Part shown: positions 1 to 64,000 of the stretch, piece by piece
Layout: every line of letters begins with the position of its first letter
Position numbering within the stretch: the first letter of the stretch is position 1
Source of the DNA: Planctomyces sp. SH-PL62
GTDB lineage: Bacteria > Planctomycetota > Planctomycetia > Isosphaerales > Isosphaeraceae
Length of the DNA: 64,000 nucleotides
Assembly (NCBI RefSeq): GCF_001610895.1
Contig: NZ_CP011273.1
Span: forward strand, 682,001 to 746,000
Direction of reading: 5' to 3'
Made by a program: the position numbers and the translations under genes
The notes under the pieces: generated by a model
The model's input: only the letters and a program-made list of their open reading frames with translations
What the model was told of the DNA's origin: nothing
Database searches by the model: none

Positions 1-2
1 TC

Positions 3-167
3 AGCTCCCTCGAAGGCGTCCAACAGGAGTTGCTGGAAGCCCAGAGAGAGCTGATGGGCCTCCACCCCGACAAGGTCATCATGGGGCCGGACGGGCCGAG
101 CTTCGGGTTCGGCGGCATGGGCGGCATGGGAGGCGGCAGAGGGGGAATGGGTCAAGGGATGCGCTGA
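3..167 (+). CDS. C-terminal end of a Gly/Met-rich protein (partial)
   Basis: The frame is open from the window edge to a TGA at 165-167, giving about 54 residues. It begins with a polar helical stretch containing QQELLEAQRELM, passes through LHPDKVIMGPDGP, and ends in a low-complexity tail rich in GGM and GGR repeats. Glycine- and methionine-rich tails are common at the ends of secreted or low-complexity planctomycete proteins. The start lies outside the window and no family can be named. It converges on the TPR gene on the opposite strand, whose stop codon lies only 2 bases away. Confidence 0.6.
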   Translation, partial: SSLEGVQQELLEAQRELMGLHPDKVIMGPDGPSFGFGGMGGMGGGRGGMGQGMR

Positions 168-169
168 GG

Positions 170-847
170 TCAATCCTCGAAGCGTCCTGAGCGCGCGGCG
201 GCTTCCGAGGTGCGGAGGCCGCCGCTTTCGCGCGCCGCCTTGGTCCGACGGCGAGGCGGCTTGATCCGGAGCGTCTGGCGGACGTCCCGGAGGGCGAGCT
301 TGGCGGACCGGTATCGGGGATCGATCTGGAGGGCGGCCTCGAAGCAGCCGGCGGCCTCGTCGTGGCGGCCAAGGGCGCGGAGGACCAGGCCGAGGTTGAG
401 GAACGCCTCGTCGCGGCAGCCGTTCTCGCACCGGGTGGCGGCGCGGTGGGCGGCTTCGGCCTCGTCGAGGCTGCCCGACTGGGCGAGCAGGCCGCCGAGG
501 TAGATGTGGGCGCCCGCCTCATCCGGCGCGGCGTCGACCGCCCGGCGATACCACGACGCCGCCTCCTGGTGGTCGCCCCGGGCCTTGTGCAGGTGGCCCA
601 TCTCGGCCAGGGGGATCCAGAGCCTGGCGGTCGGGCAGAGCGCGATCGCGCGCCGGATCGCCGATTCGGCCTCCTCGTAGCGAGCCAGCTCGATGAGCGC
701 CGAACCCAGCAGCTTCCAGGCGGGGCCGCAGTCGGGATGTCGGGCGACGAGTTCCCTCGCCCTCGCGACGGACAGGGCCGGAAGCCCGGCCCGGTGCGCG
801 GTGCGGAGGCGTTCCCAGCGGGACTGGACCCACGTCTTCGTCTTCAT
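170..847 (-). CDS. Tetratricopeptide repeat (TPR) protein
   Basis: This 225-residue protein is built mainly of TPR units, seen as repeats of the type AWKLLGSALIELARYEEAESAIRRAI, AEMGHLHKARGDH, AHIYLGGLLAQSG and LGLVLRALGRHDEAAGCFEAAL. The last third is basic and Arg/Lys-rich. TPR arrays are protein-protein scaffolds, and the partner is unknown. I placed the start at the internal ATG (MKTKTW), which has AGGAG 9 bases upstream, rather than at an ATG 16 codons earlier that lacks a good ribosome site. There is no signal peptide, so it is probably cytoplasmic. Confidence 0.8.
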   Translation of the reverse strand: MKTKTWVQSRWERLRTAHRAGLPALSVARARELVARHPDCGPAWKLLGSALIELARYEEAESAIRRAIALCPTARLWIPLAEMGHLHKARGDHQEAASWYRRAVDAAPDEAGAHIYLGGLLAQSGSLDEAEAAHRAATRCENGCRDEAFLNLGLVLRALGRHDEAAGCFEAALQIDPRYRSAKLALRDVRQTLRIKPPRRRTKAARESGGLRTSEAAARSGRFED

Positions 848-1006
848 GGCGAGCTGCTCCTGGTACGGACTCGGGCTCCGCTCCACGCGACCCATGCGCG
901 AGCTGTACCAGGAACGATCAGCGAACGAGGCCCGGAGATTCCAGGAATCCGGAAAAGTCGCCGGAATCCTCGATCTCGCGGGCCGTCTTCAGTTCGGCGG
1001 CGAGGG

Positions 1007-1729
1007 TCAGGCGCAGCCGGTCCAGCGCCGGGCGTGGGTGACGATCTGCTCGGCGCCATCGGCGCGGCCGACGACCAGGAGGTCGCAGAGGCCGAGGAAC
1101 AGGCCGGTCTCGAAGACTCCGACGACCGACTTGAGGCCGGCTTCGAGCGACTCGGGGTCGGCGAGCGTCGAGAACCGACAGTCGATGATGAGGTTGCCGC
1201 CGTCGGTGACGAACAACATCCCCTCGGCGGTGCGCCGCAGCGACGTCTCCGCGCCGAGCTTCTGGAGCCGGCGCTCGACGTGCCGATGGCCCAGGCGGCT
1301 GACCTCGACCGGCACGGGGGATTCGGCGCCCAGGCGTTCGACGATCTTTTCCGGGGAGACGATCGTCACCCGGCGTTTGGCCGCGCAGGCGACGATCTTC
1401 TCGCGGAGCAAGGCCCCGCCCCGCCCCTTGATCATCCGGTACTGGGGGTCGATCTCGTCGGCGCCGTCGATGTTGAGGTCCACCGACGGGACGTCGTCGA
1501 CGCCGCGCAGGGGGATGTTCAGCTCGCGCGCCTGCTCGGCCGTGGTGACGCTGGTCGGCACGCCGATGAATTCCAGGCCTTCCTGGGCCACCCGCTCGCC
1601 CAGCCGCTTGACCAGCAGGCTGGCGGTCGAACCCGACCCCAGCCCGACGATCATCCCCGACTGGACCAGATCCGCCGCGCTCCGCGCCGCGTGAACCTTC
1701 GCGACGTCCGCTTCGAGTGCCAAGACCAT
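1007..1729 (-). CDS. rpiA: Ribose-5-phosphate isomerase A
   Basis: This 240-residue protein interconverts ribose-5-phosphate and ribulose-5-phosphate in the non-oxidative pentose-phosphate pathway. The RpiA signatures are all present: the phosphate-binding GLGSGSTA loop at about 29-36, DGADEI at 88-93 with the catalytic Asp residues, KGRGGALLREK at 101-111, and VTDGGN further on. Length matches the family (about 220-240). It stands alone on the minus strand with 160-180 bp on each side. zwf and opcA, which belong to the same pathway, are elsewhere in the window. The start is ATG, with no competing upstream start of merit. Confidence 0.96.
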   Translation of the reverse strand: MVLALEADVAKVHAARSAADLVQSGMIVGLGSGSTASLLVKRLGERVAQEGLEFIGVPTSVTTAEQARELNIPLRGVDDVPSVDLNIDGADEIDPQYRMIKGRGGALLREKIVACAAKRRVTIVSPEKIVERLGAESPVPVEVSRLGHRHVERRLQKLGAETSLRRTAEGMLFVTDGGNLIIDCRFSTLADPESLEAGLKSVVGVFETGLFLGLCDLLVVGRADGAEQIVTHARRWTGCA

Positions 1730-1909
1730 GCGCCTTCAAGGGGGGACAGCCCGGCCGGACGCAGCCGGCCGAGGTCGACGCCGCCCGTGCGGGGGGGCGT
1801 CGACGTTCCAGTTTGCTCGCTCGCCGCCGCTTCGCCGAACGAACCATTAGAACCGCTGGCGGCGGCTTTGACCAGCCATCCACGGCCTCGCTCCGAGCTT
1901 CGACCGCCT

Positions 1910-2962
1910 TTACTCGGGCTTGCCGGGGAGGAACGGGAACGGCGAGGAGGGCTCGAATTCCGACGTCGCGTCGCCGGAGAAAGTCCGTCCCCCGGCCAGG
2001 GCCAGCTTCTTCACCGGGGCGCCCGGCTCGAAGTCCATCGCGTCGAGGGTCGCCCAGAAGATCGTGGGGCTGGTCGCCGAGTCGAAGTAAAGCGTCCGGT
2101 CCTTGAGGTCGTAGGCCGTCCGCCAGACCGTGCTGGCGATGTTCGGCCGACCGGGCGTCGTGATCCCGAGCGGCACCGAGGTGTTCCGGATCACGCCGAA
2201 CAACGACGCCAGGGCCTGCCGCGCGTCGTCGGTCTTGGGGACGGCGTCGATGTAGAACGAGGCCCGGACGAAGCGGTCCGCGGCCCGGCTCGTCCCCGGG
2301 AGCATCGTCTCGCCGCCGATCTCCTTCCAGTACTCGTCGAGCGCGAGCTGCTGGTCGAAGGTGGGCGAATTCGTCATGACCCGGAACTCGCGGCCGTGAT
2401 GGATCACCAGCTTCCCCTTCACGTATTCGAAGACGGCCGAATCGCCCGAGGGGTCGACGATCGCCAGGTGGCCCTGCGCCGGATCGTTGTTCGGGAGGAT
2501 CGGCGCGACGATCGAGAAGGGCTCGGCGCGAAGGGCCTCGACGGCCTCGGCGACGGTCGCGAAGTTGTCCAGGACGTACTGGGCCCAGGCCGCGATGGAG
2601 ATCACCGGCCGGTCGCCGTCGGATCGCCCATAATCCGACTCGACGAGGTACAGCGTGTTCGCCACGAGCCCTTTCTCGTTCATCCCGTCGACGGAAGCCA
2701 CCTCGTAGAACGAGCAGACCACGCTGCCGTACTTGCTGGCCCACTTCAGCGACCGCGGCCCGGCCGCCCCGTCGCGCTCCATCCCCCGGGGGAGGATGTA
2801 GAGGTTCGTCCCGGGGTCTTCCATCCAGTCCATCGACCGGGCGACGAGGACCCGTCCCTCGGGCCCGAGATACACGCATCGCGTGCAGGCCTCCAGGGGG
2901 CTCGGCCCCAAGGCGCAGCAGGCGAGTGCGACGAACATCCCGAAGAGGCGTTTCGCGTTCAT
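1910..2962 (-). CDS. Secreted linear-amide C-N hydrolase (choloylglycine hydrolase / penicillin V acylase family)
   Basis: This 350-residue Ntn-hydrolase has an N-terminal signal peptide (hydrophobic residues 6-20) ending at about Ala25. Cleavage there would expose Cys26, the expected N-terminal nucleophile (sequence CTRCVY). RSMDW, which follows, corresponds to the Arg and Asp of the choloylglycine hydrolase active site, and MTNSPTFDQQL and NTSVPLGI-type segments fit the family. Family members cleave linear amides such as conjugated bile salts, penicillin V or acyl-homoserine lactones, and the substrate here cannot be decided. AGGAG lies 5 bases before the ATG. It is divergent from the AraC regulator. 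Confidence 0.88.
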   Translation of the reverse strand: MNAKRLFGMFVALACCALGPSPLEACTRCVYLGPEGRVLVARSMDWMEDPGTNLYILPRGMERDGAAGPRSLKWASKYGSVVCSFYEVASVDGMNEKGLVANTLYLVESDYGRSDGDRPVISIAAWAQYVLDNFATVAEAVEALRAEPFSIVAPILPNNDPAQGHLAIVDPSGDSAVFEYVKGKLVIHHGREFRVMTNSPTFDQQLALDEYWKEIGGETMLPGTSRAADRFVRASFYIDAVPKTDDARQALASLFGVIRNTSVPLGITTPGRPNIASTVWRTAYDLKDRTLYFDSATSPTIFWATLDAMDFEPGAPVKKLALAGGRTFSGDATSEFEPSSPFPFLPGKPE

Positions 2963-3199
2963 GGCGGCTCCTGGTCTCCCGATGATCCCGACGACCGACC
3001 CTGGCGGATCGGCCGAGACGAATCAACTCTAGAAGGCCGGGGAGGATCGCGAGAACTCGGCGAGCGGGCGACGGAGTCCTGAGAAGGGCTCGCCCGGCGC
3101 GGCCCCGGCGGGGTATCCTCGACCAACCCCGGCCTGGAGCGAGGGCGATCGGCCCCGGATGCTCGCTCCGGCCCCGAACCGAGGACGAGGTCCATCCCC

Positions 3200-4198
3200 G
3201 TGGAGCCCGCTCGAAAGGACGACGCCGAAACGACGGCCATCCCCCTCCCCTTCGAGGATGGCTCGCGAGCGTTCCGGATCAGCGACCTGGCCGTCGACGG
3301 CCCCGCGTACGAACCGGAACGGACGAACTGCTTCCGCGTCTTCTGGGTCGAATCGGGCTCCGGGGCCTTCTGGACCGACGCCGCGCGGCATCCGTTCCAC
3401 GCGGATCAACTCCTGTTCCTGGTGCCTTACCAGTCGAGCCGGTTCGTCCTCCGCGAGCCGCTGCGGGCCGCGGCGATCGCCTTCCACGCCAATTTCCTGT
3501 GCGTCGAGACGTTCCACGCCGAGACCGGATGCAGCGGCGTCCTGTTCAACGATCCGTACGGCCGGCCGATCGTCGGGCTGGAAGGAGAAGCCAGGGCGGA
3601 CGTGGTCTCCCTGATCGACCGGATGCGTCGCGAGCAGGGCGAAGGCCGGCTGGCGCATCGCGAGGCGCTGCTGGCGTCGATGAAGCTGCTGCTGATCGCC
3701 GCCGCGCGTGTGAAGTCGCCCGGGGACGAGCCCGGCGGCCCGCGGACCGTCGATTTCCGGCATCCGGCGCTCGGGCCGCTCCGCGACCTGATCGAAGCGA
3801 ACTATCGGGCCTCGCACGCGCCTTCGGACTACGCGGCGTGGCTCGACATGAGCCCGAAGACGCTCGGCCGGATCGTCCGCAAGCACCTGGGCAAGACCCT
3901 CACCGACCTGATCCGCGAACGCATCCTGACCCACGCCAAATGGCAGTTGCTCCATACGTTAAGGCCCGTGAAGGCGATCGCGGCCGAGCTGGGGTTCGAG
4001 GACGAACTCTACTTCAGCCGGCTCTTTCGCAAGGCCACCGGGGTCTCGCCCACGTTTTTCCGGGATTTCGAGACCGAAATCCGGGGCGGGAGCAATCTGT
4101 CCATGCCTTCGTCCCAGGCGTCCCTGTTCATCCCCCCCGAGACGGCCGAAAATCGAGAAGTCCCGTCGACGGACGGCGAGTATGCCGAGACGGTTTGA
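3200..4198 (+). CDS. AraC-family transcriptional regulator
   Basis: This 332-residue protein has an N-terminal cupin-like sensor half (about 25-130) and a C-terminal double helix-turn-helix. The first HTH is around SDYAAWLDMSPKTLGRIVRKHLGK. The second contains PVKAIAAELGFEDELYFSRLFRKATGVSPTFFR, the classic AraC signature, at about 265-295. The start is GTG with GAGG about 9 bases upstream. The gene is followed after 27 bases by the DUF417 membrane gene on the same strand, so it probably controls that gene. The arrangement recalls E. coli RclR and RclC, but the inducer is not visible from sequence. Confidence 0.92.
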   Translation: MEPARKDDAETTAIPLPFEDGSRAFRISDLAVDGPAYEPERTNCFRVFWVESGSGAFWTDAARHPFHADQLLFLVPYQSSRFVLREPLRAAAIAFHANFLCVETFHAETGCSGVLFNDPYGRPIVGLEGEARADVVSLIDRMRREQGEGRLAHREALLASMKLLLIAAARVKSPGDEPGGPRTVDFRHPALGPLRDLIEANYRASHAPSDYAAWLDMSPKTLGRIVRKHLGKTLTDLIRERILTHAKWQLLHTLRPVKAIAAELGFEDELYFSRLFRKATGVSPTFFRDFETEIRGGSNLSMPSSQASLFIPPETAENREVPSTDGEYAETV

Positions 4199-4225
4199 AC
4201 ATTGGAACGCCTGAGGGATTTCGCC

Positions 4226-4807
4226 ATGACGACTCGACGACTCTTCGAAGCGGCCGCGCGGATGGATCGCGCGGGCGTCGCCGTGACCCGGGCGGGGCTC
4301 ATCCTCGTCCTCCTCTGGATCGGCGGGCTCAAGGCTTTCCCATACGAGGCCGACGGAATCATCCCGTTCGTCGCCAATAGCCCGTTTATGAGCTTCTTGT
4401 TGAACGATCCGGGCGACTACAAGGCGCACCGAAACCCGGAGGGCGCGCTCGTCCCCGAGAATCGGGCCTGGCACGAACAGAACGGCACGTACCGATTCGC
4501 CTACGGCCTTGGGAGTGTGATCGTCCTTTACGGACTGTTGATCGCCCTGCATCCCTGGCTCCCGGGGGTCGCCACGGTCGGCAGCTTCCTCGTCGTCGTC
4601 ATGTCGATCGTGACGTTATCGTTCCTGATCACGACGCCGGAATGCTGGGTGCCCGACCTCGGGGACGCGCATCATGGCTTCCCCTACCTCAGCGGGGCGG
4701 GGAGGCTGGTCGTGAAGGATGCCATCATGCTGGGCGCCGCGATCGTGACGATGGCCGATTCCGCGAAGGCGTATCTGAGGCGCAGCAGGGAGCCCTCCCC
4801 CGCCTGA
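4226..4807 (+). CDS. DUF417 family membrane protein (YkgB/RclC-like)
   Basis: This 193-residue inner-membrane protein has about four hydrophobic segments (near VTRAGLILVLLWIGGL, YGLGSVIVLYGLLIAL, VGSFLVVVMSIVTLSFLI and the C-terminal helix). It carries DUF417 landmarks such as GGLKAFPYEADGIIPFVANSPF and TTPECWVP...GFPYLSGAGRLVVKDAIML. In E. coli the homologue RclC belongs to the RclR-controlled reactive-chlorine response, and its molecular activity is unknown. I chose the ATG at 4226 over an in-frame TTG at 4202 because GAGG lies about 9 bases upstream. The preceding AraC gene is its likely regulator. Confidence 0.88.
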   Translation: MTTRRLFEAAARMDRAGVAVTRAGLILVLLWIGGLKAFPYEADGIIPFVANSPFMSFLLNDPGDYKAHRNPEGALVPENRAWHEQNGTYRFAYGLGSVIVLYGLLIALHPWLPGVATVGSFLVVVMSIVTLSFLITTPECWVPDLGDAHHGFPYLSGAGRLVVKDAIMLGAAIVTMADSAKAYLRRSREPSPA

Positions 4808-4818
4808 TCGGGCGGGGG
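4797..4818 (+). terminator. Hairpin overlapping the stop codon of the DUF417 gene
   Basis: An 8-bp perfect GC stem (CCCCCGCC with GGCGGGGG) encloses a 6-base loop containing the TGA stop. There is no T-tract, so it may act as a weak or Rho-assisted terminator, or as an mRNA-stabilising structure. Confidence 0.35.
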
Positions 4819-4879
4819 CGAGAGTCGCGCCGCCGCAGGAACTAGGGCCAGGACGGCGAATGCACCTCCTGCGTCCTCG

Positions 4880-5500
4880 TTACCGGGCGTTGTGGCTGGA
4901 GATCAGGTTGGCGTAGCTCGGCAGGTGTTTGGCGAACAGCGCACCAAGCCCTTCCACGTCGTTCCGCCAGTCGCGGTGCAGCTCGCAGGCGACGGCGAAC
5001 CAGGTCATGAGCTGCACGCCGGCGGCCTGCATCCGCGCCCAGGAGGCCTCGCGCGTGGTCGGGTTGAACGTCCCCGACGCGTCGGCGACGACGAAGACCT
5101 CGAACCCCTCCTCGATCGCCGAGAGCGCCGGGAAGGCCACGCAGACCTCGGTCACGACCCCGGCGATGATGAGTTGCTTCTTGCCCGTCGCCTTGACCGC
5201 CTTGACGAAATCCTCATTGTCCCAGGCGTTGATCTGGCCCGGCCTGGCGATGCAAGGCGCGTCCGGGAACAGTTCCTTGATCTCCGGCATGAGCGGGCCG
5301 TTGGGGCCGTTCTCGAAGCTGGTCGTCAGGATCGTCGGAAGGTTGAAATACCTGGCCGAATTCGCCAACGCCAGGACGATGTTCTTGAACTCGTCCGGCG
5401 CGAAATCGCGGACGAGGTTGCAGAGGCCCGACTGGTGATCGACCAGCAAGACCGCGGCGTCGTTCTTGTCCAGTCGGCGGTATTTGGGGGCGGCAGCCAT
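4880..5500 (-). CDS. Isochorismatase-family cysteine hydrolase (YcaC-like)
   Basis: This 206-residue cytoplasmic alpha/beta hydrolase carries the isochorismatase-fold triad: Asp21 in LLVDHQSGL, Arg86 in IARPGQINAWDNEDF (where many relatives have Lys; YcaC has Arg), and Cys120 in GVVTEVCVAFPAL. It resembles E. coli YcaC closely through most of its length. YcaC has no settled substrate. AGGA lies about 7 bases before the ATG. It converges on the DUF417 gene 72 bases away. YcaC-type hydrolases are often found beside AraC regulators and DUF417 genes, so a shared stress or detoxification role is plausible but inferred. Confidence 0.92.
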   Translation of the reverse strand: MAAAPKYRRLDKNDAAVLLVDHQSGLCNLVRDFAPDEFKNIVLALANSARYFNLPTILTTSFENGPNGPLMPEIKELFPDAPCIARPGQINAWDNEDFVKAVKATGKKQLIIAGVVTEVCVAFPALSAIEEGFEVFVVADASGTFNPTTREASWARMQAAGVQLMTWFAVACELHRDWRNDVEGLGALFAKHLPSYANLISSHNAR

Positions 5501-5814
5501 GTCGAAATCCTGTTGATGGAGACGGGGACGAGGACGCTTCAGAGCCGCTCGTGCATCGTAGGGCCGAATTGCGCGATTTCGAGGGTTGCGCCGAGAACCT
5601 GCCGGATTTCCTCGGCGCAGGACGTCCTCCCGAGCCCGGGGCTGACGTCCCCCCCACAGCCTCGATCCTCGGATGGTCGCAGCCTCACCGACGCCCTGGA
5701 GGGCCGGCCCGGTTTCTTGAGAAACCTGGACTTGCCGCGACCGGAAATCTCTGTAGGTTGACCACCGCAGGCCTCCATGCAGAACTGCAATGGTCCTCTT
5801 TAGAGGGATTGGAA
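5501..5814. other. Intergenic region between divergent genes
   Basis: It separates the YcaC-like gene (minus) from the PEP-CTERM gene (plus) and must hold promoters for both. TTGACC at 5758-5763 is a possible -35 box for the PEP-CTERM gene, but no convincing -10 box follows. I see no coding signal or repeat. Confidence 0.5.
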
Positions 5815-6414
5815 ATGAACGCCAGCGTACGTGGTTTGATCACGTCCAAACACCGGGCCTGGGTCGTCGTACTCGGCTTCGGCGTCCTCTCCGCCTCGGC
5901 GCAGGCAAGCCCCGTGCGGTTCTCGACCTCGGGCTCTTTCGTGTTGCCGGCCGGCACCGTCGAACTCGCCGGGAAGACCGATGTCACGATCGGCGACGGC
6001 CCCCTCTCGCTCGGGACCCTCCCGATCGGTGAAAACCCCGGAGGCCTGGGCGCGGCACCGTTTCAGGTGAAGTTCACGTTCGACGGCCTCCCTGAGATTC
6101 AGGTGAGCGGGACCATCGCCTGGCTCGGATACAACGCGAATATGCCCGTGCACGATACGGTCGTGACCACGTCGGCGACCTCGAATCAGATCGGCCTCTA
6201 CCCCGAGGTGTTCCAGCGCCTCATCGCCCATCCTGACTGGATGCACACGACCTCCTATCAGGGCTATCTGACGGACATGGAAGTCACCTTCGCGGTCAAC
6301 CCGTTCGACCCCGACGCCCCGCGCACGGTGCCGGAACCGTCGACGGCGCTGCTCGCCGTCGCGGCGTTCGCCGGCCTGGCCTGGAAGGCTCGCCGACGAT
6401 CTCTTCGGGGCTGA
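5815..6414 (+). CDS. Secreted PEP-CTERM protein
   Basis: This 199-residue protein has an N-terminal signal peptide (WVVVLGFGVLSASAQA, cleavage at about residue 31) and a C-terminal sorting signal: VPEPS, a hydrophobic helix (TALLAVAAFAGLAW), then the basic end KARRR. PEP-CTERM tails are recognised by the exosortase (EpsH/XrtA) system, which processes and anchors exported proteins together with exopolysaccharide. The region between is beta-rich and matches no family I know. I chose the ATG at 5815 because GAGGG lies about 8 bases upstream and the signal peptide begins there. No exosortase gene is in the window. Confidence 0.85.
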   Translation: MNASVRGLITSKHRAWVVVLGFGVLSASAQASPVRFSTSGSFVLPAGTVELAGKTDVTIGDGPLSLGTLPIGENPGGLGAAPFQVKFTFDGLPEIQVSGTIAWLGYNANMPVHDTVVTTSATSNQIGLYPEVFQRLIAHPDWMHTTSYQGYLTDMEVTFAVNPFDPDAPRTVPEPSTALLAVAAFAGLAWKARRRSLRG

Positions 6415-6995
6415 CGTCCGCCGACGACGGTAGACGGCACGCCGTGGCCTCCGGCCAGATCTCGCGGGTTTCGTATCGAAATCCGTGAGATCCCAGGCCG
6501 TCGCGGCACCAGTCGAGGACGCTCCGCGCTCCCCCAGGCTCAACGCCGACCGAGAAAAGGTCGACCCGAACGGGGCGACATGACGCTCAAGCGTCGTCTC
6601 ACCACGAGACCCGTACGAAACGCCTCGCGATGGCGATATTCCCCCCTGCATCGTCGTTTCGTCCCAGTCGGCATGGACTTCCGTCACGCCGGTGAGGGAT
6701 GTCCGACCACGGACTACGCGACAGCGGGCCGAATCCCCCGGACCGCCTGGCAGTTGCTGGCCAAAGCAGTGCGATTCGCCCATAAACTCGAGCCTGGCTC
6801 GAATCAATTCCTTTGGAAACTTTGCCGACCCAGAGCCGTCGATCGTGACGAAGGCCGGATCGCGGTCTTTGCGGAAGTGAGAGAACGGGGGGGAGCGGCG
6901 TTCCAGGGGTTGGCGACGGTCAAAACCGGTTGATTACCGATTTCGGCTGCGCCGCCTATGAGCCCTAACCCAGGGCTGCGGTGAAGGATGGAAAA
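6415..6995. other. Long intergenic region, no confident gene
   Basis: This stretch between the PEP-CTERM gene and tRNA-Pro is less GC-rich than its surroundings. One open frame (6580-6933, plus, 117 codons) lacks recognisable domains, a ribosome site or family features and is probably fortuitous. No strong hairpin or repeat was seen. Confidence 0.5.
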
Positions 6996-7069
6996 TCGGG
7001 GCGACGGGATTCGAACCCATGACCTCCTGCTCCCAAGGCAGGCGCGCTACCAGGCTGCGCTACGCCCCG
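6996..7069 (-). tRNA. tRNA-Pro (anticodon TGG)
   Basis: The 74-base cloverleaf reads on the minus strand. Its acceptor stem is CGGGGCG paired with CGCCCCG, the anticodon stem CCTGC/GCAGG encloses loop CTTGGGA (anticodon TGG), and the T-arm contains GGTTCGAATCC. CCA is not encoded. A promoter-like TTGACC-N18-TAGGAT lies 19 bases upstream. Confidence 0.96.
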
Positions 7070-7087
7070 TGGCATCTGACATGACGC

Positions 7088-7117
7088 ATCCTATGCGGAG
7101 TGGGCCGCGACGGTCAA
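7088..7117 (-). promoter_or_regulatory. Putative promoter of tRNA-Pro
   Basis: On the minus strand, -35 TTGACC (7112-7117) and -10 TAGGAT (7088-7093) are 18 bp apart. The -10 ends 18 bases before the tRNA 5' end. This resembles the elements upstream of the other tRNAs, rpsL and csrA. Confidence 0.55.
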
Positions 7118-7160
7118 GGGAAGCCTTGAGCGTCGCGGGGACCGACCCGAAAGCCCCGCC

Positions 7161-7949
7161 CTAGGGGACGGCCTGCGCGAGCGAGCCGCAAGGCGCGTGG
7201 TCTTGCGTGGGGCCCGACTCGGACAGCAGCGGCCACCGGATGCTCGCGTGGGCGCAGGGGCGGGAGGACCAGGAGACCCGCCCCTGATGTTCGGCGACCA
7301 CTCGGGCGAGCAAGGGGAGGGCCAACGAACGCGCCGTGGCGGCCAGGGCCTCGTCGGGCGACGAGGGCCTGCGGGGGGTGGCGTCGAACATCTCCGAAGG
7401 CGACTCGCGCCATTCCACATGGAAACCCTGGGGGCTCGTCGACCAGCTCAGGGAGGCCTCCCCTCCCGGGGCGAGGGCCGCGGCTCGCCACGCGATGAAG
7501 GCGTCGAGGGCCGAGGCGAGCCGCATGGCGTCGAATTCCCCCGGTTCTTCTCGTTCGGGGGGCGTGATCGTCAGCGTGAGGTCCGCGCGGTCGAAGGCCG
7601 AGATCCAGCCCGGCCCGAACTCGTCGACGATCGCGCCGAAAGGGTGCCTGACCCTGGTCAGCGACATCGTGCGATAGATCGACTGGAGGAGGTCGAACAG
7701 CCGTTCCACCTCGGTATAGGTTCGGCTCAGTTCCTCCCAGCGTTCCGGGAGCGGCCCCGCCGCCGACCGCCTCGTGAGGTAGAACCCCATCTTCATGCTG
7801 TTGAGCATGTTTCGGCAGCGATGGTTGAACCCGCTGAGCGCCTGTCGGAGTGGTTCAAGTTGGCCGTCGTCGATGAATCGAAGCAGTGAATCGCTTAATC
7901 CGTCGTCCGCCGATCCATCATGCGGTTGTAGCGACATCGAGTTTGGCAC
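7161..7949 (-). CDS. Degenerate histidine-kinase-like protein
   Basis: This 262-residue protein has no signal peptide. At about 40-60 it carries GFNHRCRNMLNSMKMGFYL, which resembles the HRxKNxL phospho-acceptor box of HisKA_2/HWE-type kinases, followed by a helical dimerisation-like stretch. A C-terminal half (about 100-245) has the length and layout of a GHKL ATPase domain, ending LPLLARVVAEHQGRVSWSS, like the end of a kinase core. The N, G1 and G2 ATP-binding boxes are not recognisable, so ATP binding may be lost. It could be a phosphotransfer or scaffold protein. No response regulator is adjacent. Confidence 0.6.
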   Translation of the reverse strand: MPNSMSLQPHDGSADDGLSDSLLRFIDDGQLEPLRQALSGFNHRCRNMLNSMKMGFYLTRRSAAGPLPERWEELSRTYTEVERLFDLLQSIYRTMSLTRVRHPFGAIVDEFGPGWISAFDRADLTLTITPPEREEPGEFDAMRLASALDAFIAWRAAALAPGGEASLSWSTSPQGFHVEWRESPSEMFDATPRRPSSPDEALAATARSLALPLLARVVAEHQGRVSWSSRPCAHASIRWPLLSESGPTQDHAPCGSLAQAVP

Positions 7950-8089
7950 CTGAACGTCGTGGATCGGCCGTCCGAGAACGGCCGTTCGAGGCCCCTGGCA
8001 TCCGATCGATCAGCCCCGACCGATTCGCAGGCCGGGCCGGTTCGCTTCATGGTATGGCGAATTATGGCGGCCTTACGACCATTCTCGCA

Positions 8090-8103
8090 AGAGAGCGCTC
8101 TCT
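8090..8103. promoter_or_regulatory. 14-bp perfect palindrome, possible operator
   Basis: AGAGAGCGCTCTCT is a perfect inverted repeat about 140 bp upstream of the kinase-like gene. A dimeric regulator could bind it, but there is no second copy nearby. Confidence 0.3.
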
Positions 8104-8222
8104 CGTGAGGTCATGGTCGACCTGCGGCGGGATGGACTGATCGGTGTCCCCCAGAAGGGCAAATCATGCGCCCGAAGCGAGCCAGAATCCAGACGGTCGG
8201 CGCGGCGGCCCAGAATAGAACA

Positions 8223-8256
8223 AGGGGCGCGACCCGTGGCGACGGGGCGCGCCCCT
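8223..8256 (-). terminator. Terminator hairpin downstream of parB
   Basis: The minus-strand transcript can form a long hairpin: nine pairs (AGGGGCGCG with CGCGCCCCT), one mismatch, then CCCGT with ACGGG around a 4-base loop. TGTTCTATTCT follows, a partial U-rich tract. It lies about 80 bases after the parB stop. Confidence 0.6.
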
Positions 8257-8333
8257 GATGGGCGGCTACTGGGATTCTCGAATTCCCGCGACCTCGGCGA
8301 AACGGGAAGGGTCGTTCCCGCCTCGCGCCGCGG

Positions 8334-9215
8334 TCAGCTCCCGCGAATGAGGGCGCAGACGCGGTCGAATTCTTCCTGGTTGTTGTAGTCGATGATGAAC
8401 TGCCCCTTCTCGGCGGTGCGCGAGCGGATCAGCACGGAGGTGCCGAACCGCTGGAGGAGGTGCTGCTCCAGCTCGACGAGGTGGGGCGCCTTGACCAGCG
8501 TGTGGGCCGGATCCTTGCGGATCCGGGTCTTCGCCGGGGTCGGGACGCCGGTGGCGACGAGCGCCTCGGTCTGGCGGACCGAGAGCCGTTCGGCGATCAC
8601 GCGGCGGCAGGCGACGATCTGGGCCTCGGCGTCGGGGAGGCCCAGCAGCGCCCGGGCGTGGCCCTGGGTGATCTCGCTGTCGCGGACGGCGTTGAGGATC
8701 TCCTCCGGGAGGTCCAGCAGCCGGATCAGGTTGGAGACGGTCGACCGATCCAGGCCGAGGCGGCCGGCGAGCTCCTCCTGCGTCCCGCCGTAGCGCGAGA
8801 GGTACTCGCGGAAGGCGGTCGCCTTGTCGACGGCGTTGAGATCCTCGCGCTGGAGGTTCTCGACCATCGCCAGCTCGAAGACCCGCTGATCGTCCAGGTC
8901 CATCACCCGCACGGGGATGTCGTGGAGATGGGCCTCGATGCTGGCGCGGAGCCGACGCTCGCCGGCGATGAGCTGGTATCGGTCGCCGATCGCCCGCACC
9001 AGGATCGGCTGGAGCACCCCGTGCTGGCGGATCGAGTCGGCGAGCGTCGCCAGCTCGGCCGGCGCGAAGTGCCGGCGGGGCTGATACGGATTCGGATCGA
9101 TCTGATCCACGGCGACGTGGAGCAGCTCGGCTTCCTCCAGCGACCCGGGCTCGAATCCCCCTTCTTCGCGGCCCAAGAGAGCCTCGAGCCCACGTCCCAG
9201 GCGTCGTTTATTCAC
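8334..9215 (-). CDS. parB: Chromosome-partitioning protein ParB (Spo0J)
   Basis: This 293-residue CTPase clamp loads at parS and spreads along DNA, and with ParA it segregates the chromosome origin. The N-terminal KRRLGRGLEALLG motif, which contacts ParA, is intact. So are the CTP-binding GERRLR box (85-90), the ENLQREDLN box (119-127), and a helix-turn-helix (about 145-166, TQEELAGRLGLDRSTVSNLIRLL) of canonical type. The start is GTG with GGAGG 9 bases upstream. It overlaps the end of parA by 8 bases, so the two are translationally coupled. The canonical HTH fits the parS-like sites found downstream in this window. Confidence 0.96.
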   Translation of the reverse strand: MNKRRLGRGLEALLGREEGGFEPGSLEEAELLHVAVDQIDPNPYQPRRHFAPAELATLADSIRQHGVLQPILVRAIGDRYQLIAGERRLRASIEAHLHDIPVRVMDLDDQRVFELAMVENLQREDLNAVDKATAFREYLSRYGGTQEELAGRLGLDRSTVSNLIRLLDLPEEILNAVRDSEITQGHARALLGLPDAEAQIVACRRVIAERLSVRQTEALVATGVPTPAKTRIRKDPAHTLVKAPHLVELEQHLLQRFGTSVLIRSRTAEKGQFIIDYNNQEEFDRVCALIRGS

Positions 9216-9954
9216 GGTCGATGACCTCCATGACAAGTTCCGTGTAGGCTCTGGCGCCCCTGGCCCTCGGCGCATAGTCGAGGACGCTCCGTCCATGGCT
9301 GGGCGCTTCACTGATGCTCACGTCGCGAGGGATGAGCGAATCGAAGACCGTCTCGTCGAAGTATTGACGGACCTCGTTCACCACCTCGTTCGCCAGGTCG
9401 AGCGCCGGGTCGTACATGGTCAGCACGATCCCGCCGATCTCCAGGCGGTGGTTGTCCTTGGCCTTGGTCTGGCGGGCCAGCTCGATGATCTGGGACAGCC
9501 CTTCCATCGCGAAGTATTCGCACTGGATCGGGATGTAGATCTCGGCGGAGGCTCCCAGCGACGCCCGCGTCAACTGCCCCAGCGACGGCGGGCAGTCGAT
9601 CAGGACGTAAGTGAAATGGCTCAGTTCCCCGTTCAACTGCTGACGAAGGGTCGACGCCCGCTGGCGGTTCGAGGCCGAGAGCGCATCCGCGTCGGCCAGG
9701 CTTTGAGAGCCTGGCAGGACGAACAGGTTTGCCTGGGTCGTCTCGACGACTGTCTCGGCCAGCGGCTTTCCCGCCAGCAGCGGATGCCGCTGCGCCGGCT
9801 CCACGCCCAGCCCGCTGGTGGCGTTGCACTGGGGGTCGACGTCGATCACAAGCGCCGTGCGGCCGGACTTCGCCAGCCCGGCGGCGATGTTGATCGCGGT
9901 CGTCGTCTTCCCCACCCCCCCCTTCTGATTGGCCACGCTGATGATCTTGGCCAT
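9208..9954 (-). CDS. parA: Chromosome-partitioning ATPase ParA (Soj)
   Basis: This 248-residue deviant-Walker ATPase binds DNA non-specifically when ATP-bound and pulls ParB-parS complexes. QKGGVGKTTT at 10-19 is the deviant P-loop, DVDPQCN is the Walker A' motif and VLIDCPPSLG is Walker B. The length matches small chromosomal ParA proteins with no N-terminal DNA-binding domain. I chose MAKIISVANQ as the start. It is the first gene of the parAB operon and its stop overlaps the parB start. Its presence with many parS-like sites suggests the origin region. Confidence 0.97.
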   Translation of the reverse strand: MAKIISVANQKGGVGKTTTAINIAAGLAKSGRTALVIDVDPQCNATSGLGVEPAQRHPLLAGKPLAETVVETTQANLFVLPGSQSLADADALSASNRQRASTLRQQLNGELSHFTYVLIDCPPSLGQLTRASLGASAEIYIPIQCEYFAMEGLSQIIELARQTKAKDNHRLEIGGIVLTMYDPALDLANEVVNEVRQYFDETVFDSLIPRDVSISEAPSHGRSVLDYAPRARGARAYTELVMEVIDRE

Positions 9955-10174
9955 CCCGAATCCATCCTTCCCCGGAAGCCCCCGCCAATCCTCCTGTGCG
10001 GATTCATCGGCTGTCGCGGTCGGAAACTCGATTCGACTCGTCTTCCCCCTCCCCTTCTTCGGCGACCGCCGGAAATGGGGTAATCCAGGCGGACTCGACG
10101 GCCGACTCAACTCGACCCGATCGACAAAAGGTCCCGAGACGGATGAAGCGGGCCATCTTGCCGACCCCGCCCCG

Positions 10175-11533
10175 TCAGCGCCTCATCAACCGCGTGGCGT
10201 CGGCTTCCAGGCGGTCGCTATAGGAGACGGGATAGACGACGTCGGAGTCGAGCGACTTCAGCGCTTCGGGGAGCGCGGCGATCTGGTCCCGGCATCGGGC
10301 GCGGATCTCGGCCAGCGAGGGCGGTGGTCCCACGGGCTCGCCGCCCTGGAGGACCGGGATGAGGAGGGGCTCGGCGGCGTCGGGCGCGGGCTCGTCGACT
10401 CTAGCCACCAGATCGCCGGTGAAGGTTCCGGAGGGGTCGCGTCGGCGATAGACCTGCTTCGTCATCGGGTACGTCGTCTTGCCGGGGGCGAGCTTGAACC
10501 GCCCCACTCCTTCCACCTCGACCAGCTTGTAGACCATCGAGATCGCGGGGGCGTCGCGCGAGGTGACTAGCTCGGTCCCCACGCCGTAGCCGTCGAAGGG
10601 GGCCCCGTCGGCGGACAGGGATTCGAGGGTCCGTTCGTCCAGGTCCCCCGAGCCGATGATCGCCACGTCCCGCCTCCCCTGCTCGTCGAGGATCGCGCGG
10701 GCCTTGCGGGCCAGGCCGGCCAGGTCGCCGCTGTCGATGCGGACGGCCGACGACGGCGGGGCGATCCTCGCCGCCAGGCGGACCCCCTCCAGGGTGTCGT
10801 AGGTGTCGACCAGCAGCGTCGTCGAGGCGGGGAAGACCCGCGCGTACGCCTCGAACGCCTCGGCCTCGGTCGCGAACGACTGGACCCAGGAGTGGGCCAT
10901 CGTCCCCACGCAGGGGATGCCCAGCCGTCGGGCGGCCTCGACGTGGCTGGTGGAGTCGAACCCCGCCAGATAGGCCGAACGCGCCGCCAGCAGCCCGGCC
11001 TGGGGGCCGTGCGCCCGCCGGGCGCCGAACTCGAACAGCGGCTTCCCTCGCGCCGCCAGGACCATGCGGGCGGCCTTCGAGGCGACCAGCGTGGGGTAGC
11101 CGAGCGAGGCCAGCAGGAACGTCTCGACCCACTGCGCCTGCGGGAGCGGGGCCGTCACCCGCAGCAGGGTCTCCCCCGGGAAGACGACGGTCCCTTCGGG
11201 GGCGGCGAACACGTCCCCCTCGAACCGGAAGCGTCGGAGCGTCTCGAAGAACGTCGCGGGGAGCCCCTGGAACGCCGGCCACCGCCGGAGCGCCTCGACC
11301 TGCTCGCTAGAAAAGGCCAGCCGCGTCAGGTCGCCGATCGCCTGCTCCAGCCCGGCGAAGACGAGGAACGATCGGTCGGGGGGCATGCGACGGACGAAGA
11401 CCTCGAAGGTCGCCGACTTCCCCCCCATCCCCTCGGCGAGATACCCGGCCAGCATCGTCAACTCATAGAGGTCGGTGACGGTTCCCAGGGCGTCGGGGTC
11501 GGGCCAGAGCGAGACGAAGGGCTCGGACGTCAT
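10175..11533 (-). CDS. pncB: Nicotinate phosphoribosyltransferase
   Basis: This 452-residue enzyme makes nicotinate mononucleotide from nicotinate, PRPP and ATP in the NAD salvage pathway. Family features include the N-terminal TDLYELTMLAGYL, then FEVFVRRMPPDRSFLVFAGLEQ, GTMAHSWVQSF with the catalytic-region His, RIDSGDLAGLARKAR and the C-terminal GVGTELVTSRDAPAISMVYKL. The ATG at 11533 overlaps the stop of the upstream GT39-like gene by one base (TGATG), so they are probably co-translated. The frame stays open much further upstream, but that stretch lies inside the neighbouring gene. Confidence 0.93.
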   Translation of the reverse strand: MTSEPFVSLWPDPDALGTVTDLYELTMLAGYLAEGMGGKSATFEVFVRRMPPDRSFLVFAGLEQAIGDLTRLAFSSEQVEALRRWPAFQGLPATFFETLRRFRFEGDVFAAPEGTVVFPGETLLRVTAPLPQAQWVETFLLASLGYPTLVASKAARMVLAARGKPLFEFGARRAHGPQAGLLAARSAYLAGFDSTSHVEAARRLGIPCVGTMAHSWVQSFATEAEAFEAYARVFPASTTLLVDTYDTLEGVRLAARIAPPSSAVRIDSGDLAGLARKARAILDEQGRRDVAIIGSGDLDERTLESLSADGAPFDGYGVGTELVTSRDAPAISMVYKLVEVEGVGRFKLAPGKTTYPMTKQVYRRRDPSGTFTGDLVARVDEPAPDAAEPLLIPVLQGGEPVGPPPSLAEIRARCRDQIAALPEALKSLDSDVVYPVSYSDRLEADATRLMRR

Positions 11534-13218
11534 CAGGGGCCTCCGGGGCGTCGCGGGCGCAGCAGCCAGAGCGGGGCGTCGGCCTCGCCGGGGAGGGCGC
11601 GAGCGGCGGCCCCGGGGTCGACGTCCAGCAAGGTCGGGAGGTTCAGCGTCGTCGGGTACTCCCCGACCTTCTCCCAGCGTTCCAGCAACCTCGCGCCGAG
11701 ATCCGACACCTCCCCAGATTGACGGAGCTGCGCCAGGTCCACAAGGGCCCACGCCCCCCCACCTCCGCGCAACAGCCCCTCGGCGTCGGCCTCCACCCGA
11801 GCCCCCCCCCGCCCCGCCAGGTAGAACGTCACCGGCGGACGCGCCAGGACGCGCAACCCCGGCGCGGCTTCGGGAAGGTCGGCCAGGGCGAGGGCTGTCG
11901 CGCGGCGGAGCGAGTCGCTGGGGGCCAGCAGGCCGGGTCGCCCTTCCACCGGCCCGACCGACGTCGCCGTGACCAGCGCCTGGACCATCGCCGCGGCGCA
12001 GCAGCCGACGAGCATCGGCGCGCGTCGCCATCGCAACGTCGCCCTGGGATCAAGGCCCGGCACCGACCACTCCCCGACGAGCCCCGCCGCCGCGATCCAG
12101 CCGAGGGCCTGGATCGGCAGCCACAATCGCGCGTAAGGATGATAGAACGGCGTCAAGATTGACAGCCCGACCCACGCGACGCCCAGCAGTCGGAGTCGCG
12201 GCGACGCCTCGCGCCCGGGGAAGGCCAGCCCCGCCAGGCCGACCCACCAGAGGGTCGTCGGGGCCGCGATCGCCGAGACGCTCAGGACGCCGATCCCGCC
12301 GAGGCCCCACCGCGAAGGTCTCGCCACGCCCCGCGCGACCGCCCAGCCGATCAGCCCCAAAGGCCATCCAGCGGCGTTCCACGCGAAACCTCCCGAGAGC
12401 GCCCCCAGCTGCTCCATCTGAAGCGCCCAGTGCGGCAGCCACGTCGCCGCCGAGCCCAGGTAGCCGCGATGATGGGCCATCAGCCCGGCGTAGCCCCCGT
12501 GGGCCTCGACGAACCGGAACCAGGGGGCGTAGACGAGCGCCGCCACGACCGCCGCCAGCAATCCCCAGCCCCAGATGCGAGCCTGCTCGGCGCGGGTTCG
12601 GCGCGAGGCGTCGCAGATCGGGATCGCGGCTGCGGCCAGCATCACGGCGACGCCCGCGGTCCACCCGCTGTACTTCACCAGTTGCGCGAGCCCCGTCGCC
12701 CCGCCGAGGACGATCGCGGAGGCCGCTCCGGGACGTTCCAGGAACCGCTGGCCGACGACGAGCCCGACGAGCCAGGCCAGCGTGAAGGTGGCGTCCGTCA
12801 GCGCCATCCGCGAGAAGGCGACGTGGAAGCCCGAAACCGCCGCGAGCGCCGCGGCCGTCGCGCCGGCTCCGGGGCCGAACGTGCGACGCGCCAGCCAGGC
12901 CGCGACCGGCACGGCGAGCGTCCCCGCCGCGATGGAAACCAGGATCGCCGCGACGTCGCTCGGCCCGAGGAGGAGATAGGAGAGCCCGACCAGCCCCGGA
13001 AACCCCGCGGGGGCGTATGGGATGACCAGCGGGTCCATCCCCCCCGCCCCGAGCGGCCAGAGGCCGGCGATCGCGTACATCCCCTCGTCGAAGTGGACCA
13101 GTCCGAGTCGGCCCAGCCCCCAGATCCGCACCAGCAGCCCCAGCGCCGTCATGGCGGCGACGAAGGCGGCTTCGCGGCGGATCGACGGGACGCTCGGGCG
13201 ATTCTCGGCTGGCTTCAT
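11533..13218 (-). CDS. GT39/ArnT-like membrane glycosyltransferase
   Basis: This 561-residue protein has about ten or more hydrophobic segments. HFDEGMYA at 42-49 is the Asp-Glu catalytic motif in the first periplasmic loop of the protein mannosyltransferase/ArnT (GT-C) fold. Such enzymes transfer a sugar from a polyprenyl-phosphate donor to protein or lipid on the outer face of the membrane, and the acceptor here is unknown. The non-membrane C-terminal domain is typical of the family. It overlaps pncB by one base although the functions look unrelated. A parS-like 14-mer lies inside the gene at 12376-12389. Confidence 0.82.
   Translation of the reverse strand: MKPAENRPSVPSIRREAAFVAAMTALGLLVRIWGLGRLGLVHFDEGMYAIAGLWPLGAGGMDPLVIPYAPAGFPGLVGLSYLLLGPSDVAAILVSIAAGTLAVPVAAWLARRTFGPGAGATAAALAAVSGFHVAFSRMALTDATFTLAWLVGLVVGQRFLERPGAASAIVLGGATGLAQLVKYSGWTAGVAVMLAAAAIPICDASRRTRAEQARIWGWGLLAAVVAALVYAPWFRFVEAHGGYAGLMAHHRGYLGSAATWLPHWALQMEQLGALSGGFAWNAAGWPLGLIGWAVARGVARPSRWGLGGIGVLSVSAIAAPTTLWWVGLAGLAFPGREASPRLRLLGVAWVGLSILTPFYHPYARLWLPIQALGWIAAAGLVGEWSVPGLDPRATLRWRRAPMLVGCCAAAMVQALVTATSVGPVEGRPGLLAPSDSLRRATALALADLPEAAPGLRVLARPPVTFYLAGRGGARVEADAEGLLRGGGGAWALVDLAQLRQSGEVSDLGARLLERWEKVGEYPTTLNLPTLLDVDPGAAARALPGEADAPLWLLRPRRPGGP
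12376..12389. promoter_or_regulatory. parS-like site 1
   Basis: GTTCCACGCGAAAC matches the canonical parS core GTTTCACGTGAAAC at 12 of 14 positions. It lies inside the GT39-like gene, 2.4 kb beyond the parA start. The same 14-mer recurs at 18022. Confidence 0.55.
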
Positions 13219-13276
13219 GGAGGACGATTCTATCGCGGCCCGCCCCGCCCCAGCAGCCGGTCGCGGCGATTTCCGC

Positions 13277-13822
13277 TCACACGCCGAACGGCCGTCGCCG
13301 CAGTGCGATCGCCCCCACCGCCGCGCCGCCGAGCCCGAGCAAGGCCAGGCCGGTCGGCTCGGGGACGACGAAGACCTGAAGTTGCCCCCGGATCTCGCCC
13401 CCCGGGAAAGTGGAGGTGTGGAGGTTGATATACGTGTCGCCGGCCTGGATCGCGGCGAGAGCCTCGGCGAACGTCGAGGCGCCCGGCCGCAGGATGAAGT
13501 CGGACTCGGTCAGGATGCCGGCAAACGTGCCGGACGTGGCGCTCGGCACCGCCGAGAACGGGAAGATGATCGGGCCCGCGACTCCTGCGCCGCCGATGTG
13601 GATGTGCGCCGCCACGAGCGGCTCCGACAGGCCGTCGAACGTGACCGAGTAAGCGAGCGAATCCGAAGCCGACTCGTAGACCAGCGTCGCGAACCCGAGC
13701 CCGGCCGAGGCGTTCGGCGGCGTCTCCTCACTCCCGGAGAGGGTCGCCGTCGCGATGAAATCGGCGCGTGCCGCCGAGGAGAGCAGCCCCAGGGCGACGA
13801 GCGAGGCGAGGATGGGCTTCAT
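13277..13822 (-). CDS. Secreted CHRD-domain PEP-CTERM protein
   Basis: This 181-residue protein has a signal peptide (ILASLVALGLLSSAARA, cleavage about residue 20) and one CHRD domain (about 22-150). The domain is recognisable from LSGSEETPPNASAGLGFATL, AAHIHIGGAGVAGPI and YINLHTSTFPGGEIRGQL. A PEP-CTERM tail follows: VPEPTG, a hydrophobic helix and RRRP. CHRD domains occur in chordin and many secreted bacterial proteins, where their role is unclear. The tail predicts exosortase processing at the cell surface. AGGAG lies 9 bases before the ATG. It stands alone, 58 bases downstream of the GT39-like gene start. Confidence 0.92.
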   Translation of the reverse strand: MKPILASLVALGLLSSAARADFIATATLSGSEETPPNASAGLGFATLVYESASDSLAYSVTFDGLSEPLVAAHIHIGGAGVAGPIIFPFSAVPSATSGTFAGILTESDFILRPGASTFAEALAAIQAGDTYINLHTSTFPGGEIRGQLQVFVVPEPTGLALLGLGGAAVGAIALRRRPFGV

Positions 13823-14070
13823 GGCGAGTCACTCCTGGGGGCCCTGGGATCGACATGTTCCTTCGCGACCTCTGACAATCTACCCCCCCGCCCCGCCGGT
13901 CGCGAGGAGAATCCCCGGGAAGACGATCGAGTCGTCTCGGGGACGTGGGAGAGGCCCGAACCCGCTCGCTGGTGTAGAATAGGCTTTTGGAGGCCGGCGT
14001 CGGTCGCTCTGCGACCCGAGTTGATCTGATCGAATGGACGAGCCGGCGACCCAGCCCGGAGGCGGCGACC

Positions 14071-15249
14071 ATGACCGAGACCAGTTCCGACGCATTCCTG
14101 GAGGGCCAGGGGATTCCCGTCCCGCTGGCGGAGATCGACGCGACCCTGGAGAAGCTCTGGGGGCCGGCCGCCGAACGCGCGGGGGGTCCCGAGCTGGAGC
14201 ACCCCACGGTGACGCGGGTGGTCCTGGCGAACCTCGTGGTCGAACGGCTCTCGCCGGACGCCGAGGAGCTTCGCCCCGTGGTCGAGACGGTGGTCGGCCG
14301 CTTCCCCTGCCGCGCGATCGTCATCCGCGAGTCCGACGACCCCGGACGACAGGTCTCCGCCGAAGTTTCCGCCGTCTGCAAGATCTCCGAGCCCGGCGCG
14401 GCCCACGTCTGCGCCGAGCGGATCGTCCTGCACGCCGGGCCGGCCGCGATCGACCTGATCCCCGGCGCCGTGCGACCGCTCCTCGAAGTCGACCTGCCGA
14501 TGATCCTCTGGTGGACCACCGACCCGGTCCCCCGCGAGAAGCTCTACCGCGACCTCGCGGCCGAGAGCAGCCGGATCATGCTCGACCTCCCCGACCCCGG
14601 CGCCTCGGCCGCGGCGCTGCGGCTGGGGCTCGACCCGGCCATCGGCTCGTGTCGACGCGACGCCGTCTGGTACGGCCTCACCCACTGGCGCGAACTCATC
14701 GCCCAGATCTTCGATTGCCCCATCCACCGCCAGACCCTCGGGCGGATCGAATCGGTCCGGATCGACGCCCTCTCCCCCGCCCCGTCGACGCCCCCCCGAC
14801 TGGCGCTCTGGCTCGCCGCCTGGCTGGCCGCCCAGCTCGGCTGGGAGCGCAGGGGGACGCCTCGGCTCGTCGCGGACGGCGAAGGCTCTACCTTCCGCGC
14901 CGAGTTCGGCGGCCCGGCCGGCCCGATCGCGCTGGAGATCGGCTCCAGGCCCCTGCCGGACGGGCTCCCCGCGACCCCCCGCCTGGTCGGCGTCGCCCTC
15001 ACCGCCCGGGGCGACGACGGCCCGGAGTCGTTCCGCCTCCAGCGGACGTCGCCCGAGTCGCCCGACGTGCGGATCCACGTCGACGCCCCCGACTACTGCC
15101 GCATCCCCAACATCGTCCACGCCGATGCGCTCGACCCCGCGCATCGGATCGCCGCGGCGCTCGAGCTGTCACGCTTCGACGCCCCCTTCGAGAAGGCGAC
15201 CCCGTTCCTGCTCTGGATGATGGAGCACGCCGAGGCCGTCCTTCCCTGA
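14071..15249 (+). CDS. opcA: OpcA-like glucose-6-phosphate dehydrogenase assembly protein
   Basis: This 392-residue protein shows the OpcA layout: an N-terminal domain with TVTRVVLANLVVERL, then RFPCRAIVIRES, CAERIVLHAGPAAIDLIPGAVRPLLEVDLPMILWW, and a C-terminal half with GLTHWRELIAQIFDCP. OpcA is an allosteric activator that promotes assembly and activity of glucose-6-phosphate dehydrogenase in cyanobacteria and actinobacteria. GGAGG lies 8 bases before the ATG at 14071. Its expected partner zwf is about 27 kb away on the other strand, although the two genes are usually neighbours. A STAS-domain gene follows after 41 bases. Confidence 0.85.
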   Translation: MTETSSDAFLEGQGIPVPLAEIDATLEKLWGPAAERAGGPELEHPTVTRVVLANLVVERLSPDAEELRPVVETVVGRFPCRAIVIRESDDPGRQVSAEVSAVCKISEPGAAHVCAERIVLHAGPAAIDLIPGAVRPLLEVDLPMILWWTTDPVPREKLYRDLAAESSRIMLDLPDPGASAAALRLGLDPAIGSCRRDAVWYGLTHWRELIAQIFDCPIHRQTLGRIESVRIDALSPAPSTPPRLALWLAAWLAAQLGWERRGTPRLVADGEGSTFRAEFGGPAGPIALEIGSRPLPDGLPATPRLVGVALTARGDDGPESFRLQRTSPESPDVRIHVDAPDYCRIPNIVHADALDPAHRIAAALELSRFDAPFEKATPFLLWMMEHAEAVLP

Positions 15250-15290
15250 TCATCCCCCCCGCCCCGCCACCCCAACCGAGGACCGCCTTG

Positions 15291-15662
15291 ATGACCACGC
15301 GCCCCCCGGAGTTCGAGCTCCTCCTCCTGAACATGGTGGGCGACGTGGCCGTCGCGCAGGTGACCACCAACGAGCTTCGGTTCCCGAACCAGGCGCAGGC
15401 GCTCTCGTATGAGCTGGGCCTGATCGTCGCCCAGGACTGGGCGTCCAAGATGGTGATCGACCTGAGCCGCGTGCAGTACATCGGCAGCACGACCTACGCC
15501 GTGCTGGTGGGGACCGTCAAGAAGGCCGTCGAGCTGGGCCACGCCGTCAAGTTCTGCGGCCTGACGCCGGACGTCCGAATCGGGGCCCAGATCATCGGCC
15601 TCGACCGGATCGCCGACATCCGCGCCACCGAATCCGAGGCCCTCGAGGCCTTCGCTTCCTGA
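15291..15662 (+). CDS. STAS-domain protein (anti-sigma factor antagonist-like)
   Basis: This 123-residue single-domain protein has the STAS fold, seen in MVGDVAVAQVTTNELRF at the N-terminus and SKMVIDLSRVQYIGSTTYAVLVGTVKKA. Ser66, in the loop where SpoIIAA-type proteins are phosphorylated, is conserved. Such proteins sequester anti-sigma kinases or relay partner-switching signals. No anti-sigma kinase or PP2C phosphatase is in the window. It probably shares a transcript with opcA, 41 bases upstream. GAGG lies about 10 bases before the ATG. Confidence 0.85.
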   Translation: MTTRPPEFELLLLNMVGDVAVAQVTTNELRFPNQAQALSYELGLIVAQDWASKMVIDLSRVQYIGSTTYAVLVGTVKKAVELGHAVKFCGLTPDVRIGAQIIGLDRIADIRATESEALEAFAS

Positions 15663-15675
15663 CCGGCCGACGCGT

Positions 15676-15711
15676 CGCTCCCCCGGAGGACCAGCTTCGG
15701 GGGGGCGAGCG
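15676..15711. terminator. Possible bidirectional terminator between convergent genes
   Basis: CGCTCCCCC (from 15676) can pair with GGGGG-C-GAGCG (to 15711) with one bulged base. It sits in the 61-base gap between the STAS gene and fabD, which converge. There is no clear T-tract. Confidence 0.35.
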
Positions 15712-15723
15712 GGAGCCTCGGCC

Positions 15724-16635
15724 TCAGCGGGCCGGCACGTGGGTGCAGGGAGTCTTGCGGTCGATCCGCTTGAGGAGGCCGGTGAGGACGCGGCCGGGGC
15801 CGATCTCGTAGAACGCGTCGAAGCCGTCGGCGATCATCCGACGCATCGACTCGTCCCAGCGGACCCCTTGCAGGACCTGGGTGACCAGGATCTTGCGGAT
15901 CGCCTCCGGGTCGTCGTGGGGGGCGGCGTCGACGTTCGAGTAGACGGGGATCCTCGGCGCGCGGACCTCGACGCGATCGAGCACCTCGGCGAGCTGTTCG
16001 TCGGCCGGCTTCATCAGCGGCGTATGGAACGCGCCGGCGACGGCGAGGCGGACGACTTTCATCGCCCCCAGTTCCTGCGCGATCGGCTCGACGTGGCCGA
16101 GGGCCGCGTCGTCGCCCGAGACGACGATGTTGCCGGGGCCGAGCATGTTGGCCTTCCAGAGGCGGCCGTGGGGCGCGACCCGGGCGCACAGCTCGTCGAC
16201 CTGGGCCTCGTCGAGCCCCAGCACGCTGATCATCCCGCTAGGGGAGGCGAGCGAAGCCGCCTGCATCGCCTGGCCTCGGCGTCGGACGACTTCCAGGCCG
16301 GCCTCGAACTCGAGCGCGCCCGCGAAGGTCAGGGCGGTGTATTCGCCCAGGCTCAGGCCGGCGGCGCCCTGGCACGCGGCGACGACGTCCGGGCTGGAGG
16401 CCCTCAGGCTCTCCAGCGCGGCGAGGCTGGCGACGAAGATCGCCGGCTGGCTCACGTCCGTCGCCTCCAGGGCCTCCGCGGGGCCCTCCAGGCAGAGCTT
16501 GCGGAGGTCGAAGCCGAGCACGGCGGCGGCGCGGTCGAACAGGCCCTTGACGGCGGGCAGCTCCTGGTCCAGCTCGCGGCACATGCCGACGGCCTGCGCG
16601 CCCTGGCCCGGGAAGAGGAAGGCGATCTTGGACAT
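15724..16635 (-). CDS. fabD: Malonyl-CoA:ACP transacylase
   Basis: This 303-residue enzyme loads malonate from CoA onto acyl carrier protein for fatty-acid synthesis. It has GQGAQ at 10-14, the nucleophile Ser95 in GLSLGEYTAL, Arg120 in RRGQAMQ, which binds the malonyl carboxylate, and His204 in AGAFHTPLM. Length and motif order match FabD exactly. It follows plsX on the minus strand after a 40-base gap, so the two are probably one operon. fabH, fabG and acpP, often in the same cluster, are not here. Confidence 0.97.
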   Translation of the reverse strand: MSKIAFLFPGQGAQAVGMCRELDQELPAVKGLFDRAAAVLGFDLRKLCLEGPAEALEATDVSQPAIFVASLAALESLRASSPDVVAACQGAAGLSLGEYTALTFAGALEFEAGLEVVRRRGQAMQAASLASPSGMISVLGLDEAQVDELCARVAPHGRLWKANMLGPGNIVVSGDDAALGHVEPIAQELGAMKVVRLAVAGAFHTPLMKPADEQLAEVLDRVEVRAPRIPVYSNVDAAPHDDPEAIRKILVTQVLQGVRWDESMRRMIADGFDAFYEIGPGRVLTGLLKRIDRKTPCTHVPAR

Positions 16636-16675
16636 GGGAATTCCTTGCGGCGAGGCTCGGCTCGGCGGGTTGCGA

Positions 16676-17725
16676 TCAGGGCTTGGGCTCGTCGACGGGG
16701 GCGTGGGCGACCGCCCCGAGCTGCTCGATGATCTTGGCGTTGATCCGGTCGGCGGCCATGAGGTTGGCGACGCGGAGGGCGTTCTTGATCGCCCGGGCCT
16801 TCGACGAGCCGTGGCAGATGATGCAGGCCCCGCGAATGCCCAGCAGCGGCCCCCCGCCGAACTCCTCGTACTCGAACCGGGTCTTGAGGTTCATCAGGCT
16901 CTTGGCGATCCGATGGCCGACCTCGGCGGGGAACTCGGGGAGCATCCGCGCGAGTTCCTCGCGGAGCGTCGAGAAGAGGAACTCGACGGCCCCCTCCCCT
17001 CCCTTGAGGAGCACGTTGCCCACGAAGCCGTCGCAGATGACGACGCGGACGTGGCCCTCGTAGAGGTCCCGGCCCTCGACGTTGCCGACGAACCGGCTGG
17101 ACCAGGGGGATTCCTCGAACAGCTTCCGCGTGGCGCGGGTGAGGTCGTTCCCCTTCTCTTCCTCGGCGCCGACGTTGAGGATCCCGATCCGGGGCGCGGT
17201 GACCCCCAGGATCTCCTCGGCGTAGATCGAGCCCATCAGCCCGTACTGATAGAGGTCCTCGGGCTTGGGGGACATGTTGGCGCCGACGTCGATGATGACG
17301 ATCGGCCCCTGATGCGACGGGAAGATCGCGGCGATGCCCGGCCGGCGGACGCCGGGGAGGAACATCTTGGCGTGGGCCCCGGCGAACAGGGCCGAGGCCA
17401 CCATCGCGCCGGTGTTCCCCGCCGAGACGATCGCCTGGACCTCGCCGCCGGCCATCATGGCCCAGCTCCGGGAGATCGAGTTGTCCCGCTTCTTGCGCAG
17501 GGCCTCGACCGGCTTCTCGTCCATCCCGATGGCCTCGGCCGCATGGACGATCGGCAGCCGGTCGCGGGGGGCGTCCGGGGCCTTGTCCAGCTCGGCCTCG
17601 ATCCGTTCGCGGTCGCCGACCAGCACCGTGGTCAGGTCTTCGCAATCAAGGACCGCTTCCACCGCGCCCGCGACGATCGGTCCGGGGGCGAAGTCGCCTC
17701 CCATCGCGTCCAGGGCTATCCGCAT
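16676..17725 (-). CDS. plsX: Phosphate acyltransferase PlsX
   Basis: This 349-residue enzyme converts acyl-ACP to acyl-phosphate, the donor for PlsY in phospholipid synthesis. It starts with MRIALDAMGGDFAP, the PlsX signature, and continues with VSAGNTGAMVASALF, RPGIAAIFPSHQGPIVIIDVGAN and CDGFVGNVLLKG, all family-typical. The length is normal. In many bacteria rpmF (ribosomal protein L32) lies just upstream, but I find no L32 sequence in the 246 bases before this gene. fabD follows in the same direction. Confidence 0.96.
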   Translation of the reverse strand: MRIALDAMGGDFAPGPIVAGAVEAVLDCEDLTTVLVGDRERIEAELDKAPDAPRDRLPIVHAAEAIGMDEKPVEALRKKRDNSISRSWAMMAGGEVQAIVSAGNTGAMVASALFAGAHAKMFLPGVRRPGIAAIFPSHQGPIVIIDVGANMSPKPEDLYQYGLMGSIYAEEILGVTAPRIGILNVGAEEEKGNDLTRATRKLFEESPWSSRFVGNVEGRDLYEGHVRVVICDGFVGNVLLKGGEGAVEFLFSTLREELARMLPEFPAEVGHRIAKSLMNLKTRFEYEEFGGGPLLGIRGACIICHGSSKARAIKNALRVANLMAADRINAKIIEQLGAVAHAPVDEPKP

Positions 17726-17971
17726 CGTCGATCTCCCGGTGATCTCAGCACCTTGAACCGCCTCGTGGTTTTCCGCCGACCTCGGCTCGATGGCCGAGAA
17801 ACGACGACGGGATGCATGATCGGCGAGCGACGCCCAATCCGCATCCCGGAAAAAAACGCGTCCCGAGGCCCTCGGCGGACGCGAACCGACGCGGGGAGCG
17901 TCGGATTCATCAGCGTTCGCGAATAAAGCGGTTTCATCCTAGAAGACGCCCCGGCGGCTGTCAAGCGGACG

Positions 17972-20653
17972 TCAGCGTCGCCGGCCGGGGGCCCGGCGGG
18001 TCGTCCGGGATGCGGGGCCGAGTTCCACGCGAAACAATCCGTCGGGGCTGAGCCGACGCCGGGCGGCGTCGCGGACCCGAGCCGGGGTCACGGCGGCGAT
18101 CCGGGCAGGCCAGGTCCGGGGCTCGTCCAGCGGCAGCCCCAGCCGCTCCAGGTCCACCAGCCGCTCGGCCCGCTGCTCGACCGTCTGAAGCTCGAACAGC
18201 GAGGCTCCGGTCAGATAGCGCTGGACTCGGATCACCTCGTCGTCGGAAAAGTCGCCGTCGTGCATCGCCCGGATCTGTTCGGAGACGGCCGCGACGACCC
18301 GGTCGGCCTCCTCGGGCCGGGTCCCGGCGTAGATGCGGAAGACCCCCGGCAGGACGTCGGCCGAGTCGGTCGCCCCCCCCCCGATGCTGTAGACCAGCCC
18401 CATCTCGTCGCGGACGATCCGCCCCAACCGGTCGGAGAAGCCGGGGCCGCTCCCCAGGATGTGGTCCAGGATCAGCAGCGCGTCGAAGTCGGCGTCATGG
18501 CGGGAGATGCCGCGATGGCCCATCACGATGTGGACCTGCTCGCCCGGGCAGGAGATCCGGCGCGATCGGGGGGGGCCGACCTCTCCCAACGCCGGCCAGG
18601 TGGGGGGAGCCGCCCCGCCCTGCTCCCAGTCGCCGAAGTGGGCCTCGACCAGCCGCTTCAGCCGGGCCGCGTCGAACTCGCCGACGACGACGAGGAACGC
18701 GTTCTCGGGGGAGAAATGGCGGCGATGGTGCGCGACGACGTCGTCGCGGGTCAGCCGACGGAGCTCGCGCAGGCCCCCTCGGTAGTCGCGGCCAAGGGGA
18801 TGGTCGCCGTAGATCAGCCGTCGGAATTCCTGGTCGGCCCGGAACGCGGGGTCTTCCAGGTCGCTCTTGAGTTCGGCGATGAGCCGCTGCTTGGTCCAGG
18901 CGAGCGACTCGGCCGGGAAGGCGGGCCGTCGCGCCACGTCCGCCAGGATCTCCAGGCCCAGGGCCAGGTCCTCGGATCGGGCCCGCAGGGCGCTCCAGGC
19001 GGAGCTGAACTCCAGCGAGCCGCCGACGTCCTCGATGGCGGCGGCGACCTCCTGGGCGGTCCGGCCCTCGCAGCCTTCCTCCAGCATCCGGCTGGTGAGG
19101 GCCGCCGCGCCGGGGGCCGCCTCGCGGACCCAGCCCCCCTCGACGTAGAAGTCGACGGCCGCCACGCCGACGTCCGCCCGCCGCTCGTGGATGACCCGCA
19201 GGCCGTTGGCCAGGACGAACCGCCGGGGGCGGTAGTCCACCAGCTTGGGCCGCGCGCGGCCGACCGTCGCGGGCAGGTCGGAGGCGAAGATCAGCGGCGC
19301 GGGCTCGGTGCGGGCCACCGTCCCGCGGCGGATCTCGGGCGTCCTCGGGGCGGGGACCTCGTCCGTGCCGGAGCGAAGCAGCCAGCCGGCGGTGAGGTTG
19401 TCCTCCAGCAGATACTTCCCGGCGACCCGCCGGACGGCCGCCGCGTCGACGGCCAGCGCGGCGGCGTGGTCGGCCTGCCAGTCTCGCCAGTCGCCCCAGA
19501 GGGCGGCCTCACCCACGCCGCAGGCCAGGGCCAGGATGTCTTCCTGGTCCCACCGCCAGCCGGCCTCGAAGCGGTTGCGGACGCGGGCCATCTCCTCCTC
19601 GGAAGGCCCCCGGACGGTCAGGTCGTCGAGGATGTCGAGGACCGCGTCTTCCACCTCGTCCGGGTCGATCCGCTCGTCGGTCGCCTCGATCTGGACCAGG
19701 AACTGCCCCCCCTGCCGTCCCGGCGCGTGCTGCGCCTCGACCCAGCCGGCGAGGTGATCGTCCTCGACCAGCGACCGCCAGAGCCGGGATCGCCGGCCGG
19801 CGGAGAGGACGTCGGCCAGGACGTCGAGCGCCGGGGCGTCGGGATGCTGCGACGGGACGGTGTGCCAGCCGAGGACGCCCCGAGGCAGCGCGTCGGCTTC
19901 GGCGAGCACGAAGTCGCGGCGACCGGCCTGGGGCGACTCATCGCCTTCGGGACGGCCCCGAGGCGTCGAGCCGGGGGGGATCGCCCCGAACCGTTCCTCG
20001 GCCCTATCCAGCGCCCGCTCCGGGTCCAGGTCGCCGGCGAACACGATCACCGCGCCGTCGGGCCGGTAATGGCGGCGGTAGAAGGCCTCCAGGTCCTCGA
20101 CGGTGATCGACGCCACGTCGCGGGGCCAGCCCAGCACCGGGTTTCGGTACGGGTGCCGCAGGTAGGAGAGCGCCTGGTGGTTCTGCTCCAGCCGGGACAG
20201 GGCCGACTCCGCGTCGCGAGCCCGCTCCTCGCCGATGACCTGGCGCTCGGCCTCGACCTCGCGGGGGTCGAATCGCGCCGAGGTCATGCGGTCGGCCTCG
20301 ATCTCCAGCGCCAGCTCCCAGCGGTCGGCGGGGAGCGAGAACCAGTAGTGGGTGCGGTCCTCGCCGGTGTCGGCGTTGGCCTGGCCCCCCGCGACGAACG
20401 CCATCTGGTCGATGCTCCCCTTGGGGAAGCGCTCGGTCCCCTTGAAGAGCATGTGCTCGAGGAAGTGGGCGATCCCCGACTTCCCTGGGGGTTCGTCGAA
20501 CGAGCCGACCGGATAGAACAGGTCGCAGACGACGATCCGGACCCCCTTCCGAGGCAGGACCAGGATCTTCAGGCCGTTGCCCAGGACCCGTTCGAAAACG
20601 GGCTGGGAACCCACCTTGGCGATGGTGGAATGCGACTTGAGCCGTCGAGCCAT
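17972..20653 (-). CDS. Double-domain M16 zinc peptidase (insulinase/PqqL-like)
   Basis: This 893-residue protein joins two M16 units. The first half has the inverted zinc motif HFLEH (in SGIAHFLEHMLFKGTERFPKGS, about 62-66) with the downstream zinc-binding Glu region. The second half, from about residue 470 (RRFVLANGLRVIHERRADVGVAAVDFYVEGG), has a matching fold but shows TSRMLEEGCEGRT in place of HxxEH, so it is the inactive structural half. Such peptidases form a clamshell that cleaves peptides. No signal peptide is visible. It is divergent from the DUF1559 gene. A parS-like site lies near its 3' end at 18022-18035. Confidence 0.92.
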   Translation of the reverse strand: MARRLKSHSTIAKVGSQPVFERVLGNGLKILVLPRKGVRIVVCDLFYPVGSFDEPPGKSGIAHFLEHMLFKGTERFPKGSIDQMAFVAGGQANADTGEDRTHYWFSLPADRWELALEIEADRMTSARFDPREVEAERQVIGEERARDAESALSRLEQNHQALSYLRHPYRNPVLGWPRDVASITVEDLEAFYRRHYRPDGAVIVFAGDLDPERALDRAEERFGAIPPGSTPRGRPEGDESPQAGRRDFVLAEADALPRGVLGWHTVPSQHPDAPALDVLADVLSAGRRSRLWRSLVEDDHLAGWVEAQHAPGRQGGQFLVQIEATDERIDPDEVEDAVLDILDDLTVRGPSEEEMARVRNRFEAGWRWDQEDILALACGVGEAALWGDWRDWQADHAAALAVDAAAVRRVAGKYLLEDNLTAGWLLRSGTDEVPAPRTPEIRRGTVARTEPAPLIFASDLPATVGRARPKLVDYRPRRFVLANGLRVIHERRADVGVAAVDFYVEGGWVREAAPGAAALTSRMLEEGCEGRTAQEVAAAIEDVGGSLEFSSAWSALRARSEDLALGLEILADVARRPAFPAESLAWTKQRLIAELKSDLEDPAFRADQEFRRLIYGDHPLGRDYRGGLRELRRLTRDDVVAHHRRHFSPENAFLVVVGEFDAARLKRLVEAHFGDWEQGGAAPPTWPALGEVGPPRSRRISCPGEQVHIVMGHRGISRHDADFDALLILDHILGSGPGFSDRLGRIVRDEMGLVYSIGGGATDSADVLPGVFRIYAGTRPEEADRVVAAVSEQIRAMHDGDFSDDEVIRVQRYLTGASLFELQTVEQRAERLVDLERLGLPLDEPRTWPARIAAVTPARVRDAARRRLSPDGLFRVELGPASRTTRRAPGRRR
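18022..18035. promoter_or_regulatory. parS-like site 2
   Basis: GTTCCACGCGAAAC, flanked by A on both sides, matches the parS core at 12 of 14 positions. It is identical to the site at 12376. It lies in the last 65 bases of the M16 peptidase gene. Confidence 0.6.
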
Positions 20654-21022
20654 TTCGGAGCGACCCTTTCATCCCTCGGTCGGAGGAGTGCGGGGGGGAC
20701 GTCGAGGAGCCCGGGCTCCGTCAGGACGTCGCGGCGGGGCTCGGCCCCATGACGAGGCCCCGTCCTGGACCGAGGGCGCAGCTCCAGTCTATCATCTCCG
20801 GCGGTTCCCCGCTCCCCCGACTCGAGGCGGCCCGACGCGAGCGGGAGCCGAGCGGGCGGCCATTCGAGGCCTCGACCGTCCGCCGGCGGGTTTCCACGCA
20901 GCCACTTTCCCGTCATGATGGATGCGGGGCGACGCGCGGTCCGCGGCGACCCCCGTCGGCCTCGCCGACGCTGGTTGGACGACGAGGGCCTCACGGGCGG
21001 GCCCGGCTCGGAGACTCCCCTC
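20654..21022. other. Divergent intergenic region
   Basis: It lies between the M16 peptidase gene (minus) and the DUF1559 gene (plus). Open frames running through it are continuations or shadows with no family features. No clear promoter hexamers or hairpins were found. Confidence 0.45.
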
Positions 21023-21928
21023 ATGCTCCGCGACGCACGCCGCGGCATCACCCTCATCGAGCTGCTGGTCGTGGTCGCCATCGTCGGCTTGCTCACGGCG
21101 ATCCTCGTGCCGGCCGCGATGCGGGCCCGGGAGTCGGCCCGGCGGGCGCAGTGCGCCTCGCACCTTCACAACCTGGGCATCGCCCTGCACCAGCACCAGG
21201 GGGCGCGGGGGACGTTCCCTTCGGGGGCCGGCCCGCGCTCACTCCACTGGAAGCTCCTACCGTTCCTGGGATACGAGGCCCTGGCGCGGTCGACCATCGA
21301 CGACCGGACGGCGTCGATCCCGATCCCGGGGTCCTACCTCTGCCCCTCCGACACCGCCCGGACCGCCGCGCTCTCCCGCTTCGCGACCAACTACGCGGGG
21401 AACGCCGGGCTGCTCGGCCGCGAGCCCGTCTCGGACTGGGACGGGGCCTTCCTCGACACGGAGCTGTCCCCCCACGACGTCCCCGACGGCCTCAGCGCGA
21501 CCGCCGGCGTCGCCGAGTGGATCGTCGGTCCCGGCGACGTCGCGCGGCCGTCCCGGCTCGGGTCGATCCACACCCTCGACATCCAGTTCCCCGATACGCC
21601 CGCCGGCCCCGACGCCTTCCTTCAGGCCTGCGCCACATTGAACGACCTGCGGACGGGCCCGGCGGCCGTGCCCTTCAAGGGCTCGTACTGGTTCCGGGGC
21701 CGGCTCGGCCATTCCCTGTACACCCACGCCTTGACCCTGGATCGGCCCTCCTGCCGCGCAGCGCCCGACCTCAATGCCATCACCGCCGGCAGCCTCCACG
21801 GCAACGGCGGCCACGTCCTGTTCCTCGACGGCGGCGTCCGGTTCCTCAGGGACGCCATCCACCCCGCCGTCTGGAAGGCCCTCGGCACCCGCGCCGGGGG
21901 AGAGTCGATCCTGGGCGACACATACTGA
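21023..21928 (+). CDS. DUF1559 prepilin-type (pseudopilin-like) protein
   Basis: This 301-residue protein begins with a type IV prepilin leader. MLRDARRG is followed by ITLIELLVVVAIVGLLTAILVPA, with the conserved Glu at position 5 of the mature form. It then has the planctomycete DUF1559 body (QCASHLHNLGIALHQH) and ends with HGNGGHVLFLDGGVRFL, the H-x9-DG type tail. DUF1559 proteins are greatly expanded in planctomycetes and are presumed surface or secretion-apparatus components. I placed the start at 21023 because the prepilin leader is normally short, although an upstream in-frame ATG exists at 20915. Confidence 0.92.
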   Translation: MLRDARRGITLIELLVVVAIVGLLTAILVPAAMRARESARRAQCASHLHNLGIALHQHQGARGTFPSGAGPRSLHWKLLPFLGYEALARSTIDDRTASIPIPGSYLCPSDTARTAALSRFATNYAGNAGLLGREPVSDWDGAFLDTELSPHDVPDGLSATAGVAEWIVGPGDVARPSRLGSIHTLDIQFPDTPAGPDAFLQACATLNDLRTGPAAVPFKGSYWFRGRLGHSLYTHALTLDRPSCRAAPDLNAITAGSLHGNGGHVLFLDGGVRFLRDAIHPAVWKALGTRAGGESILGDTY

Positions 21929-22027
21929 TCTCGATCGAGACCGTCGCCGATTCCCTCGTCTCCCAGGCCCCGCGGTGTGATACGGTCGCACCCCAAATCA
22001 CCAGCCCCCCGAGCGAGGCACGCGAGC

Positions 22028-22705
22028 ATGGAACCGACGGCACCCTCGACGACGCCCATGTCCGACGGGCGAGGCGGGTCCTCGCCTCGCGGCTGCACGA
22101 TCGCCAAGCTGTTCGTCCTGGGCGGATTCCTGGTCCTGCTCTCGTCGAGCTACTACCTTCGCACCGAGGTGCTGGCTCTGAACCGCATCCGATTCTCGGC
22201 GGACGAGGCGCGGGCCGACTTCGAGTTGAAGCGACTCCGCGAGGCCGGCCCGGAGCGTCAGGAACGCTACCAGGTGGAGCTGAAGAACTACCAGTTGCAG
22301 GTGGAGCACTACGAGAAGATGTCCCAGCTCTACCGCGAGGACCTCGTGAAGTACCTGGAGCTGACCAAGGACCAGGCCCCGATGCAGACGGCGCCCCAGC
22401 TTCCCATCCGGCCGCAGCCCCCGGAGCCCCCCGAGGTCCGGGAGAAGCTCGCCCAGATCAACATGGAGTTTCGAACCCGCAAGTACCAGTACTTCGTGGC
22501 GACCGGCATCCTGAACTGGGCGGCGTGGGCCGCCGCCCTCGCCCTGACCGGCGGCCTGCTCTTCCTGCTGCTGTTCGAGCGCGACGGGCCCCGGCTCATC
22601 TACCTGGCGGTCCTCGTGTTGAGCTTCGTCTTCCTGATCGGTCCGTCGTTCCACTCGATCCTCAGCGCCATCGTCGGATTCCTGGAAGCGCCTCGGGTCA
22701 ATTGA
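22028..22705 (+). CDS. Membrane protein with coiled-coil region, unknown function
   Basis: This 225-residue protein has one hydrophobic segment near the N-terminus (KLFVLGGFLVLLSSSYYL, about 28-45). A charged helical stretch rich in Glu, Arg and Lys follows (about 55-115, with ERYQVELKNYQLQVEHYEKMSQLYREDLVKYLEL, likely coiled coil), then a Pro-rich linker. Two more hydrophobic segments lie near the C-terminus (NWAAWAAALALTGGLLFLLLF and LIYLAVLVLSFVFLIG). I do not recognise the family. It follows the DUF1559 gene by about 100 bases on the same strand. It may be an envelope scaffold, but nothing shows a specific role. Confidence 0.7.
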   Translation: MEPTAPSTTPMSDGRGGSSPRGCTIAKLFVLGGFLVLLSSSYYLRTEVLALNRIRFSADEARADFELKRLREAGPERQERYQVELKNYQLQVEHYEKMSQLYREDLVKYLELTKDQAPMQTAPQLPIRPQPPEPPEVREKLAQINMEFRTRKYQYFVATGILNWAAWAAALALTGGLLFLLLFERDGPRLIYLAVLVLSFVFLIGPSFHSILSAIVGFLEAPRVN

Positions 22706-22723
22706 ATGGACCTGCGGCGCGTC

Positions 22724-22737
22724 GTTCCACGGGAAAC
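22724..22737. promoter_or_regulatory. parS-like site 3
   Basis: GTTCCACGGGAAAC matches the parS core at 12 of 14 positions. It lies in the 156-base gap between two plus-strand genes. The next parS-like site is about 620 bp away, at 23348. Confidence 0.6.
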
Positions 22738-22861
22738 GCTGGCTTTGGGCGTCCCCCCGCTTCCGCCCCGGCCCGACCGGGAGGGAGACGGTGGCGGTCG
22801 CTTCGTGCTCGCGAGCTTGCCTGACTTTCGTCGATTCAAGTTCCTCAGCGGGGAGTCCACG

Positions 22862-23320
22862 ATGATGCAGACTTTGATCCTGGCGTTGACGATCTGGACG
22901 GACGTAGCTGGCGGGGCGTCCGTCATGCCCCATGAGGCGGGCTCGGCCCAGGTCGGCTCGCTGAAGGTGGTGGTCTCCGGGCCTCGGTCCCGCGTCGAGG
23001 GGGAGACGGTGCGATGCATCGGAGGGGCCACGATGGTGGTCCGGGGTCGGATCGAGACTCAGACCGAGCGCGACCTCCCCGAAAAGCTCCGCGCCGAAGC
23101 CGCTCTCGACGGCAAGGTCGCGGCCCAGGAAATCGGCGAGCTGAAGCCCGTCGAGGGACACCCGGGCGTCTTCACCTTCATCATCGAGCTGAAGGCCCCC
23201 CAGACCCCGGGCCTCTACGAGTTCCGGATCAGGCCCGAAGGGAAATCCCGGGGCGGTGAGGCCTGCAAGGGAGCCAGGAAGTATCCAGGACTCCCCGTAC
23301 AGGTCGTTCCGAACAAGTAG
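22862..23320 (+). CDS. Hypothetical secreted protein
   Basis: This 152-residue protein has a hydrophobic N-terminus (MMQTLILALTIWTDVAGGASV) that may be a signal peptide. A beta-strand-rich domain follows, containing KVVVSGPRSRVEGETV, VRGRIETQTERDLPEKL and GVFTFIIELKAPQTPGLYEFRI, consistent with an immunoglobulin-like fold. No family is recognised. The start was chosen from GGGGAG about 7 bases upstream; the reading frame is open further upstream but crosses a parS-like site. It converges on the GH42-like gene, with stops about 30 bases apart. Confidence 0.6.
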   Translation: MMQTLILALTIWTDVAGGASVMPHEAGSAQVGSLKVVVSGPRSRVEGETVRCIGGATMVVRGRIETQTERDLPEKLRAEAALDGKVAAQEIGELKPVEGHPGVFTFIIELKAPQTPGLYEFRIRPEGKSRGGEACKGARKYPGLPVQVVPNK

Positions 23321-23347
23321 CCGAACGACCCGGTCGGAACGTCTCCC

Positions 23348-23361
23348 GTTTCACGGGGAAC
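23348..23361. promoter_or_regulatory. parS-like site 4
   Basis: GTTTCACGGGGAAC matches the parS core at 12 of 14 positions. It overlaps the stop codon of the GH42-like gene, at the border of a convergent gene pair. Confidence 0.6.
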
Positions 23362-25984
23362 GCAAGATCCGGGTGTCGCCCAGCTTCATGGGGAGCACCG
23401 GCGCGGCGCCGCCGGGGAGCGTCTCGCCGGTCAGGGCGTCGATCGCCCCGGCCCGACCGCGAGGGAGCTGGAGTTTGACCGCGCCGTCCTGGCTGGCGTG
23501 GAGGACGACGAACGGGCCGTTCGCGTACACGTTGCAATCCACCTCCGTGTAGAGGTGGACGCCCGCCTTCCGCGAGGCCAGCCGCAGCACTTCCGAGGTG
23601 AGTCCCGGCGGGCCGACGAACAGCGAGAACTCCCCATCGACGGTCCCATCCCGGAGCGCGAGGGCCGGCGAGCCGTCGGGATACCGGGCGAGGATCTCGG
23701 ACTCCTTCGCGTCGGTCGCCGCGAAGGTCGGGCGGACGTGGGCTTCCACCCCGAAGCCTCTGGAGAGTCCCAGGGCCTTGCCGGCCTGCGTCGGATCGGC
23801 CCATGCCCGAGCGGCCAGGCTGGGCTCGAGGCGGAAGCCGGTCAGTTCCCGCATGGCCTCAGGCGAGGGGACCTCGCCGTCGTACCAGCCGGGGGCGTAG
23901 CACCAGACCACCCCCTTGCCCCGCGTGGCCCATCGAAGCTCGGCGCGTTGCTCGGCGGTCAGGCTCCAGGCGTCGAGGATCACGTATAGCCGGGCGTCCA
24001 CCTTGCCGGCGATCACGTCGTCGATCAGGTACTGACCGTACGGCGCGCCGGCTCGCCCGAGGGCTCTCCGAGCCTCGTACACGGCGGGACGGCTCACGAC
24101 CTGGCCGCCGGCCGCGATCCGGGTCAGGCTCGCCTCGTCGATCACGGCGGCGACCTCCGGGCGATAGGCGACGGGGTTGTCCAGCAGGGGGCCGTCGATG
24201 GCTTCCAGACGCTTCATCTCGTCCCAGAGGCGGCGGTCGTTGAACCAGCCGGTCGCGCCCAGGTCCATCCACCAGGTCGCGAGGTTCCGCACGGCCTGCT
24301 GGCCGACGTTGCGGAGGAGGATCTTGTTGGTCTCCTCCAGCGTGTCGACGCCGGACTCCGCGCCGGGGAACGTGCTGCCGCGCGCCAGGTAGGTCCGGGT
24401 GTCGTCCTCGACGAGCCACATCTTGCCCGCCAGCGCCACGCTCTCGGCGGCGGTCATCGCGGGCGCCCCCTCGCCCAGCCCCCGGTCGAAGTACGAGATC
24501 GGCGAGCAGAGGACGTCGACGTCCGGCGAGTCCAGGACCCGGCGCAGGGCGTAGTGGCCGGAGATCGCCGGGCCGAGCCGCACCGCACCGAACTCGAACA
24601 GGTAGCCGTAGAAGAAGACGGAGAGCTTCCGCCCTTGCGACCCCTCGCGGACGGACTTCGCCAGCGACAGGACGCAATCGGCCATCGCCTCCTGCTGGAA
24701 CGTCGACCAGTCGAGGATCGGCCTCTCGACCCTGGGGTCGCGGAAGATCCCGTTGGGCGCCGCACGCCGGTCCTTCGGCGAGGGGACGGCCGCGGCGTCC
24801 AGGCTCGCGCCGGGATCGTTCCAAGCCTTGCGGAGCGCGTCGTCGGTCTGGTAGCGGGCGCGGAGCCAGAGGCGCCAGGCGGCGAGGTCGGCCGGGGCGT
24901 AGCCGTTGAGGGCGTCGCCCCAGGTCTCCTCGTAGAACCACTCGCCGGTGTTCTGGCCGGTCGGGTGGTAGCCGGCGACGTGGTCGCCGAACTTCGCCTC
25001 GACGTGCTCCACCAGTTCCCGGAGCCGGGCGGAGGCGTCCTCGCGGAACCGGGCCGAGGCGGGGACGGCGTTCCGGGTCGCCCCGTCGTCCCAGCGCATG
25101 GCCTCGCCCGGATGTCGCGCGCTCCACCAGGCGGGCGGATAGAGGCCCACGCGAGGCAGCAGGAGCGCCCGGGGATTCACGCGCAGCACCTGCTCGCAGG
25201 CCGAGTCGACGGCCGACCAATCGGCGGGCTTGCCGGGCTCGGGCCAGGGGAGGTCCATCGGGAAACCGACGAAGTCCACGCCCACGCCGGCCGCGAGTTG
25301 GATCTCGGTCTCGTACGGTCCCGGAGGCCCGCCGAGGTAGACGAACGACGAGCCCGGCCGGTAGAACGCGACGTTCAGGTCGCGAGCCACGCTCGACCGG
25401 ACCCAGAACGTCGCCTCGTAGCGTCTCCCCTTGATGAGCTTCAACCGCGAATGGTGAAAGACGTGGAAGTCGGGCCATTCGCCTCCGGCCGCCGGGGCCT
25501 TCAGAGCGATCCGCAACGACGCCGATCCCCCCTTCCCCGCACCCGCCTGGACGGCCGCCGCGCCCACCGTGTTCTGGGCGCCCGTCGGCCAGAAGGTCCA
25601 GGCGCGGGAGAACGATCCCGGCCCGGCTTCGAAGTCCTGGAGCGGGATCACCTCGCGGCCGTCCTCCATTTCGACGACCCGCAGGTCGTCGACGTCGACC
25701 TCGCCGGGCTTCGCGCCGCAGCGGAAGTGCATCGTCCCGTCGTCGGCCGATTCGGTCGCGACGAACTCGAACCGGACCTCCTTCGCCTCCGGCCCGATCG
25801 CGATCGGCGCCGAGCCCGGAATCCCGAAGAACATCCGCGCCCGGACCGGTCGACCGTCCACGATCAGTTGCGGCGCCCCGTTCCGGACCTCGACCCGGAC
25901 CGAGAGCGCGAACGCCGACGTCGGGATCAAGACCGCGACGGCCATCGCCGCAAGCCTCATTCGTGAGTGGCGAAATCGCTGCAT
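23351..25984 (-). CDS. Secreted GH42-like glycoside hydrolase
   Basis: This 877-residue protein has a signal peptide (MRLAAMAVAVLIPTSAFA) and a beta-rich carbohydrate-binding-like domain (about 30-215, with DVDDLRVVEMEDG). A TIM-barrel region (about 225-610) follows. It carries FGDHVAGYHPTGQNTGEWFYEETWG, with a candidate acid/base Glu in the NTGEW segment, and ESVALAGKMWLVEDDTRT with a candidate nucleophile Glu, the layout of GH42 beta-galactosidases. The C-terminal part resembles a beta-galactosidase trimerisation domain (AVIDEASLTRIAAG onward). Substrate is unknown. GGAGG lies 8 bases before the ATG. Confidence 0.7.
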   Translation of the reverse strand: MQRFRHSRMRLAAMAVAVLIPTSAFALSVRVEVRNGAPQLIVDGRPVRARMFFGIPGSAPIAIGPEAKEVRFEFVATESADDGTMHFRCGAKPGEVDVDDLRVVEMEDGREVIPLQDFEAGPGSFSRAWTFWPTGAQNTVGAAAVQAGAGKGGSASLRIALKAPAAGGEWPDFHVFHHSRLKLIKGRRYEATFWVRSSVARDLNVAFYRPGSSFVYLGGPPGPYETEIQLAAGVGVDFVGFPMDLPWPEPGKPADWSAVDSACEQVLRVNPRALLLPRVGLYPPAWWSARHPGEAMRWDDGATRNAVPASARFREDASARLRELVEHVEAKFGDHVAGYHPTGQNTGEWFYEETWGDALNGYAPADLAAWRLWLRARYQTDDALRKAWNDPGASLDAAAVPSPKDRRAAPNGIFRDPRVERPILDWSTFQQEAMADCVLSLAKSVREGSQGRKLSVFFYGYLFEFGAVRLGPAISGHYALRRVLDSPDVDVLCSPISYFDRGLGEGAPAMTAAESVALAGKMWLVEDDTRTYLARGSTFPGAESGVDTLEETNKILLRNVGQQAVRNLATWWMDLGATGWFNDRRLWDEMKRLEAIDGPLLDNPVAYRPEVAAVIDEASLTRIAAGGQVVSRPAVYEARRALGRAGAPYGQYLIDDVIAGKVDARLYVILDAWSLTAEQRAELRWATRGKGVVWCYAPGWYDGEVPSPEAMRELTGFRLEPSLAARAWADPTQAGKALGLSRGFGVEAHVRPTFAATDAKESEILARYPDGSPALALRDGTVDGEFSLFVGPPGLTSEVLRLASRKAGVHLYTEVDCNVYANGPFVVLHASQDGAVKLQLPRGRAGAIDALTGETLPGGAAPVLPMKLGDTRILRSP

Positions 25985-26123
25985 CGTGGAAACCTCCTGG
26001 GAGGAGGGCCGTGGCGGCCGGAGGAAGGCGGGTGGGAGAGAGGGCGGATCGTCGGCGAGGCGGGAAGGTGGGTAGGGACGGCGAGGGAACGGAGCCCCCG
26101 GAGGAGCCCCGCCGTCCTCGGCC

Positions 26124-28246
26124 TCAGCCAGTGAGCGCTTCGAGCATGCTTTCGGGGGCGGCGGCGTATTCGAGCGGCTCCATGGTGTAGCTGGCCCGGC
26201 CCTGCGAGAGGCTGCGGACGGCCGTGGAGTAGCCGAACATCTCCTTCAGGGGCGCGCGGGCGTCGATGACCATCAGCTTACCCCGGGTCGAGGTCCGCTC
26301 GATGAGGGCGCGACGGCTGGCGAGGTCGGCGGTGATGTTCCCCAGGTAGTCCTCGGGGGTGACCACCTCCAGCCGCATGATCGGCTCCAGGAGGACGGGC
26401 CCGGCCTGCTCGATGGCGTTGCGGAGGGCGTCGGACGCGGCGAACCGGAACGCCATGTCGCTGGAGTCGACGTCGTGGTAGTCGCCGTCCACCAGCGTCA
26501 CCTTCAGGTCGACGAGCGGATAGCCCGTCTTGCCGCCGGACTTGGCCTCCTCCCGCAGTCCCGCCTCGATCGCCGGGATGTACTCGCCGGGGATCACGCC
26601 CCCTTCATCTTGTTGAGGAACTGCATGACCGGCGCCCCCTTGGGCTGGACCTCGGGCTCGACGTCGATCTTGATCTTCGCGAACAGGCCGGTGCCGCCGG
26701 TCTGCCGGACGCACGTCCCCTCGACCCGTTTCACGGCCTTCTTGATCGTCTCGCGATAGCTGACGCGGGGGCGGCCGACGTGGACCTTCAGCTTGAAGTC
26801 GCGCGTCATCCGGTTCTTGAGGATCTCCAGGTGGAGTTCGCCCATGCCCGAGATCAGGGTCTGGCCGGTCTCCTCGTTGACCTTGAAGGTGAACGTCGGG
26901 TCCTCGCGGGCCAGGGCGTTGAGCGTGTCGGAGAGCTTCCCCTTGTCGGCCGAGCTGACCGGCTCGATCGACATGCTGATGACCGTCTCGGGGAACTCGA
27001 TCCGCTCCAGCAGGATCGGGTGCGCCGCGTCGCAGAGGGTGTCGCCGGTGGCGCACCGCTTGAGGCCCACCACGCCGACGATGTCGCCGGCCATCGCCTC
27101 GGCGACCTGCTCGCGGTCGTCGGCCCGGATGTGGTAGAGCCGGGAGCAGTTCTCCTTCTCCTCGCGGCCCGGATTGTACGCGCGGGTGCCCGCCTTGAGG
27201 ACCCCCGAGTAGACGCGGACGAACGACAGGTCGCCGTGGGCGTCGTTGGTGATCTTGAAGACCAGGCCGCAGAACGGCTCGTCCGGGCTGGGCTTCCGGG
27301 ACAGCTCCGTCCCCTTCTTGGGATGGAGCCCCACGACCGGCGGGACGTCGAGCGGGCTCGGCAGGTAGAACGACACGGCGTCCAGCAGCCGCTGCACACC
27401 GACGTACTTGAAGCTCGACCCGCAGAGGACCGGCTGCGCTCCGCCCGTGAGGGTGGCGCGGCGCACCGCCTGGTGGATCATCTCCTCGGTCAGCTCGGCG
27501 CCGTCGAGATGGGCCATGTACTGCTCGGCGAACGTCTCGTCGTATTCGGAGAGGGCGTTCAGCATCGTCTCGCGCCAGGCGTCGGCGTCGAGCCGCAGGT
27601 CCTCGGGGATCTCCTGGATCGTCGACGTGGAGCCCAGGTCCTCGGTCTTGAAGAACAGGGCCTTCATGGCGATGAGATCGATCAAGCCCTGGAAGGCGCC
27701 CATGGAGCCCTCCGGCCCGGCCCCGATCGGGATCTGGAGCGGGATCGGGTGGCTGTCGAGCCGCTCGCCGATCTCGTTGTAGACCCGCTCGAACTCCGCG
27801 CCGATGCGGTCCATCTTGTTGATGAAGCAGATCCGCGGGACGTGGTACTTGGACGCCTGCCGCCAGACCGTCTCGCTCTGGGCCTCGACCCCCTCGACGC
27901 CCGAGAAGATCACCACGGCGCCGTCGAGCACGCGGAGCGACCGCTCGACCTCGGCGGTGAAGTCGACGTGCCCCGGCGTGTCGATGATGTTGATCGTCGT
28001 CGGCTCGCCCAGCCGGTCCTTCCAGTGGCAGGTGATCGCGGCGGCGACGATGGTGATCCCGCGCTCGCGCTCCTCCTCCAGGTAGTCGGTCGTGGTGTTC
28101 CCCTTGTCGACGTCCCCCATCCGGTGGATCTCGCCGGTGTAGTAGAGGATCCGCTCGGTGGTCGTCGTCTTGCCGGCGTCGATGTGGGCGATGATCCCGA
28201 TGTTGCGAATCCGGCGTAGGATGGTCGTGACGTCGTCGCTGGCCAT
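26124..28246 (-). CDS. fusA: Elongation factor G with an apparent one-base frameshift
   Basis: EF-G is the GTPase that drives ribosome translocation. The first 550 codons (28246 to about 26594) give a normal GTPase with AHIDAGKTTTTERIL (P-loop), RGITI, DTPGHVDFT (G3) and NKMDR (G4), then domains II-III and the start of IV, ending early at a TGA. Domain IV and V resume in the next frame from GVIPGEYIPA and run 157 residues to a stop at 26124, giving about 707 residues in all, the usual EF-G length. The break falls in a run of five G on the coding strand (26599-26603). One more G, or a -1 slip, would restore the frame exactly. Confidence 0.85.
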
Positions 28247-28332
28247 GATCGTCTCGTTCCGCGCTCAAGGTGGGGACGCGGTCCGGTCGACCGCGGCGTG
28301 GCGTTCCAGCTTAACGGCTTCCGGCGCCGGAA

Positions 28333-31300
28333 TCAGCGCGAAAGGCCCGCCGGCCCTCCCGCCGGCCTCGTCTGGTAGGCCCGCAGGTACTCGGCGTGGT
28401 CGTCGTCGCGGGGGCGTCGGGCGTCCGGATCGGCGAACGGGAACTCGGGCATCCCGCGCCAGGGGAGCGGCCCGACCGAATCGCTCCCGGCCGTGAACGG
28501 GTCCGCGTCCTTGCAGTAGCCGACCGATCGCAGGACGAAGCTCCGGCTCCAGCCTTCCGGGAGCGGGGGCGGGGCGTCGGCCGCGAATTCGATCCGGGCC
28601 TCGTCGCCGGGGCCCACCACGCAGAGCCGATCGTCGTCGGCCCGGAGCAGGGCGGCCACGTCGCCGTAACGCGTGAGCCTGCCCGACATCCGCGCCAGCG
28701 GCGCGGGGTCGACGTAGTCGTAGTCGTAGACCAGGGGGAGCCGGCCGTCGGGCGAGACCTCGCGGGTGTATCCCCGGGCACCCAGGACCGCGCGGGCCAC
28801 CGGGATCGAGGTCGTGCGGAGCGAGCGCTCGGCCTCGGCGTCGCGGACGGCCACGAACGCCTGGTCGTAGTAGCACTCCATGTTCGTGCGGATTCGAAGC
28901 ACGCAGCGCGGCCCGTCGAGCTTCCCCGAAAGGTCGAGCGTCGTCATCCGGGGGAGCCCGGCCGGGTAGCCGGCGTGGGGCTCGATCGTCTCCCACGAGC
29001 CGTCGTCCCGGAGCCGCTCGATCGCCGGCGGCGAGAGCGCCACGCCGGCCGTCGCGGCGGCGTAGTTGGTCTGCGAGTACGGGTACTCCACCCACCCCGC
29101 CAGGACCAGCAGGAGCCGATCGTCCGTCGCGAACCCCGACAGCCGGTCGCCGAAGTCCAGGACGATCCCGTGCTCCTCGGCGTAGCCGACCCATCCCGAG
29201 AGCCTCGCGAAGCCGTCGACCGTCTTGCGGTCCCAATGCTTCAGGGTTTCGGTCTCGTCGTTCCCCTTCAGATCGGTGGCGCGGACCGGATCGACGGCCG
29301 TCCGCCAGGCGCGGAGTTCGCCGGTGGGCCGGGGCCCGGTCGGGGCGAACCGCTCGTCGAGCGCGACCGAAACCCCCGGGGGCCGGTCGACCACGTCCAG
29401 CGTCAGATGGTCGAGGTACGCGACCTCGTCCATCGGTTCCGTGATGGAGATCCGATACGCCCCCTGCTCCGGCCTGAGCTGATCGTCGGCGATGGCCACG
29501 GCCTCGTCGCGATCGGGCTGGCTGTAGACGCCGGGGGCGACGAGATACCCCATCCCGCCGCCGCCGAGGAAGTCGCCCAGGCAGACGAACCGCTCGCCGT
29601 TCCACGTGAAAAGGACCGGGCAGCTCCCGGTCTTGCGGTTCCGCTCGGCGAGCGCGAGTCGCTCGTCGGCGGCCACGTTCAACTCGGCCTGCATCACGCC
29701 GTCGGGCCAGAGGACGTGGATCACGTCGGCCGCCGGCCGGTCTCTGAGCCCGATCACGACCGGGCCGGGAGCGGAACCGAGGGACGCGGCGGGCGTCGTG
29801 TGATCGTAGGACGCGTCGATCCCCCGAGCCTGGACGGTCAGCCTCGCGCCGATGGCGTGGGGGTTGGTCCGCATCAGCTCCGGCTGCACCCGCCAGCGTC
29901 CGGCCAGGTCGAGCGCCAGCCAGCGGTTGCCGTTCCCCAGGTTCCGGGCCAGCAGCGGCGGCCCACCCGTCGGGACGACCAGCAGGTCGGGGAGCGGGTC
30001 ACCCGCCAGGTCGACGAGGGCGAGCCCCTCGGCCGGGTCGGCGAGCGCCGGCGGGTCCTGAATCGCCAGTCGCGTCCCTTCACCCCGGAGCCAGTCGATC
30101 GCCGGTTCGGGCCTCGCGTCGGCGGCGGGACGGGAGCGAAGGCCGACCAGGTCGAACCGACCGTCGAGGTCGAGGTCGGCGGCGAGGGCCGACCGCCATC
30201 CCTGGGCGTTGTTCGCGAACGACTCGAACGTCGGCGACAGGTCTTCGGCCACGGCCCTCCCGGTCAGGTTCCGCCAGGCGAGGAGCGGGCCGGATGCCGA
30301 GGGCGCGACCAGGTCGGGACGGCCGTCGTCGTCGAGGTCCATGACGAGCAGCCCCGCGGTCTCGGTCTTCGCGTCGACCCCCTTGATGGGGATCGGCCGG
30401 AACCGTCCCAGCCGCTCGTTGAGCACGGCGACCGGAGGCCCGTCGTCCGAGGAGAGGATGAGGTCCAGATCGCGGTCGCCGTCGAAATCGGCGAGGGCGA
30501 TCCCGGTATGGCGGCGGGTCTCGTCGCGGAGGGCGTCCTCGCCGGTCCAGGGGACGAGGGCGAGCGAGAGCCCGCCGGTCGTCGTCACGTTGTCCACGGT
30601 CGCCAAAGGAGTCCACGCGGGCTCGGGCTTGCCGGCGATCGCCGGGGGTCGGCCGTCGTTGCGGAACGCCGTGTTCGGCACGCCCGGCGGGGCTTCACGG
30701 CCGTCGTCCCGGAAGGCGTCGTCCGCGCGCTCGGCGGTGGTGTAGTTCACCACGTAGAGGTCCAGATCGCCGTCCTGGTCCAGGTCGAGCCAGCGGGCCG
30801 TGAGCGAGAGCGCGGGGGGGCCGTCGGGCTTGAGCGTCTCGGTGAGGTCCTCGAACCGCGCGCCGTCGACGTTGCGGAGGAGCCGGTCGCCCCCCACGCC
30901 CGTCAGGTACAGGTCCACGCGGCGATCGGCGTCGAAGTCGGCGGCGGCGACGCCGGTCCCGGCCCGGTCCACCGGCAGCCCGAACGCCGCGGTGGCGTCC
31001 TCGAACCCGGCCTCCCCCTTGTTCAGCAGGAGCGCGTCTCGAATCCCCTGGGGGCCGATGACGGCCGCGGTCAGGTAGAGGTCGAGCCGGCCGTCGCCGT
31101 CGGCGTCGAAGCTCGCGATCCCCGCCCCGAAGCGGGCGCGGACCCGGTCGAGCACGGCCTTGTCGCCGGTGAAGTCGGCCGGGGCCGCCCAGCGATCTCC
31201 CTCGGCGAGTTTCACGTGCAACGGCGCGAGGGCCTCGAACCGAGGGGCCGGCGCTGGCGCGGGGCCCGTCGCCTCGGCGGCGGCGACCGGTGAGGCGATC

Positions 31301-32118
31301 GCCCCGTAACGGCCCATCTCGCCGTACGAGTTCACGACGACGTTCCCCGGACCGGGGACCGCGCCCGGCCGGTCGGGGTCGAGCTGCTGCCAGCGCTTGA
31401 GCGTCTCGCGCTGCTTGTCCTGCTGGCCGTTCAGCCGGTAGGCGAATGCCAGCGGGTAGAGGGCCGAGACCAGGTAGGGGTCGACCGCGAGGGCCTTGTT
31501 CAGCAGCTCGATCTTGAGCGGGGCCTCGCCGGGGCCGACCGGCAGGTTGGGGTCCTGGGCGTTGGTGACGGTGTTCGCGGCCCAGAGCCAGGAGGCCGCG
31601 TCGAGCGGGTCGATCTCGGCGACCTTCCGGAAGAAGGGGTGCGCCCCCACGGCGTCGCCTTGCTGGGCCAGGATCACCCCCTGGCAGAAGAGTGCGCGGG
31701 GGTCGTCCGGCTTCCGGTCGAGCACGCCCCTGAGGAGTTCGAGCGCCTCGTCGAAGTTGGACGGGGCCTTCCCGCCCCCGGACTTCTTGGCCTGCTCGGC
31801 CTGGACGCCGCCGTCGTTGAGCAGGGCGATCGCCAGGTTCACCGCCCCGGCGGACCAGTCGGGCGCGAGCCGGCGGACCTCGCGGAACGCCTCGGCCGCC
31901 TTGCGGTACTCGTACTGCTCCATCAGCCCCAGCCCACGAAGGTGCGCGGCCATCGCGGCGTCGAGCCGATCGGCCGGGATCTCATCCTTCGGGGCCTCGG
32001 CCGCATCCCGGGGCGACGCGGCCTCGGGGACCGCCTCGGGCGAGGGAGGGCGGGCGCAACCGGCGACCAGGCCGAGGGCCGTCGAGAGGATCAGGAGCCG
32101 TTGGGTTGCGACGCCCAT
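28333..32118 (-). CDS. UnbV/FG-GAP and TPR lipoprotein
   Basis: This 1261-residue protein starts with a lipoprotein signal (LGLVAGC, acylated Cys at about 21). It has TPR-like repeats at about 60-240 and then several FG-GAP/VCBS repeats with the DxDxDG calcium motif (DADGDGRLDLY, DLDQDGDLDLYV, DFDGDRDLDLIL). An ASPIC/UnbV domain follows, with NPHAIGARLTVQARGIDASYDHTTPAASLGSAPGPVVIGL. The last 450 residues (FLGGGGMGYLVAPGVYSQPDRDEAVAI onward) form a beta-rich region of unknown type. It is probably tethered to the outer surface or periplasmic face. Two parS-like sites lie within the gene. Confidence 0.8.
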   Translation of the reverse strand: MGVATQRLLILSTALGLVAGCARPPSPEAVPEAASPRDAAEAPKDEIPADRLDAAMAAHLRGLGLMEQYEYRKAAEAFREVRRLAPDWSAGAVNLAIALLNDGGVQAEQAKKSGGGKAPSNFDEALELLRGVLDRKPDDPRALFCQGVILAQQGDAVGAHPFFRKVAEIDPLDAASWLWAANTVTNAQDPNLPVGPGEAPLKIELLNKALAVDPYLVSALYPLAFAYRLNGQQDKQRETLKRWQQLDPDRPGAVPGPGNVVVNSYGEMGRYGAIASPVAAAEATGPAPAPAPRFEALAPLHVKLAEGDRWAAPADFTGDKAVLDRVRARFGAGIASFDADGDGRLDLYLTAAVIGPQGIRDALLLNKGEAGFEDATAAFGLPVDRAGTGVAAADFDADRRVDLYLTGVGGDRLLRNVDGARFEDLTETLKPDGPPALSLTARWLDLDQDGDLDLYVVNYTTAERADDAFRDDGREAPPGVPNTAFRNDGRPPAIAGKPEPAWTPLATVDNVTTTGGLSLALVPWTGEDALRDETRRHTGIALADFDGDRDLDLILSSDDGPPVAVLNERLGRFRPIPIKGVDAKTETAGLLVMDLDDDGRPDLVAPSASGPLLAWRNLTGRAVAEDLSPTFESFANNAQGWRSALAADLDLDGRFDLVGLRSRPAADARPEPAIDWLRGEGTRLAIQDPPALADPAEGLALVDLAGDPLPDLLVVPTGGPPLLARNLGNGNRWLALDLAGRWRVQPELMRTNPHAIGARLTVQARGIDASYDHTTPAASLGSAPGPVVIGLRDRPAADVIHVLWPDGVMQAELNVAADERLALAERNRKTGSCPVLFTWNGERFVCLGDFLGGGGMGYLVAPGVYSQPDRDEAVAIADDQLRPEQGAYRISITEPMDEVAYLDHLTLDVVDRPPGVSVALDERFAPTGPRPTGELRAWRTAVDPVRATDLKGNDETETLKHWDRKTVDGFARLSGWVGYAEEHGIVLDFGDRLSGFATDDRLLLVLAGWVEYPYSQTNYAAATAGVALSPPAIERLRDDGSWETIEPHAGYPAGLPRMTTLDLSGKLDGPRCVLRIRTNMECYYDQAFVAVRDAEAERSLRTTSIPVARAVLGARGYTREVSPDGRLPLVYDYDYVDPAPLARMSGRLTRYGDVAALLRADDDRLCVVGPGDEARIEFAADAPPPLPEGWSRSFVLRSVGYCKDADPFTAGSDSVGPLPWRGMPEFPFADPDARRPRDDDHAEYLRAYQTRPAGGPAGLSR
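29599..29612. promoter_or_regulatory. parS-like site 5
   Basis: GTTCCACGTGAAAA matches the parS core at 12 of 14 positions and keeps the central CACGTG intact. It lies inside the large UnbV lipoprotein gene. Confidence 0.5.
31209..31222. promoter_or_regulatory. parS-like site 6
   Basis: GTTTCACGTGCAAC matches the parS core at 13 of 14 positions, one of the two best sites in the window. It lies inside the UnbV lipoprotein gene. Confidence 0.65.
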
Positions 32119-32226
32119 GAGTTGCGACCTCGTGTCGTGGATTCGGAGAGGGGCCGCCCGGGCGAGCGCCGGGCCTGCGGGGAGCCCGGACCGCGCCTGG
32201 GCGGCGGCGCCGTCGTGCGTTTCGGC

Positions 32227-32430
32227 TCAGGCGGTCAGTCGCGCCGGGAGGCCCGGCGCGTCCGCGAATCTCGGCAGCCCCTTGCCCGGCGGCGGCGAGG
32301 CCGGGATCTCGGTCGGCTCGTCCTCCCCCCCGCAGCCCCCCGTCGCGGCGAGGGCGAGGGCCAGCGCGAGGCCGAGAATCAGCGAGGCGGGCGCGAGCCG
32401 GGGACGGCGGCGGACGGGACCCAGAGGCAT
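32227..32430 (-). CDS. Small lipoprotein
   Basis: This 67-residue protein is a lipoprotein candidate. It has a basic start (MPLGPVRRRPRLAP), a hydrophobic core (ASLILGLALALALAATGG), then a Cys where lipid could attach, and a short hydrophilic Pro-rich tail (EDEPTEIPASPPPGKG). It lies between the nitrilase-like gene and the UnbV lipoprotein, all on the minus strand with gaps of 21 and 108 bases, so it is probably part of one operon. The function is unknown. GGGAAG lies just upstream of the ATG. Its short length makes it less certain than its neighbours. Confidence 0.6.
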   Translation of the reverse strand: MPLGPVRRRPRLAPASLILGLALALALAATGGCGGEDEPTEIPASPPPGKGLPRFADAPGLPARLTA

Positions 32431-32451
32431 GGAGGCTTCCCCAGTGGTTCA

Positions 32452-33378
32452 TCAATCGGGCCGGCGATGGATCGGCCGGGCGTAGAGCCCAGTATAGGCT
32501 TCGGTGCGCAGCTGCGAAAGCATGTGATGGCCCTGGCGGCGGTCGCGCTCGGCCCGCAGCGCGGCGAGGTCGATCGGCCCGACGACGATCTTCTCGCCGG
32601 GGCCGGGATCGGCCTGGGCCAGGATGCGGCCGTCGAAATCGACGACCATGCTCCCCCCGGGCCAGGAGAACGGCGGGTAGTTCGCCGCCGACGCCGCCTG
32701 GTTCGAGGCCACCACGTACGCCAGGTTCTCCACGGCCCGCGCCCGGTTGAACAGCGTCCACCAGTCCATCGGCGGGGTCGCGCCCCAGGGGTCCATGTAC
32801 GCGGAGACCCGGATCAGGACCTCGGCGCCCGCGAGCGCCAGGGCGCGGATCGCCTCGGGAAACAGCCAGTCGTAGCAGATCGCCGCGCCCAGGCGGCCGA
32901 TCTCGGTCTCCGCCACCGGGAAGAGCGGCTCGTCGTAGCCCGGCAGGTCGTGGGGGCTGGCGTGGAGCTCCCACGGGAGCCAGGGGTTCACCTTGCGGTA
33001 GCGGCTAAGGATCCCGTCCGGGCCGATCAGGCAAGACGTGTTGAACACCGAGCCCGGCCAGCGCGGGTCGACCTCCAGGAAGGTGCCGGTCTGGATGTAG
33101 ATCCCGCGCTCGCGGGCCTTCGCGGAGTAGCGGTCGGTGTGCTCGTTCGGGATCGCCAGGGCGAGCCTGTCGGTCAACTCCTCGACCGTCGCGTAGATCG
33201 GGACGGCGTGCGCGAACTCGGGGAAGACGACGAGCCGGACGTCGAAGAACGGCGTGTAGCCGACCACCGCCCGGTCGACCATCGTCAGCATGTGGTCGAC
33301 GCGGCCGGCGATCTCGTCGCGCGAGCGAGGGCAGGGAAGGTCGATCTGGCAGGCGGCGGCGTAGTATCGAGGTGTCAC
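32452..33378 (-). CDS. Carbon-nitrogen hydrolase (nitrilase superfamily)
   Basis: This 308-residue protein has the nitrilase-fold Glu-Lys-Cys triad: Glu in VVFPEFAHAV, Lys in SRYRKVNPW and Cys in AAICYDWLFPEAIR. A conserved trailing Glu lies in RAVENLAYVVASNQA. Members of this superfamily cleave nitriles, amides or carbamoyl groups, and the substrate here cannot be told. The start is GTG at 33378, giving VTPRYYAAACQ. A nearby ATG is out of frame and no strong ribosome site is visible. It sits 25 bases after the TPR gene and 21 bases before a small lipoprotein gene, so an operon is likely. Confidence 0.85.
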   Translation of the reverse strand: MTPRYYAAACQIDLPCPRSRDEIAGRVDHMLTMVDRAVVGYTPFFDVRLVVFPEFAHAVPIYATVEELTDRLALAIPNEHTDRYSAKARERGIYIQTGTFLEVDPRWPGSVFNTSCLIGPDGILSRYRKVNPWLPWELHASPHDLPGYDEPLFPVAETEIGRLGAAICYDWLFPEAIRALALAGAEVLIRVSAYMDPWGATPPMDWWTLFNRARAVENLAYVVASNQAASAANYPPFSWPGGSMVVDFDGRILAQADPGPGEKIVVGPIDLAALRAERDRRQGHHMLSQLRTEAYTGLYARPIHRRPD

Positions 33379-33403
33379 GTCATGGGTCCGAGGGTCGTCG
33401 GGC

Positions 33404-34315
33404 TCAGGGAGCCGGGGGCTGGAAGGGGTCGCGGCCCGGCTCGGGCGCGACGGGATCGAGCGGCGGCGGCTCGCGGTCGCGGAGCCGAGCGGCGTCGAGG
33501 AACGCGGCGAGGGCCACGTCGGGCTTGCGCCGGGGATCGTCCAGGCGGAGGAAGACGTCGGCCGCCTTGTTCTCGCGACGCGAGAGGAACCACTGGGCGC
33601 CCAGCACCAACCAGGCGTCGCGGTCCTCGGGCTTCTGGTGCAGATGCTCCTCCAGCCTGGCGAGGTGCCGGGCGAAGTCGGCGGGCTCGGCGTAGAGCGC
33701 CTGCACGTCCTTCGCCGTGAGGATCCAGCCCGGCTCGGCCGTCTCAGCCTCCCGGAGCAGGTCGGCCGCCTCGGAGTAGCGTTCGCGCACCAGGGCCACC
33801 TGCGCCAGCCGGAGTCTGGGGCCAGCCACATGGGGGTTCAGGCGGATCGCCTGACGGTAGCGATCCTCGGCCCGCTTGAGGTTCCCGACCCGGAACATCC
33901 GGTCGCCGTAGGTCGTGTAGCGCTCGGCGCGCTCCAGGTCGGCCTTCTTCACGCGGAACGTCGGGCGGACGGCCGCCGGGCGGGGAAATCCCGGCGGGGG
34001 GACGGGAACCGTCGGGCCGGAGGACGGCGGCAAGGCCCAGAAGACGGCTCCGCCGCCCGCGCCGCCGAACGGGACGTGGACCGTCGTCACCGGACCGTTC
34101 GGGGTCCCTCGCACGACCGGGTAGGGTCGATACCATCCCCAGCCCCACCCCCAGCCCGAGGAGGCCGCGGCCGGGATCTGGGTGGGATCCCCCCCGCCGG
34201 GGCCGGCCTGCGCCTTCCCGCCGGCGGCCTGTTCCGCCGAGGCGAAGCTCGGGGGGCTTCCCGCCGCCAGAAGGCTGCCGGTGATCAGCACGCCGACAAG
34301 CTCGATCCTCGCCAT
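33404..34315 (-). CDS. Secreted TPR-type protein
   Basis: This 303-residue protein has a signal peptide (ELVGVLITGSLLAAGSPPSFA), a Gly/Trp/Pro-rich stretch with GWGWGWYRP, and TPR-like helices. The first repeat region reads AERYTTYGDRMFRVGNLKRAEDRYRQAIRLNPH, followed by QVALVRERYSEAADLLREAETAEP. The Gly/Trp-rich segment before the repeats is of a kind common in secreted planctomycete proteins. GGAGG lies about 10 bases before the ATG. It is probably the first gene of a minus-strand group with the nitrilase-like enzyme and the small lipoprotein. No partner is known. Confidence 0.75.
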   Translation of the reverse strand: MARIELVGVLITGSLLAAGSPPSFASAEQAAGGKAQAGPGGGDPTQIPAAASSGWGWGWGWYRPYPVVRGTPNGPVTTVHVPFGGAGGGAVFWALPPSSGPTVPVPPPGFPRPAAVRPTFRVKKADLERAERYTTYGDRMFRVGNLKRAEDRYRQAIRLNPHVAGPRLRLAQVALVRERYSEAADLLREAETAEPGWILTAKDVQALYAEPADFARHLARLEEHLHQKPEDRDAWLVLGAQWFLSRRENKAADVFLRLDDPRRKPDVALAAFLDAARLRDREPPPLDPVAPEPGRDPFQPPAP

Positions 34316-34432
34316 CGCGTCCGGTCCTCCCTGTCGCGTGGACGCCTCTCGAATCGGAGAAGGGGCACATCGCAATTATCGCGGTCGGGCGCCGCGAGGG
34401 GAACAGCGATCGTCCGATTCGGGGCGGGGACC

Positions 34433-37400
34433 TCAGCGCTTGCGGCCGGGGGCCGGCGGTCGGCCGAGTTCCAGGACCGAGGCGGGCGCGCCGACGTCGA
34501 ACCGGGGGCGGGCGGCGTTGGGGTTCGGCTCGAGGATCAGGTCGGTCGCCTCGATCCGACCGCCGCGCCCCCGACCTCGAAGGCGAACGGTGGGAGCGGC
34601 CGCCCCCGTGCGGGGGCCGCTCACCTCCCGGATATGAGTGCCGCCCCAGAGGTCGATCCACTGCGCGACGACGTCGCGGGTGCGGTTCGGCAGCGGCGCC
34701 TCGCCGGCCGCGGCGTATCCCTGGACCTCGATCGCGTCGTTCCGCTGGCTCCAGAAGACCTGGCCCTGGGCGAAGCAGTCGACGTCGGCCCGGCAGAGTA
34801 CGCTCGTCCGGGGAGGACGCTCGGAGAAGTCGACGTACGCCGTGTCGCTGCTGGAGACCAGCCAGGGGCGATCGGGCCCAGGGGCCTCGCCCGGCCAGGC
34901 CGACATCCGGACGGCGGCCCCGCCGACCGCCACGGTGCAGCGTTCCACGATCAGGTCGGCGAGGAACCGCGAGCGCGACACCCGCGCCGGGTGGAGTTCG
35001 ATCGCGTCCCCCCTCGCGGCCAGGATGCACCTCGACAGCGCCACGAGGCCGCTCCCGACCTCGGCGTGGAGGGCGTCCCCGGTCGTGGTCAGGACGCACT
35101 CGGAGAGGACGGCGACCGGTCGGTCCGGGGCGTCGATCAGCGGCGAGGATTCGACCGGGCTCGGTCGGGGACGGGTCGTCGCCGCGCGGAACGAGACGAG
35201 GATCGGCGGACGTTCCAGCCCCGTGGGAACGCTCAGCTCGCATAGCCGCAGCGCCAGCGATCCGTCGTCGACCCGGATCAAGGAGTTGATCCTGGTCTCC
35301 TCCTCGACGCGGAACCGCAGGCCCGAGAGGCTCAGGACGCCACCCGTCGCCGCGATCAGGGCCTCTCCCTCGACCCCCGGGGCGGGCGCGAAAACGAGCG
35401 AGGCCGCCACAGGGTCGGCCGGTGGCTCCACCCGGATCTCGACTGTCGAGCCGGCGGGGAGCCGGACGGGCGTGAAGCGTCTGGTCCCGGAGCCGACCAC
35501 GCGGACTCGGAGCCGTCCCCCGGCCGCTCCCGCCCGGTCGCGCAGGAAAGCCCCGAGATCGCCGTCGTACGGCGTGGAGGCGTCGGCGTCGAACGTCAGG
35601 TCGACGGCCCCTGGGGGGAGCGGCCCGCTGGGAGCGGCGATCCCGGGCGTGGCGGGAGTGGGGAAGTTCAAGAGCGTCCGATAGATCAGATACGGCCGGG
35701 ACTGGGCCACGGCGTCCACGATCGCCTCCCAGCCGGGGACGTAGGGGCGGAGCGTCGTCGGCGCCAGGTCGGCCACCCACGGCGTGTCCGGCCACTCGGT
35801 CGAGATCTCCCGCGAGGTCGCGCCATCGGTGTTCCACGTGGAGCGGAACGCGGCGAGGTTCCGTGACCGGATCGTATGCTCCGGGCCCGTGCAGAAGTAC
35901 CCAGCCCAGCCGGCGAACTGGTTGTTAGACCCCGCCCAGTCGAGCATTCGGCCGAGGTCCGCGTCGGGCAGGTCGCTGGAGGTCAGGCTCGCCACGCCCG
36001 TCCCATGGAACCGACCGAGCACGGAGTCGAACGCGCGGACGCGGAGTCGACGGGCCTGGGCGTCGGACCGGGGACCGCCGCCGAGGTCGATGAACGGGCC
36101 TCGGCAGCCCGCGACGGCCCCCAGCATGAACAGCCGATGCTCCGCTTGCGGGGCCGCGTCGGGAGTGCGAACCAGGGGGCCTTCCACGGCCAGGATCGAG
36201 CGGAAGGCCGCCACGTCGACCTGACCCCGGTTCAGCTCGAGGAGCGTCGCCACATCGCCCCGGATCAGGCTGTCCTCGATCCGGACCCGAGACGGCCGCG
36301 GGGGCCGGGTCGCGTCGTCGGCCCGGAGGAAGGCGAACGGGGCGCGGGCCGGGTTGAAGATGGTGACCGTGCAGTTCCTCAGCGTCAGGCGGAACCCCGA
36401 GCCGTGGAAGAGCGCCCGCTGGTTCATTCCCAGGTCGCGGACGTTGACCACCAGGTCCAGCGAGTCCAGCGTCAACTCCCGGCCGTCGAGCGAGAACACC
36501 CCCGGCAGCGCCCGCACGGCGTCGAGCTTGGGGCCCTCGATCAGGACCGTGGCGCGGTAGCCCGGACGCGAGCGGATCACTCGGGCCTCGCCCGAGACCC
36601 TCAGGTCGTCGACCGTGAACGGCCCGACGTCGGCCAGCTCCACCACTCCCCGAGGCACGTCGAGGGCCAGTCGGAGCGAGGAAACCGCGCCGGCGTCCTT
36701 GTCGTCGGCCGCGCGGCGGACCACCGTCGTCGGGCCGTCGACCTGGGTGGCGACCGGCTTGCGGGCCCAGTCCGGGAGGTAGTTCCCCAGGACCTCGACC
36801 GGATACGTCTTCGGCGGCAGGGCCGCCTGCGGGGGATCGCTCGGCTCGACCCAGCTCGACGCCTCGGCAGGGGCCGCGGCGTCCGCCGGCCGTTCGACGT
36901 CGGCCGTCGCCGAGGGGACCGGGGCCGGCGACGGGATGGGCGGAGCGGTCGCGGCGAGCCGCGGCGCCTCGTCGAGTTCCTCATGGCTTCGGCGCCGGGA
37001 CGTCGCCGCCGGCTCGGGGAAGCGTGAGGAGGTGGGGTCCGGGAACGGCCGCAGGATCAGGTCCATGCCGATCACCACGACGATCACGATGGCGCCGATC
37101 ACCACGCAGCGGAGAATCCAGGCGTCCTCGGAGACCTCCGTCGAGGTCCGGGACTTCGGGAGCGTGGTCCCGCCCGCCGGGGGGCCGGGAAGGCTCAGGA
37201 GCATCGGCGTCGCGGCCCCGGCGGGGGAGACCGAGGTCCGGGCCTCTTCCAGCAGGTCGGGTGCGAGCGACGCGAGCGAGATTTCCGGGAGCGACGAGGC
37301 GGGCCGCCGAACCGGGTCGGGCGGCGGGTAAGGCGCCGGGACCGCGACTGGAGTCGGGCTCGGGCCGGGGCTCGGGCCAGGGCGGTCGCGACCGGGCCTA

Positions 37401-38299
37401 CGGGTCGCCGGCTCCTCGTCGATCGGGACCAGCGCTACGCTCGATTCGTCGCCCCCCAGCGCGCCCAGGGCGGAGAGCAGCTCGCGGTAGCTTGCGTAGC
37501 GGTCCTCGGGGCGCTTCGCCATCATCCGCTGGAGTAGCGCCGCCAGCGCGGGGGGGAGTTCGGGCCGCACCTCCCGGACGTCGGGCGGGGGGGTCCGCGC
37601 GTGCTTCGTCAGCTTCTCGGTGATGTCGCCGCCGGGGAACGGGGGGAGGCCCGTCAGGAGGTAGTGGAACGTGCAGCCCAGGGAGTAGATGTCGCTCTGG
37701 ATGCTTGTCGCGCGGCTGTCTCGAGCCTGCTCCGGGGACATGTAATCGACCGTGCCGACGGTCGTCCCCTCGCGGGTCACCCGCTCGTCCTCGGACTCGG
37801 GACGGAGGGCCAGGCCGAGGTCGGTGATCTTGACCTCGCCGAGGGGCGTCCGCAACAGGTTCGACGGCTTCACGTCGCGGTGGATCACCCCTCGCGACGC
37901 CGCGTACTCCAGCCCCCTCGCCACCTGGACGATCAGGCCGGTCGCCTCGTGGGGCTCCAGCGGCCCGCGATGCTGCACGTAGTCGTGAAGGTCGCCCCCC
38001 TCGATGTATTCCAGCACCAGATAGTAGCGGTCCCCGTCGCTCCCCCGGTCGTAGATGGAAACGATGTTCGGGTGCTGCAAGGCCTCGGCGCTGCGGGCTT
38101 CGGAGACGAATCGCTTCAGGATGTTGGAGTTCCGCGCCATGTAAGGCGGCAGGACCTTCAGCGCGACCTCGTGACCGGTCTCCAGGTGCGCAGCGCGATA
38201 GACCGAGCTCATCCCCCCCGAACCCAGGGGGTGCATGATCCCGTAGCTCCCGATGCGGGTCCGGTACGACCCCTGGCTGGTCGACTCGGTCTCGGACAT
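34433..38299 (-). CDS. Transmembrane Ser/Thr protein kinase with large extracytoplasmic region
   Basis: This 1288-residue protein has an N-terminal Hanks-type kinase domain (about 15-280). It contains LGSGGMSSVYRA (glycine loop), VALKVL (Lys), VIHRDVKPSNLL (catalytic loop), ITDLGLAL (DLG in place of DFG) and YMSPEQARD. A proline-rich juxtamembrane stretch follows, then one membrane segment (VVIGAIVIVVVIGMDLIL, about 400) and about 900 extracytoplasmic residues. That region is rich in short beta segments and may be a parallel beta-helix. Such kinases transmit envelope signals by phosphorylating cytoplasmic targets. The start is ATG at 38299 with GAGAGGG upstream. A weak parS-like site lies at 35831. 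Confidence 0.88.
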   Translation of the reverse strand: MSETESTSQGSYRTRIGSYGIMHPLGSGGMSSVYRAAHLETGHEVALKVLPPYMARNSNILKRFVSEARSAEALQHPNIVSIYDRGSDGDRYYLVLEYIEGGDLHDYVQHRGPLEPHEATGLIVQVARGLEYAASRGVIHRDVKPSNLLRTPLGEVKITDLGLALRPESEDERVTREGTTVGTVDYMSPEQARDSRATSIQSDIYSLGCTFHYLLTGLPPFPGGDITEKLTKHARTPPPDVREVRPELPPALAALLQRMMAKRPEDRYASYRELLSALGALGGDESSVALVPIDEEPATRRPGRDRPGPSPGPSPTPVAVPAPYPPPDPVRRPASSLPEISLASLAPDLLEEARTSVSPAGAATPMLLSLPGPPAGGTTLPKSRTSTEVSEDAWILRCVVIGAIVIVVVIGMDLILRPFPDPTSSRFPEPAATSRRRSHEELDEAPRLAATAPPIPSPAPVPSATADVERPADAAAPAEASSWVEPSDPPQAALPPKTYPVEVLGNYLPDWARKPVATQVDGPTTVVRRAADDKDAGAVSSLRLALDVPRGVVELADVGPFTVDDLRVSGEARVIRSRPGYRATVLIEGPKLDAVRALPGVFSLDGRELTLDSLDLVVNVRDLGMNQRALFHGSGFRLTLRNCTVTIFNPARAPFAFLRADDATRPPRPSRVRIEDSLIRGDVATLLELNRGQVDVAAFRSILAVEGPLVRTPDAAPQAEHRLFMLGAVAGCRGPFIDLGGGPRSDAQARRLRVRAFDSVLGRFHGTGVASLTSSDLPDADLGRMLDWAGSNNQFAGWAGYFCTGPEHTIRSRNLAAFRSTWNTDGATSREISTEWPDTPWVADLAPTTLRPYVPGWEAIVDAVAQSRPYLIYRTLLNFPTPATPGIAAPSGPLPPGAVDLTFDADASTPYDGDLGAFLRDRAGAAGGRLRVRVVGSGTRRFTPVRLPAGSTVEIRVEPPADPVAASLVFAPAPGVEGEALIAATGGVLSLSGLRFRVEEETRINSLIRVDDGSLALRLCELSVPTGLERPPILVSFRAATTRPRPSPVESSPLIDAPDRPVAVLSECVLTTTGDALHAEVGSGLVALSRCILAARGDAIELHPARVSRSRFLADLIVERCTVAVGGAAVRMSAWPGEAPGPDRPWLVSSSDTAYVDFSERPPRTSVLCRADVDCFAQGQVFWSQRNDAIEVQGYAAAGEAPLPNRTRDVVAQWIDLWGGTHIREVSGPRTGAAAPTVRLRGRGRGGRIEATDLILEPNPNAARPRFDVGAPASVLELGRPPAPGRKR
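35831..35844. promoter_or_regulatory. Weak parS-like site 7
   Basis: GTTCCACGTGGAGC keeps the central CACGTG but matches the parS core at only 11 of 14 positions. It lies within the Ser/Thr kinase gene. Confidence 0.35.
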
Positions 38300-38487
38300 G
38301 ATCCCTCTCGAAGCCCGTTCGAGTCGTGTTCGTCCCCCCATCGAAGTCTATGATACGCAACCGGCGAGGCGGACGGACAGGGGAGGCGCTCGCCCAAAAC
38401 CTCGCCCGCGATCGAAAGCCCCGCCCGGCGAGCGGCGTACGGCCCCGCGACCGGACCGTCCGGGACGCCCACGTCGCCGTGTCTCCG

Positions 38488-38524
38488 TTGACACGTTGAC
38501 ACCGAGGGCCTTCCAGACGAGAAT
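38488..38524 (+). promoter_or_regulatory. Putative promoter of tRNA-Arg(CCT)
   Basis: There are two overlapping -35-like TTGACA boxes (38488 and 38496). The second is 17 bp before GAGAAT (38519-38524), which lies 18 bases upstream of the tRNA. Confidence 0.5.
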
Positions 38525-38542
38525 CAGTCCGGCATCGATGAG

Positions 38543-38616
38543 GCGCTCGTAGCTCAGGTGGATAGAGCGGCGGTTTCCTAAACCGCAGGCCGCAGGTTCG
38601 AATCCTGCCGGGCGCA
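38543..38616 (+). tRNA. tRNA-Arg (anticodon CCT)
   Basis: The 74-base cloverleaf has acceptor stem GCGCTCG with CGGGCGC. The anticodon stem GCGGT/ACCGC encloses loop TTCCTAA (anticodon CCT), which reads AGG codons. The T-arm holds GGTTCGAATCC. The gene lacks encoded CCA. A second Arg tRNA follows about 75 bases downstream. Confidence 0.96.
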
Positions 38617-38690
38617 TCCGACGTCGGAATTCAGGCCGGGCCCGCCGGGGGCCGGTCGGGGTCTCGTCGCGCGGCCGATCCACTACCCAC

Positions 38691-38764
38691 GCGCCCGTAG
38701 CTCAGGCGGATAGAGCAACGGTTTTCTAAACCGTCGGTCGCAGGTTCGAGTCCTGCCGGGCGTA
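38691..38764 (+). tRNA. tRNA-Arg (anticodon TCT)
   Basis: The 74-base cloverleaf has acceptor stem GCGCCCG with CGGGCGT (one G-T pair) and anticodon loop TTTCTAA (anticodon TCT), which reads AGA codons. It is about 75 bases after tRNA-Arg(CCT). The two are similar through the D-arm and T-arm and are probably a duplicated, co-transcribed pair. Confidence 0.96.
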
Positions 38765-38882
38765 TTCGTCGGCAACGCGTCCCCGGATAGCCCGCCGCAG
38801 CCACGGATCGCACCCGGCCGGGGCGGTCGCCAGCCCACTTCTCCAAATCCCTGATCTGGCCCGTGCGGCCGACGCGGCGGCT

Positions 38883-38913
38883 GTCGTACGATGAAAGAAG
38901 TCGTACGATGAAA
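38883..38913. repeat. Tandem direct repeat with palindromic core, possible operator
   Basis: GTCGTACGATGAAA occurs twice, at 38883-38896 and 38900-38913, with a 17-base period. Each copy contains the 8-bp palindrome TCGTACGA. It lies about 110 bases upstream of the ECF sigma factor gene. Confidence 0.45.
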
Positions 38914-38946
38914 AGATGGAAGTGCGGCCCGACGGCCCCCGAAGCG

Positions 38947-38960
38947 GTTTCCCGTGAAAC
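38947..38960. promoter_or_regulatory. parS-like site 8
   Basis: GTTTCCCGTGAAAC matches the parS core at 13 of 14 positions. It lies in the intergenic stretch upstream of the sigma factor gene, just after the tandem repeat. Confidence 0.6.
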
Positions 38961-39023
38961 GCCGAGGGCCGGTTCTCGGAGGGGTCGCCTGCGACGGCCG
39001 ACACGGCCCATGGGACGCCCGCC

Positions 39024-39740
39024 ATGTCTACGCCCGAAGAACGGCTGACCGAGATCCAGACCAACTGGACCACCATCACCAGCGCCCACGGCCCGGGCCC
39101 CAACAGCCAGCAGGCGATGGGCGAGCTCGTCGGCCGCTATCACGACGCGCTCACCCGGTACATCCACCTGAAGGTCCGCGACCGACACCTCGCCGACGAG
39201 GTCCTCCAGGAGTTCTGGACCAAGCTCCTCACCGGCAAGCTCGCCGGGGCCGACAAGACCAAGGGCCGGTTCCGCGACTACCTTCGCACCGTCCTGCACC
39301 GGCTCATCATCGACCACTTCCGGACCCGGAAGCTCCAGGCCCTCCCCCCGGGCGACCTGCTCGACGCCTCCCAGCCCGACGAGGATTTCGACCGCGTCTG
39401 GCGCGAGGCCGTCCTCAACCGCGTCTGGTCGAGGCTCGAGACCTACCAGGCGACCACGCCCAAAAATCGCTACGCCACGGTCCTCCAACTCCGTCGCGAC
39501 CACCCCAAGGCGTCCATCGACGAGATCGCCGAGCAACTCGCCGCCCTCGTCGGCGCCCCCGTCACCCCGGAAGCCTTCCGCAAGAACCTCCAGCGCGCCC
39601 GCGCCAAGTTCATCGAACTCCTCGTCGTCGAGCTGAAGGAGACGATCCACCCCACCGACAACGCCGACGTCGAGGCCGAAATCCACGACCTCGGCCTCGG
39701 ACGGCTCTACCGCCGGTATAGCACCGGCGTCGACCACTGA
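39024..39740 (+). CDS. ECF-like RNA polymerase sigma factor
   Basis: This 238-residue sigma-70-family protein has a sigma region 2 near LVGRYHDALTRYIHLKVRDRHLADEVLQEFWTKLL (about 35-70), followed by FRDYLRTVLHRLIIDHFRTRK. A C-terminal region 4-like HTH (about 165-210) contains ASIDEIAEQLAALVGAPVTPEAFRKNLQRARAKF. This layout matches the planctomycete-expanded ECF group. No anti-sigma factor is adjacent. csrA follows after 245 bases, and tRNA-Arg genes with a tandem repeat lie upstream. The start is ATG. Confidence 0.85.
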   Translation: MSTPEERLTEIQTNWTTITSAHGPGPNSQQAMGELVGRYHDALTRYIHLKVRDRHLADEVLQEFWTKLLTGKLAGADKTKGRFRDYLRTVLHRLIIDHFRTRKLQALPPGDLLDASQPDEDFDRVWREAVLNRVWSRLETYQATTPKNRYATVLQLRRDHPKASIDEIAEQLAALVGAPVTPEAFRKNLQRARAKFIELLVVELKETIHPTDNADVEAEIHDLGLGRLYRRYSTGVDH

Positions 39741-39841
39741 ACCTCTTGCGAGACTGAACCTTGCGGGGCAGGGGGACCGTCGGGGAGGCCGGCGACGATT
39801 CTCGGGCGCCTGCCGACCGTGATGAAAATTCCCGCGTCCCC

Positions 39842-39869
39842 TTGACCGCCCATCTTCCGTATGTACAGT
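39842..39869 (+). promoter_or_regulatory. Putative promoter of csrA
   Basis: -35 TTGACC (39842-39847) and -10 TACAGT (39864-39869) are 16 bp apart. An AT-rich tract follows. The predicted transcript has a leader of about 110 bases before csrA. Confidence 0.5.
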
Positions 39870-39985
39870 TGTTTTAAAGAAGGATCATGCCTGGTCTTAC
39901 CACGCACTCGTCTTTCTTCACGGCGTTCTGGTCCTGACATCGGATGGTTCGCGCACCGCGCGATAGGCACCAGAGAGGAGCGGCG

Positions 39986-40189
39986 ATGCTGGTTCTCTCC
40001 CGCAAGACGAACGAATCGATCATCATCAGCGACAGCATCACGGTGACGGTGATCGAAATCCGAGGCGACAAGGTGAGGCTGGGCATCACGGCCCCCAAGG
40101 ACGTGACCGTCCATCGCCAGGAAGTGTACGAAGCGATCCACAACCAGGCCCGGTCGGAAGACCAGGGCTCCCGGACGATCAACCCTTGA
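39986..40189 (+). CDS. csrA: Carbon storage regulator CsrA (post-transcriptional regulator)
   Basis: This 67-residue RNA-binding protein has the whole CsrA core: MLVLSRKTNES at the N-terminus with the basic RNA-binding residues, GDKVRLGITAPKDVTVHRQEVYE, and a short C-terminal tail. CsrA dimers bind GGA motifs in 5' leaders to repress or alter translation. GAGGAG lies 6 bases before the ATG. Its own leader is about 110 bases long if the promoter at 39842 is used. In many bacteria csrA sits near flagellar genes; none are here. It converges on the PfpI-like gene. Confidence 0.95.
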   Translation: MLVLSRKTNESIIISDSITVTVIEIRGDKVRLGITAPKDVTVHRQEVYEAIHNQARSEDQGSRTINP

Positions 40190-40242
40190 ACTGATCTCCC
40201 GACGCGGGTCGTCTCCCCGGAGCCTTCCCACGCACCCGGCCA

Positions 40243-40806
40243 TCAGCTCGAACCGACGCGTGGTCTCAGCAGCTTGACGAACTCCCGCATCCAGGGGCCG
40301 TTGTCGGGCCACGCGCGGGCCGTCACCAGATCCTCGTCGACCACGACCTCTCGGTCCAGGAACTCCCCCTGCGCGGCGCGGACGTCTCTCGCCAGCTCGG
40401 GGTAGCAGGTCAACGTCTGTCCCCTGAGCAGCCCCGTCGCCGCGAGGATCAGCGGCCCGTGGCAGGTCGCCGCGATCGGCTTTCCCACTTCCAGAAAATG
40501 TCGCGTCACCTCGACCACCCGGCCGTGATTCCGGAGATACTCCGGCGCGCGCCCGCCGGGAAGCACCAGGGCGTCGTAGCTCGTCGGCTCGGCGTCTTCG
40601 ATGGCGAGATCCGCGTCGATCCGGTAGCCGCGCTTCTCCGTATAGGTGGCGAAACCGGGCTCGAAGTCGTGGACGACGGTCTGGATCGCCCGCTTCTCGG
40701 GAGCGGCGATCTCCACCGTCCAGCCTTCTTCCTCGAGCCGCGCCTTGGGGTAGAACACCTCCAGGGCCTCGGCGGCGTCCCCGATGATCATCAGGATCTT
40801 GACCAT
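40243..40806 (-). CDS. DJ-1/PfpI-family protein
   Basis: This 187-residue protein has the DJ-1/PfpI fold. A Glu lies in DAAEALEVFYP and the nucleophilic Cys in IAATCHGPLILAATG, within the nucleophile elbow. YDALVLPGGRAPEYLRNH and a C-terminal LVTARAWPDNGPWMREFVKLL complete the typical layout. The family includes proteases, glyoxalases and stress proteins, and sequence cannot tell which this is. I chose MVKILMI as the start, with GAAGGA upstream, over an ATG 13 codons earlier that lacks a ribosome site. It converges on csrA. Confidence 0.88.
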   Translation of the reverse strand: MVKILMIIGDAAEALEVFYPKARLEEEGWTVEIAAPEKRAIQTVVHDFEPGFATYTEKRGYRIDADLAIEDAEPTSYDALVLPGGRAPEYLRNHGRVVEVTRHFLEVGKPIAATCHGPLILAATGLLRGQTLTCYPELARDVRAAQGEFLDREVVVDEDLVTARAWPDNGPWMREFVKLLRPRVGSS

Positions 40807-40988
40807 GCCGTCCTTCCCGAACCAGGACTGGTGGAGTCCTCCCATCTGGTCCCGATCGCGACAAGTTATCGGTCCCTGACTCCGGCCGCAAGTCGGTCGC
40901 GAGGTTAACTGGTGCCTTCAGCAAATCCCGCGCCCCGCCGCGCCGCTTCGCAAGGCACGCGCAAAAGGGGAAGGGGACCGACTTAGGC

Positions 40989-41018
40989 TTGACCGACGGG
41001 GGCTCGATCCGCTACATT
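40989..41018 (+). promoter_or_regulatory. Putative promoter of tRNA-Glu
   Basis: -35 TTGACC (40989-40994) and -10 TACATT (41013-41018) are separated by 18 bp. The -10 ends 19 bases before the tRNA 5' end. Confidence 0.6.
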
Positions 41019-41037
41019 GCTCCCTGTCCGGTACGAC

Positions 41038-41109
41038 GGCCCCGTCGTCTAGTGGTTAGGACACATGCCTTTCACGCATGCAGCACGGGTTCGACTCCCG
41101 TCGGGGTCA
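41038..41109 (+). tRNA. tRNA-Glu (anticodon TTC)
   Basis: The 72-base cloverleaf has acceptor stem GGCCCCG with CGGGGTC. Anticodon stem CATGC/GCATG encloses loop CTTTCAC (anticodon TTC). The T-arm reads GGTTCGACTCC. No CCA is encoded. It stands alone between the PfpI-like gene and the HDAC-family gene. Confidence 0.96.
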
Positions 41110-41143
41110 TTGATCTCTCCTCCCTCGAAGCCTTTCGGTCCCT

Positions 41144-42097
41144 CTAAGGCTTCTCCGGCCGGCCCGCTCCCAGGGCTTCAAGATGCGTCTGGACGCAGCC
41201 GGCCAGCAGCGACGGATTGTAGCCCCCTTCCAGGATGCTGACGATCCGTCCTCCGGCGTGAGTCTCGGCCACGTCGACGATGTCGCGCGTGAGCACGTCG
41301 AAATCCTCGAAGTCGAGGCCCAGCCCCCCCACGGGGTCCTCGGCCATCGCGTCGAACCCCGCGCTGATGATCACAAGCTCCGGCCGGTGCCTGTCGGCCA
41401 GGGCGTGCAGCCCCGCGCGAAACGCGGCACGGCAGTCCCGAGGGGCCGTGTTGAAGGGGAGGGGGATGTTGGTCGTCAGGCCCAGCCCGGCACCCGTGCC
41501 GGTCTCGTCCTTCAGGCCGGTGCCGGGATAGAACGGGTGGCGGTGGACCGAGAGGAAGGCGACCTCGCCGGAATCGTAGAAGGCGTCCTGCGTTCCGTTG
41601 CCGTGGTGGACGTCGAAGTCGACGATCAGGATGCGATCCACCTGATGTCGCGCGAGGGCCTCGCGGGCGGCGACGGCGACGTTCGCGAACAGGCAGAAGC
41701 CCATGGCGCCGCCGGTCAGGGCGTGATGGCCCGGGGGCCGGACCAGGCCCATCGCCCGGCGATACTTGCCTCCCAGCACGTCGGCCACGGCCTCGATCGA
41801 GGCGCCCGCCGCCAGCCGAGCCGCCGTCAGCGAGCCGGGAGACATCCAGGTGTCGGCCTCGAGCGCGCCGCCGCCTCGGCGGTCGACGTCTACCACGGAG
41901 GCGAGGTAGTCCCCGGTGTGGACCCGCCGCAGCTCCTCGTCGGTCGCCTCGCGCACGACCCCGGCGGGGCAGGCGTCGAGCATCCCCGTGCGTTTGAGGT
42001 GGCGGAGCACGGTCTCCAGCCGCTCGGGCTTCTCGGGATGCGCCGGGGGAGGGCGATGTTCGAGCATTCGACGATCGACGTACAGGGCGACCGACAT
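41144..42097 (-). CDS. Histone-deacetylase-family (acetylpolyamine amidohydrolase-like) protein
   Basis: This 317-residue zinc hydrolase has all HDAC landmarks: HPEKPERLETV near the start, VRPPGHH with paired His124/His125, DFDVHHGNG with the zinc ligands Asp162 and His164, and SAGFDAMAEDP, which holds the third ligand. Bacterial members act on acetylpolyamines, acetoin-related or acetylated small molecules or proteins; the substrate is unknown. GGAGG lies 6 bases before the ATG at 42097. It is downstream of zwf on the same strand, separated by a 30-bp palindrome. Co-transcription with zwf is possible. Confidence 0.92.
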   Translation of the reverse strand: MSVALYVDRRMLEHRPPPAHPEKPERLETVLRHLKRTGMLDACPAGVVREATDEELRRVHTGDYLASVVDVDRRGGGALEADTWMSPGSLTAARLAAGASIEAVADVLGGKYRRAMGLVRPPGHHALTGGAMGFCLFANVAVAAREALARHQVDRILIVDFDVHHGNGTQDAFYDSGEVAFLSVHRHPFYPGTGLKDETGTGAGLGLTTNIPLPFNTAPRDCRAAFRAGLHALADRHRPELVIISAGFDAMAEDPVGGLGLDFEDFDVLTRDIVDVAETHAGGRIVSILEGGYNPSLLAGCVQTHLEALGAGRPEKP

Positions 42098-42198
42098 GCG
42101 GACCTCCCCCGGGGCCGGGCCGGGGCGGATCGGGTGGAGCAGGGCGGGGAACCACGAGGACGCCCCGATCATACCAGAGCGTCGGCCGGGTGCGAGCC

Positions 42199-42228
42199 GT
42201 CCGCCGGTTCCACGTGGAACCGGCGGAC
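42199..42228. repeat. 30-bp perfect palindrome containing a parS-like core
   Basis: The two arms are exact reverse complements over all 30 bases. The centre is GTTCCACGTGGAAC (42207-42220), and the flanking CCGGCGGAC arms extend it. It lies between the zwf stop and the HDAC-family start. It may be a protein-binding site, a terminator-like hairpin, or both. No T-tract follows. Confidence 0.8.
42207..42220. promoter_or_regulatory. parS-like site 9 (perfectly symmetric)
   Basis: GTTCCACGTGGAAC is a perfect palindrome matching the parS core at 12 of 14 positions and keeping the central CACGTG. It is at the centre of a 30-bp palindrome. Confidence 0.6.
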
Positions 42229-42251
42229 CTTGATCCAACCCTCTCGATCGA

Positions 42252-43826
42252 TCAGAGCCGACGCCAGCGGGCGCCGTCGCGGCGGACCAGTTCGTCGGCC
42301 TCGGCGGGGCCCCAGGTGCCGGCGTCGTATTTGACGGGGGGAGGGGCGTCGGGGAGATCCCAGGCGTCCAGGATGGAGGTGATGAACCGCCAGGCGTTCT
42401 CGACCTCGTCGGTGCGGGTGAAGAGGGTCGGGTCGCCGAGCATCACGTCGAGCAGGAGGCGTTCGTAGGCTTCCGGCGGCGGCGCGGCGAAGGCGGTGCC
42501 GTAGCGGAAGTCCATGCGGACCTCCTGGAGCCGACGTCGCGATCCGGGGATCTTGGCCTCGAACGTGAGGCTCGCGCCTTCGTTGGGCTGGATGCGGAGC
42601 ACCAGTTGATTGCCCGCCGACTGGCCGTCGTGCTCCACGTCGAAGAGCTGGGTCGGCGGCTTGCGGAACTGGATGGCGATCTCGGTGGCCCGCTTGGGGA
42701 GCCGCTTGCCGGTCCTCAGGAAGAAGGGGACGCCGGCCCACCGCCAGGTGTTCAGGGTCAGCCGGATCGCGACGTAGGGGGAGGTGTGCGAATCCGGGGT
42801 GACCCCCTTCTCCTGGACGTAGCCGGGGACGTCCTCCCCCTCGATCGAGCCGGCCGCGTATTGGGCGCGGACGACGTTCTCGTAGACGTCGGCCGGGGTC
42901 CAGTGGGGGAGGGCCTTGAGGATCTTGACCTTCTCGTTCCGCACGGCGTCGGCCGAGAGGTCGACGGGGGGCTCCATCGCGACCAGGCAGAGGAGCTGGA
43001 GCATGTGGTTCTGCACCATGTCCCGGATCGCGCCGGCGGAGTCGTAGTAGGAGCCCCGGTTGCCGGGCATGCCGACTTCCTCGGCCACGGTGATCTGCAC
43101 CGAGGAGACGAGGCGACGGTCCCAGACCGGCTCGAACAGGCTGTTGCCGAACCGGAAGGCCAGGATGTTCTGGACCGTCTCCTTCCCGAGATAATGGTCG
43201 ATGCGGTAGATCTGGCTCTCATCCAGCACCCGCGAGGCGTCCAGGCTCAGCGCCCGGGCGCTTTCCAGGTCGTGCCCGAACGGCTTCTCGACCACCACCC
43301 GGCTCCAGGGGCTCTCCTGCTGCCAGGGGTAGACGAGTTCCGCCTCGCCGAGCTGCTCGATGATCGGGCTGAAGAACTCCGGCGCCACGGCCAGGTAGAA
43401 GACCCGGTTGCCGCGCGTGCCGTGCGTATGGTCCAGCTCTTCCAGCTTCGCCTTGAGGTTCTGGAACGAGTCGGGATCGTCGAACGTCCCGGGCGCGAAC
43501 ACCAGGCGGGAAGCGAACTGGGGCCAGACCTGCTTGAAGTCGCCGTTCTTCTCCTCCTCGGACACCGACTTCTCGAACTCGCGCCGGAGGTCGTCGTCGG
43601 TCCAGTCGCGGCGGCCGAAGCAGACGATGGCGCATTCGGTGGGGAGGTTCCCCCGGTGGTACAGGTGATAGAGCGCCGGGACGAGCTTCCGGTGGGCGAG
43701 GTCGCCGGTCGCCCCGAACAGGACGATGGCGCAGGGCTGCGGCGCCTGCGCCCGGGGAAGTCCCTGCCGGAGCGGATTGGAGTCGGGCGAGGGGGCGGAC
43801 GGGGACTCGGAAGCGGGCTCGGCCAT
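42252..43826 (-). CDS. zwf: Glucose-6-phosphate 1-dehydrogenase
   Basis: This 524-residue enzyme oxidises glucose-6-phosphate to 6-phosphogluconolactone, the first step of the oxidative pentose-phosphate pathway. It has the nucleotide-binding IVLFGATGDLAHRKL (about 34-48), VVEKPFGHD, the substrate-binding RIDHYLGKET (about 205-214) and the C-terminal EAYERLLLDVMLGDPTLF. The length is normal apart from an N-terminal Pro/Ser-rich extension of about 30 residues. Its usual partner opcA is 27 kb away. A 30-bp palindrome lies just after its stop. Confidence 0.96.
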   Translation of the reverse strand: MAEPASESPSAPSPDSNPLRQGLPRAQAPQPCAIVLFGATGDLAHRKLVPALYHLYHRGNLPTECAIVCFGRRDWTDDDLRREFEKSVSEEEKNGDFKQVWPQFASRLVFAPGTFDDPDSFQNLKAKLEELDHTHGTRGNRVFYLAVAPEFFSPIIEQLGEAELVYPWQQESPWSRVVVEKPFGHDLESARALSLDASRVLDESQIYRIDHYLGKETVQNILAFRFGNSLFEPVWDRRLVSSVQITVAEEVGMPGNRGSYYDSAGAIRDMVQNHMLQLLCLVAMEPPVDLSADAVRNEKVKILKALPHWTPADVYENVVRAQYAAGSIEGEDVPGYVQEKGVTPDSHTSPYVAIRLTLNTWRWAGVPFFLRTGKRLPKRATEIAIQFRKPPTQLFDVEHDGQSAGNQLVLRIQPNEGASLTFEAKIPGSRRRLQEVRMDFRYGTAFAAPPPEAYERLLLDVMLGDPTLFTRTDEVENAWRFITSILDAWDLPDAPPPVKYDAGTWGPAEADELVRRDGARWRRL

Positions 43827-44049
43827 CGGTATAGGTTCTCGTGCGAGACTTCGGACGGTGGGACCATGAAGAGAGGATTCGCGATCTCCGAGACGTCTCG
43901 GACCGTCCGATTCTAGGAAGCCGCGACGGCCCCATCAAGGGAAGGAATGCCCCGGCCGGCGCGAGGCCGCCATTGCGACCGTCCTCGGGTTCTGGCAATC
44001 TGATCCCTCGACGCCCCGATCGCCACCCCCAGACCAAGGCTGCCCACCG

Positions 44050-44544
44050 ATGTCGTTGCTCCGTTCGCGGTCTCATCGTAGGGCCCCGTTCCTGATGCTC
44101 CTGTTCGGCCTGGCGCTGATCGGGGGTCAGGCGTACCTCGCGGCCGGGCCGGACGCGGCCGAGTACGCCGTGAAGGGCTCGTTGCAGAAGCTCCTGCTCC
44201 AGATCCCGGCGGGCGTCGTCGCGGTCGTCGTCGCCTCGAAGCTGATCGACTGCGATTTCGGGCCGCTCTCGGTGGTGATGCTCAAGCTCGCCGGGATCAT
44301 GGTGCTGTCCGAGGGGGTCGGCTGCTGGGTCCCGATCCCGTTCTTCAGCATCATGGCCGAGCTGGCCGTGATGGTCGTCGGCTTCTTCTGGATGTTCGAG
44401 CTCTCCAAATGGGAGACGTATCTCGTCGTCCTGCTGAATATCGCGGCGATCTTCGGGGCGAGGTATCTCGTCGACCAGTACATGAACCCGTCGCACAGCT
44501 ACTGGGCCGCCGACGAACGCCCGAGGCGCGCGCGGCGACGGTAA
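44050..44544 (+). CDS. Small multi-pass membrane protein, unknown function
   Basis: This 164-residue protein has four likely membrane segments: FLMLLFGLALIGGQAYLAA, LLLQIPAGVVAVVVASKLI, LSVVMLKLAGIMVLSEGVGCWVPI and AELAVMVVGFFWMFEL, with a possible fifth near TYLVVLLNIAAIFGARYLV. The C-terminus is basic. I do not recognise a family. It is divergent from zwf and 42 bases upstream of the M19 dipeptidase gene, with which it probably forms an operon. The ribosome site is weak. Confidence 0.7.
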   Translation: MSLLRSRSHRRAPFLMLLFGLALIGGQAYLAAGPDAAEYAVKGSLQKLLLQIPAGVVAVVVASKLIDCDFGPLSVVMLKLAGIMVLSEGVGCWVPIPFFSIMAELAVMVVGFFWMFELSKWETYLVVLLNIAAIFGARYLVDQYMNPSHSYWAADERPRRARRR

Positions 44545-44586
44545 GACGACCCCGGCGAAGACGCCGACGAGGAGCGACCCGGAACC

Positions 44587-45681
44587 ATGAGAACGCTGAT
44601 CGACGGCCACCTGGACCTGGCCTGGAACGCCCTGGGATGGAATCGCGACATCACGCTCGACCTGGACGAGATGAACCGCCAGGAAGCGAACCTCACCGAC
44701 CACCCCGGGCGGGGCAGGGCGACCACCAGCCTGCCGGAGCTGCGCCGGGGGGGCGTGGCCATCTGCCAGGCCACGCTCCTCGCCCGCGCCAAGGCCGTCA
44801 GCCGATGGGACGAGTTCGCGCAGGGGCCGCCTCGCGCCAACCTGGATTGGCGCACCCAGGAGGGCGCATCGGCCGCCGCCCGGGGCCAGCTCGCCTACTA
44901 TGAATTGCTGGAGCGTCGCGACCTCCTGCGGCCGATCCGCACTCGCGCCGAGCTGGACGACCACTGGGCGCGCTGGGGGGCCGACCCGGATTCGACCCCG
45001 ATCGGCTACATCCTGGCGATGGAAGGCTCCGACCCCATCGTCGAGCCCGACCACGCCCAGGCCTGGTGGGACCTGGGCCTCCGCTCCGCGAACCTGGCCC
45101 ACTACGGCGCCAGCCGCTACGCTGTCGGCACCGGCGAGGAAGGCCCGCTGACCCCCGCCGGCCTGCGGCTGCTCCGCGAGTTCGAACGCCTGGGCATGAT
45201 CCTGGATGTCACCCACCTTTCCGACGAAGGGTTCTTCCAGGCGATCGACGCGTTCTCCGGCCCGATCCTCGCCAGCCACAACAACTGCCGCGCGCTCGTC
45301 CCGGCCCAGCGCCAGTTCTCCGACGAGCAGTTGAAGCTCCTGATCGAGCGCGGCGGCGTGATCGGCGTGGCGCTGGACGCCTGGATGATGTACCCCGGCT
45401 GGGTCCGGGGCGAGACCTCGCGCGACGTCGTCGCCCTGTCGGCGCTGGTCGACCACATCGACCACATCTGCCAGCTCGTCGGGAATACGCGCCACGTGGC
45501 GATCGGCAGCGACCTCGACGGCGGCTTCGGCACCGAACAGACCCCGAAGGGCCTGGACCGGATCTCCGACCTCCAGAAACTCGATGGCGACCTCGCCGCC
45601 CGAGGCTACCCCGACGAGGCCGTCGACGCCGTCTTCCACGGCAACTGGCTGCGCTTCTTCCGGGAGCACCTGCCGGCCTGA
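44587..45681 (+). CDS. Membrane dipeptidase (peptidase M19 family)
   Basis: This 364-residue zinc dipeptidase is related to renal dipeptidase. It has IDGHLDLAWN near the start, with the first metal ligands, and ILAMEGSDPI with the bridging Glu. LTPAGLRLLREFERLGMILDVTHLSDEGFF, ASHNNCRAL and HVAIGSDLDGGFG complete the binuclear metal site. M19 enzymes cleave dipeptides including mixed D/L forms. There is no signal peptide. GAGGAG lies about 12 bases before the ATG. It follows the small membrane-protein gene. Confidence 0.92.
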   Translation: MRTLIDGHLDLAWNALGWNRDITLDLDEMNRQEANLTDHPGRGRATTSLPELRRGGVAICQATLLARAKAVSRWDEFAQGPPRANLDWRTQEGASAAARGQLAYYELLERRDLLRPIRTRAELDDHWARWGADPDSTPIGYILAMEGSDPIVEPDHAQAWWDLGLRSANLAHYGASRYAVGTGEEGPLTPAGLRLLREFERLGMILDVTHLSDEGFFQAIDAFSGPILASHNNCRALVPAQRQFSDEQLKLLIERGGVIGVALDAWMMYPGWVRGETSRDVVALSALVDHIDHICQLVGNTRHVAIGSDLDGGFGTEQTPKGLDRISDLQKLDGDLAARGYPDEAVDAVFHGNWLRFFREHLPA

Positions 45682-45780
45682 ACGCCCCGATCGGCCCGCG
45701 ACGACGCCCGAATATTGTGGTTATGATGGAGCCGCGGAGCCGGGCTCAACCCCCAACGGGAAGGTGCGGAGCGACCATCG

Positions 45781-48700
45781 GTGGCCGAGGTCACATGGAA
45801 CGAGCGCGCGTGGTGTGAGCAGGCCCGGTGCCTCGCCCGGCTGGGGGAGGGGGGCGGGGACGAGCCCGCGCGCGCCGCGAGGCTGGCCCGGTTGCTGGCC
45901 CACGTCGAGGTCGGCTGGCGGATCCGATCCGGGCTCGACGCCCATCCCCCCGACTCGGAACTCGAGCGGATCCGCCGCGCCGTGGTCCGGGGCCTGGCCG
46001 AGCTGAAGCGGGCCGTCGAAGATTTGATCGCCGGGGCCGATCCCGAGGGGGGCGTGCACCGCCTGATGACGGCGAAGCTCCGCGAGTGGACCGCCCGCGA
46101 GCGGCTGGCGCTCCAGGGGCTCACCAACCTCGGCGCGGGCGACCCGCTCCACAGGCTCCTGGCGATCGACGCCTTGCGAGGCGACCTCGACTGGCTGGGG
46201 ACCCTGCTGGACCGCCTGGAAGGGGAGCCGGGCCCGGGCCCGGCCGCCTGGCTCGAAGTCGAGCTGGCCAAGGTCCGGCGGCTCCTGGAGCGCGAGCCCA
46301 GACACCACTCCAGGGGCCGGGCCCGCCGCGCGACGCTCCGGGCCCGCTGCGAGCGGATGCGCGGCATCCTCCTGGAACGTCGGGTTCGCAAGGAGCTGGA
46401 CGCCGCCTTCGAGGACGCCACGCCCGAGCGGCTCGCCCTGGTGCGCAACAAGCTCTCGCGGCTCCAGGCCCGCGTCGGCGCGCTGGAGCTGGTCGACGAC
46501 GAGCCGGGGCCGGAACCCGACGAGGACGCCCCCGTCGCCGCCGAGGCCGAGCGCCGTGGCGACGACCTCGAAGCCTGGACGACGGCCCTGGCCGCCCGTC
46601 GCGGCGAGGTCGCCCGGCGGCTCGACGCCAGCCTGATGCAGCTCCCCCCGAACGAGGCGGGGAGGGCCTGCGAGCGGATCGTCCAGGGCGCTCGCGACGA
46701 GCTCGCCGAGATGGTCGCCTTCCTCCAGGACGCCCCCCTGCGCCGGGCGGTCCTCCGTTTGGAGACCGCCGAGGAGGACGTCGACGGGCTCGCCGAGGCC
46801 GTCCAGGCCACACGCCGCGCCTGCCGCCGCGCCCCCGAAGACCAGCGGCCCTCGGCCGAGGAGGCCCGACGGCTCGACGAGGCCCTCGTCGACGTCCGCC
46901 GCCTTCGCCGCACCATCTGGTGCGAATGGCAGGAGAAGCTGCTGACGCTCCGGCTCCGCAACCTGCTCGGCGCCGCCGGCGCGGCGTTCCTGGAGAATGC
47001 GGTCATCCTCCTGATCGTGGCGCTGTCGTTCCTGATCGTCGCCGAGACCTTCCTCGACCGCGCCGGCGGGCTCACCCCGGAACGCCGCGCCCTGTTCGCC
47101 TGGCTCGACCTGGCCGTCTGCTCGGGGCTCCTCGCCGAGTTCGCGCTCCGGCTGATCCTGGCCCCGGCGAAGGGGCGCTACCTCTGGCGCCACTTCGCGA
47201 TCGACTTCCTGGCGTCGCTGCCGTTCGGGTTCCTCGCGTACGCGCTCGACGCCCACCTGACGACGCGCGGGGAGGAGACGCTCTGGCTCCTGCGCTATCT
47301 GCGGTTCGCCCGGATGCTGGAGTTGCTCCGGCTGGCGATCCCCGTCGTCCGGGTGATGCGGCTGATCCTCTTCGCGCTCCGCCTCAGCGACCGCCTGGTG
47401 CGCCGCAATGCGGGACTGCTGAACCGCAACATCATCCTGTTCGAGCCCAACCGCGCGCATCACGCCGAGTCCGGCGACCGTCATCGCCTGATCATGCTCC
47501 GCACGGAACTCCAGGCCGCCGAGGCCGCGCTCGATCGCCGCCTCCACGCCGGCCAGCAGAACGACCTGGCCGCGCGTCGGCTCGCCGACCTGGGAGTGCG
47601 CCTCGAATTCCTGCCGGACCGCTACATCGAGCCCCTGAGCGAGCACCGCGACGAGCGCGAGATTCCCGTCGAGGCCCTCGTCGAGCGGCTGATCCAGCTC
47701 ACGCCCGAGACCCTGATGGACCGGATGGGCCAGACCTTCGTCGCCTCGGTCGACGCATACATCCGGGTCCTCGACTTCCCCATCGTGCGCCGCCTCCCCC
47801 TGATCCGCAACCTCGTCGCGCACCGCGAGAAGTCGCCGGCGGAGGCCGTCACGCTGGCGGCGAACTACGTGGGCTACGCCATCCAGCGCGGGCTGGACGT
47901 CATCTATTTCCTGGCCGACCTCCAGGCGACGCTCTCGCCGGCGATCTTCCTCGACCGCCTGGGCCTGACCCTGGTCAACGCCACTCGCACGCCGGCCAAG
48001 CGGCTGCTCTGGTTGGGGTCCGCCTTCCTGATCCTGTTCTTGATCGTCAACCTCGTCACCTTCCTGAGCGCGTTTCGGCCGTTCGTCGACGCCGTGCAGC
48101 AGCGCCTGGGGTGGCCGGTGATCGCGCTCGGCGGCGTCTGCCTCGCCATCTGGTCGCTCGGCTCCTGGCTCCGCAAGATCGCCAACCAGTCGGCCGATTT
48201 CTGCGAGCGGATCGTCGAGGCCCAGTTCGCCGCCCAGACGAAGACGTTCAAGGCCCGCCGATCCGAGCAGGACGCCCGGTTCCTCGCCGAGCGGGTCGTC
48301 GATCCCGAGCTGGCGATGCGGGCGGCCGACGACCACCAGCCGGAACTCTACCGCACCCGCCCCACCGCCGCCGCCGACGTCGAAGCCCTGTTCGCCGGCC
48401 CGCAGACCTGCTTCGCCAATCGCGAGCTGACCTTCCTCCGCAACATCCGGCTCCTCTACCAGGACTACCTGGACGGCTCGCCGTTCCACCGCAGCGACGT
48501 GAAGACCTCGGTGCAACTCCTGGGCAATCTCGCGCTCGCGAACCTGAGACGGAGCCGCCTCGATTTCGTCCTCCGCGAAAGCCGGGCCCTGGGGAAGCTC
48601 GACCTGAGCCGGGCGGGGGGGCTCCTGGGTGGGCCGTATCTCTGGTTCAACTACATCACGCGGAGCATCGTCCAGGAGACGGCCGTCCTGCTCCTGGACT

Positions 48701-50244
48701 ACAACGCCAACGCCGTCCCGCTGGACCGCCTGGCCTGCTCCCCCCCCGAACGCCGGCGGGCGTTCCAGGAATGGCTCGGCGAGCGACTTAAAATCGACCC
48801 GAATGAAGTCCGGCTCCCAGCGCCCAACGTCCCCAGGGCGTGGGAGCCGGGGGGCTCCGAGCCCCAGCCCCCCCGCGCCCCAAGGCGGCGCGAGGCCGCC
48901 GCGTTCCTGGAGACCGTCGAGTTCACCGCGATCGACTTCCTCGCCGAGGAGCCCGATCGGGACCTAGAAATCCTCGGCCGGTTCGGACCCCAGGTCGCGC
49001 AGCTCGTCCGCCGCGACCGCCAGCAGAACGTCCGACGCGCCTTCCGCAGCTTCCCGCTCCAGGAACTGCCGCCGGCCCAGCGCACCATCAATCCCTACGC
49101 CTTCTATGAGAGTCGGCTGTCGGGGGGCCGGATCGTCTTCTTCCCGATCGTCGTCGCCGCCGCACTCTCACGGAGCGCCTGGATCGCCGTGCGCGGGGTG
49201 TACGACGGCGTCCACCAGATCCTCAACCCCCGCGTGAGCCGCGACCGCGAGGTCCCGGCCGACTCCTACGCCGCGGCCCATCGCAAGATCCACCGGATGC
49301 GCAAGCCGGTGTTCATGGGTTCGCTCTGGCTCCGCGCCCGGCTCGACGTGGAGTATCTGGGCCTGCGGCTGCCGACCTCGCCGGTCGTGCTGGGGTTCGA
49401 TTCGACGATGGAGTCCGACCTGGACTTCATCGGCGCCTCGCGCAAGGATCGGATCATCGCCGAGCAGATCCGCCGCGACCACCAGCGCCGGCTGACCTGG
49501 ACGGCGGGCTGGCTGGAGCGGTTCGGCTGGACGCTCGACGAGCTTCCCGACTACCTCGCTCGCGAGATCCCCTACCTGGCGAATCGGGCCGCCGAGGCCC
49601 TCCGCGCCCTGGTCGCCGCCTGCGCCCTCGACCACGACGACGTCGCCACGCTCGGGCTTTCGATCGAGGCCCTGACGATCCTGACGGAGTACGCCGCCTC
49701 CCCCTCGTCGAACCTCAAGAAACTCCCCGCCGGCCTCCCGGACCCGGTCCTCGACCCGAGGCGGATCTGGCGGCCCGTCCCCCGCAAGGGCCCCCCGTGG
49801 CGACGGCTGTTCGACCTGCCGGCGTTCGCCCACCACGGCCCGGTCGCCCGGAAACGGATCGTCGCCTTCCTCCGCCGCCACCGCCGCGCGACCCGGGGCT
49901 GGTTCCGCGTCGTCATGGGGCAGGGGGGGGCCGACCCCTGGGCCGAGGTCCGCTCGCGGCTCCACGACGTCCTGCTCAAGACCGACCTCTGGAGCGACCA
50001 GATCCTCATCCTCCGCGCCGTGCAGACCCTCACCATGCTCGACGTCCACCACAACTGCGAGCTGGTCTGGTCGCTGGGCGGCTACGAGGACCCCGAGCCC
50101 GCCGAGCCCCCTCCGCCCCCCGCAACGGCGGCGGCCCCCTCGCCTCCGACTGGTGGTCCGACCGACCCGACCCGGAACACGTCGCGGCCGAGGCGTGAGG
50201 ACACCTTGCAATGGCATGAACATGTTATTCAGTGCCAAACGTGA
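45781..50244 (+). CDS. Giant membrane protein with voltage-sensor-like domain
   Basis: This 1487-residue protein is largely helical and Arg/Glu-rich to about residue 400, where a block resembling the S1-S4 voltage-sensor of ion channels begins. Membrane segments lie at about 401-423, 439-461 and 473-492, then an S4-like helix (about 500-536, RYLRFARMLELLRLAIPVVRVMRLI) with Arg at every third position. No pore helix or selectivity-filter motif follows. Two further hydrophobic segments lie at about 744-797 and one near 1118-1140, inside long soluble regions with no recognised domain. The start is GTG. The last 29 bases overlap the next gene. Confidence 0.7.
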   Translation: MAEVTWNERAWCEQARCLARLGEGGGDEPARAARLARLLAHVEVGWRIRSGLDAHPPDSELERIRRAVVRGLAELKRAVEDLIAGADPEGGVHRLMTAKLREWTARERLALQGLTNLGAGDPLHRLLAIDALRGDLDWLGTLLDRLEGEPGPGPAAWLEVELAKVRRLLEREPRHHSRGRARRATLRARCERMRGILLERRVRKELDAAFEDATPERLALVRNKLSRLQARVGALELVDDEPGPEPDEDAPVAAEAERRGDDLEAWTTALAARRGEVARRLDASLMQLPPNEAGRACERIVQGARDELAEMVAFLQDAPLRRAVLRLETAEEDVDGLAEAVQATRRACRRAPEDQRPSAEEARRLDEALVDVRRLRRTIWCEWQEKLLTLRLRNLLGAAGAAFLENAVILLIVALSFLIVAETFLDRAGGLTPERRALFAWLDLAVCSGLLAEFALRLILAPAKGRYLWRHFAIDFLASLPFGFLAYALDAHLTTRGEETLWLLRYLRFARMLELLRLAIPVVRVMRLILFALRLSDRLVRRNAGLLNRNIILFEPNRAHHAESGDRHRLIMLRTELQAAEAALDRRLHAGQQNDLAARRLADLGVRLEFLPDRYIEPLSEHRDEREIPVEALVERLIQLTPETLMDRMGQTFVASVDAYIRVLDFPIVRRLPLIRNLVAHREKSPAEAVTLAANYVGYAIQRGLDVIYFLADLQATLSPAIFLDRLGLTLVNATRTPAKRLLWLGSAFLILFLIVNLVTFLSAFRPFVDAVQQRLGWPVIALGGVCLAIWSLGSWLRKIANQSADFCERIVEAQFAAQTKTFKARRSEQDARFLAERVVDPELAMRAADDHQPELYRTRPTAAADVEALFAGPQTCFANRELTFLRNIRLLYQDYLDGSPFHRSDVKTSVQLLGNLALANLRRSRLDFVLRESRALGKLDLSRAGGLLGGPYLWFNYITRSIVQETAVLLLDYNANAVPLDRLACSPPERRRAFQEWLGERLKIDPNEVRLPAPNVPRAWEPGGSEPQPPRAPRRREAAAFLETVEFTAIDFLAEEPDRDLEILGRFGPQVAQLVRRDRQQNVRRAFRSFPLQELPPAQRTINPYAFYESRLSGGRIVFFPIVVAAALSRSAWIAVRGVYDGVHQILNPRVSRDREVPADSYAAAHRKIHRMRKPVFMGSLWLRARLDVEYLGLRLPTSPVVLGFDSTMESDLDFIGASRKDRIIAEQIRRDHQRRLTWTAGWLERFGWTLDELPDYLAREIPYLANRAAEALRALVAACALDHDDVATLGLSIEALTILTEYAASPSSNLKKLPAGLPDPVLDPRRIWRPVPRKGPPWRRLFDLPAFAHHGPVARKRIVAFLRRHRRATRGWFRVVMGQGGADPWAEVRSRLHDVLLKTDLWSDQILILRAVQTLTMLDVHHNCELVWSLGGYEDPEPAEPPPPPATAAAPSPPTGGPTDPTRNTSRPRREDTLQWHEHVIQCQT

Positions 50245-51013
50245 ACAAGAACAATCTGCGACATCGGACGCCGGGCCGCCAGCGCGCGCCCGTTCGTTCG
50301 CGGTGGTCGTCCACGACGTCGCGCCGGCTTTCCTGGGGCGGCTCGTCGCCATCCATCGCGCGCTCGCGCCACGGCTCGGAGACCGGATCTCCGCGGCCGT
50401 CGTCCCCTGCTGGCGCGGAACGCCGCTGGGCGTAGGGGGCTCCGACGCCGAGTTCGTCCGGCTCATCGATGAGGGCTTCGGCGAGGTGTTGCAACACGGC
50501 TGCACTCACCTTCAGGACCGGCCCGGCGTGATCTCGCTCTTCTCGGGCCGTTCGAACGAGCTGAGCGGCCTGTCGACGGCCGAGACCCGCGCCCGACTGG
50601 AGCGCGGCCGCGAGATCCTCCGGCGGCGTTTGCGGTCCCCCGTCGCCGGCTTCACGGCCCCGGCCTGGCAGGCCGGCCGCGCGACGACGGACGAGCTGTC
50701 CCGTCTCGGCTTCGAATATCTGGTCGCTTTCGGCGCAATCCGGTTCGCCCGCAAGCCGCCGATCCCGCTGACCACCTGGTCATGGGACTGGGGGGTCGTC
50801 GGCCCTCTCGGCCGGGTCGGCGAGTGGCTCGGCGACGGCCTCGCCGCGCTCCGACCGGACGCCTCCCCCTGCGTCGTCATCCACCCGGCCGACGTCGACC
50901 GGGGCTATCTCCCCAGGAGTCTCGGCGTCATCGACGGGCTCCTTCGAGCGGGGCGCGTCCCCGTCCTCTTCGGGGACCTGGCCGCCGTTCCCACGGAGGG
51001 ACCGGCCCGTTGA
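50216..51013 (+). CDS. Polysaccharide-deacetylase-like protein (DUF2334 type)
   Basis: This 265-residue protein has the polysaccharide-deacetylase layout: FAVVVHDVAPAF with an Asp where the catalytic base sits, HGCTHL with the metal-binding His residues, then FTAPAWQAGRATTDEL and VVIHPADVDRG. DUF2334 members are related to NodB-type deacetylases. It overlaps the end of the giant gene by 29 bases and the following methyltransferase by one base (TGATG), so the group is tightly coupled. It probably acts on a carbohydrate or peptidoglycan component. The start is ATG at 50216; another Met follows two codons later. Confidence 0.75.
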   Translation: MNMLFSAKREQEQSATSDAGPPARARSFAVVVHDVAPAFLGRLVAIHRALAPRLGDRISAAVVPCWRGTPLGVGGSDAEFVRLIDEGFGEVLQHGCTHLQDRPGVISLFSGRSNELSGLSTAETRARLERGREILRRRLRSPVAGFTAPAWQAGRATTDELSRLGFEYLVAFGAIRFARKPPIPLTTWSWDWGVVGPLGRVGEWLGDGLAALRPDASPCVVIHPADVDRGYLPRSLGVIDGLLRAGRVPVLFGDLAAVPTEGPAR

Positions 51014-51642
51014 TGCACTCGCTCCACGGCCTGTTCCACCGTCGGCTCGACCGGCGCGCCGAGCGGCTCGCCGGTCGTCTCGCCCCTCACCTCCCCGCCG
51101 AGGCGCGGCTGCTCGACATCGGCTCGGGGACCGGCCATAATGCGCGGAGCTTGCGTCGGCGGCTGGGCGGGGCGTGCCTGGAGGCCGACGTCGTCGACTT
51201 CCATGTCGTGGGGGACGGGCCGATGCTCTTCGACGGCGAGCGACTCCCACTGGCCGACGACGCGGTCGACGTGAGCCTGATCATCCACGCGCTGAGCTAC
51301 GCCGACGACCCGGTCGGCCTGCTGCGCGAGGCCGGCCGCGTGGCGTCGCGCAGGGTCGTCCTGATCCAATCGACATATCGAGGTTCCCTGGGACGAGTCG
51401 TGCTCGGTGGGCGGGGCTGGGTCCAGGGTCGCGGCGCCTTCCGGGCCTGCCGGGCGCTCGGTCTCATCCCCCCGGTTCGCGATCCGCTCCGGCCTCGACG
51501 CGCCTTCACGCGCGAGCGGCTCGAAGCGGCCGTCGAGGAAGCCGGCCTGCGTGTGAAGCGTCTTGAACCCGAGCCCGGCCTCGCGGCGATCACGAGTCGA
51601 GACCTCCTCGTCCTCGACCGTCCCTCACGTTCGACCGAGTGA
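51013..51642 (+). CDS. SAM-dependent methyltransferase (class I)
   Basis: This 209-residue protein has the Rossmann-like methyltransferase fold: LLDIGSGTGHNARSL (SAM-binding loop, about 33-47), EADVVDFHVVGDGP (motif II) and DVSLIIHALSYADDP (motif III/post). The C-terminal half is more variable. The target is unknown, but the position between a deacetylase and a glycosyltransferase suggests modification of a surface glycan. The ATG overlaps the previous stop by one base, and the next gene starts 10 bases after the stop. Confidence 0.82.
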   Translation: MHSLHGLFHRRLDRRAERLAGRLAPHLPAEARLLDIGSGTGHNARSLRRRLGGACLEADVVDFHVVGDGPMLFDGERLPLADDAVDVSLIIHALSYADDPVGLLREAGRVASRRVVLIQSTYRGSLGRVVLGGRGWVQGRGAFRACRALGLIPPVRDPLRPRRAFTRERLEAAVEEAGLRVKRLEPEPGLAAITSRDLLVLDRPSRSTE

Positions 51643-51652
51643 GCCTCATCGT

Positions 51653-52456
51653 ATGCCAGACCGACCCGTCCCGCCGTCGCTCTCCGTGGTCATCCCGGCG
51701 CGGAACGAAGAAGCCTTGCTGGGGTCGACGCTGAATTCCGTCATCCGGGCGCGAGCCGCGTTCGACTCGTCGGACGAGGCGAGGTCGGCCGTGGAGATCC
51801 TCGTCGTCGACAACGCCAGCTCCGATCGCACCGCCGAAATCCTGCGCCGCTACGCCGTGTCGGCCGGGGTCCGCTCCGTGTGCTGCGACCCGCGCGGGGC
51901 GGCCCACGCTCGGAATCTGGGCGCCCGCCTCGCGCGGGGCGGGATCCTGATCTTCCTGGACGCCGACACGCATCTCCCGCCGGGGGCGATCCGTCGGATC
52001 GCGGCCCTCTGCGGCGAGGAGGGATTCGAAGCCGGGATCACCGGCCTGGGCGCTCTCGACGGCGGCCGATTGGCCAGGGGCTGGTGGGCCTTCTGGAACA
52101 CCGTGCGCCGGCTCCCCATCGCCCGCGCCAAGGCGATGCCCGCCTGCATGTTCTGCACCCGGAAGGCGTTCGACGAATTCGGGCCCTTCGACGAGCGCGT
52201 CGCCATCGGCGAGGAGTGGCCGATCCTGGCCGGCCTCTACCGCGCGCGGCCCGACCGCCTGATCTACGACCGGACGACCGTGGCCCTGAGTTCCAGCCGT
52301 CGCATGGAACTGCAACGATACGGCTACCTGCGGACGTTCGCCAAGTACGTCTGGGCCATCCTCAGCTTTCAGGGCCGGGTCCACTACCACGACCGCATCC
52401 GCCACCCCTCGACGCCCGACGCCCTGAGCGTCCCCTCACCCGTCGAGCCCTCCTGA
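51653..52456 (+). CDS. Glycosyltransferase family 2
   Basis: This 267-residue GT-A enzyme begins with SLSVVIPARNEEALLGSTL and has EILVVDNASSDRTAEILRRY, then GAAHARNLGARLARGGILIFLDADTHLPPGAI, where DAD is the metal-binding DxD. AIGEEWPILAGLYRARPDR probably holds the catalytic-base region. It transfers sugars onto a lipid or polysaccharide acceptor at the cytoplasmic face. It is the third gene of the operon starting at 50216. Confidence 0.88.
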   Translation: MPDRPVPPSLSVVIPARNEEALLGSTLNSVIRARAAFDSSDEARSAVEILVVDNASSDRTAEILRRYAVSAGVRSVCCDPRGAAHARNLGARLARGGILIFLDADTHLPPGAIRRIAALCGEEGFEAGITGLGALDGGRLARGWWAFWNTVRRLPIARAKAMPACMFCTRKAFDEFGPFDERVAIGEEWPILAGLYRARPDRLIYDRTTVALSSSRRMELQRYGYLRTFAKYVWAILSFQGRVHYHDRIRHPSTPDALSVPSPVEPS

Positions 52457-52477
52457 ATCGCGAGGCCAGGTCGTCCC

Positions 52478-53269
52478 ATGCGATTCGGATTCGCGATTTC
52501 CGAACCGGGCTGGCTCGGTCCGATCCTCTCCGGGATCCGGCTCAACCGCGTCGAGCGCCGGCTCTGCCCCGACCGCGCCCCGCTCATCGCCAAGCGGCGA
52601 CGATGGTACAGCCCCTGGCTGATCGCCCCCGGCAACCTCTACCTTCGGTGGCTCGAAGCCGGCGTGCTCGTCCTTCCCGATCATCCCTGGCGCGACTGGG
52701 AACGCGCGGTGCATCGCCGGCTGTACGGGATCGAATGCGAGATAGATCCCCAGGGTTGGCTGCTCCTGCCGCTCTGGCCCGGGGTCGCCCTCGACGAGCA
52801 CGCCAACGATCTCACGATCCCCCTTCGCGAGCGACTCCACGCGATCGCGACCGCGGTCCGCGCGCTCAAGCAACTGCATGAGATCGAGACGCGCCTGCTC
52901 GACGGCGAGATCGGCCGGCTCAGCCACGGCGACGCCACGCTTCGGAACGTCGTGTACGACCGCGACTCTTCACGGGCCCGCTGGTTCGATTTCGACACCG
53001 TCCACGAACCTTCCTCTCCCCCGATCGCCCGCCGGGCCGACGACCTTCGCGCCGTGCTCCACTCCGCGCTGGAGGCCGTGCGCGACGCGACGGTCTCGGA
53101 CCTGTTCGAGACCGTCCGAGCGGCGTACGACGAACGAGCGGTCTGGGACCACGTTCGCGGCCTCCTCGCGCGAGGCTCGCTCCATGCGAGCCCGTTTCAT
53201 CTGGCGCAGGCTCGTCCGCCGCTCGAGAGTCGAAAGGAACTCGAACGTCTGATCCGGCGGGGGGGCTGA
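52478..53269 (+). CDS. APH/LPS-kinase-like phosphotransferase
   Basis: This 263-residue protein has the C-terminal lobe of a protein-kinase-like phosphotransferase. SHGDATLRNVVYD (about 149-161) is the HGD...N catalytic loop of APH- and WaaP/Kdo-kinase-like enzymes, and WFDFDTVHE is the metal-binding Asp segment. The N-terminal lobe is short (RRRWYSPWLIAPGNLYL). Phosphorylation of a sugar or lipid-linked glycan is plausible given its place after the GT2 gene (21-base gap). It ends the operon and converges on the GT4 gene. Confidence 0.75.
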   Translation: MRFGFAISEPGWLGPILSGIRLNRVERRLCPDRAPLIAKRRRWYSPWLIAPGNLYLRWLEAGVLVLPDHPWRDWERAVHRRLYGIECEIDPQGWLLLPLWPGVALDEHANDLTIPLRERLHAIATAVRALKQLHEIETRLLDGEIGRLSHGDATLRNVVYDRDSSRARWFDFDTVHEPSSPPIARRADDLRAVLHSALEAVRDATVSDLFETVRAAYDERAVWDHVRGLLARGSLHASPFHLAQARPPLESRKELERLIRRGG

Positions 53270-53290
53270 TTCGGGGGCTCCGCGACCGAT

Positions 53291-54427
53291 TCAGCGCCGC
53301 TCGACGAGGGCCTCGACGAGCCGGTCGTTGGCGGCCTGCCAGCGGTATCGCGAGGCGATCTCGCGGCCGAGTTCGGCGCGTCGGGCGCGTTCGTCGGGCT
53401 GGTCGAGGAGGTCGCGGAGTGCGTCGGCGATCGCTTCCTCATCCTCGGGGTCGAAGTACCATCCAGCCTCGCCGCCGATCTCGGGGAGGGCCGTGGAATC
53501 GGCCAGGGCGACCGGGGTCCCCTGCGCCATGGCCTCGACGGCGGGGATGCCGAAGCTCTCGCAGAGCGAGGGGAAGACCAGGGCCGTCGCCTCCGCGTAG
53601 GCGGCGCGGAGGGCCTCGGCCTGACGATAGCCGGGGAGCCGGACGACGGCCTTCGGGCCGATCGCGGCGATCGCCTCGCGAAGCCCCCGCTCCTCTTCCG
53701 GGGCGCCCGAGCCCAGCAGCACCAGCGCCAGCTCGCCCGACGCCACCTCGGCCAGGTCCGCCGCGGCGCGGATCAGCCGGATCAGATTCTTCCTCGGCTG
53801 GAAGTTGGCGACCGACAGTATATAAGGAAGGCCGTCCGGCAGTCCGAGATCGGCGCGGACGCGCCCGCGGTCGGCGGCGGGGGTGGGGGCGAAGAACAGA
53901 TCCTCGGCCGCGTTGGGGACGTAGGCCACCTTCCCCTCGCAGTCCGGCACCACCTCCAGCAGCCTCGCCGTGTTGAATTCGGAGACCGAGAGGATCAGGT
54001 CGGCCTTCCGAAACGCCGAGGTCGTGTTCCGTCGCAGCCGCTCCGAGCCGAATCGGAAGCCCTGCAAGACGTCGTGGCTGGTGACCGCCACCTTCGCCCG
54101 GCGGGTCGGGACCTGGAACTCGGCCGGGCAATAGACCCAGTCGGCCGCCCCGGCGAGCCACTCCATCGGGGGCAGGGGGGAGGCCCGCCACCACCGCAAC
54201 AGGTCGCGGGTGCGCACCGGGAGCTGGCGGCGCGGGACGTCGCCCAGGCCCTGCCAGTAGGCCAGGCCGTCGGGATGGGTGATCCGACCCGAGACCACGT
54301 TCAGGGCCACGTCGGGCCGCTCCGCGAGCCGTTCGAGCTGGGCCAGGGCGTGCCTCGTGACCCCCGTCGGCGCGTAGCAGGCGTTCATGTCGTACAGCCA
54401 GGCGACCCGGATCACGCGACGCTCCAT
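53291..54427 (-). CDS. Glycosyltransferase family 4
   Basis: This 378-residue GT-B enzyme has an N-terminal acceptor domain starting VAWLYDMNACYAPTGVTRHAL. The C-terminal nucleotide-sugar domain has YILSVANFQPRKNLIRLIRAAADL, LVLLGSGAPEEE, VRLPGYRQAEALRAAYAEATALVFPSLCESFGIPAVEAMAQGTPVALAD (the family signature with the E-x7-E motif) and WYFDPEDEEAIADALRDLL. It synthesises a glycosidic link in a surface polysaccharide or glycolipid. It is divergent from rpsL. The start is ATG at 54427. Confidence 0.92.
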   Translation of the reverse strand: MERRVIRVAWLYDMNACYAPTGVTRHALAQLERLAERPDVALNVVSGRITHPDGLAYWQGLGDVPRRQLPVRTRDLLRWWRASPLPPMEWLAGAADWVYCPAEFQVPTRRAKVAVTSHDVLQGFRFGSERLRRNTTSAFRKADLILSVSEFNTARLLEVVPDCEGKVAYVPNAAEDLFFAPTPAADRGRVRADLGLPDGLPYILSVANFQPRKNLIRLIRAAADLAEVASGELALVLLGSGAPEEERGLREAIAAIGPKAVVRLPGYRQAEALRAAYAEATALVFPSLCESFGIPAVEAMAQGTPVALADSTALPEIGGEAGWYFDPEDEEAIADALRDLLDQPDERARRAELGREIASRYRWQAANDRLVEALVERR

Positions 54428-54495
54428 CGTATTGCGGCGGGGGGCGTTCCGTCTCGGTGGATGGTACGCCGCCCGGAAACGCGGTGTCAACATCC

Positions 54496-54523
54496 TTGAC
54501 AGGACCGCGCCGGCCGGTACACT
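54496..54523 (+). promoter_or_regulatory. Putative promoter of the rpsL-rpsG operon
   Basis: -35 TTGACA (54496-54501) and -10 TACACT (54518-54523) are 16 bp apart, the best match to a housekeeping promoter here. It would give a leader of about 190 bases before rpsL, possibly for regulation. Confidence 0.65.
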
Positions 54524-54723
54524 AAATGCTTTGGATCGAGATAGACCGCCAGAATCCGACCGGGCAGCGTCGTCCGAAAGTTGCTTCGGGCCGACACGTC
54601 GCGGGTTCCACGGAGCCGCCCGCCTCGCGGCGATTCGGTCGTTCCTGGCCGCCGCGGCCTCTATGTTGTACGCGACGGCCGCGACCAGGACCAAGACAAG
54701 GACGACAGGGAAACGACGAGAAC

Positions 54724-55116
54724 ATGCCGACCATCAATCAGCTCGTTCGCAAGCCGCGCCGGCCCGTCAAGTATAAGACCAAGTCGCCGGTGCTCGAGGG
54801 TTGCCCGTTCAAGCGGGGCGTCTGCCTTCAAGTCAAGACGATGACCCCGAAGAAGCCGAACTCGGCCCTCCGCAAGGTGGCCCGCGTCCGGCTCTCCAAC
54901 GGCAAGGAAATCACCGCCTACATCGGCGGCGAAGGCCACAACCTCCAAGAGCACTCGATCGTGCTGATCCGCGGCGGTCGCGTCCGCGACCTCCCGGGCG
55001 TCCGCTACCACATCGTCCGCGGCGTCCTCGACTGCCAGGGCGTCGGCGACCGCCGCCAGGCTCGGTCCAAGTACGGATCGTCCAAGAAGAAGGCCGCCCC
55101 CGCCAAGAAGAAGTAA
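54724..55116 (+). CDS. rpsL: 30S ribosomal protein S12
   Basis: This 130-residue protein of the decoding centre starts [20 protein letters not shown] and has [15 protein letters not shown] (the streptomycin-determinant region with its conserved Lys), [31 protein letters not shown], and the usual basic C-terminus ending KKK. It heads the operon with rpsG, 148 bases downstream. In most bacteria fusA and tuf follow rpsG in the str operon; here they do not. A promoter-like element lies about 200 bases upstream. Confidence 0.99.
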
Positions 55117-55264
55117 TTCCGGCCCGGCCGGCCCGGCCCGATCGCACGGACGTCGTCGCCGCCCAGACCCCCGGTCCGCTCCGAGCCGAACCGTCGGCTC
55201 GCACCGGGGGCCGCGAGGCTCCTCCCGAATCCTTCGTGCCCCTTATTCCGCAGGATCGACATTC

Positions 55265-55738
55265 ATGGCCCGCAAGTTCACGGCGAGCAAGACCCACCTC
55301 CGGCCCGATCCGCGGTACGGATCGAAACTGGCCGGCAAGTTCATCAACTGCGTGATGCACAACGGCAAGAAGAGCGTCGCCCAGCGCCTCTTCTACGACG
55401 CCATGGAGCTGATCCAGAAGCGGCTCCCCAACGACGAGCCGATCGACGTCTTCACCCGCGCGGTCGAAAACGTCAAGCCGCTCATCGAAGTCCGCTCCAA
55501 GCGCGTCGGCGGCGCCACCTACCAGGTCCCGATGCAGGTCAACAAGACCCGTCAGCAGACCCTGGCCATCCGCTGGCTGCTCATGGCCGCCCGCGAGAAG
55601 AAGGGCCGCCCGATGGCGATCAAGCTCGCCGACGAGCTGATGGCCGCCTACAACCGTGAAGGCGCCGCCGTCACCCGCCGCGAGAACGTCCACCGCATGG
55701 CCGAAGCCAACAAGGCCTTCGCCCACTTCGCCTGGTGA
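55265..55738 (+). CDS. rpsG: 30S ribosomal protein S7
   Basis: This 157-residue assembly protein of the small subunit head has [56 protein letters not shown] and [27 protein letters not shown], all standard for S7. It is the last gene before a strong terminator hairpin. The next gene, on the opposite strand, is an O-antigen-ligase-like gene, so fusA/tuf are missing from the expected position. Confidence 0.99.
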
Positions 55739-55768
55739 GCTAGGCCCACGCCAGCCGCCCGATCCACC

Positions 55769-55820
55769 GCGAACGGCCGAAGAAGCGACCCCTGGTCCGC
55801 TTCCTCGGCCGTTCGCTTTT
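55769..55820 (+). terminator. Rho-independent terminator of the rpsL-rpsG operon
   Basis: Twelve perfect pairs (GCGAACGGCCGA with TCGGCCGTTCGC) are extended inward by GAAGCG/CGCTTC around one mismatch. TTTT follows at 55817-55820. It lies 31 bases after the rpsG stop. Confidence 0.85.
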
Positions 55821-55937
55821 CGAACCCTATCTCGCCATCTCGCCCCACTGTCCCCTTCAGGGACCATTGCGCGCCGAGCGATCCTCCGTCTTCTCGGACG
55901 GACGCGCCGCGGCCGAAATCAGCGAGGCGAAAATGGC

Positions 55938-56042
55938 CGAACGAACCCAATCCTCGGGTGCCGGATCGTCGATCTAAAGCCAATCCTATAAAACGTTTGC
56001 CGCCGATGGCTTCGCCTTTCGCCCCGGGCGAACGAACCCAAT
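55938..56042 (+). repeat. Two 14-bp direct repeats, possible interspersed element
   Basis: CGAACGAACCCAAT occurs at 55938-55951 and 56029-56042, 91 bases apart. In translation this reads ERTQ, and in the second copy GERTQF. Similar short repeats occur in planctomycete intergenic regions from memory, so this may be a degenerate member of such a family; that link is inferred. Confidence 0.45.
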
Positions 56043-56052
56043 TCGGGCGGCT

Positions 56053-58437
56053 TCAAGGTGCCGGTGCGACGGCCCCTCCGGACTGCTCAGTCCAGCGGGG
56101 GAGGTTGTCCTGGAGTCGGGTGCGGACGGAGTCGGCGAGCTTCTTGTCGGGATGCGGGGTGAGGGCGTCCAGGCGGAGTGCCTCGCGGGCCTCGTCGACG
56201 GCGTCCGGGAACAGGGAAAGCTCGGCGCTCGCCTCGGCCAGCCGGGCGTGGAGGGAGGCGTTGGTGGGATAGAGCCGAGACGCCGTGCGCGTCGCCTCGA
56301 CGACGCTGGCCCGCATCGAGACGGCGTCGCGCGGCGAGAGCCCGGAGCCGACCCGCCTGAGCAGGTCGCGCGTGACCTCCGCTCGCTCGCTGTGCAGGCT
56401 CCAGACGTCCGGGTTCCGGGGAGGAGAGGCGGCCTTGAGGAGCAGCGTGGGGATGGTCTTCCAGCGCAGGTCTTCGGGCTTCGCGCCGCGGGACTCCCAG
56501 GCGAGATACTGGAGGTAGGCGTGGCCCAGCCAGGGGCGGACGTTGTAACGGTCGAGCTGCTCGGCCAGCGTGTAGGCGGCCTCGGCCCGGTCCAAATCCG
56601 GCGGCCGCCGCTCCAGCGCGGCCTCGGCCCGCGCCACCGCCGCTTCCGACTTCCAGAAGGGGAGGGTCGCGCCGAAGAACGACCCCACCAGCGCCGCCCA
56701 GGCGACCGCCGCCGCCGCGCCGGGGATCCGGCTTTCCACCGTCCGAAGCCGACCGCTTCCGGCCCCTTCGCGCAGGTTCAGGCCCAGGGCCAGGCTCCCC
56801 CAGAGCCCCATCGCGATGGCCGGGAAGCCGATCCCGCCAGCTGCCAGCAGGTGGGTGGCCACCGCCGCCGCCGCCGCGCCCAGCCCGGCGGCAGGCACCG
56901 CGGCGCGGCGCCAGAGGGGAAGGAGCAGGAAGGCGGACAGCCCCCAGAAGATGGTCAAAATCAGCCAGCGGGTCAGCAGGTCTTCCATGAACAGGTTCAT
57001 CTGCCCCAGGACCAGGACCATCGCCAGCCCCATCGCCGACGCGGCGAGGAGCCAGGTCGGCCGGTCGCGAGGGGCCTCCTCGTCGGGGTCGCCGCCCCCC
57101 GCCAGCAGCAGCCAGAGCCCGGAGCCGACCGCCGCGACGAGTGCGAGGAAGGCCCAGAAGCCGGCCGTCGACCAGACTTCGAGGAACAGGTTGTGGGGGT
57201 CCTGGATCTCCTCGCTGGCCTGGGGGAGCTTGTAAAGGACGTAGTGCGCCCCGAAGGCCCCGGGGCCGACGCCCCGCCAGAAGTTGCCCGCCGCGAGCGC
57301 CTGGCCGGGGGAGCCGGCGCCTTCGGTGATCATGGCCCAGGTCGCCCGCCAGTATTCCCATCGATAACGCATCGACAGGTTCGATTGCGTCAACACCTGG
57401 GGATCGAGCCGGCCGGTCGCCGCCCCCGCGACGATCAGGGCCCCGACGACCCCCGCGCCGGCCAGGGCGGCGCCCAGCAGGATCCGGCGGGGGACGAGCC
57501 GACGCGCCTGCCAGGCGAGGATCGCCGAGGCGACGAGGAGCCCCAGCCAGGCGCTCCGGCTCTTGGTCAGGACCAGGCAGCCGAGCAGGAGCAGGGCCGG
57601 GAGCGCCGCCGCCAGGATCGCAGGCCATCGCGAGGCCCCCGCTGCGGGTCGTCGGCCCAGGTTCCGAAGCCCCATCGCCAGGACCAGGACGAGCGGGCCG
57701 ACGAGGAACCCGGCGAGCGAGTTCGCCAGGCCGAAGGTCCCGAAGACCTCGTTGGATTGGAGCAGTCGATTTTCCAGGGCCTGGCCCCGGGGGTCGTCGG
57801 CCTGGCCCGGGGCCGCCGTCGCGCCCATCTGGCGGGCCATCGCCTGGGGGTTGCGACGGAACGCCTCCTGGAGCTGGGGGATCTCGACGGCGCCCTGATA
57901 GATCCCGTAAGCCGCGACCGCCGAGGCCGTCACGGCCATCCCCAGTGCCAGCACTCCCGATTCCCCCCGGGTGCGGGGGAGCCATCGCAGCAGCAGGTAG
58001 GCGACGCCCAGCGCCGCCCACTCCCACGCGAGGTTGACCCCGATCCGCCAGTCGACGGACCGCCGGGAGCTCAGCGCCGTCAGGAACATGAGCGCGAAGA
58101 CGGCCGCGTCGGTCCAGGCGAACCGGAAGGCGAACCGTCCCGTCAGGAACGACGGCGCGAGGGCCAGGGCGGCGACGAGGAAGACGGCCAGGTCCCAGCC
58201 CAGCCCGGCGGCGGCGCCCTCGCGCGGGGAGGGCTCGCTCGGCCAGTAGGCCCGTGCGGCGATCAGGGCCGCGAGCAGCCCGAGGGCCAGCCGGCGGAGA
58301 CGCTCGGCCCATCGGGCCGCCTCGGACTCGTGGTCCGCGTCGTCAGGTTGGATCCGAGGGGTCGTCGTCGACCCTTCCCGACGGTCGCCCCGTCCCTCTC
58401 GCGAGGGAATCGGCGGTTTCGAGCCGCGCCTGGCCAA
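56053..58437 (-). CDS. O-antigen-ligase-like (Wzy/WaaL) membrane protein with TPR-like tail
   Basis: This protein of up to 794 residues has about twelve hydrophobic segments up to residue 560, including NEVFGTFGLANSLAGFLVGPL and a large loop with SNLSMRYRWEYWRATWAMI...GVGPGAFGAHYVLYK...DPHNLFLEVW, the WaaL/Wzy ligase signature with its Arg and His region. The last 200 residues form helical TPR-like repeats. It would ligate or polymerise lipid-linked glycans on the outer membrane face. The only start in frame before the neighbouring stop is a TTG at 58437, overlapping the upstream gene by 95 bases, so the true start is uncertain. Confidence 0.82.
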   Translation of the reverse strand: MARRGSKPPIPSREGRGDRREGSTTTPRIQPDDADHESEAARWAERLRRLALGLLAALIAARAYWPSEPSPREGAAAGLGWDLAVFLVAALALAPSFLTGRFAFRFAWTDAAVFALMFLTALSSRRSVDWRIGVNLAWEWAALGVAYLLLRWLPRTRGESGVLALGMAVTASAVAAYGIYQGAVEIPQLQEAFRRNPQAMARQMGATAAPGQADDPRGQALENRLLQSNEVFGTFGLANSLAGFLVGPLVLVLAMGLRNLGRRPAAGASRWPAILAAALPALLLLGCLVLTKSRSAWLGLLVASAILAWQARRLVPRRILLGAALAGAGVVGALIVAGAATGRLDPQVLTQSNLSMRYRWEYWRATWAMITEGAGSPGQALAAGNFWRGVGPGAFGAHYVLYKLPQASEEIQDPHNLFLEVWSTAGFWAFLALVAAVGSGLWLLLAGGGDPDEEAPRDRPTWLLAASAMGLAMVLVLGQMNLFMEDLLTRWLILTIFWGLSAFLLLPLWRRAAVPAAGLGAAAAAVATHLLAAGGIGFPAIAMGLWGSLALGLNLREGAGSGRLRTVESRIPGAAAAVAWAALVGSFFGATLPFWKSEAAVARAEAALERRPPDLDRAEAAYTLAEQLDRYNVRPWLGHAYLQYLAWESRGAKPEDLRWKTIPTLLLKAASPPRNPDVWSLHSERAEVTRDLLRRVGSGLSPRDAVSMRASVVEATRTASRLYPTNASLHARLAEASAELSLFPDAVDEAREALRLDALTPHPDKKLADSVRTRLQDNLPRWTEQSGGAVAPAP

Positions 58438-59545
58438 GAGTCCGCTCCGTTCTCGTACCCGTCCCCGATAGCTCCAGGATCGCGACGATCCCCAGCAGGC
58501 AGCCGGTCTGCGCCAGCACGACCGCCGCCCCCCAGGCGTCGAGGCGGTGGAGCAGGAGCGCCCCGAGACCGCACGCCAGGGTCACCAGGTCAATCGTGCA
58601 GACCGCCTGCGGCGGCGTCAAGCCGCGGCCGACCAGCCGGTGCGAGAAATGCCGACGATCGGGCTGGAACGGGCTGCGGCCCTCGCTCAGCCGGATCAGG
58701 ATCACCGAGGTCATGTCGTAAAGCGGCACCGCCATCACCAGCAGCGGCGTCAGGACGCCGAACGGCGAGGCCCGCCCCCCCTGGAAGAAGTTCCCCGCCA
58801 CGGTCAGCGACCCCAGCAGGAAACCCAGGAAGTTGCTCCCGGCGTCTCCCATGTACAGCCGCGCGGGGGCGTGGTTGTGGACCAGGAACCCCGCCAGCGC
58901 GCCGACCAGGATCAGCAGGACGGCGGGCGCGAACAGGCCCCCCACCGCCGCCTGCGCCACGCCGAACAGCAGGGCCGCGATCAGGCCGACGCTCGCGGAG
59001 AGGCCGTCCATGTTGTCCAGCATGTTGAAGGCGTTGGTCATCGCCACGATCCAGAGGGCCGTGACCGCGCCGCCCATCAGGGGGTGGGTGAACGGTCCGA
59101 ACAGCGTGACCCGCACGCCCGCCGCGGCCACCGCCGCCGCGCAGGCGAACTGGATCGCCAATCGCGGCTTCCAACCCAGGCTCACGCGATCGTCGAGGAA
59201 GCCCACGACCATCAGGACCGTCGCCAGGCCGAGGATCAGCCCCAACTCGGCCGCCCGCTCGCGAAGGCCGCCGACGTGCCGCGCCACGCCCTCCGGCAAC
59301 CGATCGCCGGCGAATAGCACGGCCGCCCCGCAGACGCCCAGCACCAGCATGACCGACAGCCAGATCGCCACGCCCCCCCCCAGCGGCACGGGGGCCTGGT
59401 GCCCCTTGTGGCCGCCGGGACGGTCCAGCAATCCCCATCGCGGAGCCATCCGCCGAGCCACCCCGCCGAACACCGCGCAGAGGACGAACGCCGCCCCCGC
59501 CAGGATCGGACCGAACGTCAGGAGCAGCCGGAAGTCGTCGGTCAT
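58343..59545 (-). CDS. WecA/MraY-type polyprenyl-phosphate glycosyl-1-phosphate transferase
   Basis: This 400-residue protein has about ten membrane segments and the family motifs: LGLATVLMVVGFLDD (aspartates for metal), NAFNMLDNMDGLSASVG (the conserved NxxNxxDxxDGLA-like motif), ARLYMGDAGSNFLGFLLG and RRHFSHRLVGRGLTPPQA. It would transfer a sugar-1-phosphate such as GlcNAc from UDP-sugar to undecaprenyl phosphate, the first step of a lipid-linked glycan. It precedes the O-antigen-ligase-like gene, with which it overlaps, so the pair may form a polymer-assembly unit. The start is ATG at 59545. Confidence 0.92.
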   Translation of the reverse strand: MTDDFRLLLTFGPILAGAAFVLCAVFGGVARRMAPRWGLLDRPGGHKGHQAPVPLGGGVAIWLSVMLVLGVCGAAVLFAGDRLPEGVARHVGGLRERAAELGLILGLATVLMVVGFLDDRVSLGWKPRLAIQFACAAAVAAAGVRVTLFGPFTHPLMGGAVTALWIVAMTNAFNMLDNMDGLSASVGLIAALLFGVAQAAVGGLFAPAVLLILVGALAGFLVHNHAPARLYMGDAGSNFLGFLLGSLTVAGNFFQGGRASPFGVLTPLLVMAVPLYDMTSVILIRLSEGRSPFQPDRRHFSHRLVGRGLTPPQAVCTIDLVTLACGLGALLLHRLDAWGAAVVLAQTGCLLGIVAILELSGTGTRTERTLGQARLETADSLARGTGRPSGRVDDDPSDPT

Positions 59546-59585
59546 GGGCCACCGTGGCGAAGTGGATCGGCGAGTTGCTTTCCTC

Positions 59586-59609
59586 CCTTCCCCCGCGAGG
59601 GGGAAAGGG
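59586..59609 (-). terminator. Possible hairpin after the small membrane gene
   Basis: CCCTT-CCCCC pairs with GGGGG-AA-GGG around the GCGA loop with one bulged base. It lies just after the minus-strand gene ending at 59616. No T-tract is visible. Confidence 0.35.
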
Positions 59610-59615
59610 TGTTCG

Positions 59616-59903
59616 TCAGGGTTTGGGTTTCGGATCACCCGACGTGTTGACCAGCCAGAGGCGGATCGTGATGCAGGCGACGAGGCAGACGGTGAAGAGG
59701 GCGAGGACGCCGAGGACCCCGACCCACTCGACGGTGCGGTCGGGGGGCCATCCCGAGCGTTCGCCCCCGTAGAGGATGAGGGCGATGAAGAACGGCCCGC
59801 CGAACGACACCAGGGTCATCGCGCCCAGCAGGACGTACGCGGCCCTGGAGATCGGCGCGGGCGTCACGACTGGGCGGTTCGACGTCGGGGTGGGCTCGCT
59901 CAT
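59616..59903 (-). CDS. Small two-pass membrane protein
   Basis: This 95-residue protein has two hydrophobic segments (AAYVLLGAMTLVSFGGPFFIALILY and WVGVLGVLALFTVCLVACITI) flanked by a Pro/Thr-rich N-terminus and a short Lys/Pro-rich tail. The start ATG overlaps the proS stop by 3 bases (ATGA), which indicates translational coupling. No family is recognised. It is likely a membrane-anchored accessory of unknown role. Confidence 0.7.
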   Translation of the reverse strand: MSEPTPTSNRPVVTPAPISRAAYVLLGAMTLVSFGGPFFIALILYGGERSGWPPDRTVEWVGVLGVLALFTVCLVACITIRLWLVNTSGDPKPKP

Positions 59904-61672
59904 GACGAGGCCGCCGCCTGACGCTTGGAGCGGTTGACCAGGCAGGCGGAGTGGAGCTTCTCCTCGGCGGCCTTGAGCTCGGCGAGGATCGAGTCGGCGG
60001 CGGTTTCCAGCGGGATGGACTGCGCCTCGGACTGGTCGCGCCACTTGATCTCGATGTTGCCTTCCTTCAGGCCGCGTTCGCCGATGACGACCCGGAGCGG
60101 CACGCCGATCAGGTCGACGTCCTTGAACTTGAAGCCCGGGCGCTGGTCGCGGTCGTCCAGGATCACGTCGTAGCCGGCGGCCGTGAGCCGCTTCTCGAGC
60201 TGCTCGGCGGCGTCCATGACCGGCCCCGGCTTGACCTGGAGCGGCACGACGGCGACCTGATAAGGGGCCAGGTTCAAGGGCCAGATGATGCCGTTGGCGT
60301 CGTGCGCGGCCTCGACGGCGGCGGCCACGATCCGGTTCACGCCGATGCCGTAGCATCCCATGATGACCGGGATCTCGGCCTGTTTCTCGTCGAGGTAGGT
60401 CGCCCCCATCGCGGTGGAGTACTTCGTGCCCAGCTTGAAGACGTGGCCGATCTCCAGCCCCGCCTTGACGACCATCGCCGCGCCGCATCGGGGGCAGGGG
60501 TCGCCCTCGTCGGCGTTGCGGAGGTCGGCCGTGCGGTCGAGCTTGAAGTCGCGACCGGGGACGACGCCCGTCAGGTGGACGTCGACCTCGTTGCCGCCGA
60601 CGACGATCGTCTCCATCGCCGTGACCGCCTCGTCGACGATCATCGGGATCTTGATCGCGATCGGCCCGAGGAACCCGACGGGCGCGCCGGTGGACCTGGC
60701 GATCGAGTCGGCGTCGGCCGGGGCGAGCGTCGCGGCGCCGAAGGCTCGCCGGACCTTGGCCTCGTTGGCCTCGTGATCGCCGCGCAGGAGCGCCGCGACC
60801 GGCTTGCCGTCGGCCAGGTAGACCAGGAGCTTGCCCGAGGTCTTCTCCTCGACCCTGAGGAACGCGCAGACTTCGCGGATGGTCTTCTGGCCCGGGGTCC
60901 GGACGGACTCATAGGGGGGCGCGTCGGCGGCCTTCGAAGCCGGGGCGGGCGTCGCGCCGATCTCGGCCTTCTCCTGGTTGGCGGCGTAATTGCAGGCCGG
61001 GCACTGGATGACCTGGTCCTCGCCGGTGGAGCAGGGGACCATGAACTCGTGCGAGGCGTCGCCGCCGATCGGCCCGGACTCGGCCTCGACGACGACGTAC
61101 GGCAGGCCGCAGCGGTCGAAGATCCGGCAGTAGGCCTCGAACATGGCGTCGTAGCTCGTGTTGAGCTGGTCGACGTCGGCGTCGAAGCTGTAGGCGTCCT
61201 TCATGAGGAACTCGCGGGTCCGGAGGATCCCGAACCGCGGCCGGGGCTCGTCGCGGAACTTGGTCTGGATCTGATAGAGCGTGATCGGCAGCTGCTTGTA
61301 AGAGCTGATGAGGTCGCGCACCAGGTCGGTGATCACTTCCTCATGCGTGGGGCCCAGGGCCATGTGGTGCCCGCCGCTGATGTTCAGCTTCATCAGCAGG
61401 TCGCCGAAGGTTTCGAACCGGCCCGACTCCTTCCACAGCTCGATCGGCTGGAGGGCGGGCATCAGCAGCTCCTGCGCCCCGGCGGCGTCCATCTCCTCGC
61501 GGATGATGGCCTCGGCCTTCTTCAGGACGCGGAGCCCGAGCGGCAGGTAGGTGTAGGCGCCGGCCCCGAGCTGCCGGATCATGCCGGCGCGCAGGAGCAA
61601 GACGTGGCTGGGCGCGACGGCGTCGGCCGGGGTTTCCTTGAGCGTCGGGATCAGGGCGCTGGACCACCGCAC
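59900..61672 (-). CDS. proS: Prolyl-tRNA synthetase (bacterial type with editing domain)
   Basis: This 590-residue class II synthetase charges tRNA-Pro. It opens RWSSALIPTLKETPADA (GTG start) and has motif 1 in the PLGLRVLKKAEAIIREEM region. Motif 2 lies in YQIQTKFRDEPRPRFGILRTREFLMKDAYSF and motif 3 near MGCYGIGVNRIVAAAVE. Between motifs 2 and 3, at about 225-395, lies the YbaK-like editing insert (AGVRTPG... with GDHEANEAKVRRAF and STGAPVGFLGPIAI). The C-terminal anticodon domain has KPGPVMDAAEQLEKRLTAAGYDVILDDRDQRPGFKFKDVDLIGVPLRVV. Length is normal. Confidence 0.97.
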   Translation of the reverse strand: MRWSSALIPTLKETPADAVAPSHVLLLRAGMIRQLGAGAYTYLPLGLRVLKKAEAIIREEMDAAGAQELLMPALQPIELWKESGRFETFGDLLMKLNISGGHHMALGPTHEEVITDLVRDLISSYKQLPITLYQIQTKFRDEPRPRFGILRTREFLMKDAYSFDADVDQLNTSYDAMFEAYCRIFDRCGLPYVVVEAESGPIGGDASHEFMVPCSTGEDQVIQCPACNYAANQEKAEIGATPAPASKAADAPPYESVRTPGQKTIREVCAFLRVEEKTSGKLLVYLADGKPVAALLRGDHEANEAKVRRAFGAATLAPADADSIARSTGAPVGFLGPIAIKIPMIVDEAVTAMETIVVGGNEVDVHLTGVVPGRDFKLDRTADLRNADEGDPCPRCGAAMVVKAGLEIGHVFKLGTKYSTAMGATYLDEKQAEIPVIMGCYGIGVNRIVAAAVEAAHDANGIIWPLNLAPYQVAVVPLQVKPGPVMDAAEQLEKRLTAAGYDVILDDRDQRPGFKFKDVDLIGVPLRVVIGERGLKEGNIEIKWRDQSEAQSIPLETAADSILAELKAAEEKLHSACLVNRSKRQAAASS

Positions 61673-62120
61673 GGGGGCGTTCCTCCGGGACTCTGGCTGG
61701 CTTGGGGACGAAATCGTCCCGAGAGTCTACCAGATGGAGGCGCGCCGGGAGAGATCGGTTCGGTCGCGGTTCGTCGGGGACCGGGGCCGGCCCCGCCCTC
61801 GCGGACGGAGCCCGCGGACGAACAGGACCATCCGGCGCGACTCGGCCTTCCGGGTCGCACGGCGCGACGCGTGCGACGCGAACCCGGCGCGTGCGGGACC
61901 GGGAAATCGCGGCGAGAGCCGGGGGGCGTCGGGACGATGCTTTAGACCATCGAGAGGCTCGCTCGGCCCGCGGCCGTGATCGGCGCGGGGCGTCCGCGAT
62001 CCGGTCCGACCGTAATTTCCACGCCCCGCGACGGTTCAACCGAGAATGAAAGGCCGCGGCGCGGCGAGGGGTCCCGAGCCATCGGGAGCCCGGGCCGCCC
62101 CGGCCGCAGGGAGGTGTTCG
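61673..62120. other. Divergent intergenic region
   Basis: It lies between proS (minus) and the CARDB gene (plus) and is strongly GC-rich. An in-frame ATG at 62046 extends the CARDB frame, but the GTG at 62121 fits better. No convincing promoter hexamer or hairpin was identified. Confidence 0.45.
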
Positions 62121-63251
62121 GTGCTCTCAAGGGATTCATTCCGCTCGCGGCAGGCTCGTCGAGCGCGCCGCCGGATCGGGCTGGCCGCGCCGGAGCGGCT
62201 GGAAGACCGGCAGTTGATGGCCTACAGCGGCCTCGGGTTCTCGCTGGCCGACCTGTCGGTCACGGGCCAGTCGGCGACGACCGCCTCCTGGGGGGGGCCG
62301 CTGACCCTCCAGGTCACGCTCCAGAACGTCGGCGCCAGCACGATCATCGAGCCCACCTCGCTGGTCCCCGCGTCCCAGGTGCAGGTCGGCCCCGACGGCT
62401 TGAACGTGCCGTCGTACTACACGCCGAGCCAGTCCGACGCCCCGGACACGACGGTCGGGGTCTTCCTCGTCCCCCGGGGCCGGGGCCTCGCGAGCGGCGT
62501 ACAGGTCGGCGTGATCGAGGCGCCGTCGCTGTCGCAGAACAACATCGAGCAGTTCGAAGCGACGGTGACGCTCCCGGATCGCCCCGCCGGATTCCCGGCC
62601 TCGGGCGGCTACACGATCCGCCTGGTCGCCAACTTCGACCGCTCGGTGCTGGAGTCGAACTACCGCAACAACGTCAGCCCGCCGCTGGACGTCCGGATCA
62701 CCCCGACGCCGGCGACCCCGGCGATCCGCGCGATCACGTTCGACGCGCCCGGCGGGCTGGTCCCCGGCCAGGTGATCGCCCCGTACATCCAGATCGCCAA
62801 CCTGGGCGCGGCGGCGTTGACCTCGGATCTCGAAGTCGCGGTGGTGGCGTCCACCACGCCGGACTTCAACCTGGGGAGCACGGTCGTCTCGCTCTACACG
62901 ATCGGCGGCGGCGTCCCGGGCCTGAATTCGCTCCCGCTCCCCAACGCCGCCCGCCACGGTCGGGGCTTCCGCGCCCTCCAGCGCAACAACATCATCACGC
63001 CCAGGTCGAACGTCATCGCCATCCAGGGGACGAACGTGGCCCTGCCGACGAGCCCGGCCAGCTACTTCGTCGGCATCGTGATCGACCCGTTCAACAAGCT
63101 CAACCTGCCGAACCAGCCGGCGAACCGCCTGGATCTGCCGCAGCGGGTCTCCACCGTCTCCGGCGACGTCGCGCCGGGCGGGGTCGTGGGCGGGGCGAGC
63201 CCGTTCGCTTTCGAGAACCCGGTCAACGGCCTGCCGATCGGGATCGTCTGA
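62121..63251 (+). CDS. Secreted CARDB-domain protein
   Basis: This 376-residue protein starts with a basic N-terminus (RSRQARRARRRIG) followed by LAAPERLEDRQLMAYSG, the planctomycete N-terminal motif (RLEDRxLxA) shared by many secreted large proteins. CARDB/Ig-like domains follow, with LSLADLSVTGQSATTASWGGPLTLQVTLQNVGAST and GYTIRLVANFDRSVLESNYRNNVSPPLDVRIT as a typical repeat. CARDB domains often mediate cell-surface adhesion. I chose GTG with GGAGG about 7 bases upstream. An ATG 25 codons earlier is possible. Confidence 0.82.
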   Translation: MLSRDSFRSRQARRARRRIGLAAPERLEDRQLMAYSGLGFSLADLSVTGQSATTASWGGPLTLQVTLQNVGASTIIEPTSLVPASQVQVGPDGLNVPSYYTPSQSDAPDTTVGVFLVPRGRGLASGVQVGVIEAPSLSQNNIEQFEATVTLPDRPAGFPASGGYTIRLVANFDRSVLESNYRNNVSPPLDVRITPTPATPAIRAITFDAPGGLVPGQVIAPYIQIANLGAAALTSDLEVAVVASTTPDFNLGSTVVSLYTIGGGVPGLNSLPLPNAARHGRGFRALQRNNIITPRSNVIAIQGTNVALPTSPASYFVGIVIDPFNKLNLPNQPANRLDLPQRVSTVSGDVAPGGVVGGASPFAFENPVNGLPIGIV

Positions 63252-63409
63252 TCCGACCGGCTCGCAGAGAGGGCGGCGGGGCGGAGCAGGGGGGCGACCC
63301 TCCCTTGACCCCGCTCCGCCGCCGTTCCTAGAATCGAGCCCGTGTCGCGGCGCCCCGCCCGGCGTTCCCCCCGTCCCGCCTTCCCCTCCGTGCCGAGCCG
63401 ATCCATCTC

Positions 63410-64000
63410 ATGAGCCGTCGCTACGTCAATCAACTTTCGCACGGGGATTCGGTCGACGAGGCGTTCCTGGTCGCCGACAAACAGCTTCGCGCCAACCGCC
63501 AGGGGAACCTCTATCTCCAGCTCGAACTCCGGGACAAGACCGGGAGCGTCGGCGCGCGACTCTGGAACGCCACCGAGGAGCTCGCCCGCACCTTCGAGCC
63601 GGGCGACTTCCTGCTGGTCCGCGGCAAGACCCAGATCTTCCAGGGCTCGCTCCAGATCATCCTCACCCACATCGACGTCCTGGGCGCCGATCGGGTCGAG
63701 CCCGAGGACTTCCTCCCCCAGAGCTCGCAGAACGTCGCCAAGCTGTACGCCCGCCTCCGCGAGCTGCTGCTGGCGATGCACGAGCCCCACCTCCGCGCCC
63801 TGGTCGAGTGCTTCCTGATCGACGAGGAGTTCGTGGCGAAGTTCACCGCCGCCCCCGCCGGCATCAAGAACCACCACGCCTACCAGGGGGGGCTGCTGGA
63901 GCACGTCGTCACGATGCTCAACGTGGCCGACCGGATCCTGGAGTTCTACCCCGAGGTCGATCGCGATCTCCTCCTGACCGGCGTCTTCCTCCACGACATC
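63410..64000 (+). CDS. YhaM-like 3'-5' exonuclease, HD domain (N-terminal part)
   Basis: The first 197 codons of a gene run off the window. It has an OB-fold (MSRRYVNQLSHGDSVDEAFLVADKQLRANRQGNLYLQLELRDKTGSVGARLW), then HHAYQGGLLEHVVTMLNVADRIL and FLHDI, the start of the HD metal-binding domain (H...HD). This is the layout of B. subtilis YhaM, a 3'-5' exoribonuclease. The rest of the HD domain is beyond the window. Confidence 0.85.
   Translation, partial: MSRRYVNQLSHGDSVDEAFLVADKQLRANRQGNLYLQLELRDKTGSVGARLWNATEELARTFEPGDFLLVRGKTQIFQGSLQIILTHIDVLGADRVEPEDFLPQSSQNVAKLYARLRELLLAMHEPHLRALVECFLIDEEFVAKFTAAPAGIKNHHAYQGGLLEHVVTMLNVADRILEFYPEVDRDLLLTGVFLHDI

Follow-up and report, generated by a model that had tools for sequence, protein, structure and literature searches.

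The 64,000-nucleotide stretch analyzed here (the window), from Planctomyces sp. SH-PL62, encodes a 1487-aa membrane protein that raises the question of whether a bacterium can join a voltage sensor to something other than a classical ion channel. The gene is an open frame with a GTG start codon, and its product shares 39–83% identity with close relatives across most of its length (parts in Table 1). A promoter and terminator scan returned no promoter-like sites and two terminator-like sites, versus 1.5 expected.

Table 1. Gene and protein parts, with positions in the 64,000-nt window.
Feature	Residues	Position	Strand	Basis or remark
Gene of the 1487-aa protein		45781..50244	+	Open frame; conserved in relatives
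N-terminal helical region	1–390	45781..46950	+	AF2 helices; variable, mean pairwise identity 0.22
S1, acids at 405 and 422	398–428	46972..47064	+	AF2 helix, hydropathy
S2, D443 and E453	433–460	47077..47160	+	AF2 helix, conservation
S3, D475	464–479	47170..47217	+	AF2 helix; hydropathy peak 472–490
S4 and continuation as one helix	503–553	47287..47439	+	AF2; pLDDT 46–73
S4 basic residues	R505, R508, R511, R517, R524, R527, R534			
Linker, probably cytoplasmic	554–736	47440..47988	+	No TM peak in family mean
TM5, hairpin helix 1	739–758	47995..48054	+	
TM6	778–798	48112..48174	+	Predicted helix extends to 838 as stalk
Conserved helical C-terminal region	881–1440	48421..50100	+	No match to known family or fold
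Hydrophobic or amphipathic stretch	1118–1136	49132..49188	+	

Residues ~398–545 are, judged by homology, an S1–S4 voltage-sensor domain (VSD) related to those of voltage-gated channels. Pfam Ion_trans matches residues 404–524 of the window protein (E 4.5e-6, 26.5 bits, cut-off 25), and was also matched in 11 of 14 close members of the family (E up to 1) and in 14 of 20 distant members (E up to 0.1), one of the 20 lacking the region. Searched against PDB sequences, the family VSD profile (A4) matched Nav1.5 (E 5.6e-11), Kv3.1 (2.7e-8) and the KvAP VSD (6.2e-6), with its S1, S2 and S3 acids aligned on the channel acids. In the window organism, no other gene matched the channel-type S1–S4 profile. 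Over residues 398–553 AlphaFold predicts an S1–S4 bundle (AF2; residue numbers are model numbers plus 4) in which S4 is the least confident part, with pLDDT blocks of only 46–73 compared to 78–87 for S1–S3. The bundle overlays the KvAP VSD (Z 11.2, rmsd 4.5, 136 aligned), although a Z of ~11 is possible by chance for helical models and the top-ranked chain, an unrelated one, reached Z 13.8; Foldseek alone, run on the first model, gave no matches at E ≤ 0.001. Thus, the S1–S4 block that the initial annotation had placed at residues about 400–536 is borne out by profile matches and predicted fold alike.

Residue counts refer to 42 members, 23 close and 19 distant. The distant sample comprised 20 gene regions out of 40 other matched genomes, of which one (L061), on a contig that stops short of the VSD, was left out of the VSD counts. 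From the close set we dropped a 150-residue fragment (L019) and replaced loci whose gene was already represented by a longer or a named copy (L002, L004, L007, L009–L011, L014, L017 and L020–L022, replaced by L023–L027, L030, L032 and L033).

The S2 and S3 countercharge positions 443, 453 and 475 are acidic in all 42 members, and position 422 is acidic in 41. S4 of the window protein reads R505, R508, R511, E514, R517, then R524 and R527; arginine at every third position, as initially described, is thus correct for four of five places, but the fourth is a glutamate. Neither of the two outcomes named beforehand as fatal to the voltage-sensor reading, a missing bundle or unconserved arginines, occurred, since it is the inner arginines that are conserved: R511 (40/42), R517 (39/42) and R527 (42/42) are kept, whereas the outer R505 (24/42) and R508 (31/42) are less so, and the most conserved S4 arginines, R527 and R534, lie beyond the usual gating positions. 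Unbroken basic runs at every third S4 position are 6–8 long in 14 of 19 distant members, and L063, L064, L065 and L074 are distant members with the full series; in the 23 close members the runs are 2–6 long, with only five reaching at least 4, and the window protein has three. L066 has a run of only two. Over the 42 members we counted 190 basic i,i+3 pairs versus 54.7 ± 5.9 after shuffling, a value reached by none of 1,000 shuffles (relatedness ignored), while the arginine spacing of the window protein alone was reached by 26 of 1,000 and is only modestly above chance. The charge-transfer centre aromatic, which we take to sit three residues before the S2 Glu and hence at position 450, is Phe in 25 of 42 members and Leu in 17, including the window protein.

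In many TRP channels S1–S4 serves as a structural or ligand-binding module, and the domain could similarly be voltage-insensitive here, its arginines kept for packing or lipid contact. The incomplete retention of R505 and R508, Glu514 and the short runs of the window lineage, the almost absent run in L066 and the conservation peak past the usual gating positions would all fit such a module; however, the long basic runs of most distant members and the full countercharge set throughout the family argue against it, and we regard this explanation as quite improbable.

Sequence comparison further indicates that the classical S5-P-S6 pore is absent from the VSD family. In 30 genomes tested, every family gene with an Ion_trans match (25/25) loses it at profile positions 109–132 of 241, the S1–S4 half, and 21 other channel genes of the same genomes, used as controls, reach 224–241 of 241; the family gene had no Ion_trans match in the other five (G083, G120, G190, G191, G232). 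The protein therefore resembles the VSDs of Nav1.5, Kv3.1 and KvAP in its S1–S4 homology, S1–S3 acids and S4 arginines but, unlike these channels, carries no S5-P-S6 pore after the VSD and has partner regions of no recognized family. A classical voltage-gated channel was ruled out by this test. The statement that no pore follows the sensor can nevertheless mean only that no classical pore does, because a TM hairpin (residues 739–798) lies ~190 residues C-terminal of S4; the initial annotation overlooked this hairpin and also the hydrophobic stretch at 1118–1136.

The hairpin gives rise to the main rival explanation, in which the protein is a channel or transporter whose TM5–TM6 hairpins oligomerize to line a non-classical pore of CorA- or MscS-like geometry, gated by the VSD. 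Consistent with this, the hairpin is conserved, its loop is short and TM6 is followed by a long helix, and Gly784, Cys787, Gly794 and Trp796 are conserved in or near TM6. Moreover, two related planctomycete genomes (L097 and L098) encode fusion proteins of 472 and 500 aa that, like the VSD family and in the same phylum, join the S1–S4 half of Ion_trans to a non-Kv partner. That partner is CorA with its GMN motif, which the Pfam library detects in both fusions. Scans of the window protein and of close and distant members with the same library gave no CorA, MscS or Ion_trans_2 match, and GMN was not seen in the 42 hairpins inspected. The loop region (763–775) is 13 residues long in 36 of 42 members, and within both helices conserved charged positions are confined to the ends. 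No selectivity-filter motif was conserved over the 42 members: a loose potassium-filter pattern occurs in two (L018, L075), GFG in four (L012, L013, L068, L069) and loose acidic patterns in scattered members only. We therefore consider a pore built from the hairpin rather unlikely.

Conduction through the VSD itself, as in an Hv1-like proton channel, seems very improbable. A VSD can conduct even where no pore domain is attached, as described for Hv1 and for the isolated Shaker VSD (PMC5092046). However, the S4 Trp that is described as totally conserved in Hv1 (PMC10377628) is not kept in the VSD family (at most 6/42 in any S4 column), S1 acids occur at 405 and 422–428 with none between, and proton conduction would leave the large conserved extra domains unexplained. 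Hv1 and TMEM266, as described, share with the family a VSD without a pore domain and differ in being eukaryotic and small. In TMEM266, whose function is given as unknown, S4 continues into a cytoplasmic coiled coil.

Two further known systems place a VSD beside something other than a pore. In Ci-VSP, a voltage-sensing phosphatase, a VSD lacking a pore domain is described as connected to a cytoplasmic region, as in our family, and the sperm Na+/H+ exchanger SLC9C1 is likewise described as setting a VSD beside other membrane parts. Unlike Ci-VSP, the family is bacterial, has an extra TM hairpin and lacks a phosphatase domain, with no Pfam phosphatase family in the window protein, 13 C-terminal regions or 20 distant members; unlike SLC9C1, it has no Pfam exchanger domain match in the window protein or in close and distant members. 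Identity with a voltage-sensing phosphatase was rejected because these scans matched no PTEN-like phosphatase domain, and identity with SLC9C1 because they matched no exchanger domain.

In the members examined, the linker (mean pairwise identity 0.35 for residues 546–736), the TM hairpin and the ~560-aa helical C-terminal region co-occur with the VSD, and the C-terminal region is conserved to the same degree as the VSD. Its profile (A2) gave no PDB sequence match at E ≤ 1, and its structural model (pLDDT 60, pTM 0.54) was uninformative in VIA-align (best Z 4.2 among 359 chains aligned). Profile A5, also of the C-terminal region, had four PDB matches at E ≤ 5, the best (0.037) a designed diiron protein, which we read as helical noise; N-terminal matches to YopO, Munc13 MUN, CorA and importins were read as generic long-helix similarity. 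NCBIfam matches were weak, far below cut-off or unsupported (PspB at E 0.21 in the window protein; one of 20 distant members at E 0.064). In line with the initial remark, the long soluble regions thus gave no match to a phosphatase or other known family; no catalytic domain was recognized, at the C-terminus or elsewhere, and the suggested responsiveness to membrane tension found no support.

Overall, the family probably represents a sensor coupled to a non-channel effector, which we favor as the best explanation of these sequences. By analogy, it would best be read as working in principle like a voltage-sensing phosphatase or SLC9C1 while belonging to neither. The termini and linker would be cytoplasmic, and a change in membrane potential would move S4, which is predicted to run on as one helix into the cytoplasm and could hand the movement to the linker, the hairpin and the C-terminal effector. 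The activity or partner binding of this putative effector would thereby be altered, with an output presumably different from those of voltage-sensing phosphatases and SLC9C1.

We counted several points against the effector reading: the short S4 runs in the window lineage, Leu at position 450, the short run of L066, the low S4 pLDDT, an overlay Z that chance could produce for helical models, the lack of a Foldseek match at E ≤ 0.001 and a putative effector with no recognized activity.

The chances seem about even that this is the first prokaryotic family to place a large non-channel effector under the direct control of a voltage sensor, S4 passing its reading of the potential to a new ~560-residue domain conserved in part of the planctomycetes. 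The family is at odds with a 2023 review that states that all known prokaryotic VSDs accompany a selective pore domain. It suggests that in some bacteria membrane voltage may drive something besides a classical channel, bears on the origin of voltage-controlled non-channel proteins, opens direct bacterial voltage signaling to testing and contributes a large conserved domain without an assigned function.

Of the 343 planctomycete genomes sampled, 58 carry the VSD family, which is spread across many planctomycete families. Its range beyond Planctomycetota rests on one short-peptide scan of genome contigs, which finds close relatives only and returned 13 loci, all with planctomycete titles, and on a tblastn search of the window protein against 72,556 plasmid records, which gave no match. 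A role as a defense protein was rejected, PADLOC giving no match. No neighbor gene was found across the whole family, and therefore no partner was inferred; the neighbor queries MTase and rpsL had loose coordinates, so that their absence at other loci carries no meaning. Locally, an M19 dipeptidase neighbors the family gene at 10 of the 13 genome-contig loci, what is presumably a MazG-like gene does so in L033, L092 and L093, and secretin/T2SSE genes adjoin it in L077, L078 and L081 (Pfam names for L077 only).

Comparison of the family gene in the window with its homologues shows a predicted S1-S4 voltage-sensor domain (VSD) that has sensor chemistry, no classical pore and conserved partner domains (see table). 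Ion_trans is the sole Pfam family at E ≤ 1 in the window protein, and phmmer against PDB sequences gave weak matches to HCN4, HCN1 and Kv3.1 over the same residues (best E 3.1e-4). The VSD alignment (the window protein, 22 close members and 19 distant members; mean pairwise identity 0.39) has Asp in 42/42 at position 443, Glu (35) or Asp (7) at 453, Asp (38) or Glu (4) at 475, and Glu (37), Asp (4) or Gln (1) at 422. These S1, S2 and S3 acids fall on channel acids in HMMER alignments to Nav1.5, and the D443-E453 spacing of 10 equals that of E283-E293 in Shaker S2. At the charge-transfer-centre position, 450, 25 members have Phe and 17 have Leu, the window protein being among the latter.

Coordinates of features of the window protein (residues), its gene neighbourhood and loci in other genomes (L handles)
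Feature	Coordinates	Detail
Family gene	window 45781-50244 (+)	1487 residues
VSD	residues ~398-545	
Ion_trans match	residues 404-524	profile 4-114 of 241; 26.5 bits, cut-off 25
TM hairpin	residues 739-758, 778-798	after ~190-residue linker C-terminal to VSD
C-terminal blocks	residues 881-1015, 1040-1225, 1226-1370, 1371-1437	mean pairwise identity 0.48, 0.43, 0.28, 0.41
Peptidase M19 (membrane dipeptidase) gene	window 44587-45681	same strand, immediately upstream of family gene
DUF2334 protein gene	window 50153-51013	same strand, downstream
Methyltransferase-domain protein gene	window 50782-51642	same strand, downstream
MscS-type mechanosensitive channel gene	L077:11517-12644	332 bases downstream of family gene
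Arf-like small GTPase domain + pentapeptide repeats	L076:12510-15368	953-aa frame
Ion_trans S1-S4 half, then CorA Mg2+ transporter domain	L097:1019-2437	472 aa
Same architecture	L098:1095-2597	500 aa

An AF2 model of residues 5-870 (14 sequences) reached a mean pLDDT of 72.6, with 78-87 in the S1-S3 blocks and 46-73 in S4. VIA-align placed model residues 387-545 on the KvAP VSD (2kyh; Z 11.2, 136 aligned, rmsd 4.5, 18% identity) and also returned mouse TPC1 (Z 8.1, rmsd 11.7); unrelated helical proteins gave similar scores (top row Z 13.8, rmsd 16.0), and Foldseek alone found nothing at E ≤ 0.001 with the model. Fold comparison supports the VSD reading and falls short of proof; the sequence profile carries most weight. 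The voltage-sensor-like S1-S4 block described in the initial annotation is supported by an Ion_trans score above cut-off, acids at 443, 453 and 475 in 42/42 and the placement on KvAP.

The same annotation described Arg at every third S4 position, which holds at four of five places in the window protein; there the longest unbroken i+3 basic run is 3 and E514 interrupts the series. Runs reach 6-8 in 14/19 distant members (4 in L057, L068, L070 and L071; 2 in L066) and 2-6 in the 23 close members. Arg occupies 505 in 24, 508 in 31, 511 in 40, 514 in 23, 517 in 39 (3 gaps), 520 in 15 and 524 in 38 of the 42 sequences, and both 527 and 534 in all. Summed over the alignment there are 190 i,i+3 basic pairs; shuffling yields 54.7 on average (sd 5.9), and 0/1000 shuffles reach the observed sum, with no correction for relatedness. 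Judged by the run lengths, the series seems to be ancestral and to have been partly lost in the lineage of the window protein, so strong voltage dependence is harder to argue for in that lineage. S1-S4 as a voltage-insensitive module seems improbable.

That no pore follows the sensor holds for the classical pore, which profile comparison shows the family to lack. In 25 of 30 family-holding genomes the family gene gave an Ion_trans match, which stopped at profile position 109-132 of 241, whereas 21 other genes in these genomes reached 224-241; 15 more matched the pore half only and 2 the S1-S4 half only. TVGYG was present in one full-length control (L099). None of six candidates scored in the window's genome was a further gene with an Ion_trans match at E ≤ 0.001. 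In the hairpin, region 763-775 spans 13 residues in 36/42 members, charged positions are conserved at helix ends only, and a scan of the 42 members found no conserved filter motif. Against this background a non-classical channel, its pore formed by the two hairpin helices, is possible and rather unlikely.

Two other planctomycete genomes encode proteins, L097 and L098, that read as a voltage-sensor-like domain fused to CorA, both domains scoring above Pfam cut-offs; 'voltage sensor domain' was absent among the literature matches listed for such a fusion.

Conservation of the C-terminal region is on a par with that of the VSD, and ≥93% of 28 sequences retain, among others, D906, N916, D941, W955, Y974, D1079, R1080, R1085, R1101, N1104, R1168, R1172, R1174, R1185, D1189, E1191 and Y1192. 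It gave no convincing match in Pfam, NCBIfam, PDB sequences or fold comparison; its model is weak (pLDDT 60), so a known fold may still be present. Residues 1-390 at the N-terminus form a helical region of variable sequence (mean pairwise identity 0.22).

We somewhat favour a reading in which membrane potential would displace S4, and the continued S4 helix would relay this movement to linker, hairpin and C-terminus, altering a putative output. According to PMC10377628, every prokaryotic VSD known so far, as verified by database searches, comes together with a pore domain selective for K, Na or Ca, and neither eubacteria nor archaea show evidence of typical Hv1 channels. For the present family, conduction of protons through the VSD itself is a very improbable reading. 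A VSD with a non-channel output is already known in eukaryotes, as described in PMC13095418 for SLC9C1 and for TMEM266 (function unknown), and eukaryotic VSP likewise joins a VSD to such an output. A literature search (titles and abstract starts, with subscription papers and bioRxiv mostly outside) showed no such bacterial family among the entries listed, and no paper in the set named both a voltage-sensing domain and planctomycetes; an earlier description elsewhere is possible. As far as these searches reach, a bacterial VSD family with a putative, unrecognised effector is new.

The window protein was matched in 19/59 genomes of the relatives set (16 of its own family, 3 of one other family in the same class) and at 13 loci of the genome_contigs collection, among them Paludisphaera soli, Aquisphaera insulae and Planctomycetes bacterium Pan216. 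C-terminal profile searches detected the family in 41/199 genomes and, with a broader profile, in 58/343 sampled planctomycete genomes (high-quality subset, 24/181), a count that includes weak matches in G045, G164 and G284 (E 1e-4 to 1e-3) and a 38-position fragment in G260. The open frames of the 19 distant members span 1283-1526 residues, with the S1-S4 region aligning N-terminal to the C-terminal region in 19/19.

Neighbouring genes are held in common only within lineages. A relative of the M19 gene lies upstream in 10/13 genome_contigs loci, and L023, another locus, also has a DUF2334 gene downstream. Among distant members, one has the MscS-type gene, and the Arf-like GTPase/pentapeptide-repeat frame lies downstream in three genomes (L076, L078 and L081).
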